64,000 nt of DNA from an uncultured Acidimicrobiaceae bacterium (GTDB lineage Bacteria > Actinomycetota > Acidimicrobiia > Spongiisociales > UBA5794). Positions 1-64,000 of the stretch are shown one piece after another (the stretch's first letter is position 1; every line of letters begins with the position of its first letter). Position numbers and translations under genes: made by a program. The notes under the pieces were generated by a model, which saw only the letters and a list, made by a program, of their open reading frames with translations, did no database searches and was not told the DNA's origin. The stretch is taken from NCBI GenBank assembly GCA_947258985.1, contig CAMYKI010000012.1, positions 49,364 through 113,363 of the forward strand, given 5' to 3'.

Positions 1-1088
1 ATGAACTTCAGCAACTCCTTGGCGCCGTCGATATTCTCCGGTGCCTTCGAGATCATGAAGCCATCGATCGGGGCATCGACCGAATCCTGTCCGTGATCCG
101 GGTTGATCTCCGGGAAGGCGAAGAAGTCGAGATCGTCCCTGGCCTCTTGCGAGACCTCCTGGAACTGCTCGCCGACAAACATGCCGAGCAGATACATGCC
201 GGCTTCTTTGTTCGCCACCGTCTGGGCGGCGTCCTGCCATGTCCGGCCGAGGGCGCCAGGCTGGTGATAGGGAAGCAACTCGGCCCAGGTCGCAAAGACC
301 TGCTTGGTGCGGTCGTCGTTCCACTTCTCACGGTGGGCCATGAGATCGACGTGGTACTGATAGCCGTTGACACGCATGTTCAAGTAGTCGAACGTGCCCA
401 TTGCCGGCCAGCCGTCCTTGTCACCGAAGGCAATGGGAACAAAGCCGTCGGCCATCATTCCCTCTGACAGAGTCTTCAGCTCGTCGATGGTGGTCGGGAT
501 CGTGTAGCCGTTGTCCGCAAAGAAGCTCTTGCGATAGAAGAGCGCCCACGGGTAGGTGATGAATGGGACGAAATACTGGTTTCCGTCTAGGCCGGTAGAA
601 GCCTGCTTGAACGAGCTGGCGTAGTTCGCGCCGATGGTGTCCCACACATCGTTTATCGATGTAGACAGGCCCTTGTCGGCGAAGAACTGCATCCGGTATC
701 CGGCGAACCAGGTGAACGCATCGTCGGGACGTCCTTGCAGATACGTGTTGATCTGCTCCTGGAACGTGTTGTGATCGACGGTGTTGATGGCCAGCGTGAC
801 ATCCGGGTTCTTCTCCTCGAACCTGGCGAACATCGCTGCGTATGCGTCCTTGGTCAGCGGATCGGAAGCGTTGGAACCAACAGAGACGGTGCCGCTTGCC
901 ATGGGGGCTTCGGTATCACCGCCACTCGCTGCTGCTGCTGTGGTTGTCGCCGCTTCGTCGTCGTCGCCACATGCTGCCAACAGGGCAGGTGCGGCCAGCA
1001 CACCGGCTCCGGCGGCAACACCCTTCAGCAGGTTACGACGAGAGATTTGCGTACCGCTCGTGTCGAGCGGCTCTTCGGGGTGCGTCAT
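1..1088 (-). CDS. Extracellular solute-binding lipoprotein of a sugar ABC transporter (C-terminus beyond window)
   Basis: Minus-strand frame open to the window edge, absent from the ORF track because it is truncated: MTHPEEPLDTSGTQISRRNLLKGVAAGAGVLAAPALLAACGDDD...; Tat-like RR plus lipobox, then NTVDHNTFQEQINTYLQGRPDDAFTWFAGYRMQFF typical of family 1 SBPs; AGGAGGAG just upstream of the ATG. Confidence 0.85.
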   Translation of the reverse strand, partial: MTHPEEPLDTSGTQISRRNLLKGVAAGAGVLAAPALLAACGDDDEAATTTAAAASGGDTEAPMASGTVSVGSNASDPLTKDAYAAMFARFEEKNPDVTLAINTVDHNTFQEQINTYLQGRPDDAFTWFAGYRMQFFADKGLSTSINDVWDTIGANYASSFKQASTGLDGNQYFVPFITYPWALFYRKSFFADNGYTIPTTIDELKTLSEGMMADGFVPIAFGDKDGWPAMGTFDYLNMRVNGYQYHVDLMAHREKWNDDRTKQVFATWAELLPYHQPGALGRTWQDAAQTVANKEAGMYLLGMFVGEQFQEVSQEARDDLDFFAFPEINPDHGQDSVDAPIDGFMISKAPENIDGAKELLKF

Positions 1089-1116
1089 GCTCCTCCTCCT
1101 CAGTTTGAGGGTCCGA

Positions 1117-1137
1117 TTGTTTGACCTAATCAAACAA
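1117..1137. promoter_or_regulatory. Perfect inverted repeat TTGTTTGA-CCTAA-TCAAACAA, candidate operator of the adjacent DeoR-family regulator
   Basis: 8-bp perfect arms with 5-bp spacer, 29 bp upstream of the SBP start in the divergent SBP/GH42 intergenic region. Confidence 0.5.
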
Positions 1138-1313
1138 AAATCAACAGAACCTCGTGCCCTATTTGACCCCCAATTCGCCGCGATGTCAACCCCTAAATAG
1201 TGGAATTCGTGCCACTCTTGTGCAGCACCCGCAATAATGAGCAGCAGATTGGTGTGCTCTTCTTCTGTTGGAATGTGTTGACTTATTTCCGATCCTGATG
1301 CAAGCTCTCTGAT

Positions 1314-3317
1314 ATGGGTGGCATGAGCATGAAGGCACCCCGGATACGGTTCGGGGCCGACTACAACCCGGAACAGTGGGATCGCACCGTCTGGGCCCAG
1401 GACTTCGCACTCATGAACGAGGCAGGCGTCAACCTGGTCAGCGTCGGCATCTTCTCCTGGGCAGAACTCGAGCCATGCACTGGCGAGTATCGCTTCGACT
1501 GGCTCGATGAAGTCATGGACGGGCTCGCCGCTGCGGGAGTGATGGCGAATCTGGCCAATGCCACCGCCAACCCGCCTCCCTGGTTCTCGGCGTGCTACCC
1601 CGATGCTCTCCCGATGCTCAGCGACGGGAGCCGTCTCTGGCCGGGTGCCCGGCAGGCTTTCTGCCCCAGTTCTCCGGTCTATCGGAAGCACGCTCTGCGG
1701 ATCACCCGCAAGATCGCGGAGCGCTACAGCGGCCACCCGGCGCTGGAGATGTGGCATGTCAGCAACGAAATCGGCAACCACAATGCCCTCTGCTATTGCG
1801 ATGCGAGCGCCGCGGCCTTTCGTACGTGGCTCGAGGACCGTTACGGCAGCCTCGAAGAGCTGAATCGAGCTTGGGGCACGACGTTCTGGGGACAGCGATA
1901 TTCCGAGTGGGAGCAGATCCTCCCGCCGCGACAGACAACATCGTTCGGCAATCCCACCCAGGATCTCGACTTCCGGCGCTTCTCCTCGGAGGCCTGTCTC
2001 GAGATCTATCGGGCGGAGCGTGATCTTCTGCGAGAGATCACCCCGGAGATCCCGATCACCACCAACCTGACGCCGAATCATCTCGAACTCGATTACTGGT
2101 CCTGGGCTCCCGAATTGGACACCATTGCCGTCGATCACTATCTGAAGGCCAACGATCCCGACGGCCACATCGAACTCAGTTTTGTCGCCGACCTCTCCCG
2201 GGGCCTTGCGGGGGGTGCGCCCTGGATGCTGATGGAGCATTCGACGAGCGCCGTCAACTGGCAGCCGCGCAATATTGCCAAGCGACCAGGGGAGATGGTC
2301 CGCAACAGTTTGCAGCATGTTGCCCGTGGCGCCGATGCGATCATGTTCTTTCAATGGCGGGCTTCCCGATTTGGTGCAGAGAAGTATCACTCAGCAATGG
2401 TTCCGCACGCCGGAACGGACTCGAAGATCTGGCGCGAGGTCGTCGAGTTGGGAGAGGTCCTCGACCGGATGGGCGAGGTCGCAAACACGACCCTCGATGC
2501 CGATGTCGCTCTCGTCTTTGATTGGGAGTCGTGGTGGGCGCTCGAGGCCAGGTCGCATCCCAGCGCCGACGTGCGCTACCTCGACCGGGTGCACGCTCTC
2601 TATCGGGCCCTCTGGGAGACGGGCATCACGGTCGAAGTGGTATCGCAGAATGTCGACCCATCGGGGTACCGCCTCATTGTGATCCCTTCGTTGTACATCG
2701 CCGATGCGGAGATTGCCGACCGTGTGAATCAGTTCGTCTCTGCCGGCGGATGTGCCGTCGTGACCTACCTCAGCGGAACCGTCGACGAGAATCTCCACAT
2801 CGGCGCGCCTGGGCTCTCCGGCGCCTTCCATGACTCTCTTGGAGTGCGGGTTGAGGAGTACTTCCCGCTGCGTGAGGGCGAAGAGGTGGCGCTCGACGAC
2901 GATTCGCTTGCGGCGGTGTGGACCGAGATGGTGCATCTCGAAGGCGCGGATGCGCTGGTGACCTACAAAGACGGCCCCCTTCCCGGGGTGCCGGCCGTCA
3001 CCCGATACCGGTACGGGGAGGGGACCGTCTGGTACATGGCGACTCGCCTGGACCGGGAGACCGTGGGAAGAGTTCTCAAGGAAGCTGTGAAGACCGCGGG
3101 TATCAAGCCGCCGATCCCGATGGTGACTGCACCTTCCGGGCTGGAGGTAACACGACGTAGCGGTGAGTCGGGGTCCTATCTCTTTCTGATAAACCATGGG
3201 ACCGACACTGCACATGTGCGTGCCGAGGGCCGCGACCTCGTAGCCGATAGAGACGTTGGGGGAACGCTGAGCCTGCTTCCCGGTAGAGCCGCTGTCGTGC
3301 GCGAGGAGAGCGGCTGA
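1314..3317 (+). CDS. Beta-galactosidase, GH42-like
   Basis: RFGADYNPEQW..., MWHVSNEIGNHNALCYCDASAAAFRTWLEDRYGSLEELNRAWGTTFWGQRYSEWEQI; GH42 catalytic-domain pattern. Start may be 1323 or 1329 (internal ATGs). Confidence 0.9.
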   Translation: MGGMSMKAPRIRFGADYNPEQWDRTVWAQDFALMNEAGVNLVSVGIFSWAELEPCTGEYRFDWLDEVMDGLAAAGVMANLANATANPPPWFSACYPDALPMLSDGSRLWPGARQAFCPSSPVYRKHALRITRKIAERYSGHPALEMWHVSNEIGNHNALCYCDASAAAFRTWLEDRYGSLEELNRAWGTTFWGQRYSEWEQILPPRQTTSFGNPTQDLDFRRFSSEACLEIYRAERDLLREITPEIPITTNLTPNHLELDYWSWAPELDTIAVDHYLKANDPDGHIELSFVADLSRGLAGGAPWMLMEHSTSAVNWQPRNIAKRPGEMVRNSLQHVARGADAIMFFQWRASRFGAEKYHSAMVPHAGTDSKIWREVVELGEVLDRMGEVANTTLDADVALVFDWESWWALEARSHPSADVRYLDRVHALYRALWETGITVEVVSQNVDPSGYRLIVIPSLYIADAEIADRVNQFVSAGGCAVVTYLSGTVDENLHIGAPGLSGAFHDSLGVRVEEYFPLREGEEVALDDDSLAAVWTEMVHLEGADALVTYKDGPLPGVPAVTRYRYGEGTVWYMATRLDRETVGRVLKEAVKTAGIKPPIPMVTAPSGLEVTRRSGESGSYLFLINHGTDTAHVRAEGRDLVADRDVGGTLSLLPGRAAVVREESG

Positions 3318-3318
3318 G

Positions 3319-4116
3319 ATGCTTGCCGAGCAACGCCAGGGGCACATCCTCGAGTTGGTTCGAAGAGACGGGGCTGTACGCGTATCTGACCTCGTACGGG
3401 ATCTTGGCGTTTCCGACATGACTATTCGCCGGGATCTCGGGGTCTTGGCGGCATCGGGACTTGTGCAGAAGGTCCATGGCGGGGCGACTCTGGTTGCCGA
3501 CAGCGCTTCCTACGAGCCCAGCTTCACCGCAAAGTCCACGTTGGAGCAACAGGAGAAACGTACGATCGCCAGGGAGGCGGCGGAGCTGGTTGTACCGGGA
3601 ACCGCCATCGCCATGAGCGCCGGCACCACCACCCACGCTGTCGCCGGTGAACTGCTCGATGTTCCCGGCCTGACGGTGGTAACCAATTCGGTCCACATTG
3701 CCGACCTGCTTTATCAGCACGGCAGGAGCGATCAGACTGTTCTCTTGACCGGGGGGCTGCGCACCCCATCGGACGCCTATGTCGGCCCGCTGGCGGTGAA
3801 CGCGCTGATCTCGATTCACGTCGACCTGGTCTTCATGGGTGTGCACGGAATGACCCTGGAGACCGGTTTCACCACGCCAAACATGCTGGAAGCAGAAACC
3901 GATCGGGCGCTGGTCGACGCCGGACGACGCCTGGTGGTTTGCGCCGACCACACTAAGTGGGGTGTCGTTGGCATCAGTTCCTTTGCCCGGCTCGATGAGG
4001 CAGACATCCTGATCACCGATTCCGCGCTCGAGCCCGCCGCTGCAGCCGTGTTGGAGGAGACAGTCGGCGAGCTCGTGCTCACTGGTCACGATTCACAAGA
4101 CAGGACGACCGTATGA
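3319..4116 (+). CDS. DeoR-family transcriptional regulator
   Basis: MLAEQRQGHILELVRRDGAVRVSDLVRDLGVSDMTIRRDLGVLAASGLVQKVHGGA HTH and DeoRC sugar-sensor domain. Confidence 0.92.
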   Translation: MLAEQRQGHILELVRRDGAVRVSDLVRDLGVSDMTIRRDLGVLAASGLVQKVHGGATLVADSASYEPSFTAKSTLEQQEKRTIAREAAELVVPGTAIAMSAGTTTHAVAGELLDVPGLTVVTNSVHIADLLYQHGRSDQTVLLTGGLRTPSDAYVGPLAVNALISIHVDLVFMGVHGMTLETGFTTPNMLEAETDRALVDAGRRLVVCADHTKWGVVGISSFARLDEADILITDSALEPAAAAVLEETVGELVLTGHDSQDRTTV

Positions 4117-5201
4117 AAAAGACACCAACAAAGATGGCCGACGGTCGCGAGCTCATCTACTACGACGAGGATGAGTCGGCGATTCGCGAAACCTCGGATC
4201 TGCGTGACCTTCCCGACCTCCAGGTCACGTCGGAGGTCCGTCACGACCCGATTCTGGATGAGTGGGTCGTGGTTGCCTCCCACCGGCAGACGCGCACCTT
4301 CCTGCCTCCGACGAACCAGTGCCCACTCTGTGCCACCAACGCGGACAATGCGACCGAGATCCCGGCCGACGACTACGACGTCGTTGTGTTCGAGAACCGT
4401 TTCCCGAGCCTGGCCCTCAATGCGCTCGACGTGGATCCCAAGGTCCCGGTCGATTCCGATCTTGTGGAGCGCCGCCCGGCTCGGGGCCGCTGCGAGGTGG
4501 TGGTCTTCACCAGCAACCATGACAGGTCCTTCTCCCAGCTCCCCGTCGAGCGGGTCCGGACTGTCCTGGACGTTTGGGCAGATCGCACCGCCGAACTGAG
4601 TGCGATGCCGGGAATCGAGCAGGTGTTCCCGTTCGAGAACTGTGGTGTGGAGATAGGTGTCACGCTGAGCCACCCCCACGGCCAGATCTACTCGTATCCG
4701 TTTGTGACGCCGAAGACCAACCGCATGCTGCGTAGCGCCAGGCGCCACATGGAGGAAACCGGTCGGAATCTCTTCGCCGACGTGCTTGCTGCGGAGCGTA
4801 GGCTGAAGGCGAGAGTGGTCGCAGAGAACGACAACTGGACGGCGTTCGTGCCTTCGGCGGCGCGCTGGCCGATCGATCTCCACATCTACCCCCACCGCCG
4901 GATGGCCGATATGACGCAACTGACCGAAGCCGAGCGGGATGACTTCGCCGAGATGTACCTGGGGATTCTCCAGAAGCTCGACTCTCTCTACGGCAAGCCG
5001 CTTCCGTACATTGCGGGCTGGCACCAGGCTCCGGTCAATCGAGATCGAGATCTTGCGTACCTGCATCTGGAGTTGCTCTCGGTGCAACGATCCGCCGACA
5101 AGCTGAAGTACCTTGCCGGCTCCGAGTCTGGCATGGCAGTCTGGATCAACGACGCCACGCCAGAGCGGATCGCCGAGATGCTGCGTGAGGCGGGGACGTG
5201 A
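4113..5201 (+). CDS. galT: Galactose-1-phosphate uridylyltransferase
   Basis: RHDPILDEWVVVASHRQTR, FENCGVEIGVTLSHPHGQIYSYPFVTPK (HxH active site). Confidence 0.93.
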   Translation: MKKTPTKMADGRELIYYDEDESAIRETSDLRDLPDLQVTSEVRHDPILDEWVVVASHRQTRTFLPPTNQCPLCATNADNATEIPADDYDVVVFENRFPSLALNALDVDPKVPVDSDLVERRPARGRCEVVVFTSNHDRSFSQLPVERVRTVLDVWADRTAELSAMPGIEQVFPFENCGVEIGVTLSHPHGQIYSYPFVTPKTNRMLRSARRHMEETGRNLFADVLAAERRLKARVVAENDNWTAFVPSAARWPIDLHIYPHRRMADMTQLTEAERDDFAEMYLGILQKLDSLYGKPLPYIAGWHQAPVNRDRDLAYLHLELLSVQRSADKLKYLAGSESGMAVWINDATPERIAEMLREAGT

Positions 5202-6331
5202 ACGGTGCGGCCAGACTCTTTCGGTGGATATACGAATCCGAGCCGGATGGTGTCTGGGCTGCACCCGGGAGAGTCAACCTGATCGGTGAGCACACCGACT
5301 ACAACGATGGCCTCGTGCTTCCCTTCGCCCTGCAGGAACGCACCTTGGCAGCTATCAAGCAGCGAGACGATGGGCTCATCCGGATCTGCTCTTCACAGAA
5401 TCCCAATGAAATCATCGGCATACCGACCAAGGAACTTGCTCCAGGCTGGCCCGCTGGATGGTCGGGCTACGTTGCGGGAGTCCCGTGGGCGTTGGAGACC
5501 GACATCGGGTTTGATGTCGCCATCGACAGCTCGGTACCGGTGGGATCTGGGCTTTCGTCTTCGGCCGCCCTGATTTGCGCCGTGGGTCTCGGACTGAACG
5601 AGCTCTTCGGTCTCGGCTTCAGCCGGCGTGAGCTGGCCCGTCGCACCCATTTGACTGAGAACGAGTACGTCGGTGCTCCCACCGGCGGTATGGATCAGAT
5701 CGCATCGCTGTTGTGCATCGAAGGGCATGCCATCTTGTACGACGTTCGGGCCGACTCAGTGGACCAAATCCATTTTGATCCGATCGGCGCCGGTTTCGAG
5801 GTTGTGGTCGTTGACACCATGGTGCGTCACGGCCACGCCGGCGGCGAGTATGCCGCTCGCCGTGAGGACTGTGAGCTTTCCGCGGCGAAGCTGGGTGTCG
5901 CCACCTTGCGCGACGTGGCGTATGCCGATCTCGACTCGGCCTTGGACAAGCTCGGAGATGAGCAATTGATCAAGCGGACCCGGCATGTCGTGACAGAGAA
6001 CCAGCGGGTGCTGGACACTGCTGCCGCTCTCGATGCCGACGACTGGCCGGCAGTAGGTGAGTTGCTGACGGCGGCACACACCTCGATACGCGATGATTTC
6101 GAAGCCAGTTGCGTAGAACTCGACATCGCCGTCGACATGCTGCTCGACTCCGGCGCCCTCGGGGCGAGAATGACGGGCGGCGGATTTGGAGGCGCCGCTA
6201 TTGCTCTCGTAGCCACCGAAAAGTCCGAGTCGGCCCGCCGCACTGTGCGGTCGGTGTTTGCCGACAACGGCTTCGTTCCACCTCACATTTTCACGGTTGT
6301 GCCTTCGGCCGGGGCAACCCGGATCGCCTGA
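5198..6331 (+). CDS. galK: Galactokinase
   Basis: GRVNLIGEHTDYNDGLVLPFAL, VPVGSGLSSSAAL, ARMTGGGFGGAAIAL GHMP-kinase motifs. Confidence 0.95.
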   Translation: MNGAARLFRWIYESEPDGVWAAPGRVNLIGEHTDYNDGLVLPFALQERTLAAIKQRDDGLIRICSSQNPNEIIGIPTKELAPGWPAGWSGYVAGVPWALETDIGFDVAIDSSVPVGSGLSSSAALICAVGLGLNELFGLGFSRRELARRTHLTENEYVGAPTGGMDQIASLLCIEGHAILYDVRADSVDQIHFDPIGAGFEVVVVDTMVRHGHAGGEYAARREDCELSAAKLGVATLRDVAYADLDSALDKLGDEQLIKRTRHVVTENQRVLDTAAALDADDWPAVGELLTAAHTSIRDDFEASCVELDIAVDMLLDSGALGARMTGGGFGGAAIALVATEKSESARRTVRSVFADNGFVPPHIFTVVPSAGATRIA

Positions 6332-6349
6332 AATCGCAAGGAGCGGCAA

Positions 6350-7875
6350 TGGACAGTAAGCGGTTCTCGCTTTATGGGAACACGATCACGCCTGCGCAGG
6401 ATCGCAAGGCGTTGAAGTGGCAGGACATGTTCGTCAAGCAGTTTGGGTTTGACCCCGACGAACACTACGAGCTCAGTGTTCACGACAACTCCTACCTGGG
6501 TGATGTGCTCGGGATACGTGATATCAGGCGTGACGGCAGTGGGGACCCGATCGATCCCGAGACCGGGGTGATCATCTCGACGATCAGGATGGGTTTTGGC
6601 CACTACCGCATCGCCATGGCAGGCGCTTCGGCTGCACGGGCGATGGGGTTCACACCTCTATGGCTGGACCTGCTCGGAATCCCGGGCGTCCCTTCTGACG
6701 TGATCAACTGGTGGAACACCAACTACAGCAAGTACTCCCGGGTATCGCAGCGGTCGAAGCTGTTCAACAAGTACGTGTGGGAATCGGTGACTTCCGGTGA
6801 TCGCACCCTTCCCGGACTCAACTGGGCGCTCAACAACTATGCGATCGGGTGGCCTTGGCGTTTCCTCAAAGCCAACGCTCGTGACTATCGCAAGAGTGAG
6901 CTGTTCGCACCGCTGCACAAGGCCCTCCCATCCGAGATGCCGATCCTGACCGCACATATGTGGAACTGCATGGGGGCGGTGTCGGGCGGGATGACCAATG
7001 TCGTAGACATGATGTTCGACAACTGGCCGATGGCGTTCCAGTTGACGGAAGGCGCCACCCATGCCGTGCAGTCACCCTCGGGGTACTACGGCTTCCGCAT
7101 CATGAACCAGTTTGATGAGAAGGATCGGCTGCTCAACCCGACGCCGGCGGATGCGATCGAATTTGTCGGCCACCACGTTGACCACGAGCTGGTGGAGAAC
7201 ATCGAAGTGGATTGTGAGGCCCGGATGAGCCGCATGAGCGATGGTGAGCCGCGACGCTTCCTCCTCACGATGGGCGGCGCCGGAGCGCAGCGGGAGCTCT
7301 TCAAGGCCATCGTCGATCACTGTCTGCCCATGATCGAGCGAGGCGAACTGACGCTGTTCGTCAACCTGGGCGATCACGCCGACAACTGGGATTGGCTCGA
7401 AGGCGAGCTGGGGACGACTCCGGTCACGACACATTTCGATTGGGAGGAAACCAGGACTTTTGCTGATGGGATCAGGGACGGTTCGACCAGCGGGTTGCAT
7501 GTGTTCTTGTACGACAACACCTTTCACGGCGTTTACGCCAGCAACTATCTGATGCGCGTATCGGATGTCTTGATCACGAAACCATCGGAGCTGGCGTTCT
7601 ACCCGATTCCCAAAATCTTCAACGAGCGAGTGGGTGCCCATGAGGCATGGGGGGCAATCCGCAGCGCGGAACTGGGCGATGGGACCATCGAGACCCGCAC
7701 CATCCCGCGCACCTTGCAGGCGATCGATCTGATGACCAAGGAGCAGGATCTGATGACGATGTTCTGCGACATGATCGTCAAGAACAAGGGCATTGGGATC
7801 TACGACGGCGCCTACAAGTGCGTTGAGCTGGCGACCGGGAAGAGGTTCGCCCGGGAGGAACTGGTCAGCTCTTAG
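6350..7875 (+). CDS. Uncharacterised conserved protein, possible GT-B (GT28/MurG/MGDG-synthase-like) fold, in the galactose operon
   Basis: MDSKRFSLYGNTITPAQDRK...VIISTIRMGFGHYRIAMAGASAARAMGF...; C-terminal VSDVLITKPSELAFYPIPKIF resembles the GT28 donor-site region; ORF track start 6109 lies inside galK, so ATG 6350 is preferred. Confidence 0.6.
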
Positions 7876-10800
7876 TGGGGAGTTCCAAGCCGACGTATTT
7901 GGCGGCGTAGGCGACAATCCGCTCGAACGACATTGTCGATCCCTCGTTGCGCGCCCGGTCGAACCGATCGCCCAAGACCGCACGCATGACCCCGGTCCGC
8001 TTCTCGAGCTGTTGTCGCTGCCACACCATCGTGACGATGCCGCATTGTTCATATCCAGCGAGCGCCGCGGAATACAGGAGGGCCGCAGCCTCGTAGTCCG
8101 TCATCGAAAACGCGGCGTCGGCAACGATGTAGACCACTTCGGCTGTGTCGGCAAGAGACTCATATCCGATGCTCATCTCCATCGACCGGCGGAGGAACGC
8201 CAGTGCCGTATTGATGTCACCCACGGCGATGCTGTACATCGCCTGCATCGTCGCCACGTCTCTCCTCAGACCCGGCGAACCGGTCGCGTCGACACACCTG
8301 TCGATCTCTGCAAGGGCGAGCAGCGCCCTCTCCGGTTCGCCCTTGGCAATCGCGGTCAGGAATCTAACAAGGTGATACATGAACAGCTCACTGGCGCCGA
8401 ACTGGATGACGTACTGGTCTTCGTTGGCGAGCATCCGCTCCGCTTCGGCGAGATTTCCGGCGCATTGCTCGATCCACGCCCCGTACAAGTTGGCCGTGTA
8501 GTCGACAAAGCGATGGTCGGCCTTCGGATCTTGCCCTGCAAGCTCCCTCATTCGCTCGAGAACGCCGCGGGCCGTCGAGAAGCTCCCGGACCGAGCCAGC
8601 TGGAATGCGTAGAGGCCGAGCACATCTGTTGCCCGAGGATCGGCGGAGGAAACCAGGAGCTCACAGGACTCTTCGAAAAGGGGGAGCGCGCTCGACATAT
8701 TGCCGGCCCGGACGGCGGCCATAGCTTCGTAGCCTCGTGCAACTCCCATGGTCCCGAAGTCCTCCGCTTCGGCGGCCTCCTCGAACAGAGACCCGGCCAT
8801 ATCGCGAGCTGCCGCATAGTCACCAAACATCATGAGATCACCAACCTGCATCCAGCGCAGTAGTCGGCGCCGATGCGATCGTTCGCCATCGAGTTCGTCG
8901 AGGGCTCGTGCAACAGTCGAACCGGCCTCCACGTTCAGGTTTGACGCGTTTAGGTAGCCGCGGAACTCGATTGTGGTGTCAGCGCAGACGTCAGCATCGT
9001 GCGCCTCGCGCGACCACTCCAGGACGGCCCGAAAGGTGGCTTGTTCGTTGTGGCGCCACTGGTACCAGGCTTGATAGTCGGCGCGTGGATAGCCGTCTTC
9101 CGACTCAGGTCCATGTGCGTTCAGAAACGTGGCCAGCCGTCTCATCGTTGAAGTCATCTCGCCGCTGTTGTCGAGGTGAGTCTCCGCGTAAGACCGAATC
9201 GTCTCCAACATGCGGAATCGATCGCTCGACGGTTCGGGTAGTTCAATCAGCGAAGCATCAACGAGCTGATCCAGGCAGGACGTGACATGCTCGGGTTTGA
9301 GCGGCTCGAACCCGCAGACATGGCGGGCTCCAGCCACGGTGAAGCTTCCAGCAAACGCAGCAAGGCGTCTGAATACCGCGCGCTCTTCACCTGTGAGAAG
9401 GTCGTGGCTCCAGTCCACCATGGCGCGCAACGTCTGATGACGGCGGGGGGCTGTGCGTGCCCCTCGGGTGAGCAGCTCGTATCGGTCGCCTATGCCGTCG
9501 GCGATCCGGTCAAGGGCCATCGTGCTCATGCGGGCAGCCGCCAGCTCAATTGCGAGGGGTATGCCGTCGAGCTGTCTGCAGATGGTTGCGATGTGTTCGC
9601 TGTTGGCATCGGCCAGCCCGAATTGCGGATTCAGCAGCCTGGCTCGATCGACAAACAAGCGCACTGCCTCGGAGGCTGCAAACTCCCCATGGTCGGGAAG
9701 GGTCAGCGGGGGTACACGCATCAGAGCCTCGCCCGCAACGCCAAGCGGTTCCCGGCTTGTTGCCAGGATGCTGACATCCGGAGCAGCCAGCAGAATCGAC
9801 TGGGCAAACTCAGCCGCACCGTCGATGAGGTGCTCACAGTTGTCGAGCACCATCAGCACCATCTGATCTCGCAGGCAGCCGGCAACTGCCTCGAGTGGGT
9901 CCTGACGCGGGCTCATGCTTGCGCCGATGACTCCGGCCGCGGTGCCGGGGATGAGAGTCCCTTCGGCCAGCGGTGCCAGGTCGAGCCACCAGATACCGTC
10001 CGGGAACACATCCGCCAGCTCCGTAGCCACGCGTATTCCGAGACTCGTCTTCCCGATGCCGCCTGTACCGGTCAGCGTCACGAGACGGTGCCCCGAGAGT
10101 CGGTGTGCCACAGCGTCGATTTCCGTCTCGCGCCCCACAAAGGACGACAGACGTTGCGGCAGATTGCTTGGTGTTCGGGCGGCACGTGTTGGCTTGCCGA
10201 CGCCGGGATCCTCGGTGAGGATCTTGGCTTCGAGAGCGGTCAGCATGGCGCTCGGTTCGAGCCCGGTTTCCTCTCCAATCTGGCGCCGGTATTCCTCGAA
10301 ACAATGCAACGCCTCGGGCTGACGGTCACACCGGTAGAGCGCCAGCATTAGTTGACCGAGGAGGCGCTCCCGCTGCGGATGTTGTGCCACCAGTGACTCC
10401 AGCTCGGCCGTCACCTCACAGTGCCTTCCCAGCTCGAGTTCGCAGTCGATACGGTCTTCCGTTGCTGCCAGTCGCGCTTCTTCGAGATGAACCCGTTCTG
10501 CGGTGACGGCGGGACCGTCCCCGGCGCCCGACAACGCCGTGCCCCGCCACATGGCTATAGCTTCCCGCAGCAGCGCCGCCGAGTGGCCATGGTTGTCCGT
10601 TGCCTGCGCCCGGTGAACCAGTGCTCGAAATCGGTCCCAGTCGAGTTCGTCCTTGTCGACACGAAGGACGTAACCGCCGGGTTGTGTGGTCAGTCGGGTT
10701 TCGTCCTCCAGCGCCCTCCGGAGGCGTGAGATGTACTGCTGGACGATGTTCTTTGCCGACGAGGGTGGATCGTCACCCCACAATTCGTCGATGAGCCGCC

Positions 10801-10927
10801 CCATGGACACCGGCTCGTTGGCCAGACAAAGCAACACCGCGAAGAGATGACGTTCCGCCGGTCCCCCCAGCGGTAGCTCCCGGCCCCCGTGCTCCACTTG
10901 GAGCGGTCCCAGAATCCGGAACTCCAT
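7865..10927 (-). CDS. SARP/AfsR-like regulator (OmpR-type HTH, BTAD, NB-ARC ATPase, TPR-like C-terminus)
   Basis: MEFRILGPLQVEHGGRELPLGGPAERHLFAVLL; BTAD EEYRRQIGEETGLEPSAMLTALEAKIL; P-loop TLTGTGGIGKTSLGIRVA. Confidence 0.9.
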   Translation of the reverse strand: MEFRILGPLQVEHGGRELPLGGPAERHLFAVLLCLANEPVSMGRLIDELWGDDPPSSAKNIVQQYISRLRRALEDETRLTTQPGGYVLRVDKDELDWDRFRALVHRAQATDNHGHSAALLREAIAMWRGTALSGAGDGPAVTAERVHLEEARLAATEDRIDCELELGRHCEVTAELESLVAQHPQRERLLGQLMLALYRCDRQPEALHCFEEYRRQIGEETGLEPSAMLTALEAKILTEDPGVGKPTRAARTPSNLPQRLSSFVGRETEIDAVAHRLSGHRLVTLTGTGGIGKTSLGIRVATELADVFPDGIWWLDLAPLAEGTLIPGTAAGVIGASMSPRQDPLEAVAGCLRDQMVLMVLDNCEHLIDGAAEFAQSILLAAPDVSILATSREPLGVAGEALMRVPPLTLPDHGEFAASEAVRLFVDRARLLNPQFGLADANSEHIATICRQLDGIPLAIELAAARMSTMALDRIADGIGDRYELLTRGARTAPRRHQTLRAMVDWSHDLLTGEERAVFRRLAAFAGSFTVAGARHVCGFEPLKPEHVTSCLDQLVDASLIELPEPSSDRFRMLETIRSYAETHLDNSGEMTSTMRRLATFLNAHGPESEDGYPRADYQAWYQWRHNEQATFRAVLEWSREAHDADVCADTTIEFRGYLNASNLNVEAGSTVARALDELDGERSHRRRLLRWMQVGDLMMFGDYAAARDMAGSLFEEAAEAEDFGTMGVARGYEAMAAVRAGNMSSALPLFEESCELLVSSADPRATDVLGLYAFQLARSGSFSTARGVLERMRELAGQDPKADHRFVDYTANLYGAWIEQCAGNLAEAERMLANEDQYVIQFGASELFMYHLVRFLTAIAKGEPERALLALAEIDRCVDATGSPGLRRDVATMQAMYSIAVGDINTALAFLRRSMEMSIGYESLADTAEVVYIVADAAFSMTDYEAAALLYSAALAGYEQCGIVTMVWQRQQLEKRTGVMRAVLGDRFDRARNEGSTMSFERIVAYAAKYVGLELPTKS

Positions 10928-11039
10928 ACACAGATCGTACGCGGTATCCCCGGCTGCGGGAACCCGCAGATTGAGGCCGTTCAGCGTTCCTAAAGCGGCC
11001 GCCACCATCCTGAAGAAACCGATCGGAAAGGAGGACGAA

Positions 11040-11531
11040 ATGTCGAAGAATCAGACAACCGAAAAAGCTGGAACCGTGGTTGTCGTCTGTGAGAGCCAGC
11101 GGGGTCGTGCGGCTGCAGTCACCGAGGCGGCGCGGGATGCGATCAGGGAGCGGGGCTACGACGCCACGGTCGGTGTCATCGACGATCTGGCGTCGTCGAC
11201 TATTGCATCGGCCGATGCCCTGATCGCGGGATGCTGGATGCCCGGCAAGGCGCCGTTCGGGGACGAGCCGATGCAGCGCATGGTGAGGTGGATCGACTCG
11301 CTGGAGCCGTTGGACGGAAAGCCGATCGGCGTATTCTGCACGTATCGGTTCTTCCCGCACACGTTTGCGGACACGGCAACACGGACGGCCGAGACCGAAT
11401 ATCTGCTGCAGGCCAAGTTCGAAGAGAAGGGCGGCAAGGTCGCCTCGAAGCGGGCGATCCACGTCAACTCCATCGAGGAAGACACCGCTGCACTTGTCGA
11501 CACCGTGATGGAACACATACCGGCGGCATGA
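11040..11531 (+). CDS. Flavodoxin-like domain protein
   Basis: GTVVVVCESQRGRAAAVTEAARDAIRERGYDATV...; ATG 11040 preceded by GGAGG. Confidence 0.6.
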   Translation: MSKNQTTEKAGTVVVVCESQRGRAAAVTEAARDAIRERGYDATVGVIDDLASSTIASADALIAGCWMPGKAPFGDEPMQRMVRWIDSLEPLDGKPIGVFCTYRFFPHTFADTATRTAETEYLLQAKFEEKGGKVASKRAIHVNSIEEDTAALVDTVMEHIPAA

Positions 11532-11532
11532 C

Positions 11533-12129
11533 ATGTTTCGCCTGAGACGCTGCAGCGTGTTGGTCGGCGTGATTGCGCTGGCGGGATCGAGTTGCGGCGG
11601 TGATGGATCGGCGACGCCCGCCGAACCGGTGGTAGGCGGTGACTTGGTTCTGGTGATGCAGCCGGGGGAAGGCAGCGCCACCAATACAGGCCGGTACTTC
11701 GTGGAGTTGTTTGATTGGGAGGGCAACTGGGGTGTGAAGGAGGGGACCGCGAATCACGTCGGTTGGATCGAGGCCAGGTACGGTCCGAGACACGTCGTGA
11801 CGTTCACAGCGGCTCGTGATAACCCGCGAGGCGGCGAGCCGGAGTTCTGTTTCATTGTCTTTCCCGGTGGCGGCGGATGCGGGCTCGATCCCACCGAGGC
11901 GGCCATCTACGGGTGGGGCGAGGATTCGGCGGAACTCTTCGCTGGGTCTACTGGTGCCGAAGCTGTAATCACCACCGAGGCCGGAAGAACGGTTTCGATC
12001 TTGACCGTCGAAGGCTACGCCGTTGCCGAATGGCCGGGTGACTGGGGTGGACCGGAGTCCGTCAGCTATTACGCCGCCGATGGAGAGCTTTTGACGACTC
12101 TCGAGTTTCAGCCCGACCTTGGGGAGTAG
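11533..12129 (+). CDS. Hypothetical secreted lipoprotein
   Basis: MFRLRRCSVLVGVIALAGSSCGGDGS lipobox. Confidence 0.6.
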   Translation: MFRLRRCSVLVGVIALAGSSCGGDGSATPAEPVVGGDLVLVMQPGEGSATNTGRYFVELFDWEGNWGVKEGTANHVGWIEARYGPRHVVTFTAARDNPRGGEPEFCFIVFPGGGGCGLDPTEAAIYGWGEDSAELFAGSTGAEAVITTEAGRTVSILTVEGYAVAEWPGDWGGPESVSYYAADGELLTTLEFQPDLGE

Positions 12130-12133
12130 AGAG

Positions 12134-12694
12134 ATGCGGGTCTTGCTGGTCGCCGTGGTTCTGGTAGTAGGCGCTTGCAGCGACGCAGGCAGTTCCGATG
12201 ATGCGGCTCATCTTACGGACGGCGCGGTCGTGACGCTCACCTTCGACGGGACGGGTTGCCACTACGACGGCCCGGAAAAGGTGCCGGAGGGCACCGTCGA
12301 CTTACGATTCTCCAACACATCGGACCAGCCCTTTGCCGTAGCTGCGATGTCGGTCAATGAATATGCGCTCGCGGACTTCTTGCGTGAAGGGCAGGTTGGA
12401 ACCGATTGGGACATACCCACGGGCCATCCCCGCTCCGGCGGCCTCGAGTGGCACAACCGGTGGCCCCTCGTACCCGTAGGAGAGTCTCATGAGTTCAGCT
12501 GGCTGCTGCCGGCGGGGACGTACTACTTCGACTGTGTACTCAACCTCGACCAGGTGTGGCGGGTAGCGCAGCTCGAAGTGGAGGCCGTAGCGAGCGGGGC
12601 GACGGGTGTCACCACCCCGCCGACCCACAACGCGGGTGGTGGTCTGCTGCTCGCCATGGAACGGGCTCAGGACCCGGTGTCGAAGCTGAGATGA
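12134..12694 (+). CDS. Hypothetical secreted lipoprotein
   Basis: MRVLLVAVVLVVGACSDAG lipobox; start chosen inside ORF 12119..12694. Confidence 0.6.
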   Translation: MRVLLVAVVLVVGACSDAGSSDDAAHLTDGAVVTLTFDGTGCHYDGPEKVPEGTVDLRFSNTSDQPFAVAAMSVNEYALADFLREGQVGTDWDIPTGHPRSGGLEWHNRWPLVPVGESHEFSWLLPAGTYYFDCVLNLDQVWRVAQLEVEAVASGATGVTTPPTHNAGGGLLLAMERAQDPVSKLR

Positions 12695-12819
12695 TGCTGG
12701 GGCCGACGGCCAACCGTGCAGCCTTGCGACGGTTCTCGAGCCAATCGCTTGACCTCGGAACGCCCCCCGTCGTGGCTGAGCCTGCCGGTATCGTTGAGGC
12801 AGTCGGGTGAGGAGAGTCA

Positions 12820-13299
12820 ATGCGAGTGCTGGTGGCTTATGGGTCGAAGATGGGCGGTACCCGGGGTGTGGCAGAGATGCTCGGTGCCGACCTGGCTGAC
12901 CTGGGCTACGAGGTTGACGTCCGTCCCGCCAAGGAAACTACCGATATTGAGCCGTACGAGGCCGTCATCGTCGGCGGTGCCCTCTACTACTTCGTGTCCT
13001 GGCACAAGGACGCCCGAGCCTTCCTGAAACGGCATCGGGCCGCTCTCCGGCAACGCCCGGTGTGGCTGTTCAGCAGCGGGCCGCTCGACGAGTCGGCTAC
13101 GCAGAAAGAGATCCCGCCGGTCCGTTCGGTGCGCAAGGAGATCGACCATGTAGGTGCACGTGGTCACGTCACCTTCGGGGGCCGTCTCGAGGAAAAGAGT
13201 GGGAGCCTCCCCCTTGGCGACTGGCGGGATCCCGAGCATGTTCGCCGGTGGGCGGAAGCCATCGCAGGGGAGCTGGCCGCCTCTGGATCGGTTGACTGA
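12820..13299 (+). CDS. Flavodoxin domain protein (HemG-like)
   Basis: MRVLVAYGSKMGGTRGVAEMLGADLADLGYEVDVRPAKE...IVGGALYYFVSWHKDARAFLKRH. Confidence 0.8.
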   Translation: MRVLVAYGSKMGGTRGVAEMLGADLADLGYEVDVRPAKETTDIEPYEAVIVGGALYYFVSWHKDARAFLKRHRAALRQRPVWLFSSGPLDESATQKEIPPVRSVRKEIDHVGARGHVTFGGRLEEKSGSLPLGDWRDPEHVRRWAEAIAGELAASGSVD

Positions 13300-13344
13300 C
13301 CAACCGGTGTGGAGCCTCGGTACCCGTCGCCTACAGTTGCTCCC

Positions 13345-14325
13345 ATGACCGAAACGCTGCACCCGTTCACCTTGACCCCGGTCCTCTCTGCGCGACCGTG
13401 GGGGGGACGTCGCCTCGAGGAATACGGCAAGCATCTTCCCGATGGTGTGTTGATCGGCGAGAGCTGGGAGGTGGCCGACCTTCCGGATCACGTCGCCCCC
13501 TACATCGATGACCCGAGATCGCGGGTCTCGTCGGGACCGCTGGTTGAGCTGTCCCTGTCTGAGGTGATCGAAGGGTATGGCGAGGAATTGCTCGGGCCGA
13601 TTCCGCCCACAGCTGAAGGCCGGTTCCCGCTTCTTGTCAAGTTGCTCGATGCCAGAGAGAATCTCTCGGTCCAGGTCCACCCCCACGAGGGCTACGTTGC
13701 CGAGCACCCCGACACCCGGCTGAAGGTGGAGTCGTGGTACGTGATGGAAGCGAGGCTCGGTGCGGCGATGTTCCACGGCTTCAAGCCGGGGCTGAGCCAC
13801 CAGCAAATCGCCGCGAAGACTGGTACAAGGGACGTGGTGTCGACATTGAGGGCGAGCAGGCCTCTGCCTGGGAGCTTCCACAACGTCCCTCCCGGTCTCG
13901 TCCATTCGCTCGGTGCGGGTTTGATGGTCGCCGAGATCCAGACACCGTCGGACACGACTTACCGGCTGTATGACTGGGCGGTGGAGTACGGCCGAGAGCC
14001 TCGCCAACTCCATGCCGAGGAGGGTGCCGCCAGCATTCTGCTGGACCCCGTCGATGCCGGCAGCTTGCCTCCCGCAACGGGCCGGGGTGTGCGATTGCTC
14101 ACCTCGAACAGCCACTACTGGATCCGCGAGCATCGCACCCATGCCGGGATCGAGTTGTCCAACCTGCCGGGGCCTCGAGTCATGATGGTGATTCGAGGGG
14201 ATCTGTCTGTTGGAGATCTGACCCTTGCGCAAGGCGGGACTGCCATCATCCCGGCCTGTGCCGTCGGCACTCCCGTTGCCGCCCGGCGCCCGTCGACGAT
14301 CCTGGAGATCGGGCTGGCCGGCTAG
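13345..14325 (+). CDS. manA: Mannose-6-phosphate isomerase, class I
   Basis: LTPVLSARPWGGRRLEEYGK, FPLLVKLLDARENLSVQVHPHEGYV, NVPPGLVHSLGAGLMVAEIQTPSDTTYRLYDW. Confidence 0.88.
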   Translation: MTETLHPFTLTPVLSARPWGGRRLEEYGKHLPDGVLIGESWEVADLPDHVAPYIDDPRSRVSSGPLVELSLSEVIEGYGEELLGPIPPTAEGRFPLLVKLLDARENLSVQVHPHEGYVAEHPDTRLKVESWYVMEARLGAAMFHGFKPGLSHQQIAAKTGTRDVVSTLRASRPLPGSFHNVPPGLVHSLGAGLMVAEIQTPSDTTYRLYDWAVEYGREPRQLHAEEGAASILLDPVDAGSLPPATGRGVRLLTSNSHYWIREHRTHAGIELSNLPGPRVMMVIRGDLSVGDLTLAQGGTAIIPACAVGTPVAARRPSTILEIGLAG

Positions 14326-15206
14326 CTCTCTGCTGCGTCCATCGCCAGAGCGATGGCGCCTATCAACCCGGCATCCTGACCGAACGCGGGGGCGACCACG
14401 TAGTCTTCGACGGAGCCGCGGAGCAGGTCATGGGTCGTGTACCCGTTGAGTTGATTGACCAGCTTGCTTCGTACGAGATCGATGAGGCCGTCCTGTTGCA
14501 TGACCCCGCCGCCCAGCAGGATGCGTTCCGGGGCGGCGACGTAGGTAAATGTCCGGAGAGCCTGCGCCAGGTACGTCGCCTCGAGGTTCCACACCTCGGG
14601 TCGGTTGCCGAGTTCGGCGCTGGGAGCGCCCCATCGGTCGCCGATCGCAGGGCCGGCGGCCATACCTTCGAGACAGGCACCGTGGAACGGGCAATTTCCG
14701 GGATAGTCGTCGCCGGGGACCCGCTCCAACGCGATGTGCCCCATCTCCGGATGACCCATTCCGTGGTGGACCTTGCCATCGATGAACAGGCCGGCTCCGA
14801 AACCCGTTCCGACAGTGATGTAGATGAAGTGCCGCAGGCCTTGCGCTGCACCCCATCGCCATTCCCCGAGGGCCGCACCGCCGACATCGACCTCGATCGC
14901 CGCCGGGATACCAAGCTCGCTACGCACGGCGTCGAGCACCGGCACGTTGCTCCAGCCCGGCTTGGGTGTCTGCGTCACGGAACCGTAGGAAGGGGATGTC
15001 GGCTCGAGGTCAAGCGGGCCGAAACAAGCGATACCGGCGGCGTCCACATCCCCCCAGCTCCGAATGAAATCGATGGCTGCCCCAAGCGTTTCGTCCGGCG
15101 CGGTCGTTGGAATGGTGGTGTCGGCGACGATGTCGCGGCCGCGGGCGACTGCCACCCTGAACTTGGTTCCGCCCGCCTCGATGGCTGCGTAGTGCTGCTC
15201 GTTCAC
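14322..15206 (-). CDS. ROK-family sugar kinase (fructokinase-like)
   Basis: YAAIEAGGTKFRVAVA, GTGFGAGLFIDGKVHHGMGHPEMGHIAL, CPFHGACLEGMAAGPAI. Confidence 0.9.
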   Translation of the reverse strand: MNEQHYAAIEAGGTKFRVAVARGRDIVADTTIPTTAPDETLGAAIDFIRSWGDVDAAGIACFGPLDLEPTSPSYGSVTQTPKPGWSNVPVLDAVRSELGIPAAIEVDVGGAALGEWRWGAAQGLRHFIYITVGTGFGAGLFIDGKVHHGMGHPEMGHIALERVPGDDYPGNCPFHGACLEGMAAGPAIGDRWGAPSAELGNRPEVWNLEATYLAQALRTFTYVAAPERILLGGGVMQQDGLIDLVRSKLVNQLNGYTTHDLLRGSVEDYVVAPAFGQDAGLIGAIALAMDAAES

Positions 15207-15233
15207 AGGGGAAACGATAGAGCCCCACCAGTG

Positions 15234-15282
15234 CTTCTTGCGCAGATGGTGCCGGTATACCGGCCTGAGTTACGCCGGAAGC
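15234..15282 (-). repeat. Copy of a dispersed intergenic palindromic repeat
   Basis: TTCTTGCGCAGATGGTGCCGGTATACCGGCCTGAGTTACGCCGGAAG matches the reverse complement of 36356..36404; contains perfect palindrome GCCGGTATACCGGC. Confidence 0.7.
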
Positions 15283-15324
15283 GGAGGGGGGCAGCCCCCT
15301 TGTTCCCGCGGAGGCGGCGTCGTC

Positions 15325-17862
15325 CTAGAAGCTGCCGCTCAGGTACTGATTCACCGTCTCTCTCGAGAAGACGGTCTCGCAAGGGATGCCGTTATTATCG
15401 GCATCCATGCGCGCCGGTGCACCCTCGAGCATCCAGTAGGCAACGGCCACCTCATACTCGAACACATCGTCGGCGAGCCCGAGATCGGCGCATAGTTGCC
15501 CGCTCGGCAGCCCGACAGCCGCGTTGAGGAACGACTCATAGTCCTCGGGGAACACGGTCTCGCACGGTATGCCGTTGCCGTCGGCGTCCATCCGATCCGG
15601 GGCCCCTTCGGCCAGCCAGTAAGGGACCGCAGTCCAGAACGCGTAGCCCATGTCCCGCAGATCGCGGCACAGCAGCCCCGCCTCGATCCCGGTCTTGTTG
15701 CGTGGTGCGGGCGCTTCACCCGCCAGGAATATCTGCTGCCATTCGGGCCGTGGCGGATTGGTTGCCGAATCGAGTTGGGCGCGCCACTCATCATCTGTCA
15801 GCCGCTGCCCGGTGTTCCAGAACTCGTAGTAGGAGTAGACCCCACCGCTCGCCACCTGGAAGTTGCCGTCGTCGTCGGGCACGAGCACGAAGATGTTGTC
15901 CACGTATCCGGTGCCGAGTTCCAACACCGCCACGGCATTGCTCATCACATCGGCGATCAGGGCCGCATGCGAGTCGGGTCCGTTCTCCCAATCGAGGTCG
16001 GCATCCGAGGTCTGCACCCAATAGCCCTCGAGTTGGCCGCCGATCCAGCTGAGCTCCTCGTTGTCCTCCTCGCTGATGGGTAGGCCGGCGAGCTCGTCGC
16101 GGGCAATGCCTCCCAACCAGTTGTAGAAGCGTTCCAGGTCGGTTAGCAGGAGGGAGTACGCCTCCGGCAGAAGCCCACGGTCCTCGAGACCGCGCCGCAT
16201 CAAAGTCGCCACCGAAGCGAGACGTTCGAATGCGACCGGATCCGGCTCCACCCAGTGACGGGGTGGTGGCGGGAGCGCTTCTCCGCCGCCTTCGGCCACG
16301 GCTTGCTTGGTGTAGAGAATCGTGTCGTGTTTCAGTTCTGTGTAGGAGCTGAAGCCTGTCTGGTGAGACTTGGCGTCCCAGGCGGCCGTCTGCATGAAGT
16401 CCGGGTACTCGGCACCCCTTTCCTGCCACATCGGCTGCACCGCCCACAACCAGGCGTCGTACACGGTCGATCCCCAGTCGGCTTCGTCGCGTCCTGCGAT
16501 GAGGTCCTGCATTGCGGCGAGCTGCTCGTCGTAGCCGTCGAAGTCGGTGCCACCAAGCTCCTCCTGGGTGGCCAGCGCCCAATCGGAGCCAAATGCGGCG
16601 GCGAGATCCAGCGGCGAAGCCTCGAACCGCTGATTCACATTGGGCATGACCAGCTGGTCGAAGATGTAGGAGTCGATGACCAGCCGGGCGCCCATGATGC
16701 GTACCGACGCCGCCTCCGGGTTGATCTCGACCGGTCGCATGGCAAGCAATCCCTGGCCGACGGCATCAACGGTCGCCGGAGCGGCGAACACGGTGAGGTC
16801 ACTCCAGCCCGACGGGACCACCTGCTCGACCACGGCGCCCACCTCGAGCGGCGTGTAGTCGTCGGCGGCTCCGACCAACCAGGCCGTGGGTTCGTAGATG
16901 AGCTGCCACTGCTCTACCACCTGCGGGTCCGCCAGCATCACCCGGCTCGCCAGGATGCCAAGCAGGAGTCCGTCGTCGACGAGGAAGGCGTTGTTGCCGA
17001 GCTGAGACATGCCGCGGAAGAAGCGCTCGAGCTCCTCGCTGCGGGTGTAGTGACCGCGCGGGCGGAACAGCGAGTAATCGATCTTGGTGGTGATGAACCC
17101 TGAGTTGGCGTCACCGCCGGTGGTCGGAGACAGAGTTCGTTCGGTGGCTGCCATGATCAGATCCACTTCCGCCTGGGCGAGTGGTCCTATCGGACCGACA
17201 TCGAGTTCCAGCACGGTGGCGGCAGCTTCGTAGAACTGGGTCACCCGGCCGGCGGCTTCGGCGAGATCTGTCCCGGCGAGTTCGTTCTCCTGAGCGCGAG
17301 CGAGTTCTACGAGACGCAGCACCATGTCTTCCAGAACCGGGAGCAGGGTCTGCTGCTCGGTCTCGCGCAGGATCTTGTCGAACGCCAGGTGCCATACGTG
17401 ATAGGCCGTGTCGGTGGTGAGAAAGATGGGCCAGCCGCCGTATTCGGCTCCCTCGTATATGTGGTGAAAGTGGCGGGTCGTGCCCGGGACAACAACGAAG
17501 CCATTTGCCGCCAACTGGCCCTTGGCATCGTTGTTTTCGAGGTAGTCGCCGATCCAGTCCGCCACAAAGACACCGCCGAGGCTGCCGGGTGTAGCGGGGC
17601 CGGCATAGGCGGGCCCGTCCGACAGGAGCGGGATCGAGGCGAGTTGGCCGAACGCTGTCCTTTCGCCCGCGGGGGAGACGATGGGGGGCAGAGTTGTGGT
17701 GTCGGTCTGCGGGAAAGAGGTCGTCGTGGTCGGTTCGGCCGCGGTGGTGGTCGGTTGCTCGGCCGTCGTCGGCGCCGGCGTTGGGGCGGGTTCCTCGTCG
17801 GACGTGCAGGCAGCCGCAAGGAGTGCGAATGCGGCCAGGGAGATGAACAAGCGTTTCACCAC
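15325..17862 (-). CDS. Secreted DUF3160-like protein with two C-terminal Excalibur-like repeats
   Basis: Lipoprotein signal LLAAACTSDEEPAPT; large helical domain; C-terminal tandem APDRMDADGNGIPCETVF / APARMDADNNGIPCETVF; GTG start with GGAGG. Confidence 0.75.
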   Translation of the reverse strand: MVKRLFISLAAFALLAAACTSDEEPAPTPAPTTAEQPTTTAAEPTTTTSFPQTDTTTLPPIVSPAGERTAFGQLASIPLLSDGPAYAGPATPGSLGGVFVADWIGDYLENNDAKGQLAANGFVVVPGTTRHFHHIYEGAEYGGWPIFLTTDTAYHVWHLAFDKILRETEQQTLLPVLEDMVLRLVELARAQENELAGTDLAEAAGRVTQFYEAAATVLELDVGPIGPLAQAEVDLIMAATERTLSPTTGGDANSGFITTKIDYSLFRPRGHYTRSEELERFFRGMSQLGNNAFLVDDGLLLGILASRVMLADPQVVEQWQLIYEPTAWLVGAADDYTPLEVGAVVEQVVPSGWSDLTVFAAPATVDAVGQGLLAMRPVEINPEAASVRIMGARLVIDSYIFDQLVMPNVNQRFEASPLDLAAAFGSDWALATQEELGGTDFDGYDEQLAAMQDLIAGRDEADWGSTVYDAWLWAVQPMWQERGAEYPDFMQTAAWDAKSHQTGFSSYTELKHDTILYTKQAVAEGGGEALPPPPRHWVEPDPVAFERLASVATLMRRGLEDRGLLPEAYSLLLTDLERFYNWLGGIARDELAGLPISEEDNEELSWIGGQLEGYWVQTSDADLDWENGPDSHAALIADVMSNAVAVLELGTGYVDNIFVLVPDDDGNFQVASGGVYSYYEFWNTGQRLTDDEWRAQLDSATNPPRPEWQQIFLAGEAPAPRNKTGIEAGLLCRDLRDMGYAFWTAVPYWLAEGAPDRMDADGNGIPCETVFPEDYESFLNAAVGLPSGQLCADLGLADDVFEYEVAVAYWMLEGAPARMDADNNGIPCETVFSRETVNQYLSGSF

Positions 17863-17912
17863 GACCTCCGCTGTTGAGTGATCCTAAGGCTAGGACCCAT
17901 CGGTCGAAGCCC

Positions 17913-19342
17913 CTAGCCAAGAAACGTTCGAACTGCCCCCGCGGTTTCCGGGTTTTGGGGATGTCCGGCGCCGTGTCGAAACCGAAGCCGTTCCATTCCC
18001 ACGCGCCACCGGCGACCACGGTTGGGTGGTCGAGCTGGTCGTGTACGACGGCGATGGACCCGTCACAAACCACTAATCCGGCGACGGGCATCACGACCGT
18101 CCCCGCTACCCAGATCTCGGTGAAGTCGTCCGGGTCGTAGACGCCGACATGGGCACTACGCCCGGCGGCATCGGACCACTGCACATCGGGGCGAAGCTCG
18201 TTGAGAGGGGTTGGCTGGAAGGGCCGCCGAAACGAAACAACGAGATTGGTGCTCCCATCGCCGGTCACATCACCCCCGGCGACCGCCTGCAAGTCGCCAT
18301 ACGAAAACTCAGCGACATCGACGGGCTCAATTGGCTGCGCGACTGCATCCCGGGCGAGATTCCACCAGGAACCATGCAGCCACACGGCGTCCTGCTCGGG
18401 CGGCAGCCACTGAACGAATTCGACACGCCGATCGGGGTGCTCGGTCAAGCCGACGCGGTAGGCGATGACCCCGTTGCGGCCTGCCATGACCTCGAGGATC
18501 GCTCCTTCGGTTCGGTCCCGACCGGACTGATCAAACAAGAAGTTGCCCAGCGAGGTGGCCGCGATCATCGGGCGCGCCTCGAGTAGGCGCACCGGCTGCA
18601 CGACGTGAGCTCCGTGTCCCCAAACCACGTCGGCTCCCGCGGTGTCGAGGGCTTCCGAGATCTCAACCATGCCCGGATCACTCACAGGGAGGTATTCAGT
18701 TCCGCCGTGGACCGAAACCACCACGACGTCGACCCTCGGCCGCAGATGGCGCACCGCAGCAATGGCTTCCGCTTCGTCCCAGTTGGCAACTCCTGGGCCC
18801 GTCCCCGCAGGTGTGCCGACTCCTGTGGCGTCAAAGGCGAGGAACCCCACTGAGAGATCACTCCTCACGATGGTTGGGGCGACCGCGTCGCGATGTGTAG
18901 CCCCCGCCCCGACGGTCTTCATCCCGGCACCCTCGACAGCGGTGATCGTGTCGAGCAACCCCGCCGGTCCGGCGTCCGTGCTGTGATTGTTGGGCAGCGA
19001 CATGACATCGAACCCCGCCGCTGCCAGCACCGCCGCAGTCGAGGGATCCGCTTCCAGCATGTTCTCGTTTGGCGACGTATGGGGTTCATCGGTCAACGGT
19101 GACTCGAGGTTGGCGCCGACGACATCGGCCGCATCGAGAAGATGCCGCACTCCGGCGAAGACCCCGTCAGGGTCGGCCTGCATCACCCCGGCCACTCCGC
19201 GCCCGGTCATGACATCACCCACGAGCAGAATCCGCACAGTCGGCCCTTCGACCGGAGGAGGCTGGGTCACCGGCATCTGATTGATCTTGCCGCAACCCGC
19301 CACCAGCAACAGGCTGCAAAGGAGTCCGCTCAGAGTCCGCAT
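17913..19342 (-). CDS. CapA-family (poly-gamma-glutamate cap) lipoprotein with C-terminal VCBS/FG-GAP-like segment; 3' end ambiguous
   Basis: TVRILLVGDVMTGRGVAGVMQ, NLESPLTDEP, LPNNHSTDAGPAGLLDTI, VSVHGGTEYLPV, GHGAHVVQPV. The unshifted ORF runs to 17111 through the next gene; a -1 shift at CCCCAAAA near 17955 gives stop at 17913. Confidence 0.75.
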
Positions 19343-19409
19343 CAGTCCATTGTCGCCGACGCAGCGCCCTAGCCGCTGTGATCCGTCGGCCGTCGTGAGA
19401 TACTCGCGT

Positions 19410-20381
19410 ATGCGATTAGTTGTCTATGGAGCCGGTGCGGTCGGCGGTGTTGTTGGCGTCCAACTCCATCGAGCCGGGTACGACGTCACCCTCGTAGCCA
19501 GAGGTCCGCACCTGCAGGCGATGCAGCAGGGCGGGCTGGTGCTCGAAACGCCAATGGAACGAGTGACCGTCGACATCCCCGCCGTCGACCGCATCTCGAG
19601 GGCGGGAGTCGATCGGGACACCGTTGTTCTGTTGACGATGAAATCGCAAGACACGGCCGACGCTCTCGACGAACTGCGTCAGGTTGCCGGGCGTACGACC
19701 CCGGTGGTCTGCATCCAGAACGGCGTCGAAAACGAGCGCATGGCTCTTCGTTGTTTTCCGAACGTCTACGGCGTCTCTGTGATGTGTCCGTGTGCGTTCC
19801 TCGAGCCGGGGATCGTTCAGGCCTACTCCGCACCTGTGACGGGAATCCTGGACATCGGCAGGTACCCAGCGGGTACAGACGAAACCTGTGAGGCGGTCGC
19901 CGTCGCGTTATCCGAGGCCACCTTCGTTTCCGAGGCAAGGCCCGACATCATGCGCTGGAAGTACGGCAAGCTGATCCGCAATCTACGCAACGCCATCGAG
20001 GCGGCGTGTGGTCCGCAGGCCAGGGATGGACGCATCCGTGAGATGGTGACTCAAGAGGCAGAACAGGTCCTTGCGGCAGCCGGGATCGACTACATCTCCG
20101 AGGATGAAGACCGGGCCCGGCGCGGCGACATTCTTACGCCCGGAAGCATCGCCGGTGCCAAACGACCCGGTGGCTCGGTATGGCAGAGCATTGCCAGGAA
20201 CGTCGGTTCTGTCGAGACCGACTACCTCAGCGGCCACATCGTTCTGCTGGGGCGGCTCACCGGGATCGCAACGCCGGCCAACGCCATCCTTCAGCAGCTG
20301 GGCGCCGAGCTGGCGGCGGGCACTCGAGCCCCACGCAGTGTCGATGAGGCGGGCTTTCTCGAGATCCTCGCAGGGCGGTGA
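19410..20381 (+). CDS. 2-dehydropantoate 2-reductase (ketopantoate reductase family)
   Basis: [32 protein letters not shown]. Confidence 0.88.
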   Translation: MRLVVYGAGAVGGVVGVQLHRAGYDVTLVARGPHLQAMQQGGLVLETPMERVTVDIPAVDRISRAGVDRDTVVLLTMKSQDTADALDELRQVAGRTTPVVCIQNGVENERMALRCFPNVYGVSVMCPCAFLEPGIVQAYSAPVTGILDIGRYPAGTDETCEAVAVALSEATFVSEARPDIMRWKYGKLIRNLRNAIEAACGPQARDGRIREMVTQEAEQVLAAAGIDYISEDEDRARRGDILTPGSIAGAKRPGGSVWQSIARNVGSVETDYLSGHIVLLGRLTGIATPANAILQQLGAELAAGTRAPRSVDEAGFLEILAGR

Positions 20382-20388
20382 GCGCGCC

Positions 20389-21141
20389 GTGTCGTTTCCC
20401 GAGGCGACATACAGGTTCTTCGGAGACTTGATCGACCTCCTCAACGACCAACCTCCCTCCGGGATCGTCGTCCGTACCTTCGACGAGTCACCCGGGGTGA
20501 AGGATCAGATAGAGGCCTGCGGGGTGCCGCACACGGAGGTCGACTTGATCCTTGCCAACGGCGAGCCTGTCGGGTTCGACCATCGGGTTGTGAACGGTGA
20601 TGTGATCAGCGTGTACCCGCGCTTCGAGTCGCTGGATATCTCGACGGTGTCGCGGGTGCGCTCCGAACCGCTGCCCGAGACATTGTTTCTGGTCGACATC
20701 AACCTCGGCAAACTCGCCAAGTACCTTCGGCTGCTCGGGTTTGATGCGCTGGCCGACGGGAATCTCGAGGATGCCGAGCTTGCCACGACCTCGGTCGAGC
20801 AGGGTCGCATCTTGCTCACAAGGGATCGGCCGCTGCTGAAACGGGCCATCGTGACCCACGGCTACCTGGTGCGCTCTACTGAACCTGCGAGACAGATTGT
20901 CGAGGTTCTCCGACGATTCGACCTCGCAGGTTCCGTCGATCCGTTCTCGCGATGTATGGAATGCAACGGCTTAGTCCGCTCTGTGGAGAAGCGAGACATT
21001 GAGCATCTGCTCGAACCGCTCACCCGCAAGCATTTCAACGACTTCACCCAGTGCGAAGGCTGCGGACGGGTCTTCTGGCGCGGGTCACACTTCAACCGGC
21101 TGCGCAACGTCATCGATGAGACCCTGGCGAACTTGGCCTGA
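20389..21141 (+). CDS. Mut7-C RNase domain protein with N-terminal ubiquitin-like Mut7-C domain
   Basis: FLVDINLGKLAKYLRLLGFDALADGN, RILLTRDRPLLKR, CMECNGLV...CEGCGRVFWRGSHFNRL; GTG start. Confidence 0.85.
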   Translation: MSFPEATYRFFGDLIDLLNDQPPSGIVVRTFDESPGVKDQIEACGVPHTEVDLILANGEPVGFDHRVVNGDVISVYPRFESLDISTVSRVRSEPLPETLFLVDINLGKLAKYLRLLGFDALADGNLEDAELATTSVEQGRILLTRDRPLLKRAIVTHGYLVRSTEPARQIVEVLRRFDLAGSVDPFSRCMECNGLVRSVEKRDIEHLLEPLTRKHFNDFTQCEGCGRVFWRGSHFNRLRNVIDETLANLA

Positions 21142-21186
21142 TCCAGGACTGCGATACTGGTTCCGTCGGCCCTAAGGAACAGCGCA

Positions 21187-21897
21187 GTGGACGTGAGTAT
21201 CGCCGGTTCGCGCGGAGACATGCCGCTCTATGTCGGCGTTCCAGATGGCGAAGGCCCGTGGCCCGGGGTGGTGGTTGTCTCCGACGCCCTGGGGATGACG
21301 ACCGATCTCTGCAATCAGGTGGATTGGCTGGCGGGTGAGGGCTACCTGGCCGCGGCACCGAACCTCTACTACTGGGGTGGCCGGGGACGTTGCCTGTTCA
21401 CCACGATGCGTCAGTTCCTCTCCGGCGAGGGCCAGGTGTACGACGATCTCGAAGCGGTGCGGCGTTGGCTACTAGAACACGATATGTGTAGCAGCAAGGT
21501 CGGGGTCATCGGTTTCTGCCTCGGCGGCGGCTTTGCTTTGCTTCTTGCCGGCATGGGTGGATACGACGCGGCAAGCGCCAACTACGGCGGGCTCACCAAA
21601 AAGTCGCTGGCGACTCTTGCCAACGCCTGCCCGGTTGTCGGCAGCTACGGCGCCCTCGACAAGGCTCTGAGCAAAGAGCCGAGGCGGATCGCAGACACGC
21701 TGTCGGCCAACTCGATTCCCTATGACGTGAAGGTCTACGCCAATGCCGGGCACGGGTTTCTCAGCGATCACGTGGACGAGGAGGTCCCGGCCTGGGCGAT
21801 GATCATGGGCAAGCTCTCCACCAATGAATATCACGAGCCGTCGGCGACGGATGCGAGGGGCCGTATCGTGGCGTTCTTCAACGAGCACTTGGCCTGA
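21187..21897 (+). CDS. Dienelactone hydrolase family protein
   Basis: GVVVVSDALGMTTDLCNQVDWLAGEGYLAAAPNLY, VGVIGFCLGGGFAL, YANAGHGFLSD. Confidence 0.85.
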   Translation: MDVSIAGSRGDMPLYVGVPDGEGPWPGVVVVSDALGMTTDLCNQVDWLAGEGYLAAAPNLYYWGGRGRCLFTTMRQFLSGEGQVYDDLEAVRRWLLEHDMCSSKVGVIGFCLGGGFALLLAGMGGYDAASANYGGLTKKSLATLANACPVVGSYGALDKALSKEPRRIADTLSANSIPYDVKVYANAGHGFLSDHVDEEVPAWAMIMGKLSTNEYHEPSATDARGRIVAFFNEHLA

Positions 21898-21912
21898 GAG
21901 AGGGTTGCAGGG

Positions 21913-22914
21913 GTGACGACGAAGCTCGGCGTGATCGACTGGCTGCTCGAGAGTGAGGAGCCGTGGACTCGGTATCGCACGCTGATTGATATTGCCGACC
22001 GTCCCGACGACGACCCCGAGGTGATCGACGCCCGCCACGAGATGCTCGAGCATCCCGCAGTACTCGGGCTGATCCGGCAGTCTGCTTCCTGGCCCGCCTA
22101 CCCGCTGAAGCGACACAACGATGCCGCTCATCCGCTGTACGCGATCAGCACGCTGGCCGACTTCGGCCTCCAGCGGGAGGATCTCGAAATCGCTGAGATA
22201 GCCGGATTGGTGATGGCGCACTTCGACGGCGACGGCTTCGAGACGCTGCTCTGGCTGCCTCGATTCCTCACCAAACAAGAAGACGTCGAAGCATGGAGTT
22301 GGATGTTGTGTGACTCTCCGACACTGCTGCACTCCTTGCTCGCCTTCGGCTACGGAGACGAACCATCGGTCCGACAAGCTGTGACCGCCCTCGCCGGCAG
22401 AGTCGCCGACAACGGATGGCGATGCGGCGCAGCCGAAGGCTTGCCCAAATTCTCAGGACCCGGGCGAAAGGACGACACGTGTCCCATCGCCACCATCTAC
22501 TCGCTCAAGGCGCTCTCGATGGTCCCGGAATTGCGCGACTCGACAATCACGGCCAGCGGCATCGAGGCAATCCTCTCCCACTGGGAACATCAGCAGGAAC
22601 TCAAGCTGAGATTGTTCGGGATCGGCACCGACTTCCGCAAGCTCAAATATCCCTACGTCTGGTACGACATCCTGCACGTCAGTGACGTCATCAGCCGTTT
22701 CCCGGCCGGCCGCAACGACGACAGGTTCGCCGAGATGGTGAGTCAGATCGAGGTGCAGGCCGATGAAGATGGTCGCTACACCGCAGGTTCGATGTATCGA
22801 GCATGGAAAGGGTGGAGCTTCGCCGAAAAGAGCGTGCCGTCGCCGTTCCTCACCATGCTGGTGAAGCGCATCCAGGCTCGGATGGCCTCGGGGACCGCTG
22901 GACCAATGTCGTGA
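21913..22914 (+). CDS. Hypothetical protein, possible alpha/alpha-toroid (terpenoid-cyclase-like) fold
   Basis: MTTKLGVIDWLLESEEPWTRYRTLIDIADRP...; GTG start. Confidence 0.5.
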   Translation: MTTKLGVIDWLLESEEPWTRYRTLIDIADRPDDDPEVIDARHEMLEHPAVLGLIRQSASWPAYPLKRHNDAAHPLYAISTLADFGLQREDLEIAEIAGLVMAHFDGDGFETLLWLPRFLTKQEDVEAWSWMLCDSPTLLHSLLAFGYGDEPSVRQAVTALAGRVADNGWRCGAAEGLPKFSGPGRKDDTCPIATIYSLKALSMVPELRDSTITASGIEAILSHWEHQQELKLRLFGIGTDFRKLKYPYVWYDILHVSDVISRFPAGRNDDRFAEMVSQIEVQADEDGRYTAGSMYRAWKGWSFAEKSVPSPFLTMLVKRIQARMASGTAGPMS

Positions 22915-22999
22915 GGGCTCAGCACTACAACCAGGGCTAGGTGGTCTTTCAGGGTGATTCCCCATGGCGCGACCCGACCGTGGTGTCGATCATTGCCCC

Positions 23000-24001
23000 A
23001 TGAACCGCACTACCGCGATCCGTCGGACGAGAACTGCCGCCTTTGTGTTCCTCTCGGCGTTGCTGATGGTGACTGCCTCGGAACGCGTTTACTGGTACCT
23101 GGGCGGAGCGAATCTCGAGTCGATCTTCGCTATCGCCGGGTTCTACGTACTGCCGACGCTCGCTGCCCTCTGGGCAATCGGAAGCGGGCCATCGAACCGG
23201 CTCCACCAGATGATCCTTGCCGGAGCCATATTCGGCTTCGTAGTGGAAGGCGTGCTCACACCGGTGATCTACGAGGACGGTCCGCTACCCGTCATGGCCG
23301 CCCTCTTCGTCGGCTGGCATGGCTTGTTCAGTGTCGTCGGGTTCTGGTATCTGACCAGGCGGTGGCTGCTTGCCGGGCGGCGTCGCCTCCTCGCGGCGAG
23401 CGCAACTGCGATGGGCGCCTATTGGGGCGTCTGGTCGCTGGGATATCGCCTGCCGAGCGCCTTCGAGGATTTTGAGGAGCCGTTTGAGGTCATGGGACCG
23501 GGCGACTTCGCTGTGTATGCGCTCACCGTTGGTGGCGTCTTCGCTCTCGGCCACTATCTGATCGGTTTTGTGTGGCCGGAGAGATTTGCTCCCGGCAAGT
23601 GGGGGAGACGGAGCATTGCGCTGTTGCTTCTGGGGTACGGCGCACTTGCGGTTCTTCCTGTGGTCCCCTGGGCGCCGGTCAAGTTTGCGATTCTGGTTGG
23701 GGGATCCGTCTGGTTGTTACGGCGCAGCCGGGGAGCTACCCCGGGTGAGCCGACTGCGATCGAGGCGTTGCAGGGCCACGCAAGCCCCCGTGACTTTGCT
23801 CTACTCATGCTCATGCCGGTAGCTGCCGCGGTGTCCTATGCGGTCGGGTGGTCGTTTGACCCCGGTGACACGCTCGTCGAAGGGATCTTCACGACGTTCT
23901 CGATCGGGCAGGTGATTGCCGGGCTGGTCGCGTTTGTCTGGGCGGCTCGTCGGTCGTTGCGGCGTACCAACCAGGAGCCGGCATTCTCAAACGTCGAGTA
24001 G
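23000..24001 (+). CDS. Hypothetical multi-pass membrane protein
   Basis: Repeated hydrophobic segments; ATG 23000 within ORF 22964..24001. Confidence 0.6.
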   Translation: MNRTTAIRRTRTAAFVFLSALLMVTASERVYWYLGGANLESIFAIAGFYVLPTLAALWAIGSGPSNRLHQMILAGAIFGFVVEGVLTPVIYEDGPLPVMAALFVGWHGLFSVVGFWYLTRRWLLAGRRRLLAASATAMGAYWGVWSLGYRLPSAFEDFEEPFEVMGPGDFAVYALTVGGVFALGHYLIGFVWPERFAPGKWGRRSIALLLLGYGALAVLPVVPWAPVKFAILVGGSVWLLRRSRGATPGEPTAIEALQGHASPRDFALLMLMPVAAAVSYAVGWSFDPGDTLVEGIFTTFSIGQVIAGLVAFVWAARRSLRRTNQEPAFSNVE

Positions 24002-24922
24002 CCAGCGCGCCGTCTCGATGTGCCGGGGCAGCATGTTGCCGCGCTCGAAGCCCCAAGCGACGGCCTGGCCAAACGCCCAGAGACGAGCACGATCTCGATC
24101 TAGCCCCAACTCGCCGGTCAATCGATCGAGGCGGCGGACCACCGCATCCCGGCTGTGGCCAAACTCGTACGAGCGGATGATCGGGCTCAGCCCGAACTCG
24201 CGCTCCCCGATGAGGGGCTTGGGGTCGATCGCCAACCAGGGCTCCCGCCGGGCCCGCAGTACGTTGTCGCCGTGCAGATCCTGGTGCAGCAGCACCTGTT
24301 CTCCCTGAGAGCCGGCCAACCCGACCAGCGTGTCGATCGCCTCGCTGAGCAGCAAGTGCTCGAACGGCTCACCTGCCCGTTCCCATTCCTCCGGAAGGTT
24401 GTGCACCCAACGGGCGACCTCGTCCTCGAGCGACCCGAAGGGTGCAGACGCCGCAACCCACAGCCTTGGCAAGAGGTCGATCATTGCGCCTAGGCCCACC
24501 TGAGCGGCGGTCGTTGATAGGTGCGTTCCGGGGTCGCACCGTTCCACGAGAAGGGCGTTGGCTTCGGCGTCGTGGTCGATCAGCCGGATTGCCCCGTTGC
24601 CTCCCCACCGCGCAAGAGCCGCTGCTTCGTGCTCACTCTCCCGATGTGGGTACTGGATCTTCAACACGATTTGCTCCCTGGCTCGGTTGACCGGAACGAC
24701 CAGCGACACGTACGAGGCGTCGTACGGGGCGCCGAGATCCAGGTTCCATCGATCGGCACAGGCGGCCAGGGTGGCCGGGAGAGAGCCGAGCCAGGTCCTG
24801 CCTGCTTCGGAGTCCCGCAACCAGTCGAGGCCGGCCGGGATCACGGTCGGAGGGAATGCACGTCGACCACTCAGCTCTTGTTCACCGAAGCTGCGAGCGC
24901 GTTGATCCCATCCACGAAGCAC
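23987..24922 (-). CDS. Aminoglycoside phosphotransferase family protein (APH(6)/streptomycin kinase-like)
   Basis: VLKIQYPHRESEHEAAALARWGGNGAIRLIDHD, VLLHQDLHGDNVLRARREPWLAIDPKPLIGEREFGLSPIIRSYE. Confidence 0.82.
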   Translation of the reverse strand: MLRGWDQRARSFGEQELSGRRAFPPTVIPAGLDWLRDSEAGRTWLGSLPATLAACADRWNLDLGAPYDASYVSLVVPVNRAREQIVLKIQYPHRESEHEAAALARWGGNGAIRLIDHDAEANALLVERCDPGTHLSTTAAQVGLGAMIDLLPRLWVAASAPFGSLEDEVARWVHNLPEEWERAGEPFEHLLLSEAIDTLVGLAGSQGEQVLLHQDLHGDNVLRARREPWLAIDPKPLIGEREFGLSPIIRSYEFGHSRDAVVRRLDRLTGELGLDRDRARLWAFGQAVAWGFERGNMLPRHIETARWLLDV

Positions 24923-26283
24923 TCGATGGGTGCTTCAACCAGACCGGCGCCGACCATTCCGGTTCCCGGGACCTTGCCGGCGACACCCGTGTTGATCTGC
25001 GGCAAGACGCCGGTGCGGACAACACGCCCCGCATCGATTCCGGTTGGCGTGCCCCGGAACTCCAACATCGGGATCTGGTACGACGGATGCTCGGCCAGGG
25101 TGATCTCGTACATCGCCAACGTGCGCCGCACTGCTCCGGCGGCTGTTCCGCCGACGAACCCAACGATGGCCGGCGCTGCCGCCATGGCGAAGCCGCCCAA
25201 CCCAACGGTTTCGGTGATCGTCGAATCACCGATGTCGGGGCTGGCGTCCTCCTCGGTGAATGCCCCGAGATACAGCCCAGCGACCGGTGGGGCTGGGGCG
25301 GTGAACCACTCGTCCCCGGTGCCGGAGAGGCGCACGCCAAAGTCGGTGCCGTTGCGAGCCATGACCGTCACCAGGCTGGATGCGGTCACACCGGCTGCGG
25401 CATCCGAGCCGAGCTTGCCTGCCGCCATCACCAGATTGAGCATGAAGTGATCGTTGCCGTCGACGAACTTGAATACCTCGAGGCGTTGATCGACGGGGGC
25501 GTCGGCACCCTCGACCAGGGCAGCGCCGATCTCTCGAAGGAACAACGAGGTCACCGCTCGATTGCGATTGTGCCCGTCGTCACCCATCTGCAGCGCCTGT
25601 GCAATCAGCGACTGCAGGTCGACCGGCCCCCGGCTGCGCAGAGCCGCTCCAAGCACCGGTCCCAGCACACGGTCCATCCACTGCAAGCGCTCGATGACCT
25701 CGGGAGCAAATGCCCCGTAGCGGAGCACCTTCCCTAGGCCCTCATTGAGTGTCGAATACGAAACTCCACTCCCGGCGCCGTCTTCGATGACCGCAACGGG
25801 CATAGACGGCGACGTGACGCCGGCCATCGGTCCGACCGCACCGTGATGGTGACACGGAGACAGCTCAATTTCGCCCCGAGCCGCTCTGGCTGTGGCGTCG
25901 TCCGGATCGGAGGCCAGGCCCTCATAGAGCATCGCCCCGATGATGGCTCCCCGCATCGGTCCGCTGGCGCGCTCCCACTCGATCGGAGGCCCGGCGTGGA
26001 ACAGTGTGCGCTCACTCATGCCGGCAAAGACATCCCGGGCGATACGCACGTCAACGAGATGGGGCCGAACCGCCAGCAGCCTGTCGACGGCAGCTGCGTT
26101 GGCTTCCGCCATCCGACCGTCTGTGGCCAGCCGGGCCAGCGCCGCCGCCGTGTCGGGGTGAGGCGGCTGCCAGTCGGCGCGAAACACAGTCGATCCCTGC
26201 TGTTCTATCGAGTCGGCAAGCATGTCGGTCCCCGCTGTTGCGACGACCGGATCGTTATCGAGAAGTGGGCTGAGATCAGTCAT
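24871..26283 (-). CDS. DUF1116 protein (YlbE/AllG-like)
   Basis: RPHLVDVRIARDVFAGMSERTLFHAGPPIEWERASGPMRGAIIGAMLYEG, CHHHGAVGPMAGVTSPSMPV. Confidence 0.85.
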   Translation of the reverse strand: MTDLSPLLDNDPVVATAGTDMLADSIEQQGSTVFRADWQPPHPDTAAALARLATDGRMAEANAAAVDRLLAVRPHLVDVRIARDVFAGMSERTLFHAGPPIEWERASGPMRGAIIGAMLYEGLASDPDDATARAARGEIELSPCHHHGAVGPMAGVTSPSMPVAVIEDGAGSGVSYSTLNEGLGKVLRYGAFAPEVIERLQWMDRVLGPVLGAALRSRGPVDLQSLIAQALQMGDDGHNRNRAVTSLFLREIGAALVEGADAPVDQRLEVFKFVDGNDHFMLNLVMAAGKLGSDAAAGVTASSLVTVMARNGTDFGVRLSGTGDEWFTAPAPPVAGLYLGAFTEEDASPDIGDSTITETVGLGGFAMAAAPAIVGFVGGTAAGAVRRTLAMYEITLAEHPSYQIPMLEFRGTPTGIDAGRVVRTGVLPQINTGVAGKVPGTGMVGAGLVEAPIECFVDGINALAASVNKS

Positions 26284-27710
26284 ACCGCCGTCCTTGTCGT
26301 AGCCAGGCGAGCCGCTTCCATCGCTGCGGCCGCGTTCGAGAGCCACACCGACGCCCCCGCAGCGTGGAGAGCGCTGGCCTGAGCGTCCCGGTTCTGGGGG
26401 TCACCGCGGGTCCCGCACAGCGAGACCACGACGGCGGATCCTGCGCTAATCGCCTCTTCGATTACTGGTGCCAATTCGGCCGCGGGGTCGGCATTGGAGC
26501 CGAAGCCGAGGACGACGTCCATAAGAATCACCCCGATCGACGGATCGGCGGCCGCCGCGGCAAGTCGCTCGATGCGAACGGTCTGGTCGATCATCGGGTG
26601 AGCGCGGCCCTGGGTGTACTCATCATCGCCGTAGTCGATGAAGGTGTGGCCGGAGTCTCCCTCACGCTTGCCGATGTCGCCGAGCAGGGGCATCGCCACG
26701 AAGTGGGCCTCATCTCGGAGGGTTCCTCCCGAAAAGAGCCCCCGGACTGTGCCGCCACGGTGATCGTCCTGCGATACCTCCCACGAGGCGTAGCGGACCG
26801 ACGGCTTGCCCAGTTTGGCGAGGACCTCCCCGGCGCCTTCCTCGAGGGTGGTCTCGCCCATGAAGGTGATGACGACCGGTTTGATGCACTCGGCCGCTGC
26901 CGCCCGCACCCGGGCCGCGACCGGCAGAGCAGGAGGCTTGCTGATGACCGATATGACATCTACCGATGGATCGGCGTCGAGGGCTGCGAGCCCCTGCAGG
27001 GTCGAGATGGCGCCGATGTCCTCCGACAGATCGTGGCTCCCGGTTCCCAAGGCGTGCCTGACGCCCACACCGGCGTCGTCGAGCAGGCAGAGCATCTGCT
27101 GGATACCGGTGCCGGAAGCGCCGACGATGCCGACCGGCCCCGGTGGCACGGCGTTGGCAAAACCCAGCCCGAGCCCGTTGACGACGGCGGTGCCACAGTC
27201 CGGTCCCATCACGAGCAGGTCGTGGTCGGCTCCGAATTGCTTCAGGAGCAGTTCCTGTTCGACGGGTACGTTGTCGCTGAAGATCATGACATGCCGACCG
27301 GTGTGCAGCGCCTCCATTGCCTCAACGAAGGCATGTTCGCCGGGGACCGAGAGAAGCACGATGTTGGCCTCGCCGGCGTCGGCCGCGGTACCTACGGTCT
27401 TCGGATCCGGGGCGTCGAGTCCGCCGGACGGTGCTGCTTTGTGACTCAATGCATCCTCGAGAACCTGGTGGGCAAGCGTGATGGCCTCCTCCCCTTCGCC
27501 CCGCAGCGCCAGCAATAGGTCGTTGGTGCCGGCGCCGGCGACCGCGGCCATATCGAAGGCCATGTCTTCGAGCAGGCTCAGGTTGAGCTCTGTTGCCATC
27601 GCAACCAGGGCGTCGTCGATCCCGGGGACGTCCTGTAGCGCCCGGCTGGCCTGCATCAGCCGCACCGAATCGTGGTAGCGGCCGGGGAATAGCTCAACCC
27701 GAGAGATCAT
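26280..27710 (-). CDS. fdrA: FdrA family protein (AllF-like; acyl-CoA synthetase-type fold)
   Basis: MISRVELFPGRYHDSVRLMQAS, VMGPDCGTAVVNGLGLGFANAVPPGPVGIVGASGTGIQQ, FSGGTLRDEA. Confidence 0.88.
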   Translation of the reverse strand: MISRVELFPGRYHDSVRLMQASRALQDVPGIDDALVAMATELNLSLLEDMAFDMAAVAGAGTNDLLLALRGEGEEAITLAHQVLEDALSHKAAPSGGLDAPDPKTVGTAADAGEANIVLLSVPGEHAFVEAMEALHTGRHVMIFSDNVPVEQELLLKQFGADHDLLVMGPDCGTAVVNGLGLGFANAVPPGPVGIVGASGTGIQQMLCLLDDAGVGVRHALGTGSHDLSEDIGAISTLQGLAALDADPSVDVISVISKPPALPVAARVRAAAAECIKPVVITFMGETTLEEGAGEVLAKLGKPSVRYASWEVSQDDHRGGTVRGLFSGGTLRDEAHFVAMPLLGDIGKREGDSGHTFIDYGDDEYTQGRAHPMIDQTVRIERLAAAAADPSIGVILMDVVLGFGSNADPAAELAPVIEEAISAGSAVVVSLCGTRGDPQNRDAQASALHAAGASVWLSNAAAAMEAARLATTRTAV

Positions 27711-28591
27711 GTCTGGCTCCGATCTGAATCTGAATTGTCTTGGATCAACGCCTCGGCTGCGCAGACGATGCCGGCAGCGAGGGCGGGACCTGAACTATGC
27801 CCGACGCTCTGGAGGCGGGCGTGTGACTGTGTGATGTCGCCCCTGCCGGTGAGCGCCCTCAGGAAGGCTCCGGCCGGTTCGGCGACCTCGCCGCGCAAGG
27901 CATGCCGGATGAGGGCGGCGGAGAAGGTAGTGGTGCGGGCATCGGCGATGAGCGTCATCGGCAGGGCACATTGGTCAAGCATCTCGATAGCGGGTCGGTG
28001 GCATAGGGATCTGCTCAACGTTCTGACTCCGGCGATGACACCCGCCATGTAGTCATCGCCCTCGGGTGTCAGTCCGGGCCCCCTCCCGATGTGCGGCTCG
28101 GCCGCGGCGATGAAAGCCGCCGGGGACCAGACGACGAGAGCATCTCGGAGTGTTGCGGCTTCTATGGTGGGCACGGCTGCCGGGAACCCTTGTATCGCCG
28201 TTCCCAATTGCTCGGGGGTGACTGTGGGCAACACCGGAACGGGATCCCACCAGCGGGCCACCCTGACTGTGAGACCTCCGAAGGCGACTCGTCCGACACC
28301 AATCTCGACGGCTTCTCCGTGATTAAGAACGCCAAGTGGGCCGTCGGTGGAGTTGGCCGCCATCTCGACGGCGTTGGGGAGACGGGTAGCGTCCCGCGTC
28401 GAAATCACGATGACGGTGTCGCCGACGAGCAGCCAGGCAGCGTAGTCGGAAGCGCCCAGGACCGTTGCGGTCCCGGGCACGGTGAGCAGGTCGCGGACGG
28501 CGACACTGGCGACTGCGGTCACCCTCACGGGTGCCTGAGTCGAACGGACTTCAATCGCCGTGTGGCGCGTCCCAACCGCAGATGCGGCCAT
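27707..28591 (-). CDS. DUF2877 protein (YlbF/AllH-like)
   Basis: GRGPGLTPEGDDYMAGVIAGVRTL and position in the fdrA operon. Confidence 0.8.
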   Translation of the reverse strand: MAASAVGTRHTAIEVRSTQAPVRVTAVASVAVRDLLTVPGTATVLGASDYAAWLLVGDTVIVISTRDATRLPNAVEMAANSTDGPLGVLNHGEAVEIGVGRVAFGGLTVRVARWWDPVPVLPTVTPEQLGTAIQGFPAAVPTIEAATLRDALVVWSPAAFIAAAEPHIGRGPGLTPEGDDYMAGVIAGVRTLSRSLCHRPAIEMLDQCALPMTLIADARTTTFSAALIRHALRGEVAEPAGAFLRALTGRGDITQSHARLQSVGHSSGPALAAGIVCAAEALIQDNSDSDRSQT

Positions 28592-28593
28592 GG

Positions 28594-29700
28594 CTACCCG
28601 ACGTCGACGATGGCAGCGACCGGTCCGCCTCCACTCGGCCCCTGGTGAAGAGCCGCCACGGAAACAAAGACTGCAGCGTCGTTCACCGCGGCGCCCACGA
28701 CACCACCGACGGCTCCCTTGATGTGTCTGTGGTGATGGACGTCCGAGTCGTCGAGTGCGACCTGCCGCCTGCCGCGCAACCGTGAGGTCGGATCCGCCTC
28801 ACACTTCACGAAAACATTGACGAGTTTGTCGCCGAGATCCTGATAGACGGCGCGTTCTGGGAGATCAAGGCCGGCATCGCGGATTGCCCGGTAGACGCCT
28901 TCCTGGTCGAGGGCGTCGTTCATGACGTCGTGGCCGATGCGATAACGGCCACCTGCTCCGGGGGCGTTGCCGACGACGACAGTCTGAGCCTGGTCGAGTT
29001 CGACACCAGAGGAGCAGGATGCCACCGACGAGAAGAGACTCAGATCATGACCGATCTGTTCGGCGGTCGGCATGTCGATCTCTCCAAGCGCAACCGCAAT
29101 CCCGAGTGCCGAGGTGCCGTTGGAGACGTTCATCGACTCGAGCGGATCCTCCGTGAACACTGTATGCCCGCGTGACTTGGCATCGTTGATGGTGTCCATG
29201 ACGAGAAGAGGAGTCTTCGTTTGCACATAGTGGACGTCGGCCGGGTCTTCGATTCCGGCCTCGGCCATGGCACGGCGCACGCCTTCGGCCACCTTGGTGA
29301 CCATCTCCGGCCTGCCGATGTCCTCGGGCAGGATTACATCGCTCATCGCATAGCCGACTGCCAGCCGGGGCTCATCCGTCGCCGGGCCCTCGTCTTCGAC
29401 CTTGGCAAAGACGGTCGCGTGCGGGCAGAGGATCCCGTCCGTCCCACCGGACCAGACCATTGGAATCTCTTTCACCACGTCGTATGGCCTGGTTCCCTTG
29501 TCCATGAGAACCTTGCGGAATGCCTGGTCGGCCAGGATTCGGGTGAAGTCGTTGACTCCGCCGTTGCCCTCGGTCTTGCCGACGACCGCCACGACACCAT
29601 CGGCGTCGAATGCGCCCTCTTCGATCAGGGCTGCCAGCCCGGATGCATCACTAACACTTTCGAGAACGACCTTCCGTACCTCGATGGCCATGGTTCCCAC
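28594..29700 (-). CDS. Ring-opening amidohydrolase (cyanuric acid amidohydrolase/barbiturase family)
   Basis: [84 protein letters not shown]; three-repeat Lys/Ser pattern of the family. Confidence 0.85.
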
Positions 29701-29854
29701 TTCCTTTCCTCGCCGAAGCCTTCGACTCGATGCACCGTTGCGCCGCGGTGCGAATAATCCATCATCGGATCAACCACCTTTCGAGACTAGGGACGAACGG
29801 CCCTCAGTGGGCGGCAGATCGGGAGACACTGGTGGCGCTGCGTACACTGGCCGA

Positions 29855-30625
29855 ATGAGATCAATTGCGATTGTGCGTGGTGTGCCGGATTCCTTTGCCG
29901 ATGCGCTGGTGATTGGGGAAACGCCGACGATCGATGTCGATCGCGCTCGGGAACAGCACGCCGTATATACGGAATTCCTGGCAGCCAACGGCTACGAGCT
30001 AACGATGCTCGAATCGGATGAGGCCCTGCCGGACTGTCCGTTCGTCGAAGACACCGCAGTGATACTCGATACCGTGGCGGTCCTCACCAGGCCGGGGGCC
30101 GAGGCGAGGCGTGGCGAGGTGAGAGCAATGGCCGGGGCCCTCGAAGCCCTGATGCCCACTCGCAACATCACCCGCCCGGGAACGCTCGACGGAGGCGATG
30201 TGCTCCGCCTCGGCCGAACCGTCTACGTCGGATTGTCGGCACGCACCAACAGAGACGGGATCAACCAGCTTGCCGGCATCGCTGCACAAGGTGGACTCGA
30301 GACCGTCGCCGTCCCGGTTGGCGACGTGCTTCATCTCAAATCAGCCGTCGCCAGACTCGACGAAGAGACTGTTCTGCTCGCACCGAGTTGTGTCGACCGG
30401 AACCTGTTCTCCGGATACCGCATCATCGAAAAGGTCCCCGAGGAGGCTCACCTTGCGAGCGTGCTCACCCTGGGCAATGGTTCCATGGCGGCGACGACAA
30501 CGGCACCGCAGACTTTGGATCGTCTCCGCCATTCTGGATATGACCCGGTTCTTGTCGATTCGTCGGAGTTTCAGGCCGCAGACGGCGGGTTGACGTGCCT
30601 GTCGGTGTTGATTGATTCACCCTGA
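29855..30625 (+). CDS. Dimethylargininase-like protein (DDAH, guanidino-group-modifying family)
   Basis: CPFVEDTAVILDTVAVLTRPGAEARRGEV, GTLDGGDVLRLGRTVYVGLSARTNRDGI, ADGGLTCLSVLI. Confidence 0.87.
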   Translation: MRSIAIVRGVPDSFADALVIGETPTIDVDRAREQHAVYTEFLAANGYELTMLESDEALPDCPFVEDTAVILDTVAVLTRPGAEARRGEVRAMAGALEALMPTRNITRPGTLDGGDVLRLGRTVYVGLSARTNRDGINQLAGIAAQGGLETVAVPVGDVLHLKSAVARLDEETVLLAPSCVDRNLFSGYRIIEKVPEEAHLASVLTLGNGSMAATTTAPQTLDRLRHSGYDPVLVDSSEFQAADGGLTCLSVLIDSP

Positions 30626-30687
30626 TGACGCTCTCGGCTCCCGCGGTGTCTCTCAAGACCGGATCGTTTGGCGTCGAATAGGAAACC

Positions 30688-32043
30688 ATGCAAGACCAGG
30701 TCAACGCGCGTTCGCTGCGTCGGTCCGCCGCATCCCGCGGAGGACTCGCCGTAATGGCAGCCATAGTCCCTCTCGCGTTCATTCGTGAGGCGGGCAATAC
30801 GGCGGCCGGTATTTCCACGATCGCCGCGATCGCGCTCGTCGTGGCAGGCGCCTTTCTAGGGATAGGGAAGGGAGACCGGGTCTTCAATGGGCGACAAGTC
30901 GGGTGGTTCGTGGTCGCCGCTCTCGTCGCCTTTCTGGCGGGGTCGGTGGCAACCATCAACATCGCGCTTGCCTACTCCGGGCTTCTAGCCGCCTTCGGTG
31001 GCCTTGGGATATGGACGCTGGTTGAGTGGCAGCCTCTGGACCGTGTCCGACGCTGGATCCTCGCTGGGATAACCCTGGCGATACTTGCGGTATTGGCGTC
31101 GGCTGCCCTGGTTGCCCTAGATGCGCCCCGAGTCGACGTGATTGTCGGAACGGAAGCTGCGGCCGATGCCCTGGCGCGTGGCGACAATCCCTATTCGACT
31201 GTCACCATTCCCAACAGCGACCCATTCGCACCGCCAGGATCAACGTTCGACGGATACTTCTATCCGCCGGTGGCGCTAGTCGTCTACTCGATTTCGGATT
31301 GGCTGTTCGGCGATATCCGGTGGGCCAATGTCATCGCGATTGCCGCCTTCCTGATCCTCCTGGTACGGCCATGGCGAGCCATCTCTGGTTCGGCCAGAAC
31401 GGTTGCCGCAGGCGGAGCGCTTGCGTTTGTTTTGCTTCCGTTTCTTTCGATATTGCTGCGCTACGGATGGACCGAACCTCTTTCGATGTCACTTCTGGCT
31501 GGATCTGCTCTCAGCTGGCGCAAGCGCCCGTTGCTGGCTGCCGTATTGCTCGGTTTCGCTGTCGCTTCCAAACAGTATTTCGTCCTCCTGGCGCCTCTAT
31601 TGCTGTTGTGGAATGACGAGTACCGCTGGAAGCGTGTCGCGGTTGTTGGAGGAGTTGTTGCGGTGACGATGCTTCCGTTTGCGCTCATGGATCCGCAGGC
31701 CTTCTGGGATGCAACGATTGGTGCCCAGTTCGGCCGGTCCCCTCGCCCCGATTCGACCAATATCATCGCGCTCGGGCTGACCCCGCCCTCCTGGGTGCCG
31801 GCTCTGGTTGCAACCACGGTTGCCGTACTCCTGGGCCGTCGGGGAGGGGCGGGAGCAGAGTTCGCGGTTGCTGCGGCGGCCGTGCTTGGTCTCGCCTTCC
31901 TTCTGGGATACCAGGCATTCTCGAACTACTGGGTCCTCATTGTGGGGTTGTGCGTAGTTGCCATTTCCGAGGCCGCGGCGACACCACCAGTCGGGTCGGA
32001 ATCCGAGGAACCCGATGGTGCTCTCGAGGCCCACATTCGCTGA
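30688..32043 (+). CDS. Polytopic membrane glycosyltransferase-like protein (GT87/DUF2029-like)
   Basis: Many TM segments; DNPYSTVTIPNSDPFAPPGSTFDGYFYPPVALVVYSISDWLFGDIRWANV. Confidence 0.65.
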   Translation: MQDQVNARSLRRSAASRGGLAVMAAIVPLAFIREAGNTAAGISTIAAIALVVAGAFLGIGKGDRVFNGRQVGWFVVAALVAFLAGSVATINIALAYSGLLAAFGGLGIWTLVEWQPLDRVRRWILAGITLAILAVLASAALVALDAPRVDVIVGTEAAADALARGDNPYSTVTIPNSDPFAPPGSTFDGYFYPPVALVVYSISDWLFGDIRWANVIAIAAFLILLVRPWRAISGSARTVAAGGALAFVLLPFLSILLRYGWTEPLSMSLLAGSALSWRKRPLLAAVLLGFAVASKQYFVLLAPLLLLWNDEYRWKRVAVVGGVVAVTMLPFALMDPQAFWDATIGAQFGRSPRPDSTNIIALGLTPPSWVPALVATTVAVLLGRRGGAGAEFAVAAAAVLGLAFLLGYQAFSNYWVLIVGLCVVAISEAAATPPVGSESEEPDGALEAHIR

Positions 32044-33277
32044 AGGAGTCGACGATGCGAATAGTCTGTCGCACGTGATTGCCGCAGCGTTCCTGTTCAT
32101 ACTCAGCCTGTTGGGCTTGATCGGCGCCGTCAATGCCCTACGAGGACCGGCGACCCACCGCCGGCCCCACCTACGGCCACCATTCCTCCCGGCGATTCTC
32201 ACGGCAGAAGCGGTGCCGCTGCGGGTGGCGGTACACGCATTGGCAATGGTGTTGTTGATTTGGGCGGGTGCCCTCGACCACCCGGCAGGTAAGGCAGGTC
32301 TCTTGCTCGCCGTGGTCACCTGGATCGGCTACGCCGCAATTCAGTGGAGAGCCGCCACCACCAAGCGGGTCGTGAGGGAGTCCCTGGAGGAGGTGGACAT
32401 CGGATCCGATGGATTCGCCCATGTCGATTGGCGCCGGGTGCTCACGGTCTACCCGTATCGGCTGCCAAAGGGTACGGAGCGGGTTGAGGATATCGAGTAT
32501 GCGCCGGGTCTGATGCTCGATGTCTATCGGCGCCGCGATCTCGGAGGCGACGTACGCCCTGCACTGCTCTACGTTCACGGTGGTTCGTGGCGGGGTGGGA
32601 ATCGTCGCCAGCAGGGTCGGCCGCTACTGCACCGGCTGTCAACGGAAGGATGGGTGTGTGTCTCAGCGTCCTACCCGCTGGTACCTGAAGCGACTTTCCC
32701 CGATCAGTTGGTGGCTCTCAAGCGTGCGCTTCATTGGATGAGATGCGAAGGCGGGGAGTACGGCATCGACCCGGGGTCGATCGCTATCTGCGGCGGATCT
32801 GCCGGGGGTCACCTTGCCGCCCTGACGGCTCTGACCGCGGGGCGTCCCGAGTACCAACCGGGCTTCGAGGATGCGGATACATCGGTCCAAGCAGCGGTCC
32901 CCGTGTACGGCGTCTACGACTTCCTCAACCGCAATCTCACCAGGGATGACTGGCCGATCATTCCTCGCCACGTGATGAAGGCAAATCTACGAGACGACGA
33001 GGAGCTGTTCCGCCGGGCGTCACCGCTCGATCAAGTACATGCGGCGGCGCCTCCGTTCATGGTCATCCACGGCCAGGCCGATTCCGTGGTGCCGACAGCC
33101 GAGGCGCATCAGTTCGTGGCAGCGCTGCGTGCCGTCTCCGCAAATGCGGTTGCCTACGTCGAAGTCCCCGGCGCCAATCATGCGTTCGATGTCATGGACT
33201 CGTTACGCACCCACTACGTCATAAGCGGAATCCACCGTTTCCTCGAGTCGGTCCGAGTGCCGGCCGATCGGGCCTAG
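32015..33277 (+). CDS. Alpha/beta hydrolase (esterase/lipase), N-terminal membrane segment
   Basis: LLYVHGGSWRGGNRRQQG, ICGGSAGGHLAALTALTAGRP, FMVIHGQADSVVPTAEAHQF, GANHAFDV; exact start uncertain. Confidence 0.87.
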   Translation: MVLSRPTFAEGVDDANSLSHVIAAAFLFILSLLGLIGAVNALRGPATHRRPHLRPPFLPAILTAEAVPLRVAVHALAMVLLIWAGALDHPAGKAGLLLAVVTWIGYAAIQWRAATTKRVVRESLEEVDIGSDGFAHVDWRRVLTVYPYRLPKGTERVEDIEYAPGLMLDVYRRRDLGGDVRPALLYVHGGSWRGGNRRQQGRPLLHRLSTEGWVCVSASYPLVPEATFPDQLVALKRALHWMRCEGGEYGIDPGSIAICGGSAGGHLAALTALTAGRPEYQPGFEDADTSVQAAVPVYGVYDFLNRNLTRDDWPIIPRHVMKANLRDDEELFRRASPLDQVHAAAPPFMVIHGQADSVVPTAEAHQFVAALRAVSANAVAYVEVPGANHAFDVMDSLRTHYVISGIHRFLESVRVPADRA

Positions 33278-33305
33278 CATCGTCGGGAGTAGCGAAGGGC
33301 CCCCG

Positions 33306-33725
33306 ATGCATGAACTGGCGCTTGCAGATGCAGTTATGAAAGCGGCCGTCCAGGCCGCCGACGACGCCGGCATGGCGCGGATCGACAAGCTTGTGGTGAA
33401 GGTGGGTGAGTTGCAGCAGATAGAGAAGGATCTGTTCGAGTTCTCCCTGGCGAACGTTCTCGCAGGTCAGGATCCCCGACTCCGGGAGGCAACATTCGAC
33501 GTATCGCTGGAACCTGTGCGCTTCGAATGCAATTCGTGTCATCACGGCTACGGAAGGCAGGACGTCTCGCTCGACGATGGTGACGGGGGAGAGGCGATTC
33601 ACTTCATCCCCGAGTTGTCGCATGCGTTTGCCCGGTGTCCGAAATGCGGCAGCCCGGATTTCGAGATTCTGGCGGGCCGTGGCATAACGCTCGAACGGCT
33701 GGAGGGAAGCGGGCCGGATGAGTAA
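33306..33725 (+). CDS. hypA: HypA-like hydrogenase nickel-incorporation protein
   Basis: MHELALADAVMKAAVQAADDAG; zinc site CNSC...CPKCGSPDFEI. Confidence 0.85.
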   Translation: MHELALADAVMKAAVQAADDAGMARIDKLVVKVGELQQIEKDLFEFSLANVLAGQDPRLREATFDVSLEPVRFECNSCHHGYGRQDVSLDDGDGGEAIHFIPELSHAFARCPKCGSPDFEILAGRGITLERLEGSGPDE

Positions 33726-34464
33726 CTCGGTCGACCCGCGCCCATTTGCTATTGCCGACCGCCTCGCCGGAGTCGGCCGGATCGTTGGCGTGAGCGGTAG
33801 CAAGGGGGGGATCGGGAAGAGCGTCGTCGCCTCGACGATGGCGCTTGCGCTCGCCGATGCCGGGTCTCGCGTTGGCCTGTTCGATCTGGACTTCACGTCG
33901 CCAAGCGACCACGTCGTGCTGGGTGTTGAGCGGTCGTTTCCCGATGAGCAGTTCGGCATAGACCCTCACGAGGCCCACGGCGTGCAGATGATGTCGATCG
34001 CCTTCTTCGCAGGCGAGGCTGCTGTTCCGCTGCGCGGGGCAGCCACGACGAACGCTCTTCTGGAGTTGCTGGCGATTACCCGATGGGGTGATCTCGACGT
34101 GTTGATCCTCGATATGCCTCCCGGTCTTGGGGACACGAGTCTCGATGTCATCAACCTGCTGCCCCGGCTCGAGTTTCTACTCGTCGGCAATGGATCCCGG
34201 GTCGTCATCGAGAGTGTGCGCAGAGCCCTGTCGCTGCTGGCGGAACTCGATGTGCCGTTGGTGGGCCTCCTCGAGAACATACAGCGAGTGGCCGACGGCG
34301 CGGTGGCATCTCTTGCAGCAGAGTTCGACGTTGCCTACCTCGGTCCGATCCCGTTTGATCCCGGCTTCGAGGCCGCGCTGGGCGACATCCGATTGCTGCG
34401 GGAGACCGCCGTGTACCGGGAGTTGGCACGAATGCTGGCGCCGGGATTGCCGGCCACCAAGTAG
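33718..34464 (+). CDS. Mrp/MinD-type P-loop ATPase
   Basis: IVGVSGSKGGIGKSVVASTMALALADAGSRVGLFDLDFTSPS; LIDMPPGLGDTSLD-type Walker B; no C-terminal CxxC seen. Confidence 0.87.
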   Translation: MSNSVDPRPFAIADRLAGVGRIVGVSGSKGGIGKSVVASTMALALADAGSRVGLFDLDFTSPSDHVVLGVERSFPDEQFGIDPHEAHGVQMMSIAFFAGEAAVPLRGAATTNALLELLAITRWGDLDVLILDMPPGLGDTSLDVINLLPRLEFLLVGNGSRVVIESVRRALSLLAELDVPLVGLLENIQRVADGAVASLAAEFDVAYLGPIPFDPGFEAALGDIRLLRETAVYRELARMLAPGLPATK

Positions 34465-34521
34465 CACGCAGTCCCGAAGCCGAAGGGGCTACGGTTGCGA
34501 AGACCGACGACGGAGGATGCG

Positions 34522-35214
34522 TTGAAGACAATCGGCTTGCTCGGCGGCATGAGCTGGGAATCGTCTGTCGAATACGAGCGCATCATCAACACCGAGGTAC
34601 GGAACCGTCTTGGCGGAGTCCATTCCGCCGACCTGATCGTTCGTTCGTACGACTTCGATGCGATCGAGAAGCTCCAGGCGGCCGGAGATTGGGATGGTGC
34701 GGGTGAGCTGCTTGCCGCCGACGCCCGCAGGCTCCAGGATGCCGGTGCCGAGATCCTCGTGCTGTGCACGAACACTATGCATCTGGTCGCTCCTGCCATC
34801 GAAGCCGCGACCGATGTTCCGTTCCTGCACCTTGCGGACGCAACGGCCGCTGCAGTTATTGCCACCGGCATTGAGGCGGTGGCCCTGCTGGGAACACGTT
34901 TCACCATGGAAGAGGACTTCTACTCGGGTCGGCTCGAGTCGCACGGGCTTGAAGTGGTGGTGCCCGAGGCCGCAAACCGCACGGTCATCAACGACGTCAT
35001 CTACAACGAGCTCGTGCAGGGCCAGATTCGTGACGAATCACGAGACCGTTACCTGGAGGTCATCGACAGGCTCGTTGTTGCCGGGGCGCAAGGCGTCATT
35101 GCCGGCTGCACCGAGATCGAACTGCTGGTTACGCCCGATGCCGTGACCATTCCCTACTTCCCTACAACGCGGATCCATGCCATGGCGGCCGTCGAGGCAG
35201 CGCTGGCCGGCTAG
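34522..35214 (+). CDS. Aspartate/glutamate racemase family protein
   Basis: KTIGLLGGMSWESSVEYERIINTEV, LVLCTNTMH, VIAGCTEIELLV; TTG start with GGAGG. Confidence 0.9.
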   Translation: MKTIGLLGGMSWESSVEYERIINTEVRNRLGGVHSADLIVRSYDFDAIEKLQAAGDWDGAGELLAADARRLQDAGAEILVLCTNTMHLVAPAIEAATDVPFLHLADATAAAVIATGIEAVALLGTRFTMEEDFYSGRLESHGLEVVVPEAANRTVINDVIYNELVQGQIRDESRDRYLEVIDRLVVAGAQGVIAGCTEIELLVTPDAVTIPYFPTTRIHAMAAVEAALAG

Positions 35215-35414
35215 CAACCGACGCCCGAGCACCCCGTCGACGGCAAGGTGGCGATCGGTGTTCCATGGCCGCCGGCGACGTGAGTGTCGCCCCGGTCTCC
35301 TGGAGCATTCCGCCGACTTCGTTGGGATCGCCTCCTGCGGTGTCGAGCCTCTTGCCAAGACGCTTCATTTGAGTAGCAACGACACCGAAGTCCTCGGCGA
35401 TCCTGCCGAACCCC

Positions 35415-35840
35415 TCATTTCCTTTCGTGGCTCAAGATGACGACCGGAATCTCCCGGTCAGTACGAGACTCGTACGCCTGATATCCGTCGTACGCGGCAA
35501 GGACTTCCGGCCAGAGCCGCTTCCTACGTTCCGCCCCGGCCGTTGTTGCGCTTACGGAGGAACGTCGACCATTGATTTGGGCGATCGCTCTGGGTTCGGC
35601 CTGCAGATTGAGATACCACTCGGGGTGCCGGTCGCGACCACCCCACGACGCTATGACGACGAGGTCCTGCCCATCACGCAGGTAGAGCAACGGGACTGTG
35701 TGCGTCCTGCCGGTGTGTCTCCCGGCGGTCGAGAGAAGCAAGATGTCGTTGTCCACCAGCCTGCGACCGATCCTGCCCCGGGTCGTCCTGTAGAGGAGCG
35801 TGTGCAGGGTGGAAAGATGTCTGGCTGTCCGGTCGCGCAT
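35415..35840 (-). CDS. Ddn-like deazaflavin (F420)-dependent nitroreductase family protein
   Basis: LLLSTAGRHTGRTHTVPLLYLRDGQDLVVIASWGGRDRHPEWYLNLQAEPRA. Confidence 0.85.
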   Translation of the reverse strand: MRDRTARHLSTLHTLLYRTTRGRIGRRLVDNDILLLSTAGRHTGRTHTVPLLYLRDGQDLVVIASWGGRDRHPEWYLNLQAEPRAIAQINGRRSSVSATTAGAERRKRLWPEVLAAYDGYQAYESRTDREIPVVILSHERK

Positions 35841-35929
35841 TCCGGCAGCCTAGGTGGCCTGATATTCCACAACTGGTCCGCAATGTCGACACGGGGTCAG
35901 ATACGGGTGGCATCTTCTACCATGCAGGG

Positions 35930-36343
35930 GTGTCTGTCGATGATGTTGTGCGAGCGGTCGCCGAGTCTGCGCTGAGCGTGGACGAACGGCTGGGTTTCCT
36001 CGAGCTATGCGAAGCGCGCAGCGCCGAGGAGTTGCTGGCCGACCGGGATCGGGTCGAGGCGCATCGCCGATCGATCGAATCCGCGGTCGGGTCCGGTGCG
36101 GATATCGAAGGCGAGCTGGCCGATCGCATCGCCCATGCGCTTGGGTTCTTGCTCACCGACGCCGCGCGGTGGTCGTTTGTCGAGCGTCGGGTTCTTGCGG
36201 GAGCCGTCGAGTACTTCATCCAGAGCGACGATGCAGACGGCGACTTGCGGTCGGACCACGGTCTCGAGGACGACGCCCGTGTTGTCGCCGCAGTCTGTGA
36301 CGCACTGGATCGCAACGACCTCGCTACCCGCCTCAGGCCGTAG
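35930..36343 (+). CDS. Hypothetical protein
   Basis: MSVDDVVRAVAESALSVDERLGFLELCEARSAEELLADRDR...; good codon pattern, no family recognised. Confidence 0.5.
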   Translation: MSVDDVVRAVAESALSVDERLGFLELCEARSAEELLADRDRVEAHRRSIESAVGSGADIEGELADRIAHALGFLLTDAARWSFVERRVLAGAVEYFIQSDDADGDLRSDHGLEDDARVVAAVCDALDRNDLATRLRP

Positions 36344-36355
36344 CGCCCCCTCCCC

Positions 36356-36404
36356 CCTTCCGGCGTACAGCCTGCCGGGATACCGGCACCATCAACGCAA
36401 GAAC
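36356..36404 (+). repeat. Direct repeat unit A of the dispersed intergenic repeat
   Basis: CCTTCCGGCGTACAGCCTGCCGGGATACCGGCACCATCAACGCAAGAAC. Confidence 0.85.
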
Positions 36405-36425
36405 CAAAAGGAGCTACCCCTCCCT

Positions 36426-36474
36426 CCTTCCGGCGTACAGCCTGCCGGGATACCGGCAGCATCTACGCAAGAAC
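36426..36474 (+). repeat. Direct repeat unit B, 70 bp downstream of unit A
   Basis: CCTTCCGGCGTACAGCCTGCCGGGATACCGGCAGCATCTACGCAAGAAC; 2 mismatches to unit A over 49 bp. Confidence 0.85.
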
Positions 36475-36495
36475 GGGAGGGGTGGGGAATGGGGG

Positions 36496-36981
36496 TTAGA
36501 TAATCTTGTCGTCCGTCCCCGCCACCTGGCGCAGGATCTCTGTCTGCCCCGTGTGATAGGTGTCGTGGAAGTAATCGAAGTGGAGTAGGGCTGCTCGGGT
36601 GATTGTGCGACCGTCCTCCTCGAGTTCGGTGGCAAACACCTCGTCATCCATCTGCCCGAGCGATCGGTCGATGGCCTCCTGACTGCTCTCGATGGCGGAG
36701 ACCAAATGGTCCAACGACAGCACGCCGGGCCCATCCTGCTCTATGGGTTCCGATTCGCGCCGGTACCGATCGAGCTCTCCGGACTCGAATTGAGGGGATG
36801 CTCCGCTTCTTGTCAATACCCGATCGCGATACACCAGGATGTGGCCGAGAGTCCAGTTGAGGCAGTTGATGTTGTACGGAGTCTGCAAGAGCGAATCGGT
36901 GTGAGAGAGGCCCGCGGTCTGCATAGTCAGGATTGCGGTATTGCGGCCGAATGCCTTGGCCAGTTGGGGTGCGTCGATCAT
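36496..36981 (-). CDS. DinB-family protein
   Basis: NINCLNWTLGHILVYRDRVL, ALLHFDYFHDTYHTGQTEILRQ. Confidence 0.8.
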   Translation of the reverse strand: MIDAPQLAKAFGRNTAILTMQTAGLSHTDSLLQTPYNINCLNWTLGHILVYRDRVLTRSGASPQFESGELDRYRRESEPIEQDGPGVLSLDHLVSAIESSQEAIDRSLGQMDDEVFATELEEDGRTITRAALLHFDYFHDTYHTGQTEILRQVAGTDDKII

Positions 36982-37010
36982 GGGATCTACCTCCAGGTCC
37001 GGGGGCTAGG

Positions 37011-38462
37011 TCAGCGTCGCCATAGCTCTCTGGTGAACAGAAGGATGACCGGGAAGATTTCCAGCCGTCCGACAATCATCAAGAACGAAAGCAGCCACTT
37101 TCCGGCATCGGGGACTAGGGCGTAATTGGAGGTGGGGCCGACCGCTCCCAAGCCCGGACCGACATTCCCGACGGAAGATGCAACCGCGGAAGCCGACGTG
37201 ATGATATCGAAGCCTGCTCCTGCGATGTCGTTGATGATTCCGAATGCCAGCGTGCCCGTCATGAAGATGAACATGTAGAGCAGGAAGAAGGACTGTACCG
37301 ACTGCACGATTTGATCGGGCACAACGTCCCTGCCGAGACGCACTACGAAGATGCCTTTCGGGTGGATGACTTTGCGGAGATCGGCTTTCGACGCCTGGTA
37401 GAGAACCCCAAGCCGATAGGGCTTCATCGACCCACCGGTCGAACCTGCCATACCGCCGACAAACATGAGACCCAGCACCATGATCTGCAGCGATGTCGGC
37501 CAGATCCCGAAGTCCGCTGTGCCGTATCCGGTGGTCGTCACGAGCGATGTGATGGTGAACAGGGAGTCGCGCAGTATGTCGACGATCGCGCCGGACCAGG
37601 TCCCAATGACCGCCACCAGGGTGGCGACGATGATGATGCCGCCATAGAGCCGGAATTCAGCGTTCCGCAAGTAGTCCTTCGGCCGGGCAATCGACCTGAA
37701 ATGCAGCGCAAAGGAGGCTCCGGCCAGAAACATGAAAACGATGACTACCCACTGGGCATACGGACTGAAAGCCGCCATCGAGCGGGCATCGGTTCCGAAG
37801 CCGCCCGTCGACATGGTCGTGAACGAGTGGGCGATGGCCTCGAACAGCGTCATGTCGCCGATCCACAGCAGCACGGCTTCGATCACGGTGAACGCCAGAT
37901 AGACAAACCAGAGCCGCTTAGCGGTCTCGCGGAAACGGGGGGTCAGGCGATCCGGGGTCGGACCGGGCGACTCGGCCCGTGCCAGTTCAACACCACCCAC
38001 ACCAAGCAACGGCAGAATGGCGATCGAGAGGACGATGATCCCCATGCCTCCCAACCACTGCGACAGAGCCCTCCAAATCAGGACTCCTTTCGCCAGCTCT
38101 CCAGGGTCCGGGACTATGGAGGCTCCCGTGGTGGAGAACCCGGCAGCCGTCTCGAAGAAAGCGTCGCTGAAATCGGCGATGGCTCCCGAGAACAGGTAGG
38201 GCAAAGTGCCGAAGAACGTCATCGCGATCCAGGCCAGGCCGACTATCGCAAAGCCTTCACGCGCCGTGAGTTGAGTGTTGTCAGACCTGCCGAAGTGCCA
38301 CGCCCACCCGCCGGCACCGACGGTGACGAGGGCTGCCAGGGTCATCTGCCACGCATCGCCGAACTCGCGGTAGATAAGGGCAGTGACAACGGGAACGAGC
38401 ATCGCAACACCGACGGCTCCGACGACCGCTCCAATGACCCTAAGAAGACGGCGGATCGACAT
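37011..38462 (-). CDS. trkH: Trk/Ktr potassium transporter, TrkH
   Basis: ETAAGFSTTGASIVPDP, SFTTMSTGGFGTDA, ITSLVTTTGYGTADF, FVGGMAGSTGGSMKPYRLG. Confidence 0.92.
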   Translation of the reverse strand: MSIRRLLRVIGAVVGAVGVAMLVPVVTALIYREFGDAWQMTLAALVTVGAGGWAWHFGRSDNTQLTAREGFAIVGLAWIAMTFFGTLPYLFSGAIADFSDAFFETAAGFSTTGASIVPDPGELAKGVLIWRALSQWLGGMGIIVLSIAILPLLGVGGVELARAESPGPTPDRLTPRFRETAKRLWFVYLAFTVIEAVLLWIGDMTLFEAIAHSFTTMSTGGFGTDARSMAAFSPYAQWVVIVFMFLAGASFALHFRSIARPKDYLRNAEFRLYGGIIIVATLVAVIGTWSGAIVDILRDSLFTITSLVTTTGYGTADFGIWPTSLQIMVLGLMFVGGMAGSTGGSMKPYRLGVLYQASKADLRKVIHPKGIFVVRLGRDVVPDQIVQSVQSFFLLYMFIFMTGTLAFGIINDIAGAGFDIITSASAVASSVGNVGPGLGAVGPTSNYALVPDAGKWLLSFLMIVGRLEIFPVILLFTRELWRR

Positions 38463-39790
38463 CAGCCGGAGAGTTCGCCGACAAGTTGGATGGCGTCGGG
38501 AGTTGCGATGACTATCAGTCGGTCACCTTCTTCGATCTTGGTCTGGCCTCGTGGCACGAACGCCTTCTTGCCCCGGATGATGCCTCCAACGATCACATCG
38601 CTAGGCAACTCCATTTCACGCAACGTCTTGCCGACGATATCGCTCGATTCGGCCACCTCGACTTCGAGAGCCTCTGCTTCGCTGTCCTGGAAGGTGACAA
38701 CTGAGTGGATCCGGCCCCTGCGCACAAACCGGAGGATTTCGTTTGCCGCAGACAACCGGGACGAAACCGCTCCGTCGATGCCGACGCCGGCCAGCAGGTT
38801 CACGAGGTCGAGACGGTGGAATCTGGAGACCGCAGTTGGAATCCCAACGGCCTTTGCCACAAGGGAACCGAGGATGTTGATTTCGTCCCAGCCGGTGAGC
38901 GCGAGAGCGGCATCTGCCGTGTCCAGACCTTCGCTGTGGAACAGTTTCGGATCCGTGGGGTCTCCGCATACCGCCACCACCCTGGGGTTCTCGGTGGCAA
39001 TATGGCGTACACGATCCGGATCGGGATCGACGAGGACTGTTTGGATGTTCTGGCTGCAAAGCCGCTTTGCAGTTAGCTCGGCGACCCGAGTAGAGCCAAA
39101 GATCACCACCTTGCGAGCGGGGTCGAGGTGCAGCCCCAACATGTCGAGAGCGGCATCGGCCTTGTCGGTCTCGACCATGCACAACACGTGGTCACCGGGC
39201 AGGATCCTGGTGCCGCCGCGGGCGATGATGGTCTCGCCGTGTCGGATGATTGCCGCAACCAGCCACGACCACCCCTCCACCATGCCGCGCAGCTCCGTCA
39301 ACGCCAGGCCGGCCGCCGGTGCGTCCGGGCCGATGTAGCCGCCGATCAGTTCGAGCTTGCCGTCGGCGAACTCTCGCACCTCAGACACTCCACGCTGGCG
39401 CACGAGGAGTTCGAGTTCCCGGGCGGTTGCATCGCCGGGGTCGATCAGCAGGTCGACGCCAAGAGCCGCCGCACCGGAGCGCAGCTGAGGATCCTCGACA
39501 CGGGCGATCCTGCGCGGTGTCCCGATCTTGGCGGCGGCGTGGGCGGAGAGCACGTTCACCGCATCTGAGGAAGTAACGGCGATAAAGAGGTCGGCTCGGT
39601 CCGCCCCGGCTTGCTCGAGCACTTCCTGGCTAGACCCGTTGCCGTGGATGACGAGGCAGTCGATCTGCTCCTGGACATCCTGAGCGGTGGCGGGGTTGGA
39701 TTCGACGACTACGACGTCCTGGCCCTCTACCGAGAGCCGCTCGGCGAGGTGCGAACCCACGGCCCCGGCCCCAATTACAACAATGCGCAT
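38462..39790 (-). CDS. trkA: Trk potassium transporter regulatory subunit TrkA
   Basis: MRIVVIGAGAVGSHLAERLSVEGQDVVVVESNPATA; duplicated RCK-N/RCK-C. Confidence 0.92.
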   Translation of the reverse strand: MRIVVIGAGAVGSHLAERLSVEGQDVVVVESNPATAQDVQEQIDCLVIHGNGSSQEVLEQAGADRADLFIAVTSSDAVNVLSAHAAAKIGTPRRIARVEDPQLRSGAAALGVDLLIDPGDATARELELLVRQRGVSEVREFADGKLELIGGYIGPDAPAAGLALTELRGMVEGWSWLVAAIIRHGETIIARGGTRILPGDHVLCMVETDKADAALDMLGLHLDPARKVVIFGSTRVAELTAKRLCSQNIQTVLVDPDPDRVRHIATENPRVVAVCGDPTDPKLFHSEGLDTADAALALTGWDEINILGSLVAKAVGIPTAVSRFHRLDLVNLLAGVGIDGAVSSRLSAANEILRFVRRGRIHSVVTFQDSEAEALEVEVAESSDIVGKTLREMELPSDVIVGGIIRGKKAFVPRGQTKIEEGDRLIVIATPDAIQLVGELSG

Positions 39791-39858
39791 AAGTGCCTGT
39801 CCGTTCTGCGGCCTCTCAGGATAATCGTCCCGGACGGCCCTCCACAGATCGGGGGAGC

Positions 39859-41127
39859 CTATCCCCCGGAGGCCTGCACGATCGCATGAATGATGAGCCC
39901 GACCAGTCCGCCGACCAGAGTCCCGTTGATTCGAATGAACTGGAGATCCCTACCTACCTGCAGCTCGAGCCGACGGCTTGTTTCGTCGGCATCCCAGCGT
40001 TCCACGGTCGTGGCAATGAGGGAGGCCACCTCAGAACCGGATCTCTCTGCCAGATGTGCGGCGAGGTTCCCCACCCAGGCGTCGACGGTCCGGCGGAGTT
40101 CCGGATCCGTGCGGAGTCTCTCTCCGGTGGTGAGGGCGATCTGCTCGAGGCGGCGTCGCAGATCCGAGTCCGGATCCTCAGCTGCGGTGACCAGGCTCGC
40201 CTTCAGGCCGTCCCAGATGCCGTCGGTCCACTCTCGGAAATCTGGATGTTCGAGTATCTGCTTCTTGATTGCCTCCCCCCGCCTCTGCATTTCGTCCGAG
40301 GTCTTCAGTTCAAGGGCGGCGTTCTGCAACCGCTCATTGAGGATGCGCCGGATTTCGTGGTCGGGGTTGTTGGTGACCTCACCGACAAAGCGCAGCAGGC
40401 TGACATAGAGCTTGTCGAATACGGCGTCGTCTACCGGTTCGGGAACCCACCAAGGCGATTCCTCTCTTATCCGGCTGCGCAGGAGCTCCCGGTTGTCGGA
40501 TATGGCGTTGCTAAGGCCCCGAAGCCCGGCGGTCACGAGCGCCTCGTGTTGGCCACCCTCAATCGCCCGGTCGATGATCGATCCGAGCAGCGGAGCAGCG
40601 TCGATCGCCGCGATGCGGGCCGCAACGACGTCGCGTACGCTTTCCTGGATCTCTTCATCCCTCATCGTTTCGGCAACAGCAGCGATCACTCCTGCTGTTT
40701 GGCGGGCGGCTGCCGCGGCGTTCTCCGGCTGGCCCAGCCATTCACCAAGCCGGCCTGCCGGATCTGCTTCCTGGATTCTCTCGACGAGAGATTCGGGGTT
40801 CATGAAGTTCCTGTGGACGAAATCTCCCAGACCCTTGCCGATTGCATCCTTGCCCTTCGGAATAAGCGCGGTATGAGGGATGGGGATGCCCAGGGGATGC
40901 CGGAACAGAGCTGTAACGGCGAACCAGTCGGCAACCCCGCCGATCATGGCGGCCTCGGACGCAGCACGCACATACCCTGCCCAACCCGTTCCGTCGGTGA
41001 AAGCGAAAGTGGCGATGAATATGGCCGCGGCGAGTACGAGTAGCCCCGCGGCGTTCCTCTTCATAGTGCGGAGGCGCCGGGCTCGTGTCTCGTCGAACGA
41101 TGCCAGAAGATCCGGTGTGCTCATCAA
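39859..41127 (-). CDS. DUF445 family membrane protein
   Basis: SEAAMIGGVADWFAVTALFRHPLGIPIPHTALIPKGKDAIGKGLGDFV. Confidence 0.88.
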   Translation of the reverse strand: MMSTPDLLASFDETRARRLRTMKRNAAGLLVLAAAIFIATFAFTDGTGWAGYVRAASEAAMIGGVADWFAVTALFRHPLGIPIPHTALIPKGKDAIGKGLGDFVHRNFMNPESLVERIQEADPAGRLGEWLGQPENAAAAARQTAGVIAAVAETMRDEEIQESVRDVVAARIAAIDAAPLLGSIIDRAIEGGQHEALVTAGLRGLSNAISDNRELLRSRIREESPWWVPEPVDDAVFDKLYVSLLRFVGEVTNNPDHEIRRILNERLQNAALELKTSDEMQRRGEAIKKQILEHPDFREWTDGIWDGLKASLVTAAEDPDSDLRRRLEQIALTTGERLRTDPELRRTVDAWVGNLAAHLAERSGSEVASLIATTVERWDADETSRRLELQVGRDLQFIRINGTLVGGLVGLIIHAIVQASGG

Positions 41128-41242
41128 CAGCCAGAGTAGGGAATCCCTGCTCTAGCTTTGACCCCTTCGGCACCAGCGAGTTCCGCTGAGAGCGCATGAT
41201 GATCCGTGGTTAAGGTGGCGGCTTGCTCGAGCGGATGGGTCC

Positions 41243-41941
41243 ATGGAAAATGCAGCGACGCGGTCCGGTCTGAGGGACGGCGGGCGCGTCGTGTTACCTC
41301 TCCTGCTCGCCATCGTGCCCTTTGGCCTCGTTCTCGGGGTGACCGCCGCCGCTTCCGAGGTGGTCGGTGGAACACTCGGCATCGCTACCTCGTTCATCAT
41401 CTTTGCCGGCGCCGCGCAGTTGGTGACCGTGCAGTTGCTCGATGCCGGAAGCAGCCTGGTTGTCATCGTGGTGACGGCACTCATCGTGAACGTTCGCCAC
41501 CTGATGTACAGCGCGGCGATGGCTCCCCACTTCAGCGAGTTTCCCCGTCGATCCCGGTACGTTCTTCCGTACCTGCTCACCGATCAGGCGTTCGCGGTGT
41601 CGATGCTTCGCTACGAGACAACGGAGGACCCTGAGTACAAGCGGTGGTACTTCATCGGTAGCGGGATGACGCTGTGGGTGTCGTGGCAACTGTCCACGAT
41701 CGCCGGAGTAGCTCTCGGCGCTCAGATTCCCGAATCGCTAGGTCTTGACTTTGCGATCCCTCTTGTGTTCCTAGTGCTCTTGATCCCGGCCGTGCAGACC
41801 CGCCCCGGGCTGGTGGCGGCGATCTTCGGTGGCTTGATCGCGGTTGCAGCTTCGGGGGCGCCGTACAGTCTCGGCCTGGTGATCGGCGCACTTTCGGGCG
41901 TCGCCGCCGGGGTGGCCGCCGAACGACTGGCGGAACGCTGA
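41243..41941 (+). CDS. azlC: AzlC-family branched-chain amino acid exporter subunit
   Basis: LPLLLAIVPFGLVLGVTAAASEVVGG, NVRHLMYSAAMAPHF, DQAFAVSM. Confidence 0.88.
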   Translation: MENAATRSGLRDGGRVVLPLLLAIVPFGLVLGVTAAASEVVGGTLGIATSFIIFAGAAQLVTVQLLDAGSSLVVIVVTALIVNVRHLMYSAAMAPHFSEFPRRSRYVLPYLLTDQAFAVSMLRYETTEDPEYKRWYFIGSGMTLWVSWQLSTIAGVALGAQIPESLGLDFAIPLVFLVLLIPAVQTRPGLVAAIFGGLIAVAASGAPYSLGLVIGALSGVAAGVAAERLAER

Positions 41942-42252
41942 TGTGGGGCGCCGTCATCGTTATCGGGCTCGGAACCTACCTGACCCGGCTGTCCTTCATC
42001 GGGGCGTTCGGCGAACGGCAGATGCCGCCCTGGTTGGGGCGTCCGCTCCGGTACGTGGCGCCTGCGGTCCTCGGAGCGATTGTGTTGCCGGCGGTCGTTA
42101 TGCCGGACGGAGTGGTTGACTTTTCTCCCGCCACAAACCCGCGCTTTGTCGCCGGGCTGATCGCCATGGCGGTTGCGATTCGGTTTCGCAACGTCACCGT
42201 TGTGATAGCGGTCGGCATGGCAGCATTGTGGATACTCGACGCGCTTCTGTAG
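41941..42252 (+). CDS. azlD: AzlD-family protein
   Basis: Small hydrophobic protein directly overlapping azlC; LGTYLTRLSFIGAF...PLRYVAPAVLGAIVLP. Confidence 0.85.
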   Translation: MWGAVIVIGLGTYLTRLSFIGAFGERQMPPWLGRPLRYVAPAVLGAIVLPAVVMPDGVVDFSPATNPRFVAGLIAMAVAIRFRNVTVVIAVGMAALWILDALL

Positions 42253-42495
42253 CCCGGCGCTGGGCAGCGAGAGCTTCGGTGCGCCCGCTCCCGTCGGGAA
42301 CCCCGTTGGCTGGACCCGGCATTCGCCATCGCTGCGCTCCTCATAGCTCTCGGCTCGGCGATCACCGGTGCGATGCCGCGCATGCTGAAGAGAGGACTGC
42401 CGGCCAGTCAAAGCGCCACCTTGGCCGATCGATTGGATTGCTCCCCGACGCCTGCCAAGCTGTGGTCGGTATTCGTCGCTGTCGGGAGAGGGACA

Positions 42496-43248
42496 TTGAA
42501 GAAGATCGTCGATTGGATATTCACCATCCCCTTCCTCATCACGTTCGGTCTGACTCTCGCCGTCTTCGAGCCGATAGCCCGCGTCGCTCGCCTTTTCGGC
42601 CTCCGTCCCATGGAGGTCACCATGGGGGTGATGCAGCGCATTCTCCTGGTTGTCTTCCGCATCGGAGGGACCAGCCTGCGGGTCGACAGGTCTCCGCTGG
42701 TCCTACCGTCTACCGCCTACATCCTGGTGTCGAATCACCAGAGCCTGTTCGACATCCCAATCTTCGGGGGGCTGCTATTCAGCAACTACCCGAAGTACGT
42801 GTCGAAGCGAGAGCTGGGGAGATGGCTTCCATCGATCTCATTCAATCTGACGCACGGCGGGAATGCACTGATCGACCGCGGAGACCCCGTGCAAGCGCGT
42901 CAAGCTATCCGGGAACTTGCGGTGACGTCAGCGGCACGTGATGTTGCCGTTGTCATTTTCCCCGAGGGGACGCGTTCACGGGATGGTCGTCTCAAGCCCT
43001 TTCGCACCGGCGGGCTGAAGGAACTGCTCGACGCTGCCCCCGACCTACCCGTTATCCCCACGACTGTCGACGGCGCGTGGAAGTTGCTCCGCAACAACCT
43101 ATTCCCGGTCCCTTTCGGTACGACGGTCCGTGTTCGCTTCTCGGATCCGCTGGCGCGCAATGTTGGAGAGGACTACGAGGAGCTGATCGCCCGGGCCCGC
43201 GATGTGATAGAGGGAACGCTCCTCGAGTGGAGAGCCATCGATGTTTGA
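42496..43248 (+). CDS. 1-acyl-sn-glycerol-3-phosphate acyltransferase (PlsC) family
   Basis: LVSNHQSLFDIPIFGG, VVIFPEGTRSRDGRLKPFRTGG; TTG start proposed at 42496. Confidence 0.85.
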   Translation: MKKIVDWIFTIPFLITFGLTLAVFEPIARVARLFGLRPMEVTMGVMQRILLVVFRIGGTSLRVDRSPLVLPSTAYILVSNHQSLFDIPIFGGLLFSNYPKYVSKRELGRWLPSISFNLTHGGNALIDRGDPVQARQAIRELAVTSAARDVAVVIFPEGTRSRDGRLKPFRTGGLKELLDAAPDLPVIPTTVDGAWKLLRNNLFPVPFGTTVRVRFSDPLARNVGEDYEELIARARDVIEGTLLEWRAIDV

Positions 43249-43630
43249 CACTTGTGTGTGTTTTGCGGAGGTGGCCCGGCTCCACGATTTCTTCGATGGA
43301 TGGTTTCGAGGGGCTCTGGCACCGGAGGCATTTAGCCAATGCGAAGCGGCGCTCGCCGAGGGTTTTGTCATCGTCACCCCGGGGGGAGAGGCGGTGCAAC
43401 GTGATGAGTTGCTGGCAGCTCTGCAGCGTCACCGCGGGAGGGAACCCGACAACTTCGCCATTGAGACGGTGGGCCGCCGCTGTCACCGGGTGAACGACGT
43501 CCACCTGGTGACATACGAGGAACGTCAGTCGGGACCGCGTCCAAACATCAGGCTGTCGACCGCCGCTATTGCCGCAGTCGGTGATAGCTTCGTCTGGCAC
43601 CACGTGCACGAGACCTGGGTCACCGTCTGA
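43241..43630 (+). CDS. Hypothetical protein, possibly NTF2/SnoaL-like
   Basis: Overlaps the upstream stop by 8 bp; FVIVTPGGEAVQRDELLAALQRHRG. Confidence 0.5.
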   Translation: MFDTCVCFAEVARLHDFFDGWFRGALAPEAFSQCEAALAEGFVIVTPGGEAVQRDELLAALQRHRGREPDNFAIETVGRRCHRVNDVHLVTYEERQSGPRPNIRLSTAAIAAVGDSFVWHHVHETWVTV

Positions 43631-43635
43631 CACCA

Positions 43636-43656
43636 GACGACCAGTACCTGGTCGTC
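43636..43656. terminator. Hairpin between convergent genes, candidate bidirectional terminator
   Basis: GACGACCAG-TAC-CTGGTCGTC, 9-bp perfect stem and 3-nt loop just after the stop at 43630; no T-tract. Confidence 0.45.
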
Positions 43657-43736
43657 GCCCGCAGTCTCCTCAGAAGACCACGGGGTGCTGCCGATTCCGC
43701 TTTGAGCCGTTCGGGGCACGGCTCGTCCTCAGGCAA

Positions 43737-46418
43737 TCACAGTTCCTTCCACACGTACTCGATGCCGGGATCGCCCTTGCTTCGCTCAATCTGGAAGTCC
43801 ATGGAGCGGACGAGGTCGAGCATGCGATGGTTGGCCGTGAGTACTTCGCCCTCGATGCGGTCGAGACCGCGCGATCGTGCGATTTCCATCAGCCGCTTCA
43901 GCATCCGTTGCCCGATGCCGTGACCCTGGAAATCGTCGGAGACGACCAGAGCAAACTCGCAGCTGTTGAGGTCCGGATTGGTCACATAGCGGGTCACCCC
44001 GTGCTCGACCTCGTGCCCGTCCTCTTCAGTCACTGCGATCAACGCCATCTCCCGGTCGTAGTCGATCTGGGTGAACCGCACCAACATCTCCGGGGTCAGC
44101 TCGTGGACGGCATGCATGAACCGGAAGTACTTCGTCTCATCAGACAGACTGCGGATGAAGTCCTGCTCGATTTCTGCGTCCTCGGGCCGGATCGGACGGA
44201 TGGTCACGTCCCGGCCGTCGGGTAGCTGAAAGCTCGTCTCGAGGTCGGACGGATAAGGATGGATTGCCATGTGGGCGTATGCATCGGTCGACGGTTTGGG
44301 AATGCCGACAACGATGCGGGCGTCCACGGCCATTGCCCCTTCCTCGTCGAGAATCAGGGGGTTGATGTCCATCTCCTGGATCCAGGGGAGTTCGCACGCC
44401 ATGTTGGAAACACGCAACAGCACGTCAACCAGCGAGTCGGTGTTCGCCGCCGGCATGTTGCGGAACTCCTCGAGGCTCTTGGCGATCTTGGTCCGCCGGA
44501 TGAGGTTGCGTGCGAGTCGCTCGTTGAGCGGGGGCAGGGCAATCGCGGCATCCTGGAGAACCTCGACCCAGGTACCTCCGGCGCCAAAGCTGATCACCGG
44601 CCCGAAGACCGGGTCGTTGATCACTCCGATCATCACTTCGCGACCGTTGGTGGTGCGGTGCATCTGCTCGACGGTCACACCCTGGAGGTCGGCGTCCGGA
44701 CGCTTCCTCTGGACACGTTCTATGAGTTCGCGGTAGTTACCGCGGACGTCGGCTGCATTGCGGATATTCAGCTTGACGCCGCCGACGTCAGACTTGTGCG
44801 AGATGTCCTCTGAGTAGATCTTCATCGCGACAGGGAACCCCATCGACACAGCCAGCACGAGGGCTTCCTCCGGGTTGCGGGCGATGCCGTTGCGGACCGT
44901 CGGCACATGGAAGGCTTCGAGCAACGCGATCGATTCCGGTTCGGTCAGAACGTCACGCTTCTCGTTGAGCGCGGCCTCGATGATCAGTCGTGCGGCCTCG
45001 ATGTTCGGCTCTTCATGCTCTAGCGGAAGACGTCCAGGAGTCTGCAGCAGCAGCGTTTGATTTGCCTTGTACGCGGCCAGGTAGTGGAAGGCGTCAATGG
45101 CCGCTTCCGGTGTGTTGAACGTCGGGATGCCGGCCTGGCGGAACAATGAGCGCGCTTCATTCACCTGCTTGCCGCCCATCCAAGAAGTGATGATCGGCTT
45201 CCGGTTCTTTTGCGAGGCTTCTACGACCGCCTCGGCAACCTCCATCGGTTTTGTCATGGCTTGCGGGGTGAGGATGACGAGCACGCCGTCCACTTCGTCA
45301 TCGTTGAGGCAGATGTCAATCGCCTCGCGATACCGCTCGGGCGGGGCGTCCCCGATGATGTCCACCGGGTTGCGATGCGACCACGTGTCCGGAAGTGCCC
45401 CGTTGAGGGCTTCGATGGTCGCGTCGCCGAGTTTTGCCAGGTTCAGGCTCACCTCGGGTACGTGGTCGGCGGCGAGCACTGCAGGACCGCCGGCATTGGT
45501 GACGATGGCGATCCTGTCGCCACTCGACTTGTATTTGGATGAGAGAGTTCCGGCGGCGGCAAAGACCTGGCTGATGGTCTCCACCCGGACGACACCCGAC
45601 CGTGCAAGCGCAGCCGTGAAGGCTTCGTCGCCCCCGACGAGAGCTCCCGTATGAGACATCGAGGCGGCCGCACCCTCCGAGTGACGTCCGGCCTTGATGG
45701 CTATGACCGGTTTGATGCGGGCAGCTGCACGGAGGCCGCTCATGAAACGCCTGGAGTCGGTGAGTCCCTCGATATAGAGGATGATGCTTTCCGTTTTCGG
45801 GTCGGATGCCAGATAGTCCAGGATGTCACCGAAATCGAGATCGGCCGCGATTCCTGTTGACACGACTGCGGAGAAGCCGACATCTCGGTTCTCGGCCCAG
45901 TCGAGGATGGAAGTACACAGCGCACCGGATTGCGACACGAGGGCGATGCCGCCTTCCGCCGCCTTGTTGTTGCCGAAGGTTGCGTTGAGGCCGATGCTGG
46001 GGCGGATGAGGCCCAGGCAGTTGGGTCCCATGAATCGGATGCCGTGAGAGCGGGCCGCGTCCTTGACCTTCTCCTCGATGGCGCGTCCGGTCTCGCCGAT
46101 CTCACGGAATCCGGCCGAAAGGATGATCATCGACTTGATTCCGTAGTTGCCGCACTGCTCGACGATTCCTGGGACCGTGCGGGCGGGTGTTGCCACGATG
46201 GCAAGGTCGATGTCCTCACCGATTGCGTCGAGGTCGGGATACGCCTTCTGGCCTTGGACCTGCTCTCGCTTCGGATTGATGGCATAGATCTCGCCGTCAA
46301 ACTCGCCTTCCAGCAGGTTCTTGAACACAACCTGGCCGACGGAATCGGGGGTATCGCTCGCTCCGAACATCGCCACCGAGCCGGGGCTGAATAGGGCACT
46401 CAAATAATGCGGACGCAT
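43737..46418 (-). CDS. NDP-forming acyl-CoA synthetase fused to C-terminal GNAT acetyltransferase (PatZ-like architecture)
   Basis: MRPHYLSALFSPGSVAMFGASDTPDSVGQVVFKNL, MGPNCLGLIRP; GNAT part RMLKRLMEIARSRGLDRIEGEVLTANHRMLDLVRSMDF. Confidence 0.9.
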   Translation of the reverse strand: MRPHYLSALFSPGSVAMFGASDTPDSVGQVVFKNLLEGEFDGEIYAINPKREQVQGQKAYPDLDAIGEDIDLAIVATPARTVPGIVEQCGNYGIKSMIILSAGFREIGETGRAIEEKVKDAARSHGIRFMGPNCLGLIRPSIGLNATFGNNKAAEGGIALVSQSGALCTSILDWAENRDVGFSAVVSTGIAADLDFGDILDYLASDPKTESIILYIEGLTDSRRFMSGLRAAARIKPVIAIKAGRHSEGAAASMSHTGALVGGDEAFTAALARSGVVRVETISQVFAAAGTLSSKYKSSGDRIAIVTNAGGPAVLAADHVPEVSLNLAKLGDATIEALNGALPDTWSHRNPVDIIGDAPPERYREAIDICLNDDEVDGVLVILTPQAMTKPMEVAEAVVEASQKNRKPIITSWMGGKQVNEARSLFRQAGIPTFNTPEAAIDAFHYLAAYKANQTLLLQTPGRLPLEHEEPNIEAARLIIEAALNEKRDVLTEPESIALLEAFHVPTVRNGIARNPEEALVLAVSMGFPVAMKIYSEDISHKSDVGGVKLNIRNAADVRGNYRELIERVQRKRPDADLQGVTVEQMHRTTNGREVMIGVINDPVFGPVISFGAGGTWVEVLQDAAIALPPLNERLARNLIRRTKIAKSLEEFRNMPAANTDSLVDVLLRVSNMACELPWIQEMDINPLILDEEGAMAVDARIVVGIPKPSTDAYAHMAIHPYPSDLETSFQLPDGRDVTIRPIRPEDAEIEQDFIRSLSDETKYFRFMHAVHELTPEMLVRFTQIDYDREMALIAVTEEDGHEVEHGVTRYVTNPDLNSCEFALVVSDDFQGHGIGQRMLKRLMEIARSRGLDRIEGEVLTANHRMLDLVRSMDFQIERSKGDPGIEYVWKEL

Positions 46419-46655
46419 TTGAATCGGCCTCCTAGGACCTTTTGATGTCACCTTCGCTGCTGTCCAATGGGGCAACTAGGGTCTCGCGGCCCCTGAACCA
46501 TGCCAGCCGACCCCGAGTCGATCGGCATGCGTCTCTGACGGCCGGGGCCCTTGTCGCGGGACGATGGTCCCGGTGTCCGGGGACCTCGGGCGCAGCGCTC
46601 ACTATCGGGGATGGGCGACCTGAACCAAGCCGGGGTGCCGATAGCATACGGGGCC

Positions 46656-47186
46656 ATGGACAACGACACATCAGAAACTGCTAGAGCCGCCCATGCCGAA
46701 TGGCGCCGGGTGCGGGACGAGTTCTTCAAGCACCATTACGCATCGCCGTTGCCGGAAGAGACGATGGAGGTCTTTGAGCGCATCGAGTACTTCCCATTCA
46801 ACCCGGACATGGTTTTTGAGACGACCCTGCAACCTCTAGCCACAGATGCAGTGGAGATCCTCTCATCTACGGGTTCTCGCTCGGCCTACCCGGCGGCGGG
46901 CGAAGTCACGATCTCATTCCCCGACGGCGAGAAGTTGCTGATTGTGCTGCAGGGCGAGGAGGACGAGGTGTTCATCCCGTTCAGCGACGCCACCTGCGGC
47001 GTCGACTCCTATGGCGGAGGACGGTATGTGAGCCCGATCGCAGGGCCAGAAGGCAAGCTGGTCGTCGATTTCAATCGAACAATCAACCCATATTGTGTGT
47101 ACGACCCCGATTTCTCGTGCCCGCTTCCGCCGGCCCAGAACCGTCTCACGATGAGAATCGAAGCCGGAGAGAAGGACTTCTGCTGA
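46656..47186 (+). CDS. DUF1684-like protein
   Basis: CGVDSYGGGRYVSPIAGPEGKLVVDFNRTINPYCVYDPDFSCPLPPAQNRLTMRIEAGEK. Confidence 0.8.
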   Translation: MDNDTSETARAAHAEWRRVRDEFFKHHYASPLPEETMEVFERIEYFPFNPDMVFETTLQPLATDAVEILSSTGSRSAYPAAGEVTISFPDGEKLLIVLQGEEDEVFIPFSDATCGVDSYGGGRYVSPIAGPEGKLVVDFNRTINPYCVYDPDFSCPLPPAQNRLTMRIEAGEKDFC

Positions 47187-47242
47187 GGGTCGCGAGCTGC
47201 CGAACCTCAAGAAACCCAGGCAGCTGCCGATCTCGATAACTC

Positions 47243-48943
47243 ATGGGATCGCAGACCACATCAAGCGGCATGCGCTCGGATCCCGTCCTCGAGCTTGCCC
47301 GGAGAGGCGCCGTGCAGCTTGCGGTCGGTGGAGGAGTGGTTTTGTCGATCACGTCGCTCGTCCAGGTACTGCTGGGTGAGCCGGCGGCGGCGATAACCCT
47401 CGTTGCGGCAATTCCCACAACGGTCATCGCGTTGGGGATGCTGGGACAAGAGCGCCCCAACGTCATTGCGCTTCTGTCTCTCATAACGGGGTTCGCCCTT
47501 GCGGCCGAGGTCTTCGCCGCTGTTCGCGGTGAAACCGCCTACGTCGCCGGCATTGGTGCTGAGGTCGTGGTATTCGGTCTGGGGATGTTGGCGGTGTTCG
47601 TTGCCAGGAAGCACCCTGTAGTCGTCGGTGCCGGCTTCCTGATGGCTGCTCTTGCCATAGTCCTCGTTGCCCAGGTTCATCTCAACGGGCCCACGTTGGA
47701 GATTGTCAGCGACATATTTGTGATGCTGGCGGTTCTGGGGACGTTGATGTACCTGGTCATCCGAGTCATGCAGTCCCTTTCGCAATCCAGAGCCCGGTAC
47801 GTCGATCTGGCGAAAGTCATCCCGGTGGCGACTTTCGAGCTGGATGCTTCCCGGGTGCTGAGACGACTCGGCGAACTCACCGGGCCCGAGTTTGCTGCGC
47901 TCGCTTCATCCCACGCACAGAACGAGCTCTACGCCGAGCTCATGGGTTTGGTCAGAATCTCATACACCAACGAAGCCGCGGACAACCTCGTCGACGATCT
48001 CGGGGTCTGGAGCGAGTTTTTGGCGGGCCCAAACGGCAAGGCGTTCAGAGCTGAGGCGACCTCGGTGTTGGTTGCCGTGTGGCGGGGTGTCGGCTCCGGT
48101 TCGGGAGAGGTCTCACTGGTACGCCGGGATGGGTCCCAACAGGAATTCATCTACAGGTGGGCTCTCGGACAGATCGATGGCCGCGATCTGCCGGGGACTC
48201 TTGTATTCGCCGCAACCGATGTGACCCGGCTTCGCGAGACCGAACACGAACTAGCGAGGCAGCTCGAAGAGCGCGAACAGTTTGTTGCATCGGTGAGCCA
48301 TGAGCTGCGCACTCCTCTCACGTCGATAGTGGGCTTGACGGAAGAGTTGGTTGATCGCCCCCAGGCCTTTGGTGACGCCGAACAGGCCGAGTTGCTCGGC
48401 ATAGTTGCCGCCGAGGCACGCGACGTCGCAGACATCGTCGAGGATCTTCTGGTCACTGCCAGAGCGGAGGCTGGCCAACTCAACGTCAATCCTGCTCCTT
48501 GTGAACTCGGGAGCGAAGCGCGCCGGGTTGCCGATCTCCTTGGTGGCGTGGACATGGTGACAGAGGAGTCCTGGACCAATGCCGATCCGGTGCGGCTCCG
48601 TCAGATCATGCGCAATCTCCTGTCGAACGCCGGTCGTCACGGCGGTCCCGATGTCCGCGCGGTGGTCCGTTGCGAAGAGGGTATGGCGACCTTCGAGGTC
48701 TTCGATAATGGCCCTCCGCTTCCCTACGACGAGAGAGAACGGATCTTCATGCCGTATGAGCGCGTTGGCAGCGGTGGCGTTGTCGAGTCCGTCGGACTGG
48801 GTCTTCATGTGGCCCGGGTTCTCGCTCGCCTCATGGGCGGCGATCTCACCTACGATCACGATGGCCGGGAGTCGGTGTTTCGCCTCGAACTAATGACGAT
48901 TGCCGAACCCTCGAGGGGAATCGACGGCGCTGCCGCCATGTGA
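47243..48943 (+). CDS. Membrane sensor histidine kinase
   Basis: FVASVSHELRTPLTSIVGLTEEL H-box, RQIMRNLLSNAGRHGG N-box, GLGLHVARVLARLMGGDL. Confidence 0.9.
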   Translation: MGSQTTSSGMRSDPVLELARRGAVQLAVGGGVVLSITSLVQVLLGEPAAAITLVAAIPTTVIALGMLGQERPNVIALLSLITGFALAAEVFAAVRGETAYVAGIGAEVVVFGLGMLAVFVARKHPVVVGAGFLMAALAIVLVAQVHLNGPTLEIVSDIFVMLAVLGTLMYLVIRVMQSLSQSRARYVDLAKVIPVATFELDASRVLRRLGELTGPEFAALASSHAQNELYAELMGLVRISYTNEAADNLVDDLGVWSEFLAGPNGKAFRAEATSVLVAVWRGVGSGSGEVSLVRRDGSQQEFIYRWALGQIDGRDLPGTLVFAATDVTRLRETEHELARQLEEREQFVASVSHELRTPLTSIVGLTEELVDRPQAFGDAEQAELLGIVAAEARDVADIVEDLLVTARAEAGQLNVNPAPCELGSEARRVADLLGGVDMVTEESWTNADPVRLRQIMRNLLSNAGRHGGPDVRAVVRCEEGMATFEVFDNGPPLPYDERERIFMPYERVGSGGVVESVGLGLHVARVLARLMGGDLTYDHDGRESVFRLELMTIAEPSRGIDGAAAM

Positions 48944-48979
48944 CCCAATCGGCCTGTGGCGACGGCTACTGTGGCCGCC

Positions 48980-49960
48980 ATGAGATTCGGAGCATTCACC
49001 CCCCAAGGCTGGCGGCTCGACCTAGTCGGGATCGAAACTGCAGAACAGTGGCCCACCATCCTCTCGGTAGCCAAGACAATCGAGGCGGCCGGATACGAGT
49101 CGGTGTGGGTTTACGACCATTTCCACACCGTTCCCGTGCCGACTCAGGAGGTCACCTACGAAGCGTGGACCCTGATGGCGGCCCTGGCAGCGGCCACCGA
49201 TACGGTACGGCTCGGCCAGATGTGCACCTGTAACGGGTACCGTTCACCCGCGTATCTGGCGAAGGTTGCGGCATCAATCGACGCCATATCGGGAGGCCGT
49301 CTCGAAATGGGTATCGGGGCCGGATGGTACGCCCACGAGTATCACGGGTACGGATACCCGTTCCCCAAGGCGTCGGTTCGTATCGGCGAGCTGCGCGAGG
49401 CGGTCGAGATCATGCAGCGGATGTGGACGGAGGACGAGGTCCACTTCCAGGGGAAGTACTACAAACTCGACGGAGCGATCTGTCAGCCGAAGCCTTTGCA
49501 GGATCCGCACATCCCGTTCTGGGTTGCCGGTGGTGGCGAGAAGCTGACACTCAACGTGGCTGCCAGGTATGCCAAGTACACCAACTTCGCGTCAAGCGTC
49601 GAAGAGTTCGAGCACAAGTCGAACGTGTTGCGCGGCCACTGCGAGGATGTAGGGACGGACTTTGATGCCATCGTCCGCTCGACCAACTTCAATGTGGTGT
49701 GTGCAGCTACCGAAGCGGAGGTGGAAGAGCGGATCGGCGATATCAGGGACCGCTACAGCCCATACGTTTCCGAGGATCGGCTCGATCGTGTTGAGCAGTT
49801 GTTCCGCAGCACGTCGGGCACTCCAGCGCAGATCGTCGAGAAGATGAGGCCCTGGGCCGACGCCGGTCTGGCGTACGGGATCGTTTACTTCCAGGAGGCG
49901 GCCTACGACACCTCCGGATTGGAACTCTTCGCATCCGAGGTCATCCCTGCGCTGATCTGA
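48980..49960 (+). CDS. LLM-class (F420-dependent) flavin oxidoreductase
   Basis: AAGYESVWVYDHFHTVPVPTQ, ISGGRLEMGIGAGWYAHEYHGYGYPFP. Confidence 0.9.
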   Translation: MRFGAFTPQGWRLDLVGIETAEQWPTILSVAKTIEAAGYESVWVYDHFHTVPVPTQEVTYEAWTLMAALAAATDTVRLGQMCTCNGYRSPAYLAKVAASIDAISGGRLEMGIGAGWYAHEYHGYGYPFPKASVRIGELREAVEIMQRMWTEDEVHFQGKYYKLDGAICQPKPLQDPHIPFWVAGGGEKLTLNVAARYAKYTNFASSVEEFEHKSNVLRGHCEDVGTDFDAIVRSTNFNVVCAATEAEVEERIGDIRDRYSPYVSEDRLDRVEQLFRSTSGTPAQIVEKMRPWADAGLAYGIVYFQEAAYDTSGLELFASEVIPALI

Positions 49961-49997
49961 TCCGAACCAGGATTGATATTCAAAATGAGGTTGCTCA

Positions 49998-50900
49998 GTG
50001 TCGGTCGTTGGTGAGATACAAAGACGCATAGTCGGCACCACTACGGGGCTATTTGCGCATGCGCCCTATCCGCTCGAGGAGTCGATGCGGTACCGGGGAG
50101 ATCCCGGGTTGTTCGGACCCGAATCGATCACCTGGCCCGTTATTGGCGATGTGGCGGCTTTTGTCGGTGGTATCCGGGCTCTGTTGGTCCAGGCCGCCCA
50201 TCAGGAGGTTGCGGCCGGCGTGGCGGACCACTCGCGCTACCAGGACGACCCGCTCGGGCGTTTGTCGCGCACCTCGGCCTATGTGACTGCCACTGCATTC
50301 GGTGCGGGGCCGGAGGTCGCACACGCAGTCGATCTGGTGAGGCGGGCCCATCGTCCGGTTTCCGGGGAATCTCACAGAGGTCGTTCATATTCCGCAGATC
50401 GACCGTCTCAGGCCGCCTGGGTGCACAACGTGCTCACCGACTCATTCTTGGTTGCCTACCGCGTATTTGGCAGGCAGGAAATCAGCGACCAGGACGCTGA
50501 CAGATTCGTCAACGAGCAGACCTCCGTCGGGAAGCTGCTCGATGCGGATCCATTGCCGGAGACTGCGGCGGAACTGAGTGAATGGGTCGCCGGTCATCCT
50601 GCCATCGGCCGCTCGCCGGGGATGGACGGAGCGATCGGTTTCTTGAAATCCCCGCCGCTGCCGCTGCGGGTCAAGATCGGATATCGGATTCTCTATTCGG
50701 CGGCGGCCGCGACCATACCGCCCGAGCTGCGGAGGGTCCTGGGAGTGAATCGGATCCCCGGAGCGATCCTCGCAGGAAAGGCGACCATCCTGTTCCTTCG
50801 TTGGGCTCTGGGATCTTCACCCTCGTGGTACATCGCGCTGCGTCGGGTAGGGGCGCCGCTGCCGCAAGGCCACCGGTTCCGCACAGAACCATTTAGCTAG
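49998..50900 (+). CDS. Oxygenase MpaB family (DUF2236) protein
   Basis: LVQAAHQEVAAGVADHSRYQDDPLGRLSRTSAYVTATAFG, WVHNVLTDSFLVAYRVFG. Confidence 0.87.
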   Translation: MSVVGEIQRRIVGTTTGLFAHAPYPLEESMRYRGDPGLFGPESITWPVIGDVAAFVGGIRALLVQAAHQEVAAGVADHSRYQDDPLGRLSRTSAYVTATAFGAGPEVAHAVDLVRRAHRPVSGESHRGRSYSADRPSQAAWVHNVLTDSFLVAYRVFGRQEISDQDADRFVNEQTSVGKLLDADPLPETAAELSEWVAGHPAIGRSPGMDGAIGFLKSPPLPLRVKIGYRILYSAAAATIPPELRRVLGVNRIPGAILAGKATILFLRWALGSSPSWYIALRRVGAPLPQGHRFRTEPFS

Positions 50901-50906
50901 CCGGTG

Positions 50907-50994
50907 GTTCTTGCGTAACTGCCGCCGCCCGGGTTGGCCGGCCTGAGTTCTTGCGTAGATGCGGTCGGATATGCGACCTGAGGTACGCAAGAAA
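50907..50994. repeat. Composite of the dispersed TTCTTGCGTA repeat (half-unit plus inverted unit)
   Basis: GTTCTTGCGTAACTGCC... followed by TTCTTGCGTA(50948-50957)...TACGCAAGAA(50984-50993) inverted arms enclosing GGTCGgatatgCGACC. Confidence 0.65.
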
Positions 50995-51003
50995 CTCTGT
51001 GCG

Positions 51004-51957
51004 TCACCTTTTGCCGGGGAGCCAGGAGAGGTCGGTGTTGCCTCCGCTGATGATGACGCCGATGTTCTTGCCGGCCAGTTCATCGGCCATGGTACGAAGG
51101 GCAGCCAGACCTACGGCACCCGAAGGTTCAACAAGCATCTTCATCCTGTGTAGATGGAAGAGTGCGGCATCGATGATGGTCGTTTCCTCAACCCTGACGA
51201 TCTCAACACCCGCCCAGCTCAAGGTGGCGAACGTGAGGCTTCCCAGCGCCGTGAGCAGTCCGTCGGCAACCGTATCGGGATTGGCCACCTGCGGCTGGAT
51301 CTCGCCATTCTCGAGGGACCGAAAGGCGTCGTCGACCGCATAAGGTTCGGCGCCGACGATACGGGCCTCGGGGAGGAGGGCCCGGGTCGTGATCGCAGTC
51401 CCCGACATCAGCCCACCGCCGCCGATTGGGGCGACCACAATGTCGAGGTCGCCGACCTCCTCGATCAATTCCAAAGCGGCAGTTCCCTGGCCGGCGATGA
51501 CTGCGGCGTTGTTGTACGGATGAACCATGGTCGCCCCGGTCTCCTGAACGATCCGTGCAGTTGCGCTTTCCCTCTCCAGGTGCTCGACCATCTCGATCTC
51601 AGCTCCGTATCCGCGCACCGCATCGATCTTCACCTGCGGGGCATGATTCGGCATTACCACAGTGCACCGGATGCCTCGGATCGAGGCAGCGTAGGCGAGG
51701 GCGGCGCCATGGTTCCCGGAGGAGTGAGTGATTACCCCGCGCCCGGCGGCATCATCATCGAGTGATAGCACCGCGTTGAGAGCTCCCCTCGCTTTGAAGG
51801 CCCCCACCTTTTGCAGGTTCTCGCATTTGAAGAACACATCCGCTCCGATTTCTCTACGGAGCGTTGTCGAGGTTGCGATCGGGGTGCGGTGGGCGTGGGG
51901 CGAAACACGTCGTGCCGCGGCGAGAACGTCGTCAAAAGAAGCGGCAGGTTGCGGCAC
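51004..51957 (-). CDS. Threonine/serine dehydratase (PLP, IlvA-like)
   Basis: CENLQKVGAFKARGALNAV, THSSGNHGAALAYAASIRGIRCTVVMP, APIGGGGLMSG. Confidence 0.9.
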   Translation of the reverse strand: MPQPAASFDDVLAAARRVSPHAHRTPIATSTTLRREIGADVFFKCENLQKVGAFKARGALNAVLSLDDDAAGRGVITHSSGNHGAALAYAASIRGIRCTVVMPNHAPQVKIDAVRGYGAEIEMVEHLERESATARIVQETGATMVHPYNNAAVIAGQGTAALELIEEVGDLDIVVAPIGGGGLMSGTAITTRALLPEARIVGAEPYAVDDAFRSLENGEIQPQVANPDTVADGLLTALGSLTFATLSWAGVEIVRVEETTIIDAALFHLHRMKMLVEPSGAVGLAALRTMADELAGKNIGVIISGGNTDLSWLPGKR

Positions 51958-51991
51958 AGAAGCTCCACTGGGATCGGATCCGGCGAGTGTA

Positions 51992-53815
51992 TCAGCGCTG
52001 TTTCGCCCGCTTGCGATCGCTCTCGACGAGCAGCCGCTTCCTCACCCGGATCGCGGTCGGTGTTGCTTCAACCAGTTCGTCTTCCGCAATCCACTCGATT
52101 GCGGTTTCAAGAGTCAGTTGTTTGTGAGGCTTCAGCTTGATGGCTTCGTCGCTGCTGTGGGTGCGGATGTTGGTGAGCTGTTTGCCTTTGGTCGGATTGA
52201 CCACCATGTTCTGCGGTCGCGATGCTTCACCGATGATCATGCCTTCGTAGACCTCGACTCCGGGTCCCAAAAAGAGTTCGCCGCGCTGTTGCAGGTTGTC
52301 GAGAGCAAACCCGGTCGTCTTGCCCTTACGGTCGGCGATCATTGCTCCACCGGTCCGGTGGGGGAGGTCACCGGCCCAGGGCATCCAGCCGGCGTGGTGC
52401 TGGTGTATCAGTGCCGTACCCCTGGTTGCCGTCATCAAGAGGGAACGAAAGCCAAGCAGCCCTCGCGCCGGGGCTTCCAGGGTGACGATGGCGCGTCCGG
52501 TGTCACCGGGACGCAGATCGGTGACCTTGCCCTTGCGGGGCGCCACCGTCTGGGTTACGACACCAACGTGCTCGTCGGGCACATCGACCACGGCGCGCTC
52601 GACTGGTTCGTGGGGTGACCCGTCGATTGCCCGAATGATGACCTCAGGCCTGCTTACCTGGAGCTCGTATCCTTCACGTCGCATCGATTCGATCAGTACC
52701 GCAAGCTGCAGCTCGCCCCGACCGGCCACTTCGATGATCTCCGGTGATGGCGTTGAGCCGATTCGGATCGACACGTTGCCCAGTACTTCCCGCTCCAGCC
52801 GGTTCCTGATCTGACGCGACGTCAGGTACTTCCCTTCGCGCCCTGCGAGAGGCGAAGTGTTGACGCCAAAAGTCATGCGGAGCACAGGCTCATCGATCTC
52901 GATGCGGGGCAGCGGAATCGGATTATCGGCGTCCGCAAGAGTGTCGCCGATTTCCACCTCGGGGAAGCCCGCAACTACAAAGAGATCGCCGGCGACTCGT
53001 TCGTCGATCTCGGCCCGTTCCAGACCGGAGAAGCCCATGAGCTGGGTGAGTTTCCGCCGCAGCGGAGGTTCCTCGTCGTTCGAGTGACAGAGGACAACCT
53101 GGGTCCCGCTGCGCATCGTGCCCTCTACGACACGACCGATGGCGAGCCGCCCCAGGTAGTCGGAGGCATCAAGATTGGTCACCAATGCTTGCAGCGGGGC
53201 TTCCGGATCACCCGACGGTGCCGGGATCGTCTCGAGGATCGTGTCGAGCAACGGACTGAGATCGGCGTCCAACTCAGGGATTCCGGTGCCGGCAATAGCG
53301 CGTCCTTCGCGGGCGACCGTCGAGATGATGGGAAACTCTATGTGGTGATCCTCGGCGTCGAGGTCGAAGAAGAGCTGGTACACCTCATCTGCAACTTCAG
53401 CGAGCCGGGAGTCTGGACGATCGACCTTGTTGATCACCACCACGGCCGGCAGGCCGCGGGCGAGTGCCTTGGACAACACGTAGCGGGTCTGCGGCATCGG
53501 CCCTTCGGCGGCATCGACGAGAAGTAGTACGCCGTCGACCAGGGTGAGCGCCCTCTCTACCTCGCCGCCAAAGTCGGCATGGCCGGGTGTGTCGACCAGG
53601 TTGATCCGGGTGCCTTGCCAGTCGATCGACGCGGCCTTTGCCAGGATCGTGATTCCTCGCTCGCGTTCTTGGTCGTTGGAATCCATCACCCTGTCTACGA
53701 GCGCTTCGTGGGACTCGAAGACGCCGGTGGCGCGCAGCATGGCGTCGACCAGGGTTGTCTTGCCGTGGTCGACGTGCGCGATCAAAGCGATGTTGCGGAA
53801 GGGAGTGCGGGACAT
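51992..53815 (-). CDS. typA: Translational GTPase TypA/BipA
   Basis: [48 protein letters not shown], full-length BipA architecture. Confidence 0.96.
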
Positions 53816-54092
53816 AGCGGCGACGATGGTAACCGCAATCCGATGCCTCTGGTTTCACAGCGGCAAGATTGGGGTACGTTGAGGCCATCCGATTCGCCGT
53901 ATTGCTGCTCGCGATCGTTGGAATCGGCATGGCCGGGATTCAAGATGCTGTGGTGTTGGGGCTGGAGGCCACGAAGGCCTAGGGAGGCTGCCCAACAGAT
54001 GCCGTGGAGGCTCGTCCCTGTCGCGAAGAATTGGGTCTTCGTGGTGTGGAAGAGCCGTAACCAGCATTATTGGGAAGACTCCCAAGCAGCAC

Positions 54093-55079
54093 TCAGGCGT
54101 GCGGGAACCGGTCGAGAGCCAGGTCGTTGATGACGCCGGCCATCTGTTTTCTCGTAGCCGGGCCAACCGGCATGCCGACCCCGTCGGCGATGCGGTTCAT
54201 CATCTCGAAGTTGCCGATCACCGCGGCCGCATCCACCGCGGCCTCCGGCCCGAGGGCCGTCACGACCGCCTGGCGCGCCGGTGCGATGTCATGACCGGAG
54301 AGCGTGGCGTTGACATAGGCGATAAGTTCGGTTCCGCCGGGGATGAGCGGGTTGCCTTCCCCGGTTGCGATCGGGAGCAACTCGACGCTGGCGCTGGTTT
54401 CTTCGATGCTCCAACTGAGCATCCTCACGTGCGCCAGAGTTCAGAAGAAGCACTCGTTGATCGATGACGTGCGTGAGGCGACGAGCTCGATCTGTGCTCT
54501 GCTCAGCCCCTTTGTGATCGCCGGATCACCCATTTCCTGAAAGGTCAGGTAGGCGGGGCCGTGGAGAGCTTCAAGCGCCTCCATCTCGGCTGGGACGGCC
54601 GAGAGCGAGGTCGGGATCATGGGTGGTCCCACCATCGGTACCCAGGCCTTGGTAAGCGTCGGTGCCGGGTCCGGGATGGCTCGGCTGGGCTCGCCGGGTT
54701 CCGCCCGGGGGAGGGGTTCGACCGGGATCCCCATGGCGCGGTGGAAGGTGTCGACGGCGGTGACCTGGGAGACGACACCGATCAGCTCGACGTAACCGTA
54801 CGAGTCGAGACCCCCGTTCTTCCATTGTGCGATGAGTCCGGGGGTAACTGCCGAGGGCTTGGCGGATAACTGGGCTGCTGCGGCTGCCGCGGGCTCCGAG
54901 AGGTTCGGTTGGGTTCCGGGTTCTCCGCCGTCGTATGCGGCCCGGGCGACCGAAGCGATGGCGATGCGCTGCTCGCCGCGCCACCAGGTGCCGGGGGCGG
55001 CAAGGCGGCCCCAGACATCACGGAACGCGTCGGCGAGGTCTGGGCGGACCAATAGCGTCGAGGTGGTGAAGTCGAACAC
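54093..55079 (-). CDS. Candidate selenoprotein: AhpD/carboxymuconolactone-like protein with in-frame TGA read as selenocysteine (CxxUxxxH)
   Basis: ORFs 54441..55079 and 54093..54428 are in the same minus frame, separated only by TGA (54441..54443) and 4 sense codons: ...LSRAQIELVASRTSSINECFF-[TGA]-TLAHVRMLSWSIEETSASVELL...; motif equals AhpD CxxCxxxH with U at Cys 2; GTG start. Confidence 0.75.
54405..54423 (-). promoter_or_regulatory. Candidate bacterial SECIS stem-loop
   Basis: mRNA sense GATGCTC-AGTTG-GAGCATC, perfect 7-bp stem, 5-nt loop with G at loop position 2; loop begins 24 nt after the TGA. Confidence 0.6.
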
Positions 55080-55234
55080 GACGACGAGGCTAGCTTGGTC
55101 GTGGTCTCAGCATGTCCCTGGCAGTGCGGGATTGGCCGGTGTCCTGCCAACAAGTTCCAGCTCGGGACGCGAGTCCCTGTTCCGTGTGCTTTCCGGCCCT
55201 ACAGGCGGGGACACATCGGCGCGATAGTCGCCAT

Positions 55235-55525
55235 ATGACTTCAACGGTTTTTGAATCAATGACGCTTGAAGTGAGGTCTGGCCTCTTCTCTGCCCTCGGC
55301 GATCCAATCCGCTTGCAGATTCTCGACGAGCTTGGCGGATGCAAGACCTGTGTCTGCGATCTCCAGCAGACAATGGGCATCGCTCCGAACCTGCTGTCCT
55401 ATCACCTGCGGGTATTGCGCGAGGTTGGGTTGATTGAAGCAACCCGGCGGGGCCGTTGGGTCGATTATGAGCTGGCGTCAGCCGCGGCCGACCTCATCGG
55501 CGCGGCGTCGCCGTTCGAATCGTGA
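55235..55525 (+). CDS. ArsR-family transcriptional regulator
   Basis: LFSALGDPIRLQILDELGGCKTCVCDLQQTMGIAPNLLSYHLRVLREVGLIEATRRGRWVDYEL. Confidence 0.92.
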   Translation: MTSTVFESMTLEVRSGLFSALGDPIRLQILDELGGCKTCVCDLQQTMGIAPNLLSYHLRVLREVGLIEATRRGRWVDYELASAAADLIGAASPFES

Positions 55526-56571
55526 CAATCGAGCTGCAAGCGGTTGGGCGCGAGCGGTTGCGTCTCTGGGGCGGGCTTGGTGTGGCGGTCGTGGTTTGGG
55601 CGTTGCTCTACTCCCTCAACAAGCCTTTCTGGGACTGGCTCCTGTTCGATTGGCTCGGCCTGGATCCGCAGACTCACCTCGGTTCGGCCATCGAATTCTT
55701 CTTCTACGACACCCTCAAGATTGCCCTCCTCCTTACCGGGATCATCTTTGCGGTGACGGTGCTGCGCAGTTTCATGAGCGTGGAAAGGACCCGGGCGCTG
55801 CTCGGCGGAAGGCGAGAAGGGGTCGGCAACGTGGCCGCAGCCGGGCTTGGAGTTCTAACACCGTTCTGCTCATGCAGCGCCGTTCCCGGATTCATCGGGT
55901 TTGTTGCCGCCGGTGTTCCCCTCGGCATCACGATGAGCTTCCTCATTGCCAGCCCGATGGTCAATGAAGTTGCGATTGTCCTGCTGTACGGGTTGTTCGG
56001 CTGGAAGGTGGCTGCCACCTACGTGGGGGCCGGCTTGGTGCTGGCTGTTCTTGCCGGCTGGGTCATCGGCCGATTACGACTCGAGCGGCATGTCGAGCCG
56101 TTCGTATTCGAGACGACCCTGCGCGGTCAACCAATCGACCTCTCAGCAAAGCTGAGCTGGGAGGATCGGTTTGCGATGGGTCGCGAGGAGGTGGCCTCCA
56201 TCCTTCGCAAGATCTGGCCCTACCTGGTGATCGGGATCGGCATCGGAGCCGCCATCCACGGCTGGGTGCCGGAAGACTTCTTCGTCGACGCGGCCGGTCC
56301 GGACAACCCGCTGGCCGTGCCGGTGGCGGTTGGTATCGGGGTGCCCCTGTACTCCAACGCAGCTGGGGTGCTTCCGCTGGTCGAGGCCTTGCACGCCAAG
56401 GGTTTGGCGATGGGGACAGTGCTGGCGTTCATGATGTCGGTCGTTGCACTGTCGGTGCCGGAGATCGTGCTGCTGCGCCGGGTGCTCAAGCCGAGGCTGC
56501 TCGTGGTATTCGTCGGCGTCGTCGCCGCCGGGATCCTGTCGGTGGGTGTTCTGTTCAATCTGGTTCTGTAA
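55522..56571 (+). CDS. DUF318-type permease (ArsP/UPF0718-like)
   Basis: GVGNVAAAGLGVLTPFCSCSAVPGFIGFVAAGVPLGITMSFLIASPMVNEVAIVLLYGLFGWKVA. Confidence 0.9.
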   Translation: MTIELQAVGRERLRLWGGLGVAVVVWALLYSLNKPFWDWLLFDWLGLDPQTHLGSAIEFFFYDTLKIALLLTGIIFAVTVLRSFMSVERTRALLGGRREGVGNVAAAGLGVLTPFCSCSAVPGFIGFVAAGVPLGITMSFLIASPMVNEVAIVLLYGLFGWKVAATYVGAGLVLAVLAGWVIGRLRLERHVEPFVFETTLRGQPIDLSAKLSWEDRFAMGREEVASILRKIWPYLVIGIGIGAAIHGWVPEDFFVDAAGPDNPLAVPVAVGIGVPLYSNAAGVLPLVEALHAKGLAMGTVLAFMMSVVALSVPEIVLLRRVLKPRLLVVFVGVVAAGILSVGVLFNLVL

Positions 56572-56581
56572 GGGAGTAGTA

Positions 56582-56818
56582 ATGAAGATCAAAGTCCTCG
56601 GACCGGGGTGTGCCAATTGCGCAACGCTCGAAAAGCGAACTAGCGATGCGTTGGCCGCGACAGGGGTGTCGGCGACGGTCGAGAAGGTCACCGACTTCGC
56701 CGAAATCGCATCGTACGGCGTCATGTCGACACCAGCGCTGGTGATCGATGAACAGGTGGTGGTGTCGGGTCGGGTGCCCAAGGTGGATGAGATCGGGGCG
56801 CTATTGACGCGGTCGTGA
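56582..56818 (+). CDS. Small thioredoxin-like (redox-active disulfide) protein
   Basis: MKIKVLGPGCANCATLEKRTSDALAATG...GVMSTPALVIDEQVVVSGRVP. Confidence 0.9.
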   Translation: MKIKVLGPGCANCATLEKRTSDALAATGVSATVEKVTDFAEIASYGVMSTPALVIDEQVVVSGRVPKVDEIGALLTRS

Positions 56819-57173
56819 TCTCTGGAGTTCGCTTGAGTCCAGGCGTGACCGGCGACGCCCGATACGTTCGGGATGGCGCTCGGTGGGTCCCGAGCGGTTT
56901 GAGGACTGGATGAAGTGGACTACCTACGCACCTGCGGTGCGGACGGCACTCACCGAAAAGGGCGGGCAATAGGGGTTCCGCCGGTGGCGAATATCGCACC
57001 AACGGCTCGACGGCAGGCCCGGAGGTGAGTCAGCCTGTGTGGCGCCTAGGGCGCAAGGCCTCCAACAATTCGCACCTTCCGCAACCGCGCTGGCGATGAG
57101 TTGCGTGCCAGCACCTCGACGAACGTGATGCGCTTCCGTACTACGGTCAATGGCAGCGCGAACAGGAGGAAGA

Positions 57174-57860
57174 GTGACGGAGGAGAACTACGACAGGGAC
57201 CTGGCACGGGTCATCGACCACACGCTGCTCAGAACGGACGCAAAGAAGGAAGATTTCGACCGGGTATGCGAGGAGGCGAAGCGGTATCACTTCAGGTCGG
57301 TATGCGTGTTCTCAGGCGATGTTGAGTACGTCGCCGGGAGACTCGAAGGCTCGGACGTGATTCCCATAGCCGTCGTCGGTTTCCCACACGGCCAGATGAC
57401 ACCCGTCGCCAAGGCCTTCGAAGCTCACGACGCCATCACAAATCGCGGGGCTCAAGAGATCGACATGGTGATCCACGTAAGCGCCATCAAGAGCAAGCAC
57501 TACATCCTTGTCTTCGAAGACATCCAGCAAGTCGTCAAGGCCTGTGGGGACGTGCCCGTGAAGGTCATTATCGAAACGGCACTTCTCACGGACACGGAGA
57601 AGATTGCTGCTTGCACCCTCGCAAAGACCGCTGGAGCGCGTTTCATCAAGACGTCCACCGGCAAGGAGGAGGGCGGAGCGACCGTCGAGGATGTGCGGCT
57701 CATGCGCGAGGTCGTCGGTGACGAGGTCCTCATCAAGGCCAGCGGAGGGATCAACTCGAGGGAGTTCGCCTATGAGCTCATCGAGGCCGGCGCCGACCGC
57801 ATCGGCACGAGCAACGGGGTCGCCTTCGTGGCAGGGGGAACCGCTGCAGGCGGATACTGA
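57174..57860 (+). CDS. deoC: Deoxyribose-phosphate aldolase
   Basis: RVIDHTLLRTDAKKEDF, VKVIIETALLTDTEKIAACTLAKTAGARFIKTSTGKEEGGATVEDVRLM, IKASGGINS; GTG start with AGGAGG. Confidence 0.93.
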   Translation: MTEENYDRDLARVIDHTLLRTDAKKEDFDRVCEEAKRYHFRSVCVFSGDVEYVAGRLEGSDVIPIAVVGFPHGQMTPVAKAFEAHDAITNRGAQEIDMVIHVSAIKSKHYILVFEDIQQVVKACGDVPVKVIIETALLTDTEKIAACTLAKTAGARFIKTSTGKEEGGATVEDVRLMREVVGDEVLIKASGGINSREFAYELIEAGADRIGTSNGVAFVAGGTAAGGY

Positions 57861-58002
57861 GGTCGTGGACCAAGCCCAGCTCTGTCGATCCGGCGACCTC
57901 TGACGGACGCCAATTCACAGGCGTCGTGAATCGCGGTGGGACCCGGAAGGTTGGTTGGGCCGAGCGTGACGCCGCCATCCGGCCCGCCGATTGCCAGGGC
58001 GT

Positions 58003-58779
58003 TCAGGCGAAGTGGGCCACCTCGCCTGCCAGGTGGGCGAGACCGGCCAGGGTTGCCGCCCCGACAAGGACCCGTCCGGCGACTCCGAGCCATGGAGGTT
58101 CGGCGTTGTGGCGGACCCCAACGACGAGTCGGGTGATCCACACCAGGCCAAGGGCGACGACGACGCCGCCGACCAGCCATGGAGGGCTTGCGCACCCACA
58201 AGCTTCCTCGCTGAAGAACAGAGAACTGAAGAGAACCGCGAAGACCGCTCCTGCGGCGATGATCGCCCAATAGGCGACTCTGGTGGCGGTCCGTTCGGCG
58301 GCAACGCGCTTGGTCATCCACGGCTCGATGGTTGCGGCAACGACGCCGGTGAGGCCGGCGAGTACCACAAAGATCGACGCCTGGAGCAGCGCCGGATCAA
58401 GAATCACAAAATCGAAGTTGCGTCCGTCGACCGCCAGCCGACCGCCGAGCGCGGCCCCGACCACGAAGGCGACGAGCTTCCTCCTGGTTCCGCCACGGGG
58501 TAGCCAGGGAGAGACAATCGACCAGAGCAGTCCGACGATGATCGCGCCGGCAAGACCCACGAAGAGGATGAATGAGACGGTTCCAGCAAACGTGAATTGG
58601 CCGACGACCGCATCAGCCTCCGTGGTGATGCCGTGTGCCGAGCGATCAATCTGAGCCGATAGCCGCATCGCGAGTCGCCCTCCTGCTCCGGCCATAACGA
58701 ATCCAGCCGACGCACCGGCCAGGGCGGTGGCCGCCACGCGAGGGAGTATTCGTGTTGGCTCGGTCGGTGTCGAAGTCAT
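58003..58779 (-). CDS. Hypothetical multi-pass membrane protein
   Basis: MTSTPTEPTRILPRVAATALAGASAGFVMAGAGGRLAMRLSAQ...; several hydrophobic segments; ORF track start is too far upstream. Confidence 0.65.
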   Translation of the reverse strand: MTSTPTEPTRILPRVAATALAGASAGFVMAGAGGRLAMRLSAQIDRSAHGITTEADAVVGQFTFAGTVSFILFVGLAGAIIVGLLWSIVSPWLPRGGTRRKLVAFVVGAALGGRLAVDGRNFDFVILDPALLQASIFVVLAGLTGVVAATIEPWMTKRVAAERTATRVAYWAIIAAGAVFAVLFSSLFFSEEACGCASPPWLVGGVVVALGLVWITRLVVGVRHNAEPPWLGVAGRVLVGAATLAGLAHLAGEVAHFA

Positions 58780-59516
58780 CCGCCCATACCCAGACCAAGG
58801 AGAATTCCAAGCACAGCAACCACCATCTGGAACAGCAGGTAGGCCGCAACGATCCCAACCCCCACGCTGACACCCCGATCGATTCTGGATGCCACCGGGT
58901 CCTCGCTTGCTGCCCCCGCGGCGATCCGAGCTCTTCGCAGGTTTGCGCTGTGGACCAGGCCGACGATCGGCAGCGCAAGGAGCAGTGCGACATGGAGAAC
59001 GCCCATGAGGAGAAGCAAGCCGCCGAGCCGTTCGGCTTCGAACAGAAGTGTGTCGGCGAACTGCCGATCGAATAGCGACAGGTCCTGAGGCGGTTCGAAC
59101 ATGAGCGTCATGACGATGTACGCGCTGAAGGTGAGGTAGTAGGCGATGTCGAGGAGTCGGAGTACTTGAGTGCCCGTATCGGGACTGCTCGCGAACACGG
59201 CTCGCTCGTACGTCTGACCGAACCGGCGGATGCCCGGACCCATGATGGCGACTATCGCGACCATTACCGCCGTGACGAGCAGCTCGAGGCTGGAGAATGA
59301 CATGGAAACCTGTCCGCCATCCAATCGCACGGTGGTGACGAGGAACACGATGACCAGAGCGACGGCGGCCAAACACCAGAGGGCGGTGCGCCGGATTCGG
59401 CGCCTGTGTGCCTCGTCTTCTTCGATCGAACGTTGGACCTTGGCGAACAAGTCGGGGCTTGGGTCGTAGTCATCGGCCGCGTGGAGGGTGTCGGTGAGCA
59501 GCTGTTCCAGGCTCAT
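58776..59516 (-). CDS. Membrane protein with anti-sigma-like N-terminus and a conserved membrane domain shared with the protein at 60103..60501
   Basis: MSLEQLLTDTLHAADDYDPSPDLFAKVQRSIEEDEAHRRRIRRTALWCLAAVAL...; overlaps the sigma factor stop by 4 bp. Confidence 0.65.
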   Translation of the reverse strand: MSLEQLLTDTLHAADDYDPSPDLFAKVQRSIEEDEAHRRRIRRTALWCLAAVALVIVFLVTTVRLDGGQVSMSFSSLELLVTAVMVAIVAIMGPGIRRFGQTYERAVFASSPDTGTQVLRLLDIAYYLTFSAYIVMTLMFEPPQDLSLFDRQFADTLLFEAERLGGLLLLMGVLHVALLLALPIVGLVHSANLRRARIAAGAASEDPVASRIDRGVSVGVGIVAAYLLFQMVVAVLGILLGLGMGG

Positions 59517-60103
59517 GTTGTCACCCCCAGTCGGTTCCGCAATGTGTCCATGCCGCGACGGCAATGCGTCTTCACTGAGTTCTTCGAGATATCGAGCGTT
59601 TCAGCGATCTCGGACTCCGACAGCTCGAGGTAGAAGCGGAGCAGGACACAGTCACGTTGCCGCGGCGAGAGGGCGCGCACCTCCTCGAGAAGCCGGCGCC
59701 GCTCGTCGTCCATGACGAGTAGGTCCTCGGGTGCGTCTGGTTCGGCTCCCGTCGGGATCGCTTCCTGGTGACGCAGCGACATGAGACCACGCCTGTTGTG
59801 GTCGCGGGCGAGGTTGATGACAATCGAACGCAGATACGGTGCAGCCTTCGCTGGATCCTTGACCCGGTGAGCGGCCCGATGGAGCCGGATGAAAGCCTCC
59901 TGTACTAGGTCCTCCGCTGCGTTCCGGTCGTCGGTGAATAGCCGCGCCAGCCTCACGAGTCGAGCACCTTCCAGCCGGAACAGTTCGGAGACAAGTGCAT
60001 CGCGGTCGGTTGCTACGAGAGCTGCGACGACCTGATCGGTCACCATAAGCAGCCATTCGTTGAACTGGCGCCACCGGGGGCGTTGCGCAGGGATAGCGAT
60101 CAT
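59513..60103 (-). CDS. ECF-type RNA polymerase sigma factor
   Basis: DRNAAEDLVQEAFIRLHRAAHRVKDPAKAAPYLRSIVINLARDHNRR; LSPRQRDCVLLRFYLELSESEIAETLDISKNSVKTHCRRGMDTLRNRL; start could be 60046. Confidence 0.9.
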   Translation of the reverse strand: MIAIPAQRPRWRQFNEWLLMVTDQVVAALVATDRDALVSELFRLEGARLVRLARLFTDDRNAAEDLVQEAFIRLHRAAHRVKDPAKAAPYLRSIVINLARDHNRRGLMSLRHQEAIPTGAEPDAPEDLLVMDDERRRLLEEVRALSPRQRDCVLLRFYLELSESEIAETLDISKNSVKTHCRRGMDTLRNRLGVTT

Positions 60104-60501
60104 TACGGCGCCTTCGGGCCTCTGGCGTCCTCGTCGAGACGTCTCCCCAGCCCGAGAAGTCGCCCGATGATCGGAAGGCTGAGCACGTTGGCGCCATGGA
60201 GGATGCCCATGATGAGCAGCATGCCGCCGATGCGTAGCGACCCGTAGCGCAATTGCTCGGCGTTCACAGTCTCTGCCCACCCGGCCTGCTGTTCAAACAC
60301 CGTCGTGAAGAGGATGTACGCCGAGAAGATGAGGTAGTAGGCGATGTCCATGAGCACGATGTAGCTCTTGCCCGTTCTCGGGTTAGCCCGAAACACGTCG
60401 GCGGCGTAGCTACGCCCGAATCGCTTGATGAGCGGGCCGAGTGCGATGAGCGCCAACAACAGGCCGCCGAAAGTGATGAGTTCTAGTACCCACCAAACCA
60501 T
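60103..60501 (-). CDS. Small membrane protein paralogous to the membrane half of 58776..59516
   Basis: IKRFGRSYAADVFRANPRTGKSYIVLMDIAYYLIFSAYILFTTVFE vs RRFGQTYERAVFASSPDTGTQVLRLLDIAYYLTFSAYIVMTLMFE. Confidence 0.7.
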   Translation of the reverse strand: MVWWVLELITFGGLLLALIALGPLIKRFGRSYAADVFRANPRTGKSYIVLMDIAYYLIFSAYILFTTVFEQQAGWAETVNAEQLRYGSLRIGGMLLIMGILHGANVLSLPIIGRLLGLGRRLDEDARGPKAP

Positions 60502-60559
60502 GGGCTCTCCTTCCCTTTCAGAACTATGCCACGCGGCATTGCATGTCGGGCTCTCGATC

Positions 60560-60910
60560 TCACGAGGCGGCGGTTTGTCGCGTGCGCTCTGATGTAGACG
60601 AGAAAGCCGCCCAACTCGTGATGAGGGCGAGGATCCCGACCGCAACTGCCGGCGGGAACCAGAAGAACGCGATCCCTACCGAGCCGGGGAGTACGCCCAG
60701 CGCTACTAGTTTGCTGCCGCGTGGTTGATTGCGGCGATACAGAACGAGGCCGTACGCGATGAGGCCTGCACCCGTCGCCATGACAGCGAGCAAGATCAGT
60801 TGACCGTAGAGCGGCCCGGTGTTGTCGGGGCTGACGAAATCGCCGATCCCAAGCATCAGCATCAGGGCGCCGATCAAGGTTGCACTCAGTTGCCACCAAC
60901 GAGTCTTCAT
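60560..60910 (-). CDS. Small hypothetical membrane protein
   Basis: MKTRWWQLSATLIGALMLMLGIGDFVSPDNTGPLYGQLILLAVMATGAGLIAYGLVLYRRNQ. Confidence 0.65.
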   Translation of the reverse strand: MKTRWWQLSATLIGALMLMLGIGDFVSPDNTGPLYGQLILLAVMATGAGLIAYGLVLYRRNQPRGSKLVALGVLPGSVGIAFFWFPPAVAVGILALITSWAAFSSTSERTRQTAAS

Positions 60911-61084
60911 GTGAGTTCCTCCTCCGGGGCCGCGTATCGGCCCACTACACAGACAGACGAACGAGAACCTCGATCGGGTGACATGCGGTTGAAATCTCTC
61001 GACCAGCGTGGTCGTGCAGGAGTAGCGAGACCCGGTCGATTCGCCACAGAGAGTTCCCTGCCTCGAGTCGGTCTGGGTGGTCGG

Positions 61085-61423
61085 TCAGGCGTCTTGACCG
61101 AAGATTACGCGTCGCTCTCCGGGTCCTGCTGCGTAGAACAAGTCGTAGGTATTGCGGTTTGGTTGGGTCGCAGTGCATCGAAGAAGGTCGGCATGGAAAT
61201 CCTCCATGAGACCGGTTTGCCTGAACCGCTCTGCGTCTTGTTTCGACCTGAACTGGGTAATGATCAGAACCTTGCCGGGATCATCGGAATCGAGATACAC
61301 GGCATGAACGTCCGGTGCCCCCTCGATAGCGCCGGCTTGCTCCTCCCAGCGCTGAACGGCTCCAACGAACTTCTGTCGCATCGGCATTGGAACTCTGCAC
61401 TCGGTAACGACTAAGTAATGCAT
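61085..61423 (-). CDS. Hypothetical protein, possible ABM/dimeric alpha-beta barrel domain
   Basis: MHYLVVTECRVPMPMRQKFVGAVQRWEEQAGAIEGAPDVHAVYLDSDDPGKVLIITQF. Confidence 0.55.
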   Translation of the reverse strand: MHYLVVTECRVPMPMRQKFVGAVQRWEEQAGAIEGAPDVHAVYLDSDDPGKVLIITQFRSKQDAERFRQTGLMEDFHADLLRCTATQPNRNTYDLFYAAGPGERRVIFGQDA

Positions 61424-61727
61424 GCGCTCACTCTACTGATGCCGTGTCCCGGCGGGATGATGAAAGGAACCGAGGCGAATCGGGTTCACGGCGGTGTTGC
61501 CCGCCCGGACCAAGGAGGTCGTCGTTCACGGCGCCGAAAAGGGACTACGAGGGCCTGTTGCGGCCCCCGCATCGGAGATAGGCTGGAGCCATGGATTCGC
61601 CGAACCCGGGTCCGTCAGTACCGACCCGGTTGGGCGAGCCACCTCCGCTTCGGTCGTCGTGTTCCCGGGGCACCCGCCGCCTTCGACCAGCGCGTTGGAG
61701 GAAGGCTCTGTGGCGAAAGGACCCACC

Positions 61728-62549
61728 ATGAAGCAACGCGCCCTGGCCGGTGCTGCGCTGGCCCTGGCAACACTTCTCATCTTCGGCGCGTGTAGCGACA
61801 CACCAGACACCGGTGTCGGGCCCGGACCGGTGGGGCCGGTTGGTCCCCAAGGTGAGGTCGGCCCCCAAGGGGACATCGAGCCCGGGGGAGGCGCCGAGAA
61901 GATCCCCGGCTCCGGCGACATCGTTGTTGAGACACGAGACGTTGCTGGGTTCGAGCGCATAGACCTTGCCGGGGAAGGTCGGGTAGAGGTCAGTCTCGGC
62001 GGTGACCCATCATTGACAATCGAGACTGACGACAACTTGATGGAGTATCTCGAGATCTTGGTCTCGGGAACGACGCTGACGCTGCGAACGATCGGTGACG
62101 GTGCGTTCGACATCGACCCCACCGCCTCCATCGTCTGGCGTGTCACGGTACCGATGCTGGTTGAAGTCACGATCAGTGGCGCCGGCTCAATCGACGCCCC
62201 CGGTCTTGAGGGCGACCGCATCGACGCATCTGTCGACGGTGCCGGCGATATCACCCTCCCCGGGCTAGATACGGGGGTACTGGTTGCCCAGATCAACGGG
62301 GCCGGAAGCATCATTGCCGGCGGAGCGGCAGAGAGCGTCGACGCCTCGGTCAACGGTGCCGGCACGATTGATCTCGGTGAACTGGAAACTGTCGACGCGT
62401 CGCTGCGCATCAACAGTTCGGCGAACGTCACCGTTTGGGCAACCGGAGAGATCGACATTTCCGGGGACGGGCCGGGCACGGTCGCAGTCTACGGATCGCC
62501 GGAAATCTCCGGTGGTGGGGATCGGGTGACACTGCTGGGCGAGAAGTGA
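61728..62549 (+). CDS. Lipoprotein with short collagen-like GXY run and DUF2807 (GIN) beta-helix domain
   Basis: LLIFGACSDTPD lipobox; GPGPVGPVGPQGEVGPQGD; repeating VDGAGDITLPG/INGAGSIIAGG/VNGAGTIDLG. Confidence 0.85.
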   Translation: MKQRALAGAALALATLLIFGACSDTPDTGVGPGPVGPVGPQGEVGPQGDIEPGGGAEKIPGSGDIVVETRDVAGFERIDLAGEGRVEVSLGGDPSLTIETDDNLMEYLEILVSGTTLTLRTIGDGAFDIDPTASIVWRVTVPMLVEVTISGAGSIDAPGLEGDRIDASVDGAGDITLPGLDTGVLVAQINGAGSIIAGGAAESVDASVNGAGTIDLGELETVDASLRINSSANVTVWATGEIDISGDGPGTVAVYGSPEISGGGDRVTLLGEK

Positions 62550-62562
62550 CCAAGGGAGGCTG

Positions 62563-63876
62563 ATGGCGATGGCTACACGACCGTTGTATCTCACGGCCGC
62601 CGTGGCGGCGCTGGCGGTGATGCTTGCCTCCTGCAGCGGCGGAGACCCTGGTGAAACCGCAACCTCTTCCGTCGGGACGCAATCGACGACAACCGAGAAT
62701 GAACCAACGCCTACCACCGCGGCTACCGAGCTTGGTTCCATTTCCGTCGCGACCGACGCTGAGATCGTGGCGTCGCTAGAGAGCGGAGATATCCCCTCGG
62801 CGGCGGCTGCGATCATCATCGGCGACGAGATCGTTTGGGCGAAGGGCTATGGCGAACAGGCCTCGCTCGACACCGTCTACATGGTGGGATCGATCGACAA
62901 GTCGTTCATCGCGACCGCGGCGATGCAATTGGTCGACCAAGGGCTCATCGACCTGCAAGCCAACATCAACACCTACCTTCCGTTCCCCGTGCGGCATCCC
63001 GACTATCCAGACACCGCAGTCACAGTGGAGCAACTCATGTTGCATCGCTCAGGACTTGTCGGTGATCTTCCCGACTCGTCGTGGTACGACAACGACCTCA
63101 CTGCGCTGCAGTGGGCTGCGGATGAGTTCGGGAGTGATATCAGCGAAAACCCCTACACCGACGGGCGACCTCCCCTCGGCGACTACCTGGCCAGCCACTT
63201 CGAGCAACCAGACACCGCTGGTCTGTGGATCTTCGAGCCGGACACCGATTGGAAGTACTCCAATCTCGGGGTCCACCTGCTGCTCGGTTACGTAGTCGAG
63301 CAGGTCAGCGGCCAGACCATCGAGACCTATATCGAAGACCGCGTCCTGGCCCCGCTCGGCATGGACGACACCGGCTTTGAGGCCGCCGACTACGACGAAT
63401 CGGTCCTGGCGGTGCCGTACACGAGAGTGGATGGCGTAAACGAACCGCTGCCGATCACCGGGATGAGCGCAAGCGGCCGGCTTCGGACCACGGCGACCGA
63501 CCTGGCCCGTTTCCTCGGGGCGCACATGGGTGCCGGCAGCTTCGCCGGTGCGGAGATCCTCTCGCCGGAGTCGATGAACACGATGCACGAAGTCCATACC
63601 CCGCTCGGGGGAACCGATTCCGATCAGCTTCGGTTCCGCGGGATCGGCTACGGGTGGTGGCTGTGGACGGAGGACCGCTCGGGACACGGCGGGGCGGTAC
63701 CGGGTTTCCTAGCCAAGATGGTCATGCAAGAGACCGATGATGGCGTTGTTGGCGTCGTGGTCATGATCAACGTCGGGTGCAGTCTCAACTGCGACGAGAC
63801 CTGGCAAGGGCTGTATTGGGTGCCGCTGCGGGAGCTACTCCTCGCCGAAGCCCGTGCCATGCTCGCCAGCACCTAG
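62563..63876 (+). CDS. Serine hydrolase, beta-lactamase/class C-like
   Basis: MVGSIDKSFIATAAMQLVDQG (SxxK), YSNLGVHLLLGYVVEQVSG (YxN), HGGAVPGF. Confidence 0.9.
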   Translation: MAMATRPLYLTAAVAALAVMLASCSGGDPGETATSSVGTQSTTTENEPTPTTAATELGSISVATDAEIVASLESGDIPSAAAAIIIGDEIVWAKGYGEQASLDTVYMVGSIDKSFIATAAMQLVDQGLIDLQANINTYLPFPVRHPDYPDTAVTVEQLMLHRSGLVGDLPDSSWYDNDLTALQWAADEFGSDISENPYTDGRPPLGDYLASHFEQPDTAGLWIFEPDTDWKYSNLGVHLLLGYVVEQVSGQTIETYIEDRVLAPLGMDDTGFEAADYDESVLAVPYTRVDGVNEPLPITGMSASGRLRTTATDLARFLGAHMGAGSFAGAEILSPESMNTMHEVHTPLGGTDSDQLRFRGIGYGWWLWTEDRSGHGGAVPGFLAKMVMQETDDGVVGVVVMINVGCSLNCDETWQGLYWVPLRELLLAEARAMLAST

Positions 63877-63909
63877 CTATCCGTTTTGGCGTCGCAGAGC
63901 GGGGCGGTT

Positions 63910-64000
63910 TCAAGGGTTGGCCGCGACGAGTTGGTTTAGTCGTTCGGCTGGGTTTTCCCAGTCGAGTGTCATTCTTGGTCTGTTGTTGAGTGATCTTGCG
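63910..64000 (-). mobile_element. 3' end of an IS30-like transposase (rest beyond window)
   Basis: Minus-strand frame open to the edge: ARSLNNRPRMTLDWENPAERLNQLVAANP*; matches the typical IS30 transposase C-terminus (LNNRPRxxLxWxxPAExL). Confidence 0.75.

Follow-up and report, generated by a model that had tools for sequence, protein, structure and literature searches.

A member of the AhpD-related family NF041238 with a putative selenocysteine codon in an uncultured Acidimicrobiaceae bacterium

Does the TGA that interrupts an AhpD-like redox motif in this actinobacterial DNA end a short protein, or would it be read as selenocysteine (Sec) within a longer one? A first-pass annotation of the 64,000-nucleotide stretch that we analysed (the window) proposed an AhpD-like CxxU selenoprotein, and we find this reading supported by the family to which the gene belongs, a conserved TGA, a natural Cys version, a bSECIS-like hairpin, and the presence of selA, selB and selD. 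With a probability of about 0.95, we consider the locus a bacterial selenoprotein gene whose UGA is read as Sec via SelB and the hairpin, giving one 328-residue two-domain AhpD-fold protein with a C-terminal CxxU...H.

One reading frame across an internal TGA

The two minus-strand open reading frames described initially are both present in the sequence and make up one frame split by a single TGA. The upstream one (54441..55079, -) encodes 212 aa and is terminated by the TGA at 54443..54441, after which the frame stays open for 115 codons, up to the TGA at 54095..54093 (Table 1). Translation with TGA as U places the codon where it had been proposed, as the second redox residue of CFF-U-TLAH. 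A standard gene caller would end the protein at residue 212. The start codon assignment is supported because relatives start at the same codon: the ATG of those beginning MFDF lines up with the GTG at 55079. The sequence after the TGA, noted earlier as protein-like over 111 residues counted from a GTG at 54428, is 70-73% identical at the protein level to that of four same-genus relatives. On either side of the TGA, differences from these relatives are most frequent at third codon positions; for instance, L055 differs from the window gene after the TGA at 28, 18 and 60 sites of codon positions 1, 2 and 3, respectively. Judged from these sequence comparisons, the coding continuation past the TGA is far beyond chance.

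Table 1. Features of the window discussed in the text
Feature	Position	Strand	Basis or remark
Putative selenoprotein gene, family NF041238 (AhpD_rel_CFYUT)	54093..55079	-	328 residues, start codon GTG at 55079
N-terminal domain, predicted AhpD-like helical fold without CxxC/CxxU motif	54606..55079	-	AlphaFold2, Foldseek
C-terminal AhpD core domain with redox motif	54096..54560	-	Pfam CMD, TIGR01926, PDB
In-frame TGA, putative selenocysteine, residue 213	54441..54443	-	motif N-E-C210-F-F-U213-T-L-A-H217
bSECIS-like hairpin GATGCTC-AGTTG-GAGCATC	54405..54423	-	predicted fold; begins 17 nt after TGA
Final stop TGA	54095..54093	-	translation with TGA=U
typA/bipA	51992..53815	-	Pfam BipA_C; downstream of selenoprotein gene, same strand
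ArsR regulator, ArsP_1 permease, small thioredoxin (Thioredoxin_3)	55112-56818	+	divergent from selenoprotein gene

With respect to the neighbourhood, the four same-genus relatives (L055, L056, L057, L058) have the genes in the same order, selenoprotein-typA-PLP enzyme, which may be mere relatedness, and a functional link to typA was not adopted since this order is conserved within the genus only. A link to the divergent ArsR/ArsP/thioredoxin cluster was not adopted either, as the cluster has no match in the flanks of relatives L055-L065. No relatives were found among the viral contigs searched.

A known family and its TGA across the order

The readthrough protein matches NCBIfam NF041238 over profile positions 1-356 of 357 (E 3.9e-80, 269.8 bits; curated cut-off 175 bits). 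This family, AhpD_rel_CFYUT, is named 'alkylhydroperoxidase-related (seleno)protein' in NCBIfam, and the window gene carries its motif, CF[YF]-U-T/V with TGA at the Sec position. A 2026 review (PMC13188914) has an entry for NF041238 under the name 'AhpD-related protein (hypothetical protein 1, Sargasso Sea metagenome)', with CxxU. In the Sargasso Sea selenoproteome of 2005, four Sec sequences are given for hypothetical protein 1, along with the motif CXXU and a SECIS prediction (PMC1088965). Because NF041238 corresponds to this protein, both the family and its selenoprotein nature are already known, and the window gene is a new example, not a discovery. It shares with this family the full-length match, CxxU, a SECIS-like hairpin and the length class, and, apart from reading CFFUT where the family has CFYUT, shows no essential difference. 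As for other models, Pfam CMD is borderline (E 8.7e-5, 22.9 bits vs a cut-off of 23), and the AhpD subfamily model TIGR00777 is absent among the NCBIfam matches listed for the window protein. TIGR01926, the model of an AhpD-like, peroxidase-related selenoprotein (CxxU), stays under its cut-off of 81.8 bits (E 4.9e-9, 36.2 bits): its proteins have the C-terminal core, CxxU...H and Sec/Cys exchange in common with the window protein, but are single-domain proteins of ~180 residues, whereas the latter is predicted to have two domains.

Within the window's order, a strong family match was found in 55 of 138 genomes. The order-wide search yielded 57 strong matches, 56 of which contain exactly one internal TGA and the remaining one none. 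The position of this TGA was inspected in those order-wide matches having a locus, and it falls at the CxxU position in all 28 loci whose motif was read out (28 of 29 new loci; for L125 the motif pattern found nothing), several of these loci being the same genes as L055-L058. Comparison further shows the TGA at the same position in 12 of 12 aligned members, and it is present in all eight relatives from the genome collection, of which five are titled Acidimicrobiia; C210, U213 and H217 are invariant in the family alignment. Homologues with either TGA or Cys aligned to U, which the first-pass annotation suggested looking for, are thus both on record, as the sole match without TGA (G521) reads CFYC, with TGC (Cys) at the U position and the hairpin sequence absent, and more distant AhpD-like proteins have Cys at the Sec position. 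Sec appears to be retained almost everywhere the family occurs in this actinobacterial order, and the Sec members and the natural Cys version without hairpin offer a neat contrast for studying the benefit of Sec.

Hairpin, Sec machinery and rival explanations

The predicted hairpin downstream of the TGA coincides with a stretch of frozen synonymous positions that spans codons +8 to +12. Leu at +8 is CTC in 12 of 12 members despite six possible codons, Ser at +11 is always AGC or AGT in these 12, and the third base of codon +12 is C in every one of them although the amino acid varies; the loop G (G29) is invariant across members. Most other nearby degenerate positions vary, with exceptions such as Phe at -2, which is TTC in 12/12. 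Pair cells are kept at 85.7%, compared with 24-46% for slid partners, in a hairpin that was chosen from these same sequences. Covariation in the hairpin was not above the shuffle control, three of the seven pairs never varying, and because the pair count is no higher than in shuffles, it is its position and the synonymous constraint that speak for the hairpin. This constraint, read from aligned sequences, fits what is expected for a bacterial SECIS.

Absence of Sec machinery had been named beforehand as counting against Sec, and here the answer is divided: the protein genes are present in the same genome, with selA (423 bits) and selB (over cut-off; 245.8 bits when neighbouring pieces are included) on contig C8 and selD (402.6 bits) on C15, but tRNA-Sec is seen just as a 3' fragment. 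Searches of the assembly (92.9% complete) with Rfam, ARAGORN, two DNA patterns and a custom covariance model built from 12 relatives turned up no intact tRNA-Sec, the genome scans scoring ~150 candidates per genome. The 3' two-thirds of a tRNA-Sec lies at G000:C41:27051-27129 (-) (L110 17052-17130; L108 1501-1579), scoring 53.9 bits vs 110.7 for an intact one and lacking both the D arm and the acceptor strand on the 5' side; an incomplete tyrosine integrase (PF14659) and a toxin gene of PemK type lie between it and the contig end. The fragment is probably the end (att) of an element inserted in selC, with the complete tRNA presumably at the unassembled other end; integration at selC has been documented (PMC7266877). 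Ten family-carrying genomes were tested for tRNA-Sec (the window's own, G157, G178, G189, G398-G403), and eight have an intact one over cut-off; in G398, selC is truncated where its contig ends, and therefore fragmentation losses do occur in such assemblies.

Several further observations were made in these genomes. In the window's genome, SelD is itself encoded by a selenoprotein gene with an in-frame TGA in GAGUACK (G000:C15:39819-40745; L017), and a second AhpD-like selenoprotein gene, assigned to TIGR01926 and with motif CHYU, lies at G000:C40:36656-37234 (L022). The 6C RNA family has a sub-threshold match on C15 (L025 8909-8981; 40 bits vs 47, E 0.09). Furthermore, six contigs of G399 (C264, C550, C648, C395, C231 and C1020; L111, L115-L119) carry extra tRNA-Sec 5' halves with 0-3 mismatches, which diverge at the anticodon arm and might be remnants of att sites or copies carried by elements; G399, of 5.4 Mb, is possibly a mixed bin.

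Could Sec decoding have been lost recently, so that the gene is non-functional despite belonging to a selenoprotein family? The remnant of selC beside an integrase and a toxin gene would fit an element that disrupted it, yet an element that enters a tRNA gene as a rule has one complete copy of the tRNA at its other end, selA, selB, selD and two further TGA-containing genes are kept without decay, and G398 illustrates how assembly fragmentation can remove selC from view; we regard such a loss as improbable. Less probable again is that the TGA is a true stop or a recent nonsense mutation, leaving a pseudogene with just the 212-residue product, a view with which the missing intact selC would agree, but against which stand the recurrence of the TGA at this position over genera and families of the order and the conservation of the downstream part as protein. 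A sequencing or assembly error for TGC or TGT has the slimmest chance of the three: although Cys is what G521 and the more distant AhpD-like proteins have here, independent MAGs have the same TGA, accompanied by a conserved hairpin that is absent from the Cys version. The pseudogene and sequencing-error readings were rejected, and so was a general code change.

Proposed chemistry and domain architecture

In the favoured selenoprotein reading, SelB, guided by the hairpin 17 nt past the TGA, would bring Sec-tRNA to the UGA, and the product would be a single chain in which an AhpD-fold domain without redox residues precedes the domain with CxxU...H. Sec insertion itself we infer from sequence, and the peroxidase-type chemistry via CxxU is suggested by fold and motif. 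By analogy with AhpD-like enzymes, the U213 selenolate would most likely attack a peroxide or other oxidised substrate, C210 would then resolve U213 as a selenenyl-sulfide, and H217 would assist the redox cycle; the invariance of these three residues is consistent with an AhpD-like redox cycle. With mycobacterial AhpD (1knc, 1gu9) the window protein shares the AhpD fold and a CxxC-type active site, with Cys in the former and Sec in the latter, and the structural match of these enzymes to the N-terminal domain is weak.

The long N-terminal region had been thought possibly undescribed, which does not hold, as it is part of the NF041238 model matched here and common to the whole family. Structure prediction makes it a probable second domain of AhpD fold, lacking the motif, a structural addition to a family listed as of function unknown. 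AlphaFold2 modelled the whole protein from a 12-sequence alignment with pLDDT 90.8 and pTM 0.92, and the N-terminal domain alone with pLDDT 82.8. The C-terminal domain has a PDB sequence match (6k40, E 1.2e-10). In Foldseek searches of the PDB, the whole model aligned best with AhpD/peroxidase-related proteins, across roughly half of its length, no match reaching E 0.001; when the first 158 residues were used by themselves, the 22 top-ranking matches were all AhpD/peroxidase-related, with probabilities of 0.85-1.00 and E-values of 0.02-0.5. BLASTP of the N- against the C-terminal half gave no match, and profile-profile comparison of the halves gave the expected register at a probability of 0.6% (E 0.097); because this sequence comparison is not significant, it is structure that argues for a duplication.

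Our most speculative proposal is reminiscent of Sestrins, which contain two AhpD-like domains in one chain. NF041238 proteins might be two-domain AhpD-fold selenoenzymes in which the Sec domain is under the control of the motif-less N-terminal domain, the latter binding a small ligand or substrate; this would be a bacterial counterpart of the Sestrin architecture, with the roles of the domains exchanged. We hold this to be unlikely as it stands. Foldseek aligns Sestrin2 (5dj4, 5t0n) over the whole length, with TMq of about 0.5, E-values of 0.05-0.2 and an rmsd of about 12.6 A. Nothing points to leucine sensing in the window protein, and the redox residue of Sestrins sits in the N-terminal domain, whereas that of the window protein lies in the C-terminal one.
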